A stretch of DNA of 7,306 nucleotides from Pseudomonadota bacterium (GTDB lineage Bacteria; Myxococcota; Bradymonadia; UBA4248): the NCBI GenBank assembly GCA_017613855.1, contig JAGACY010000182.1:1-7306 (forward strand). The letters are read 5' to 3'. Below, one piece after another: positions 1-7,306 of the stretch (positions are counted from its first letter, which is position 1; each line of letters begins with the position of its first letter). Under the pieces are notes generated by a model. The model did no database searches. It was not told where the DNA came from and saw nothing but the letters and a program-made list of their open reading frames with translations. Position numbers and translations under genes: made by a program.

Positions 1-45
1 AAGCCCCCTTGCCAATACGCGGGCGTTTGCATTCGGATACGCCGC

Positions 46-94
46 TATCCCTGCGGGATACGCGTCGCTTTTCGGCCTATTGCCTGCGGCAATA
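46..94. repeat. Paired palindromes, copy 1
   Basis: Two short palindromes lie in tandem: TATCCCTGCGGGATA (46-60) and TATTGCCTGCGGCAATA (78-94), separated by a 17-nt linker (61-77). Both share the core CC-TGC-GG and the ends TAT/ATA, but their arm sequences differ in a compensated way, so base pairing is kept while the sequence is not. The second is also flanked by CGGCC on both sides (73-77 and 95-99). The same arrangement with a 17-nt linker occurs inverted at 4893-4946. I infer a small intergenic repeat family that folds as DNA or RNA. The rest of 1-117 holds no convincing gene. Confidence 0.7.
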
Positions 95-120
95 CGGCCT
101 CATACTTTTGGATTCCGTTG

Positions 121-150
121 TTGGAAATGTATCTGAAGAAATGTTATACT
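121..150 (+). promoter_or_regulatory. Promoter of the toxin-antitoxin cassette
   Basis: TTGGAA (121-126), an 18-nt spacer and TATACT (145-150) resemble a sigma-70 promoter. TG at 142-143 one base before the -10 box makes it an extended -10 element, which compensates for the weak -35. Transcription would start near 157, about 42 nt before the antitoxin ATG. Prediction from sequence only. Confidence 0.5.
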
Positions 151-160
151 GCAGAAAGAC

Positions 161-177
161 TGGCATTTTTCCTGCCA
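161..177. promoter_or_regulatory. Inverted repeat, possible antitoxin operator
   Basis: TGGCA (161-165) and TGCCA (173-177) form a perfect 5-bp inverted repeat around a T-rich 7-nt centre, just downstream of the predicted start of transcription and before the antitoxin ribosome binding site. Toxin-antitoxin operons are commonly repressed by their own antitoxin bound to such short palindromes over the promoter, so an autoregulatory operator is a reasonable inference. A leader RNA hairpin is the alternative. Confidence 0.35.
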
Positions 178-198
178 CAGTTTGAGAGAGGTAACGAG

Positions 199-465
199 AT
201 GTCGCCATTAAAAGAAAAAGCCATTGCCGAAATTAATGCGTTGAATGATGACCAACTTAGCGCAGTGCTAAGAACAATCAGTGAGCTGAAAGAGACGAAA
301 AATCAGGCTGCAGAACGCGAAAGAATCCGTCTGGAAGCCAAAAAGGCTTTTGATGAGATTCGTGCAGAAAGCCAAAAATATCCCAAGCTGACTCTGGATG
401 AGATAAACGAGGAGATTCGCTTAGCGAGGGAAGAACGCAAAAAGAGGATGCAAACATGTTCGTAG
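199..465 (+). CDS. Antitoxin of a PIN-type toxin-antitoxin pair
   Basis: An 88-residue, highly charged, almost wholly helical protein. I chose the ATG at 199 over an upstream TTG at 118 because GAGAGG (186-191) lies 7 nt before it and because the predicted promoter (121-150) falls inside the longer version. The N-terminal half (about 1-33) is a predicted helix with leucine spacing suitable for dimerisation; the rest is Lys/Arg/Glu-rich helix. The C-terminal stretch LTLDEINEEIRLAREERKKR resembles the tails of VapB/Phd-like antitoxins that wrap around PIN toxins. The gene overlaps the PIN-domain toxin by 10 nt, the usual translational coupling of such pairs. Its expected role is to bind and neutralise the toxin and repress the operon. 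The family is inferred mainly from context, and I cannot identify a specific DNA-binding fold from the sequence. Confidence 0.8.
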   Translation: MSPLKEKAIAEINALNDDQLSAVLRTISELKETKNQAAERERIRLEAKKAFDEIRAESQKYPKLTLDEINEEIRLAREERKKRMQTCS

Positions 466-878
466 TCATTGACACCAATGTCATCGTATCGGCGTTGCTT
501 TCGAAAGGGCTAGACTCGCCACCCGCTCGCGTGGTTGATGCACTCATGTCACAAAAATTCATACCTTTGTATCATCCTGAAATCATTGATGAATATGAAG
601 ATGTTCTGAACCGTCCTAAGTTTCACTTTAATCCAGATAAAGTAAGAAGAATCATCGATCAGATTAAACTTGAAGGTCGCGAAATATTTCCGGCCCCCTC
701 AGGAGAATCCTTCGTTGATAAGTCCGATCTCATTTTCTATGAAGTCGCAATGGATAAACAGGATGAACATGCCTGGCTTGTTACTGGTAACATGAGACAT
801 TATCCTGCTCGGCATTTCATTATGACTCCTACAGAATTTATGGATATGCTTGACAGTTATGGAAAGAAACGACAGTAG
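456..878 (+). CDS. PIN-domain toxin, putative ribonuclease
   Basis: A 140-residue single-domain protein of the PIN superfamily, closest in pattern to the 'putative toxin-antitoxin system toxin component, PIN family' group (TIGR00305/COG1569 type). PIN toxins are Mg2+-dependent endoribonucleases, typically cleaving tRNA or rRNA when the antitoxin is lost. Visible signatures are the N-terminal strand with DTN (Asp6), the helix EIIDEYEDVL followed by NRPKF (about 42-56, Glu46 or Glu48 as second acid), SDLIF (Asp91) and LVTGN (108-112) with HYP shortly after. Most PIN enzymes carry Asp where Asn112 stands, so the fourth metal-binding acid is changed; I recall TGN as common in this subgroup. The ATG at 456 has GAGG at 444-447, 8 nt upstream, inside the antitoxin gene. 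Length is normal for the family. It overlaps the next gene by 20 nt. Confidence 0.9.
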   Translation: MFVVIDTNVIVSALLSKGLDSPPARVVDALMSQKFIPLYHPEIIDEYEDVLNRPKFHFNPDKVRRIIDQIKLEGREIFPAPSGESFVDKSDLIFYEVAMDKQDEHAWLVTGNMRHYPARHFIMTPTEFMDMLDSYGKKRQ

Positions 879-1107
879 CCGCCCAGACAGTGAGATTGCT
901 TTGGCTAGCAAATGCATGAAAATCCTGTGTGAACAAGTTGGTACGCTTGAGACAGAAAGATTTATCCACTTTATTACGTCCAACCATTTTGATTACACGG
1001 AATGGCAAAGGGAGCATTACGATTCGATTCCGGATGAAGTTCTTAGCAAGGAAATCGATGATTTTTGCCAAACCCATCCGTTTCATGGCAAGGGAAAGCT
1101 GCTGTAA
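859..1107 (+). CDS. Small third protein of the toxin-antitoxin cassette
   Basis: An 82-residue protein counted from the ATG at 859; an in-frame TTG at 850 would add three residues. Neither has a clear ribosome binding site, but the start lies inside the toxin gene (20-nt overlap), so coupled translation is likely. The sequence is helical with the run GTLETERFIHFI (about 28-39) followed by FDYTEWQREHY (44-54). This resembles small uncharacterised proteins I recall with the pattern 'lG..eaerFi.li....fDYt.WqRe', sometimes beside toxin-antitoxin genes. No catalytic motif, signal peptide or membrane segment is visible. Its tight packing behind the toxin suggests an accessory role (chaperone, second antitoxin or modulator), but that is inference from position only. 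Ordinary codon use and the retained reading frame through the overlap argue for a real gene. Confidence 0.7.
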   Translation: MERNDSSRPDSEIALASKCMKILCEQVGTLETERFIHFITSNHFDYTEWQREHYDSIPDEVLSKEIDDFCQTHPFHGKGKLL

Positions 1108-1124
1108 GGGATTGATAAGGAGTA

Positions 1125-1232
1125 ACCTCACCCCATACCCCCTGTCACTGCATGACCTCCCCCCTTTCCCTCGCCTCGGTGGAGAGGGAAAAGGGGAAAC
1201 GTCACCCGTAGACTGACAAGGGGGCGTGAGGT
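1125..1232. repeat. Nested palindrome between convergent genes
   Basis: Three levels of pairing are visible. The outermost arms are ACCTCAC (1125-1131) and GTGAGGT (1226-1232). Inside them CCCCCTGTCA (1138-1147) pairs with TGACAAGGGGG (1214-1224) apart from one bulged base. The core is CCCCTTTCCCTC (1161-1172) against GAGGGAAAAGGGG (1184-1196), also with a single bulge, around an 11-nt loop. The element begins 17 nt after the third cassette gene and ends 7 nt after the lipoprotein stop codon on the other strand. It could terminate transcription from both sides, although no T-run follows on either strand. A non-autonomous palindromic repeat is equally possible. Confidence 0.65.
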
Positions 1233-1239
1233 CTAACCC

Positions 1240-2256
1240 TTATTCGTCGTACAACACCTCAATGACGGCATAACCATCGCCGATGTTGCCCATCTGGGGA
1301 GCCTCATGAGCAGTGATATTCATGATATCGCCAACGCGATTCTCATAGTCTTTGAAGAATGGGAAGTAATCATCCACACCAGACTCTATATTCTCACCAA
1401 TGGCATCGAGTCCGTCTTGACCGGCCACCTTTGAGAGTGCATATTTGTCAATCTGTTTACCATTGCAGTCCTCTGCGGCATTCGACCCTTTAAATGCCCA
1501 CGAAGACCCTGCACCGCCGCCCAGATCGGTGTTAAATTTAGTAGCGAAATAGCCGCCATACCAGCCGCCGCCGCCACCGCCGACACCATAGTGTTGAGGA
1601 TTCCATTCACCGCCTCCGCTTGCACCAACGCCATATCCGCTATTGCCAAGTTTGGTAACATCCGGATTCACCGTACAAGCAGATCCAGCCGTGCGTCCAC
1701 CAACGCTCCAGCCTGAGCATTGATGGCTTACCAGACAACTGCCGGGACCTGATTCTCCTTGCCATGTCGCACTTCCGCCTACGCCGCCAAAATTATCCGA
1801 ACTCGTTTTGCAAGAAGCATATTGCGTACCACCACCGCCGCCGCCGGCGATAAGAATTCGGTACGGCCAGTGTTTATCGAGTGTTTTGCAGTCTTCATGG
1901 CCAATGCAGAAGTCAGTGCCGCCGCCGCCGCTTGCGGCTGGGTAGTTAATCGAGCAATACCCCTGACCACCGCCATTGTAGGCAGCATCGCAGCCATCTC
2001 CATTACCTTTGCCTGCCTCACCAACATAGACATAAACATCTGTCGCTTCGGTCAGCGTCAGTTCACCACGAATATAGGCACCGGCACCGCCGTGATTTGC
2101 GCACTGGAAGCCCTCATTGAAAGAGGTGTCGATGGCCATATTGGCATCGGTTGCCAGGCCGCCGCTCGCGCCCCAGGCATGCAGACGATATTTACCCTTG
2201 GGCAACTTATTGGGTTTTTTGTAACCTTTGGTATTAAAAACAATATATTTCGCCAT
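1240..2256 (-). other. ALK/LTK-type glycine-rich domain (coding segment)
   Basis: This is the C-terminal third of the lipoprotein. It opens with a beta strand and a YRLHAWGASGG motif, a usual entry to this family (Pfam ALK_LTK_GRD type), and closes with IGDGYAVIEVLY, the expected final strand. Between them lie AGGGGGG, VGGGGGGWYGG and LGGGAGSSW, plus about ten cysteines that could form disulfides. In the animal receptors the glycine runs form packed polyglycine helices and bind ligand. On the + strand the glycine codons appear as short GCC-repeat tracts near 1560-1578, 1828-1850 and 1918-1935. Confidence 0.6.
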
Positions 2257-4396
2257 CGGACGAACTGAAAATTCTTTAGAAATCTCAGCAACTTGATAGT
2301 TTGTCGTGTCCGATTTAACTGCCAATGTATATTTAAGCGACTTTGTATCAGGTATATCTTTAGGATCCACGGTTTCCGTATGGAACTTAAGATTAATCGT
2401 TTGTTTTTTATTATAATTGTCTTTGGTAAAGGTCAGTGTGGTCGTCGTCAATGCACCGGTTAATGCGGTTCCATTAATCTGAACATCTGGAATTAACAAT
2501 GTGTTATTCTCAGGTGTGGCAGTAAGCTGTACTGTGACATCCGCAGTCGGTGCCTTCGAGAGTTTAACAGTACAGACTTGCGTATCGGTTATGCCATTAT
2601 CATCATCTTTTTTGCTAGTATAGAATTTTGCTTGAGCAATTATTTTAGCCCAGCTCATCTGTATCAAATCCTTCTCGCAATTCAATACAATGCCGGGTTG
2701 GTCATCATCGATGATGGTGATGGTTTTCTCTACGGCTGCCATGCTATTAAAGGCAGGATCGTCACTGGATGCAGTAATGGTGAATTTAGAATCTATATTA
2801 CCGTCGACAGCGTTGTTGTTCATTGTATAAGGGGCAAATTTAATATTGAAACCTTCGTCCCATTTACTTTTTTCAATGGTTTGTTCATAAGTATTTCCCA
2901 GACGTCTCCAATCATTTCCACTATATAATGTATAAATGCCCGCCCTCTGATCATCAGGACCTGTTATGGTAACTTTTACATCTTTGCTGGGTTCGGCATT
3001 AAGCTTAATGGTTACCACTGGTATTTCATCAGTATCTGGGTCTGTATCTTCATTAATTGATGTTGGAACACCATCCACGATTAACGCCGGCGCGGGATCA
3101 TAGGTCACATCGCCGGTTGCAGAATCGCAGACCTGTCCGCTCAGCAGCGTGACGCCTTTGCAGAAATCGCAATTTGCCCACACGCCTTTTTCACAGTCGC
3201 ATGTCGCTGCTGTTTTTTTGCCGTCATCGACACAAGCCGGGTATTCGCAGGTGGCTTCATTCCAAGTGCCGGTTTCTTCGAAGCATTCAGAACACGAGGT
3301 GGCTTTTTCGGGTAATGTTTTACCTTCGCAGGCACTCTTGCAATTGTTGTCGAGCGTAAATTCATTCGTGCACTTGCAAACCCCACCATCATCGCTGCAT
3401 GTTCCGTCGTCTTTACAGGCTTTGCCTTCGCAAGCATCCGTGGCGAGTACGCAGTCATCGGCAATTTCGCCGCCATTATTGCATGTGCAGGTGCCACTCA
3501 CATCGCTGCATGTTCCTGCGTCTTTACAAGCTTTGCCTTCGCAAGCGTCCGAGGCGAGTACGCAGTCATCATCGATATCGCCACCGTTATTGCACTCGCA
3601 AACGCCATCATTATCGCTGCATGTTCCTGCATCTTTACAGGCTTTGCCATCGCAGGCATCCGAGGCGAGTACGCAGTCATCAGCAATTTCGCCGCCGTTA
3701 TTGCACTCGCAAACGCCTGCATTATCGCTGCATGTTCCTGCGTCTTTACAGGGTTTGCCGTCGCAGGCGTCCGTCGCTGCTGCGCAGTCATCAGCAATAT
3801 CGCCGCCGTTATTGCACTCGCAAACACCATCATTGTCACTGCATGTTCCTGCATCTTTACAGGCTTTGCCGTCGCAGGCGTCCGTCGCTGCTACGCAGTC
3901 ATCAGCAATATCGCCGCCATTATTGCATGCGCAAACACCAGCATTGTCGCTGCATGTTCCTGCGGCTTTACAGGCTTTGCCTTCGCAAGCGTCTGTGGCA
4001 GTCGGACATTGTGCCTTGTCACCATTGGGGCAATCGCTGCCGTCGTCGCATTTGCATCCACCACCGCTGGGTACGCAATCGCCTGTATTGGGATCGCAAA
4101 CCGTCCCTGCGCCACAATTCGATGTCGCGCATTTATCACCTGCCGGATAAATGCAGAATTGCCATGAACCGTCCACACAATCACAGCTGGTGGCTGTAGC
4201 CGGCTTTAAAGCCTCATCACATTGGGGGGTATCGTCGTCTTTTTTGTCATCCCCGCATCCTGTCAGGCCGCATGAAACACAAGTCGCCAAAAGCGAAACG
4301 ACGGCGAGACGTCGGAGGAAGCTCGAAGTTCCGTTAATTACTGAACTTTTGTTCTGTGTGCGGGGGGGGGGGCAAGAAGCGTGCCAATTTTGTCAT
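1240..4396 (-). CDS. Surface lipoprotein, EGF-like/Calx-beta/Gly-rich; frameshifted at poly-C
   Basis: The open frame from the stop codon reaches back past 4290 (TTG) into a lipoprotein signal peptide whose start is missing in that frame. The only good start is the ATG at 4396, with AGGAG (4403-4407) 6 nt upstream. It reads MTKLARFL and enters 11 C (4362-4372), after which it hits a stop at 4334-4336. With 10 C the frames join into 1051 residues, the numbering used here: RRLAVVSLLA hydrophobic segment (28-37) and lipobox LTGC (lipidated Cys47). There follow a charged linker, Cys-rich modules, six EGF-like 37-residue repeats (135-352), further Cys modules to about 410, two Calx-beta-like beta domains (about 438-567 and 567-713), and a glycine-rich domain (715-1049) resembling that of ALK/LTK receptors, with runs of four to six Gly and WYGG and GAGSSW motifs. 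Likely anchored in the envelope and exposed for adhesion or ligand binding; that role is inferred. Domain names rest on pattern recognition, not a profile search. Confidence 0.85.
3340..3993 (-). repeat. Tandem 111-bp repeats encoding six EGF-like modules
   Basis: Five full copies of a 111-bp unit (3439-3993) and one degenerate copy (3340-3438) encode modules of 37 residues. Each has six cysteines spaced C-x4-C-x5-C-x6-C-x-C-x9-C; the C-x-C pair is the EGF hallmark. A typical unit starts DACDGKACKDAGTCSDN and ends in CNNGG, I-(A/D)-DDC and a short A/T/S-rich joint. Copies 2 to 5 are very similar in nucleotide sequence, which suggests recent expansion and possible copy-number variation. Copy 6 departs after its fifth cysteine (TNEFTLDNNC). 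Confidence 0.9.
4362..4372 (-). repeat. Poly-C tract (11 C on the coding strand)
   Basis: Eleven consecutive G on the + strand, that is 11 C in the mRNA-sense strand, lie 24 nt into the reading frame that begins at the lipoprotein ATG (4396). Lengths of 7, 10 or 13 C would fuse that start to the signal peptide and the long frame. The observed 11 ends translation after 20 codons. Homopolymers of this length are prone to slipped-strand mispairing during replication and are also a common site of sequencing error. Confidence 0.85.
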
Positions 4397-4520
4397 TTTT
4401 TACTCCTAATCTTATACGATGAAACCAGAACAGTGTATCCGCTCAACCTTAAGCCGGACGCACAAAAAGAGAACGCCCTTGAATGCTGACACTCATGAGC
4501 ATTAAACACCAAACAGCGGT

Positions 4521-4549
4521 ATTCTAACAAATGTACTTCCGAATTTCAA
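4521..4549 (-). promoter_or_regulatory. Promoter of the lipoprotein gene
   Basis: On the minus strand TTGAAA (4549-4544), exactly 17 nt, then TAGAAT (4526-4521) match the sigma-70 consensus at five of six positions in each box. TG one base before the -10 box adds an extended -10 element. Transcription would begin near 4514, leaving a leader of about 117 nt. A small palindrome GTGTATAACAC (4550-4560) abuts the -35 box and could be a regulator site. This is the best promoter match I found, which argues that the gene is expressed and not a decayed remnant. Confidence 0.65.
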
Positions 4550-4615
4550 GTGTATAACACATCTCGGATCCGCCAATTGGCGAGGTAAACGATTCGACCT
4601 GGTTATTCCTCTTAT

Positions 4616-4677
4616 ACAAACGGGTCTGCTCAGACATGACAGCCTTCGCTGTTTGAGTGCACAATGCACCATTAAAA
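4616..4677. repeat. Dispersed repeat, copy A
   Basis: This 62-nt stretch aligns with 6119-6186. Shared blocks in the same order are ACAAACG, TGCTC, the 15-mer GCCTTCGCTGTTTGA, CAATGC and ATT-AAA. Copy A contains hairpins GTCTG/CAGAC (4624-4635) and GTGCA/TGCAC (4657-4669). It looks like a diverged non-coding repeat family that lies near gene ends. Confidence 0.6.
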
Positions 4678-4741
4678 TACAATATTTAAGGCTCTGTTAT
4701 ACGAGTGAGGATATTTTGCTCTCGAAAGATTACCATCCTGG

Positions 4742-4804
4742 CTTGGAGCTTAGAGCTTGGAGCTTAGGAGAAGGGATTTGCCACTCAAAGCTCAAAGCTC
4801 AAAG
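4742..4804. repeat. Heptad-based inverted repeat
   Basis: The left arm is three heptads CTTGGAG, CTTAGAG, CTTGGAG (4742-4762) followed by a partial fourth (CTTAGGAG, 4763-4770). The right arm is three copies of CTCAAAG (4784-4804). The right arm is the complement of the left except at the fourth base of every heptad, so 18 of 21 positions pair with one mismatch per heptad. It could form a long interrupted hairpin in DNA or RNA. I know no function for it. Confidence 0.7.
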
Positions 4805-4848
4805 CAGCACCACCAAAACATTGTACTTTTGTGTACATGTCTCACCAC

Positions 4849-4877
4849 TTGACGTACAGACAAACGGAGTCTAAGAT
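4849..4877 (+). promoter_or_regulatory. Promoter for the HEAT-like/Cys-rich gene pair
   Basis: TTGACG (4849-4854), exactly 17 nt, then TAAGAT (4872-4877) form a plausible sigma-70 promoter with a strong -35 and a weaker -10. The start of transcription would be near 4884, giving a leader of about 129 nt that contains the whole paired-palindrome element at 4893-4946. Confidence 0.5.
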
Positions 4878-4892
4878 AAAAAAGGTGTGCCG

Positions 4893-4946
4893 TATCGCGA
4901 ATGCGATAGGCGCACGCGCAAGGCGTATTTGGCCGCAGGCCAAATA
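4893..4946. repeat. Paired palindromes, copy 2 (inverted)
   Basis: Read on the minus strand, a palindrome with 9-nt arms TATTTGGCC and GGCCAAATA around TGC (4946-4926) is followed by a 17-nt linker (4925-4909) and then by TATCGC-ATTC-GCGATA (4908-4893). The order, the TAT/ATA ends, the CC-TGC-GG core of the first palindrome, the linker length and the CGGC that follows match the element at 46-94. The linkers agree at 10 of 17 positions, whereas the stem sequences differ but remain self-complementary. It lies in the predicted leader of the gene at 5013. Confidence 0.7.
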
Positions 4947-5012
4947 GCCGCGCCCAAAAGATAATCATCCGCATGCCAATCCATTGGCAGAATCAGCGAA
5001 TACCGAGAATTT

Positions 5013-5609
5013 ATGCACAATCGTCGATGCGTTTTCAAAAATAACCCAGACCCCAATGATGCTGAGTTTTTCGAGAAGATCATGCAGGTCATACAACAGC
5101 TTCAGGTCGACGGCGTCGCGCTCGAACTCATGAGCGACGAAACCTCCGAAGTGACTAAGCTGCACCAAATGACGTGGCTTTCGCCCGAGGAGCTGCAGAC
5201 CGAAGTCAGCATTGTGCGCGATTTGCACGACGAAGTGTGCTATGCGACGATCAAATCCAAACACGCATGGATCCCCAAAAAGGCCGTCGAACTATTCGAA
5301 GCCGCGCTCGACTGTTACACGATTAACGAGCTCATCGAAGCCTGCCAGCGCCGGTTTTTCGATGCCACGCTGCTCATTGCATTGGGGCTTTTGGGGCGCA
5401 AACCCGATGCCGAAATGATCAAGACCATCTCGACCGCGCTCGACCATGATCTGCCCAAAGCACGCTATTGTGCCGCGCGCGCGGCAGCCATCACCCAATG
5501 GAATGCGTTTGTACCCGACCTCGAGATGATGCTTAAAATGGAAACCGACCCGAGTGCCCGAGAAATTGGTGAACATGCGCTCGAAGTGTGCTCAAGAAAT
5601 CAAAGATAA
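5013..5609 (+). CDS. HEAT-like repeat protein, function unknown
   Basis: A 198-residue, mostly helical, cytoplasmic protein with no signal peptide. The ATG at 5013 is the only start codon after the in-frame stop at 4962; its ribosome binding site is weak (GAGA at 5005-5008). Residues about 115-196 look like two to three HEAT-type helical hairpins: ALGLLGRKP, then a segment ending in LDHDLPKARYCAARAAAI (the D-x-x-x-R-x-x-A-A-x-A pattern of HEAT repeats), then a last helix pair ending in ALEV. Residues 1-110 contain further amphipathic helices that I cannot assign. HEAT folds usually serve as protein-binding scaffolds, so a partner-binding role is plausible but unproven. The gene stops 12 nt before the secreted Cys-rich gene, so the two are probably co-transcribed. 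Confidence 0.8.
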   Translation: MHNRRCVFKNNPDPNDAEFFEKIMQVIQQLQVDGVALELMSDETSEVTKLHQMTWLSPEELQTEVSIVRDLHDEVCYATIKSKHAWIPKKAVELFEAALDCYTINELIEACQRRFFDATLLIALGLLGRKPDAEMIKTISTALDHDLPKARYCAARAAAITQWNAFVPDLEMMLKMETDPSAREIGEHALEVCSRNQR

Positions 5610-5621
5610 TGGAGTAATCCT

Positions 5622-6077
5622 ATGAAAAATCTGCTTCATTTTATAAGCTTATCTTTTGTTCTCGCACTCATACTGCCGCAGACGGCATTGGCTGACCTTC
5701 CGCCGATGCCCACGCCGACTTGCGAAACATGCGCAGAGGAATGCGAAGACTTCTGCAACAAAGCCCCATCTGACGAACCTGTTCCCACTTCTTTTTTCTG
5801 CTCCCAGTGTTCAGGCCTGAATTGTAATCTCGATGAAGTCTGCAAAAAAAGCGGAGAAGGAGATGAAAAACCACAGGAAGAAGGAGATGTGAAACCCGAG
5901 GGCGATAATCAGACAATTGCGGTTCAGGCCAAAAAAGACCCACAGGATAATGCATGCTCCGCATCGCCGCTCATGCCCAATGCACAAAACTGGTCACTGT
6001 TCTTTATTCTCATGGCTCTCCTCGGGGCGATGAGCTTTGGCGCAATCTGGCGACTGAACAGGAAATCCGGTCATTAA
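5622..6077 (+). CDS. Secreted Cys-rich protein with C-terminal anchor
   Basis: A 151-residue protein with a clear Sec signal peptide (MKNLL, hydrophobic core 6-20, ALA cleavage site after residue 24). The mature part begins Pro-rich and carries eight cysteines in two clusters, C-x2-C-x3-C-x3-C (34-45) and C-x2-C-x4-C-x5-C (60-74), which could form disulfides or hold metal. A Glu/Asp/Lys-rich flexible linker (75-109) follows. The end is tripartite: ACSASP with Cys112, a membrane helix starting WSLFFILMALL (124-143) and a basic tail RLNRKSGH. That layout resembles C-terminal sorting signals such as MYXO-CTERM, in which a Cys precedes the helix; the match is only in layout. Strong ribosome binding site GGAG (5611-5614), 7 nt before the ATG. 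Probably in one operon with the HEAT-like gene. Function unknown. Confidence 0.85.
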   Translation: MKNLLHFISLSFVLALILPQTALADLPPMPTPTCETCAEECEDFCNKAPSDEPVPTSFFCSQCSGLNCNLDEVCKKSGEGDEKPQEEGDVKPEGDNQTIAVQAKKDPQDNACSASPLMPNAQNWSLFFILMALLGAMSFGAIWRLNRKSGH

Positions 6078-6093
6078 TAGCATTTCGTGGAAC

Positions 6094-6117
6094 GATTCTG
6101 CTGCGGATCACTTTTTT
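6094..6117 (+). terminator. Weak possible terminator
   Basis: GATTC (6094-6098) and GGATC (6105-6109) pair with one G-T wobble around a 6-nt loop, and six T follow two bases later (6112-6117). The position, just after the Cys-rich gene, is right for ending the operon, but a 5-bp stem is short, so this is tentative. Confidence 0.3.
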
Positions 6118-6118
6118 A

Positions 6119-6186
6119 ACAAACGCATGTGCTCCGGCCTAACGGCCTTCGCTGTTTGAATTCGCAATGCGCAATGCGCATTGAAA
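6119..6186. repeat. Dispersed repeat, copy B
   Basis: Second copy of the element at 4616-4677, sharing the 15-mer GCCTTCGCTGTTTGA (6140-6154) and the flanking blocks. Here GCAATGC is repeated in tandem and runs into the perfect palindrome CAATGCGCATTG (6171-6182), where copy A has a single CAATGC. The middle part CGGCCTAACGGCCT resembles the flanks of the palindrome at 78-94 with the hairpin itself removed. Confidence 0.6.
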
Positions 6187-6207
6187 GTGTGTTGCGAACA
6201 AATCCGT

Positions 6208-6236
6208 TTGTAAAAAAAAAACCAATCCATTATAAA
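6208..6236 (+). promoter_or_regulatory. Promoter of the phosphohexomutase gene
   Basis: TTGTAA (6208-6213), a 17-nt spacer containing most of a run of ten A (6212-6221), and TATAAA (6231-6236) form a plausible sigma-70 promoter. Transcription would begin near 6243, about 44 nt before the ATG at 6287. Prediction from sequence only. Confidence 0.45.
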
Positions 6237-6286
6237 TCTGTCACTTTTCTTTGACTGCATAAGTCCAAAACCTGAAGGAGAAAAAG

Positions 6287-7306
6287 ATGACAGATCTTGC
6301 AGCACAAGCACTTGCTATTGCAAAAGAGTGGGCTTCGGAACCCTTTGATGCAGACACACGCAAAGAAGTTCAGGCACTGATTGATGCCAACGACATCGAA
6401 GCAATCAAGAATCGTTTCGGTGCCAGCATGCAGTTTGGCACGGCCGGCCTTCGCGGCGTCATGGGCGCAGGGCGCACCATGATGAACGCCTATATGATTG
6501 CCAAAGCCACCAAGGCGCTCGCACTCTGCCTCGAAGAAGAATATGGCGATGATGCCGTTCACCGCGGTGTCGTTGTCGGCTATGACTGCCGCCACAATTC
6601 CGAAAAATTTGCCCATGTAACTGCCGGTGTGCTCGCTGCTTATGGCATTCAGGTTTATCTTTATGACCGCCTCACCCCGACAAACCTCGTCCCCTTTGCC
6701 ATCCGAAAGATGGGCGCGTTTGCAGGCGTCATGATCACGAGTTCCCACAACCCCAAAGTCTATAACGGCTATAAGGTTTTCTGGTCGAACGGTGCACAGA
6801 TCATCTCCCCGGTCGATGCACAGGTCGCCTCGCGCATGGACAAACTCCCAGACATCGGCCACCGCTGCATGAGCGTCAAAGAAGGTGTCGAACGCGGCCT
6901 CATCCGCATGATGTCCGACGACATGATCAACGCCTATATTGACTGGGTCGTCCAAAGTGCCGTCCATACGGGCGCCAACGATGTCGACATCGTCTATACA
7001 CCACTCGGAGGTACAGGCTGGGATTGCGCCAGCAAATCCTTTGCAAAAGCCGGTTTCAAAAAAGTCCGCGTCGTCGAAGAAGAAAAGACCCCGTCGGGCG
7101 ACTTTGCCGGTCTCGACGCCCCCAACCCCGAGCGCATCGATACCTGGCCTCGCGCACTCAAACTCGCTAAAGAAGTCAACGCCGAAATCGTACTCGCCAA
7201 TGACGGCGACGCAGATCGCCTCGGCGTGGCCATCCCGATGGACGGCGATTACAAACTCCTCGGCGGCAACCAAATCGGCGCATTGATGCTCTACTACATC
7301 ATCAAT
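6287..7306 (+). CDS. Alpha-D-phosphohexomutase (phosphoglucomutase type), 5' part
   Basis: The first 340 codons of a cytoplasmic phosphoglucomutase/phosphomannomutase that runs off the window end. Family members interconvert hexose 1-phosphate and 6-phosphate and feed glycogen, cell-wall and polysaccharide synthesis. The substrate entry motif FGTAGLRG (50-57), the catalytic phosphoserine loop TSSHNP (151-156, Ser153) and the metal-binding loop DGDADR (306-311) are intact. PNGYKVFW-like sequence after the serine loop (YNGYKVFW, 159-166) fits the longer, about 570-600 residue, bacterial branch related to PgcA/PGM2. The sugar-specificity loop (GEES-type) and the phosphate-binding C-terminal domain are beyond the edge, so glucose versus mannose (or pentose) preference cannot be decided. 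AAGGAG (6275-6280) lies 6 nt before the ATG. A long open frame on the opposite strand (6230-7273) is a codon-bias shadow. Neighbours give no pathway context. Confidence 0.95.
   Translation, partial: MTDLAAQALAIAKEWASEPFDADTRKEVQALIDANDIEAIKNRFGASMQFGTAGLRGVMGAGRTMMNAYMIAKATKALALCLEEEYGDDAVHRGVVVGYDCRHNSEKFAHVTAGVLAAYGIQVYLYDRLTPTNLVPFAIRKMGAFAGVMITSSHNPKVYNGYKVFWSNGAQIISPVDAQVASRMDKLPDIGHRCMSVKEGVERGLIRMMSDDMINAYIDWVVQSAVHTGANDVDIVYTPLGGTGWDCASKSFAKAGFKKVRVVEEEKTPSGDFAGLDAPNPERIDTWPRALKLAKEVNAEIVLANDGDADRLGVAIPMDGDYKLLGGNQIGALMLYYIIN

What the first reader, a model, noticed from the sequence alone, without database searches (positions are those of the whole stretch)
4334..4407. Poly-C tract after the start codon puts the surface lipoprotein out of frame: candidate phase-variable switch
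Seen: strong promoter, AGGAG and ATG at 4396, then 11 C, then a stop after 20 codons. The downstream frame has no acceptable start of its own but encodes a full lipoprotein signal sequence (RR, hydrophobic core, LTGC). Removing one C (10 C) joins ATG to the signal peptide and gives a 1051-residue lipoprotein. Known: homopolymeric G/C tracts near the 5' end of surface-protein genes drive ON/OFF phase variation in several bacteria. Inference: this locus switches expression of a large surface protein and is recorded here in an OFF state. The rival explanation is an 11-versus-10 homopolymer error.
Basis: partly seen in the sequence, partly recalled or inferred. Interest (0 to 1): 0.85.

Follow-up and report, generated by a model that had tools for sequence, protein, structure and literature searches.

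The report
Candidate poly-C switch on surface lipoprotein
A run of eleven identical bases right after the start of a gene for a large, apparently surface-attached protein leaves the gene out of frame in this sequence, and most likely works as a slip-prone on/off switch of a kind already known from other bacteria, although variation of its length could not be observed here.

Summary
On the minus strand, ATG 4396 has an AGGAG six bases upstream and is followed at codons 9-12 by eleven C (4362-4372). That frame ends after 20 codons. A 1050-codon frame opens at 4392 and runs to 1240. It encodes FLRR, a hydrophobic core, LTGC, six 37-residue Cys-rich repeats and an ALK/LTK-type glycine-rich domain, but has no usable start of its own. 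Its only ATG/GTG/TTG before the lipobox is a TTG inside the signal peptide, which is where the database copy of the protein begins.

Best reading (0.6): a slipped-strand ON/OFF contingency tract, recorded OFF. The closest tested precedent is the G tracts of two Bifidobacterium breve pilus loci. In the protein database 3 of 3 close entries (one the window's own gene) lack a complete signal peptide. That fits a recurrently broken 5' end, but contig ends may equally explain the other two.

Not shown: any length variation. No DNA of relatives, no own genome and no reads could be reached.

Rivals: an 11-mer miscount; +1 ribosomal slippage on three consecutive CCC-C sites; a start at ATT 4338; recent gene loss. 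New member of a known kind.

The parts
4521..4549 (-). sigma-70-like promoter match TTGAAA-17-TAGAAT with TG before the second hexamer
   Evidence: Consensus scan, 10 of 12 positions; 9 sites found in 1100-5000 against 4.8 +/- 1.9 in shuffles, so weak
4403..4407 (-). Shine-Dalgarno AGGAG, 6 nt before the ATG
   Evidence: Sequence; anti-SD duplex -6.8 kcal/mol, reached by 17 of 334 ATGs of both strands, this one counted
4334..4396 (-). short frame from the ATG: 20 aa, PPPP from the tract, stop TAA 4336-4334
   Evidence: Translation; codon list with CCC CCC CCC CCG at codons 9-12
4362..4372 (-). C11 tract (G11 on the + strand), the putative slippage site
   Evidence: longest run in the window, next C/G run is 6
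1240..4392 (-). lipoprotein reading frame, 1050 aa, out of frame with ATG 4396 in the recorded sequence, no proper start
   Evidence: database copy P0003 (1016 aa) starts at TTG 4290
4255..4320 (-). signal peptide core and lipobox: FLRR, hydrophobic stretch, LTGC (Cys = residue 46 of the frame)
   Evidence: hydropathy up to 2.6 over 11 residues
4336..4338 (-). ATT codon of the lipoprotein frame overlapping the stop of the short frame; would start a normal-length signal peptide, but has no Shine-Dalgarno
3369..3999 (-). 111-bp tandem repeat, 5.7 copies, 86% matches, coding 37-aa Cys-rich EGF-like units
   Evidence: 6 units by pattern in P0001
1252..2208 (-). ALK/LTK-type glycine-rich domain (PF12810), residues 729-1047
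   Evidence: hmmscan 109.1 bits, cut-off 24.5

Best explanation
The C11 tract is a translational contingency switch. Translation starts at ATG 4396 (AGGAG). DNA polymerase slippage lengthens or shortens the C run, so that in one length class out of three the ribosome enters the 1050-codon frame and makes a large lipoprotein exported through its signal peptide and anchored by LTGC. In the other two classes it stops within about 20 codons. The recorded sequence is in a non-expressing class. Shown by sequence: the tract, the start signals, the frame offset, the early stops in both other frames, the open downstream frame and the lack of another usable start. Inferred: slippage in vivo, reversibility, surface exposure, and a role in attachment or in avoiding recognition.
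For: Anatomy. The downstream frame is open for 1050 codons and keeps its glycine-rich domain to the profile's end (4-243 of 243), so the gene is not generally decayed. The product is of the right kind: lipobox, Cys-rich repeats, glycine-rich domain. Database relatives: of the three close entries, P0003 (the window's own gene) and P0005 begin inside the signal peptide and P0004 after it, while the distant P0007 (26% identity over 40% of the query) has an ordinary full signal peptide with no proline run. A search with the first 115 residues of the frame returned no full-length in-frame form: 2 matches (P0003, P0005) among 48 candidates. Precedent: B. breve UCC2003 pilus loci with G tracts (G11 deposited at bbr_0113), a similar split into a mini-ORF with start signals and a long ORF without them, and pili seen on strains in which the two were put in frame (PMC9187656, passages and section 15); poly-C in the coding region of nalP and ausI of Neisseria (PMC5472700, passages).
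Against: No length variation was seen; there is one allele only. P0003 is listed on 2 contigs with one member sequence, which if anything suggests one recorded state, though the two may be copies of one assembly. P0004 and P0005 lie on contigs of 3.9 and 3.5 kb, so truncation by a contig end or gene-caller choice can explain their short N-termini. The only relative seen with a complete N-terminus, P0007, has no such tract. In the in-frame class the signal peptide would carry an n-region of more than 20 residues, longer than usual. The survey of 99 prokaryote genomes in PMC2831843 (abstract) reports over-representation and 5' placement for poly(A) and poly(T), so it is no support for poly(C).
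Confidence: 0.6

Rival explanations
1. Assembly or sequencing miscount of a long homopolymer: the gene is really in frame and, in the strict form of this rival, stable and always expressed.
For: Homopolymers are a known weak spot of sequencing and bioinformatics (PMC8808543 abstract and passages); in B. breve the deposited G11 differs from the majority length (G12 about 60%, G11 about 37%; PMC9187656 passage).
Against: The PIN, HEAT and phosphomutase genes and the glycine-rich domain match their Pfam profiles almost end to end without a break, and runs of 6-7 bases lie inside open frames (those frames were picked because they are open, so their 0 internal stops are no independent test). The same predicted protein is listed on 2 contigs, though possibly from the same reads. 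A run of this length would be slip-prone in either count, so a miscount alone does not abolish a switch.
Confidence: 0.17
2. Recoding: the recorded state is not fully OFF, because ribosomes slip +1 on the three consecutive CCC-C sites (codons 9-11) and enter the lipoprotein frame, giving low or conditional expression set by tRNA-Pro m1G37 methylation and EF-P.
For: The offset between the frames is the +1 direction, and the tract reads CCC CCC CCC CCG in the ATG frame. CCC-C next to AUG gives up to about 1% +1 shift in E. coli and 8-fold more without m1G37 (PMC4519876 passages); 1.4% rising to 7.0% for the ProL strain in a lacZ assay (PMC7803779 passages).
Against: The second codon is described as the most shift-prone position, and here the sites are at codons 9-11. 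No stimulating RNA structure: z-score +0.65 over 4250-4516, 147 of 200 shuffles fold at least as well. No relative with a conserved site was seen.
Confidence: 0.08
3. The short ORF is a leader peptide with a polyproline stall, and the lipoprotein starts at ATT 4338, overlapping the leader's stop, by coupled re-initiation; the tract lies outside the lipoprotein's coding region.
For: From ATT the signal peptide would be INGTSSFLRRLAVVSLLATCVSCGLTGC, close in length to that of P0007; the start would overlap the TAA (ATTAA).
Against: ATT starts are very rare (recalled), and there is no Shine-Dalgarno (-0.4 kcal/mol).
Confidence: 0.05
4. A gene recently lost by a frameshift in the tract, not reversibly switched.
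For: A single non-expressing allele; nothing shows reversion.
Against: The 1050-codon frame is otherwise open, with Cys repeats and a complete glycine-rich domain; relatives of 55% and 40% local identity keep the same layout. A run this long remains prone to slip back.
Confidence: 0.1

Closest known systems
Bifidobacterium breve UCC2003 sortase-pilus switches bbr_0113 and bbr_1889 (PMC9187656; passages and section 15 seen)
   Same: Short upstream ORF with promoter and start signals; homopolymeric G tract (G11 deposited at bbr_0113); long downstream ORF of a surface protein whose annotated start lacks a Shine-Dalgarno and a signal sequence; the two ORFs are out of frame in the deposited sequence.
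   Different: There the protein is a sortase-anchored pilin heading an operon, the Sec signal and the LPXTG motif are said to be encoded by the two different ORFs, and length mixtures were measured. Here the protein is a lipoprotein, the whole signal peptide core lies behind the tract, the tract is C in the coding strand, and no mixture has been measured.
Neisseria meningitidis nalP and ausI poly-C phase variation (PMC5472700; passages seen)
   Same: Poly-C in the coding region, ON/OFF switching (slipped-strand mispairing stated for nalP), secreted or surface product.
   Different: Autotransporter proteases, not compared in sequence here; their state was surveyed over many strains.
Listeria monocytogenes inlA 5' poly(A) tract (PMC2831843; abstract and outline seen)
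   Same: Homopolymer at the 5' end of a surface-protein gene whose frameshift leaves a tiny peptide.
   Different: Poly(A), 8-aa truncated product; frequency estimated with a fusion. The survey in that paper concerns poly(A) and poly(T).
tRNA-Pro +1 frameshifting on CCC-C (PMC4519876, PMC7803779; passages seen)
   Same: The same slippery codons and the same direction of shift.
   Different: Studied mainly at codon 2 and as an error, not as a switch in a gene like this.

Membership tests
Homopolymeric-tract contingency (phase-variable) locus | Long mononucleotide tract inside the 5' coding region | tested here: met
   C11 at codons 9-12; 0.0012 expected in the window
Homopolymeric-tract contingency (phase-variable) locus | Tract length decides between full-length product and early stop | tested here: met
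   Frames offset by one; the ATG frame stops after 20 codons and the third frame at its 19th. By sequence only
Homopolymeric-tract contingency (phase-variable) locus | Tract length varies within a population or between close strains | not testable with these tools
   No reads, no own genome, no DNA of a true relative
Homopolymeric-tract contingency (phase-variable) locus | Reversible ON/OFF expression | not testable with these tools
   Needs culture or single-cell data
Homopolymeric-tract contingency (phase-variable) locus | Several such tracts in the same genome | not testable with these tools
   No whole genome held for the window; no other C/G run above 6 in the window
Bacterial lipoprotein | n-region with Arg/Lys, hydrophobic core, lipobox [LVI][ASTVI][GAS]C | tested here: met
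   FLRR...LTGC, residues 25-46; lipobox motif recalled, checked by eye
ALK/LTK glycine-rich domain proteins (PF12810) | Pfam match above curated cut-off | tested here: met
   109.1 bits against 24.5
Programmed +1 recoding gene | Slippery site in the right direction | tested here: met
   CCC-C at codons 9-11, +1 enters the lipoprotein frame
Programmed +1 recoding gene | Stimulating RNA structure | tested here: not met
   Fold z-score +0.65 over 4250-4516, 147 of 200 shuffles at least as stable
Programmed +1 recoding gene | Conservation of the site in relatives | not testable with these tools
   No DNA of a true relative obtained

The most novel reading that the evidence does not exclude
A two-layer switch: a C tract that sets the frame genetically by replication slippage and, in the 'OFF' class recorded here, still leaks through +1 slippage of tRNA-Pro on CCC-C, so that low expression follows m1G37 methylation and EF-P state. 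'OFF' cells would be a tunable low state rather than silent.
Probability: 0.07. Interest if true: 0.7.

Novelty: new member of a known kind. Interest (0 to 1): 0.42.

Why it matters
If true, a bacterium of unknown identity switches a 1050-residue repeat-rich lipoprotein genetically, and gene callers hide this: the database copy of the protein starts at a TTG inside its own signal peptide, so it no longer looks like a lipoprotein. Out-of-frame contingency genes in metagenomes may be systematically mis-started in this way, which can be tested at scale by looking for out-of-frame signal peptides behind C/G tracts.

Tried and rejected
Genome-contig scan with the lipoprotein frame: 24 stretches matched a pattern and 1 was confirmed, L001, a sheep-rectum contig titled Bacteroidales. 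On reading, the match is a 175-aa lipoprotein sharing only query residues 23-58 (signal peptide and CGDDKKDD), so I treat it as no relative. Viral-contig scans: 2 stretches matched and 0 confirmed; with the alignment, 7 matched and 0 confirmed. Plasmids, tblastn: none. E. coli genomes, megablast with 301 bases around the tract: none. P0006 (subtilase-domain protein, 24% of the query covered) is taken as a match of Cys-rich repeats only. PDB by profile: one weak match to a Notch fragment, E 0.0029, in line with EGF-like repeats and no more. Rfam at gathering scores: 0 matches. RNA structure around the start: nothing beyond shuffles. AlphaFold model from 3 sequences: mean pLDDT 44.1, pTM 0.30, unusable, so no fold search was made. 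Taxon: not identified. The sugar-phosphomutase gene gave 78 plasmid records, all below 60% identity, the 8 listed at 38-42%, of many groups; my impression of a myxobacterium-like origin is recall, not a result.

Paper searches of which I saw only the listing and abstract beginnings, apart from the papers cited: phase variation / homopolymeric tract / Myxococcota, 163 papers with two of three terms, 15 listed; poly-C lipoprotein terms, 9; Bradymonadales + rumen + metagenome-assembled, 4; gut and metagenome phase variation, 16, 15 listed; simple sequence repeats + phase variation + deltaproteobacteria, 0; myxococc + phase variation + slipped-strand, 3; m1G37 and EF-P, 21, 12 listed; UBA4248 + Myxococcota, 0; glycine-rich domain, 55, 6 listed, none useful; homopolymers in metagenome-assembled genomes, 18, 8 listed, none followed. 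No claim of absence from print is made.

Full report
What is there. The window carries, on the minus strand, a start region AGGAG-TAAAAA-ATG (AGGAG 4407-4403, ATG 4396-4394) followed by seven codons and eleven C (4362-4372). Read from the ATG the frame gives MTKLARFLPPPPHTEQKFSN and stops. The frame one step over is open from 4392 to 1240 and encodes 1050 residues: 24 residues that include the tract, then FLRRLAVVSLLATCVSCGLTGC, a lipoprotein signal with its Cys at residue 46; six Cys-rich units of 37 residues encoded by a 111-bp tandem repeat; a region with only two Cys in 280 residues (441-720); and an ALK/LTK-type glycine-rich domain at residues 729-1047 (109.1 bits against a cut-off of 24.5).

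The long frame has no start of its own. Upstream of the lipobox Cys the only candidates are ATT 4338, TTG 4290 in the middle of the hydrophobic core and CTG 4266 inside LTGC; their anti-Shine-Dalgarno energies are -0.4, +1.1 and +0.4 kcal/mol, against -6.8 for ATG 4396. The public copy of the protein, P0003, has 1016 residues, i.e. it starts at that TTG and loses most of its signal peptide. The third frame behind the ATG also ends early, at its 19th codon. So by arithmetic one class of tract lengths in three expresses the protein, and the recorded one does not.

Chance. A first-order model expects 0.0012 C/G runs of 11 or more in the window. As an empirical base rate, 22 of 60 genomes of the order of G001 (L001's record is titled Bacteroidales) hold at least one; I counted 50 distinct runs by hand in that listing over about 206 Mb (sum of the rounded genome sizes), some at contig ends. 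The window's own taxon is unknown, so this is a loose yardstick. The run is rare; its position is what makes it telling. The promoter claim is weak: 9 sites against 4.8 +/- 1.9 in shuffles.

Is it a sequencing fault? The PIN, HEAT_2 and two phosphomutase domains and the glycine-rich domain match their Pfam profiles almost from end to end (2-114 of 115, 2-87 of 88, 2-133 of 138, 2-99 of 103, 4-243 of 243), so no frameshift breaks them. One search found 0 internal stops in six other stretches and in the long frame, several with runs of 6-7 bases, but those stretches had been chosen as open frames, so this is no independent test. All this lowers but does not remove the chance of a miscount in an 11-mer. 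A miscount would leave the tract just as prone to slip; in B. breve the deposited G11 was one of two major alleles, G11 about 37% and G12 about 60% (PMC9187656, passages).

Relatives. The protein search returned 4 proteins from 7991 scored candidates, the profile search 5 of 7991, and the N-terminal search 2 of 48. Of the three close entries, P0003 is the window's own gene, P0005 (40% local identity) begins at VSCGLTGC inside the signal peptide, and P0004 (55%) begins after it. That is 3 of 3 without a complete signal peptide; since P0003 is the window itself, only two are independent, and their contigs are short. The distant P0007 has an ordinary signal peptide, MSEISKRRLALACCAALAFAVAAC, and no tract. 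The number of 37-residue units differs: 6, 3 and 2 by one pattern in P0001, P0004 and P0005. No DNA of a true relative was obtained: the genome-contig hit L001 is an unrelated lipoprotein, the viral and plasmid searches were empty, and no own genome is held. The host remains unidentified.

Mechanism. The best reading is slipped-strand phase variation in the 5' coding region. The nearest tested system is the pair of sortase-pilus loci of B. breve UCC2003: a mini-ORF with promoter and start signals, a G tract, a long ORF whose annotated start lacks a Shine-Dalgarno and a signal sequence, and pili on strains in which the two ORFs were placed in frame (PMC9187656, section 15 and passages). One difference is that there the Sec signal and the anchor motif are said to lie in the two different ORFs, while here the signal peptide core lies behind the tract. 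Poly-C in the coding region switches nalP and ausI in Neisseria (PMC5472700, passages), and a 5' poly(A) inactivates inlA (PMC2831843, abstract; the genome survey in that abstract speaks for poly(A) and poly(T), not for poly(C)). The window adds no mechanism to these.

Two further readings deserve record. First, the step between the two frames is the +1 direction, and the tract reads CCC CCC CCC CCG; CCC-C is described as particularly slippery for +1 shifts in E. coli (up to about 1% at codon 2, more without m1G37: PMC4519876 and PMC7803779, passages). The 'OFF' class could leak. Against it, the sites lie at codons 9-11 and there is no helping RNA structure. Second, ATT 4338 overlaps the stop of the short frame and would begin a signal peptide of ordinary length; without a Shine-Dalgarno this is unlikely.

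Verdict. Observation confirmed; interpretation plausible and architecturally well matched, but with its defining property untested. New member of a known kind, interest 0.42.

Noticed in passing
window 3369-3999 (-): 111-bp tandem repeat, 5.7 copies at 86% matches, coding 37-aa Cys-rich units whose number differs between relatives (6, 3 and 2 by pattern), so the protein may also vary in size.
   Followed up: partly
window 199-1107 (+): Toxin-antitoxin-like operon: a small ORF (199-465), an overlapping PIN_3 / TIGR00305 protein (456-878) and a third small overlapping ORF (859-1107); the first and third have no family match.
   Followed up: partly
window 4741-4805: GCTTGGAGCTTAG direct repeats and CTCAAAG x3 close by; by eye the words are nearly reverse-complementary. 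They lie in the intergenic region upstream of the lipoprotein gene.
   Followed up: no
window 5622-6077 (+): Small Cys-rich, apparently secreted protein with a C-terminal hydrophobic segment and basic tail (by eye), no Pfam or NCBIfam match; looks like a second surface protein.
   Followed up: no
window 6212-6221 (+): A10 run about 65 bases before the sugar-phosphomutase ATG (6287), in the intergenic region; possible second slip-prone tract.
   Followed up: no
P0003 (database copy of the window's protein): Automatic annotation starts the gene at a TTG inside the signal peptide, which hides a lipoprotein; P0005 also begins inside the signal peptide.
   Followed up: partly
G036, G042, G048: A few of the 60 genomes searched carry several distinct C/G runs of 11 or more (by hand count 9 in G036, 5 each in G042 and G048) while 38 of 60 carry none; not examined for position in genes.
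   Followed up: no
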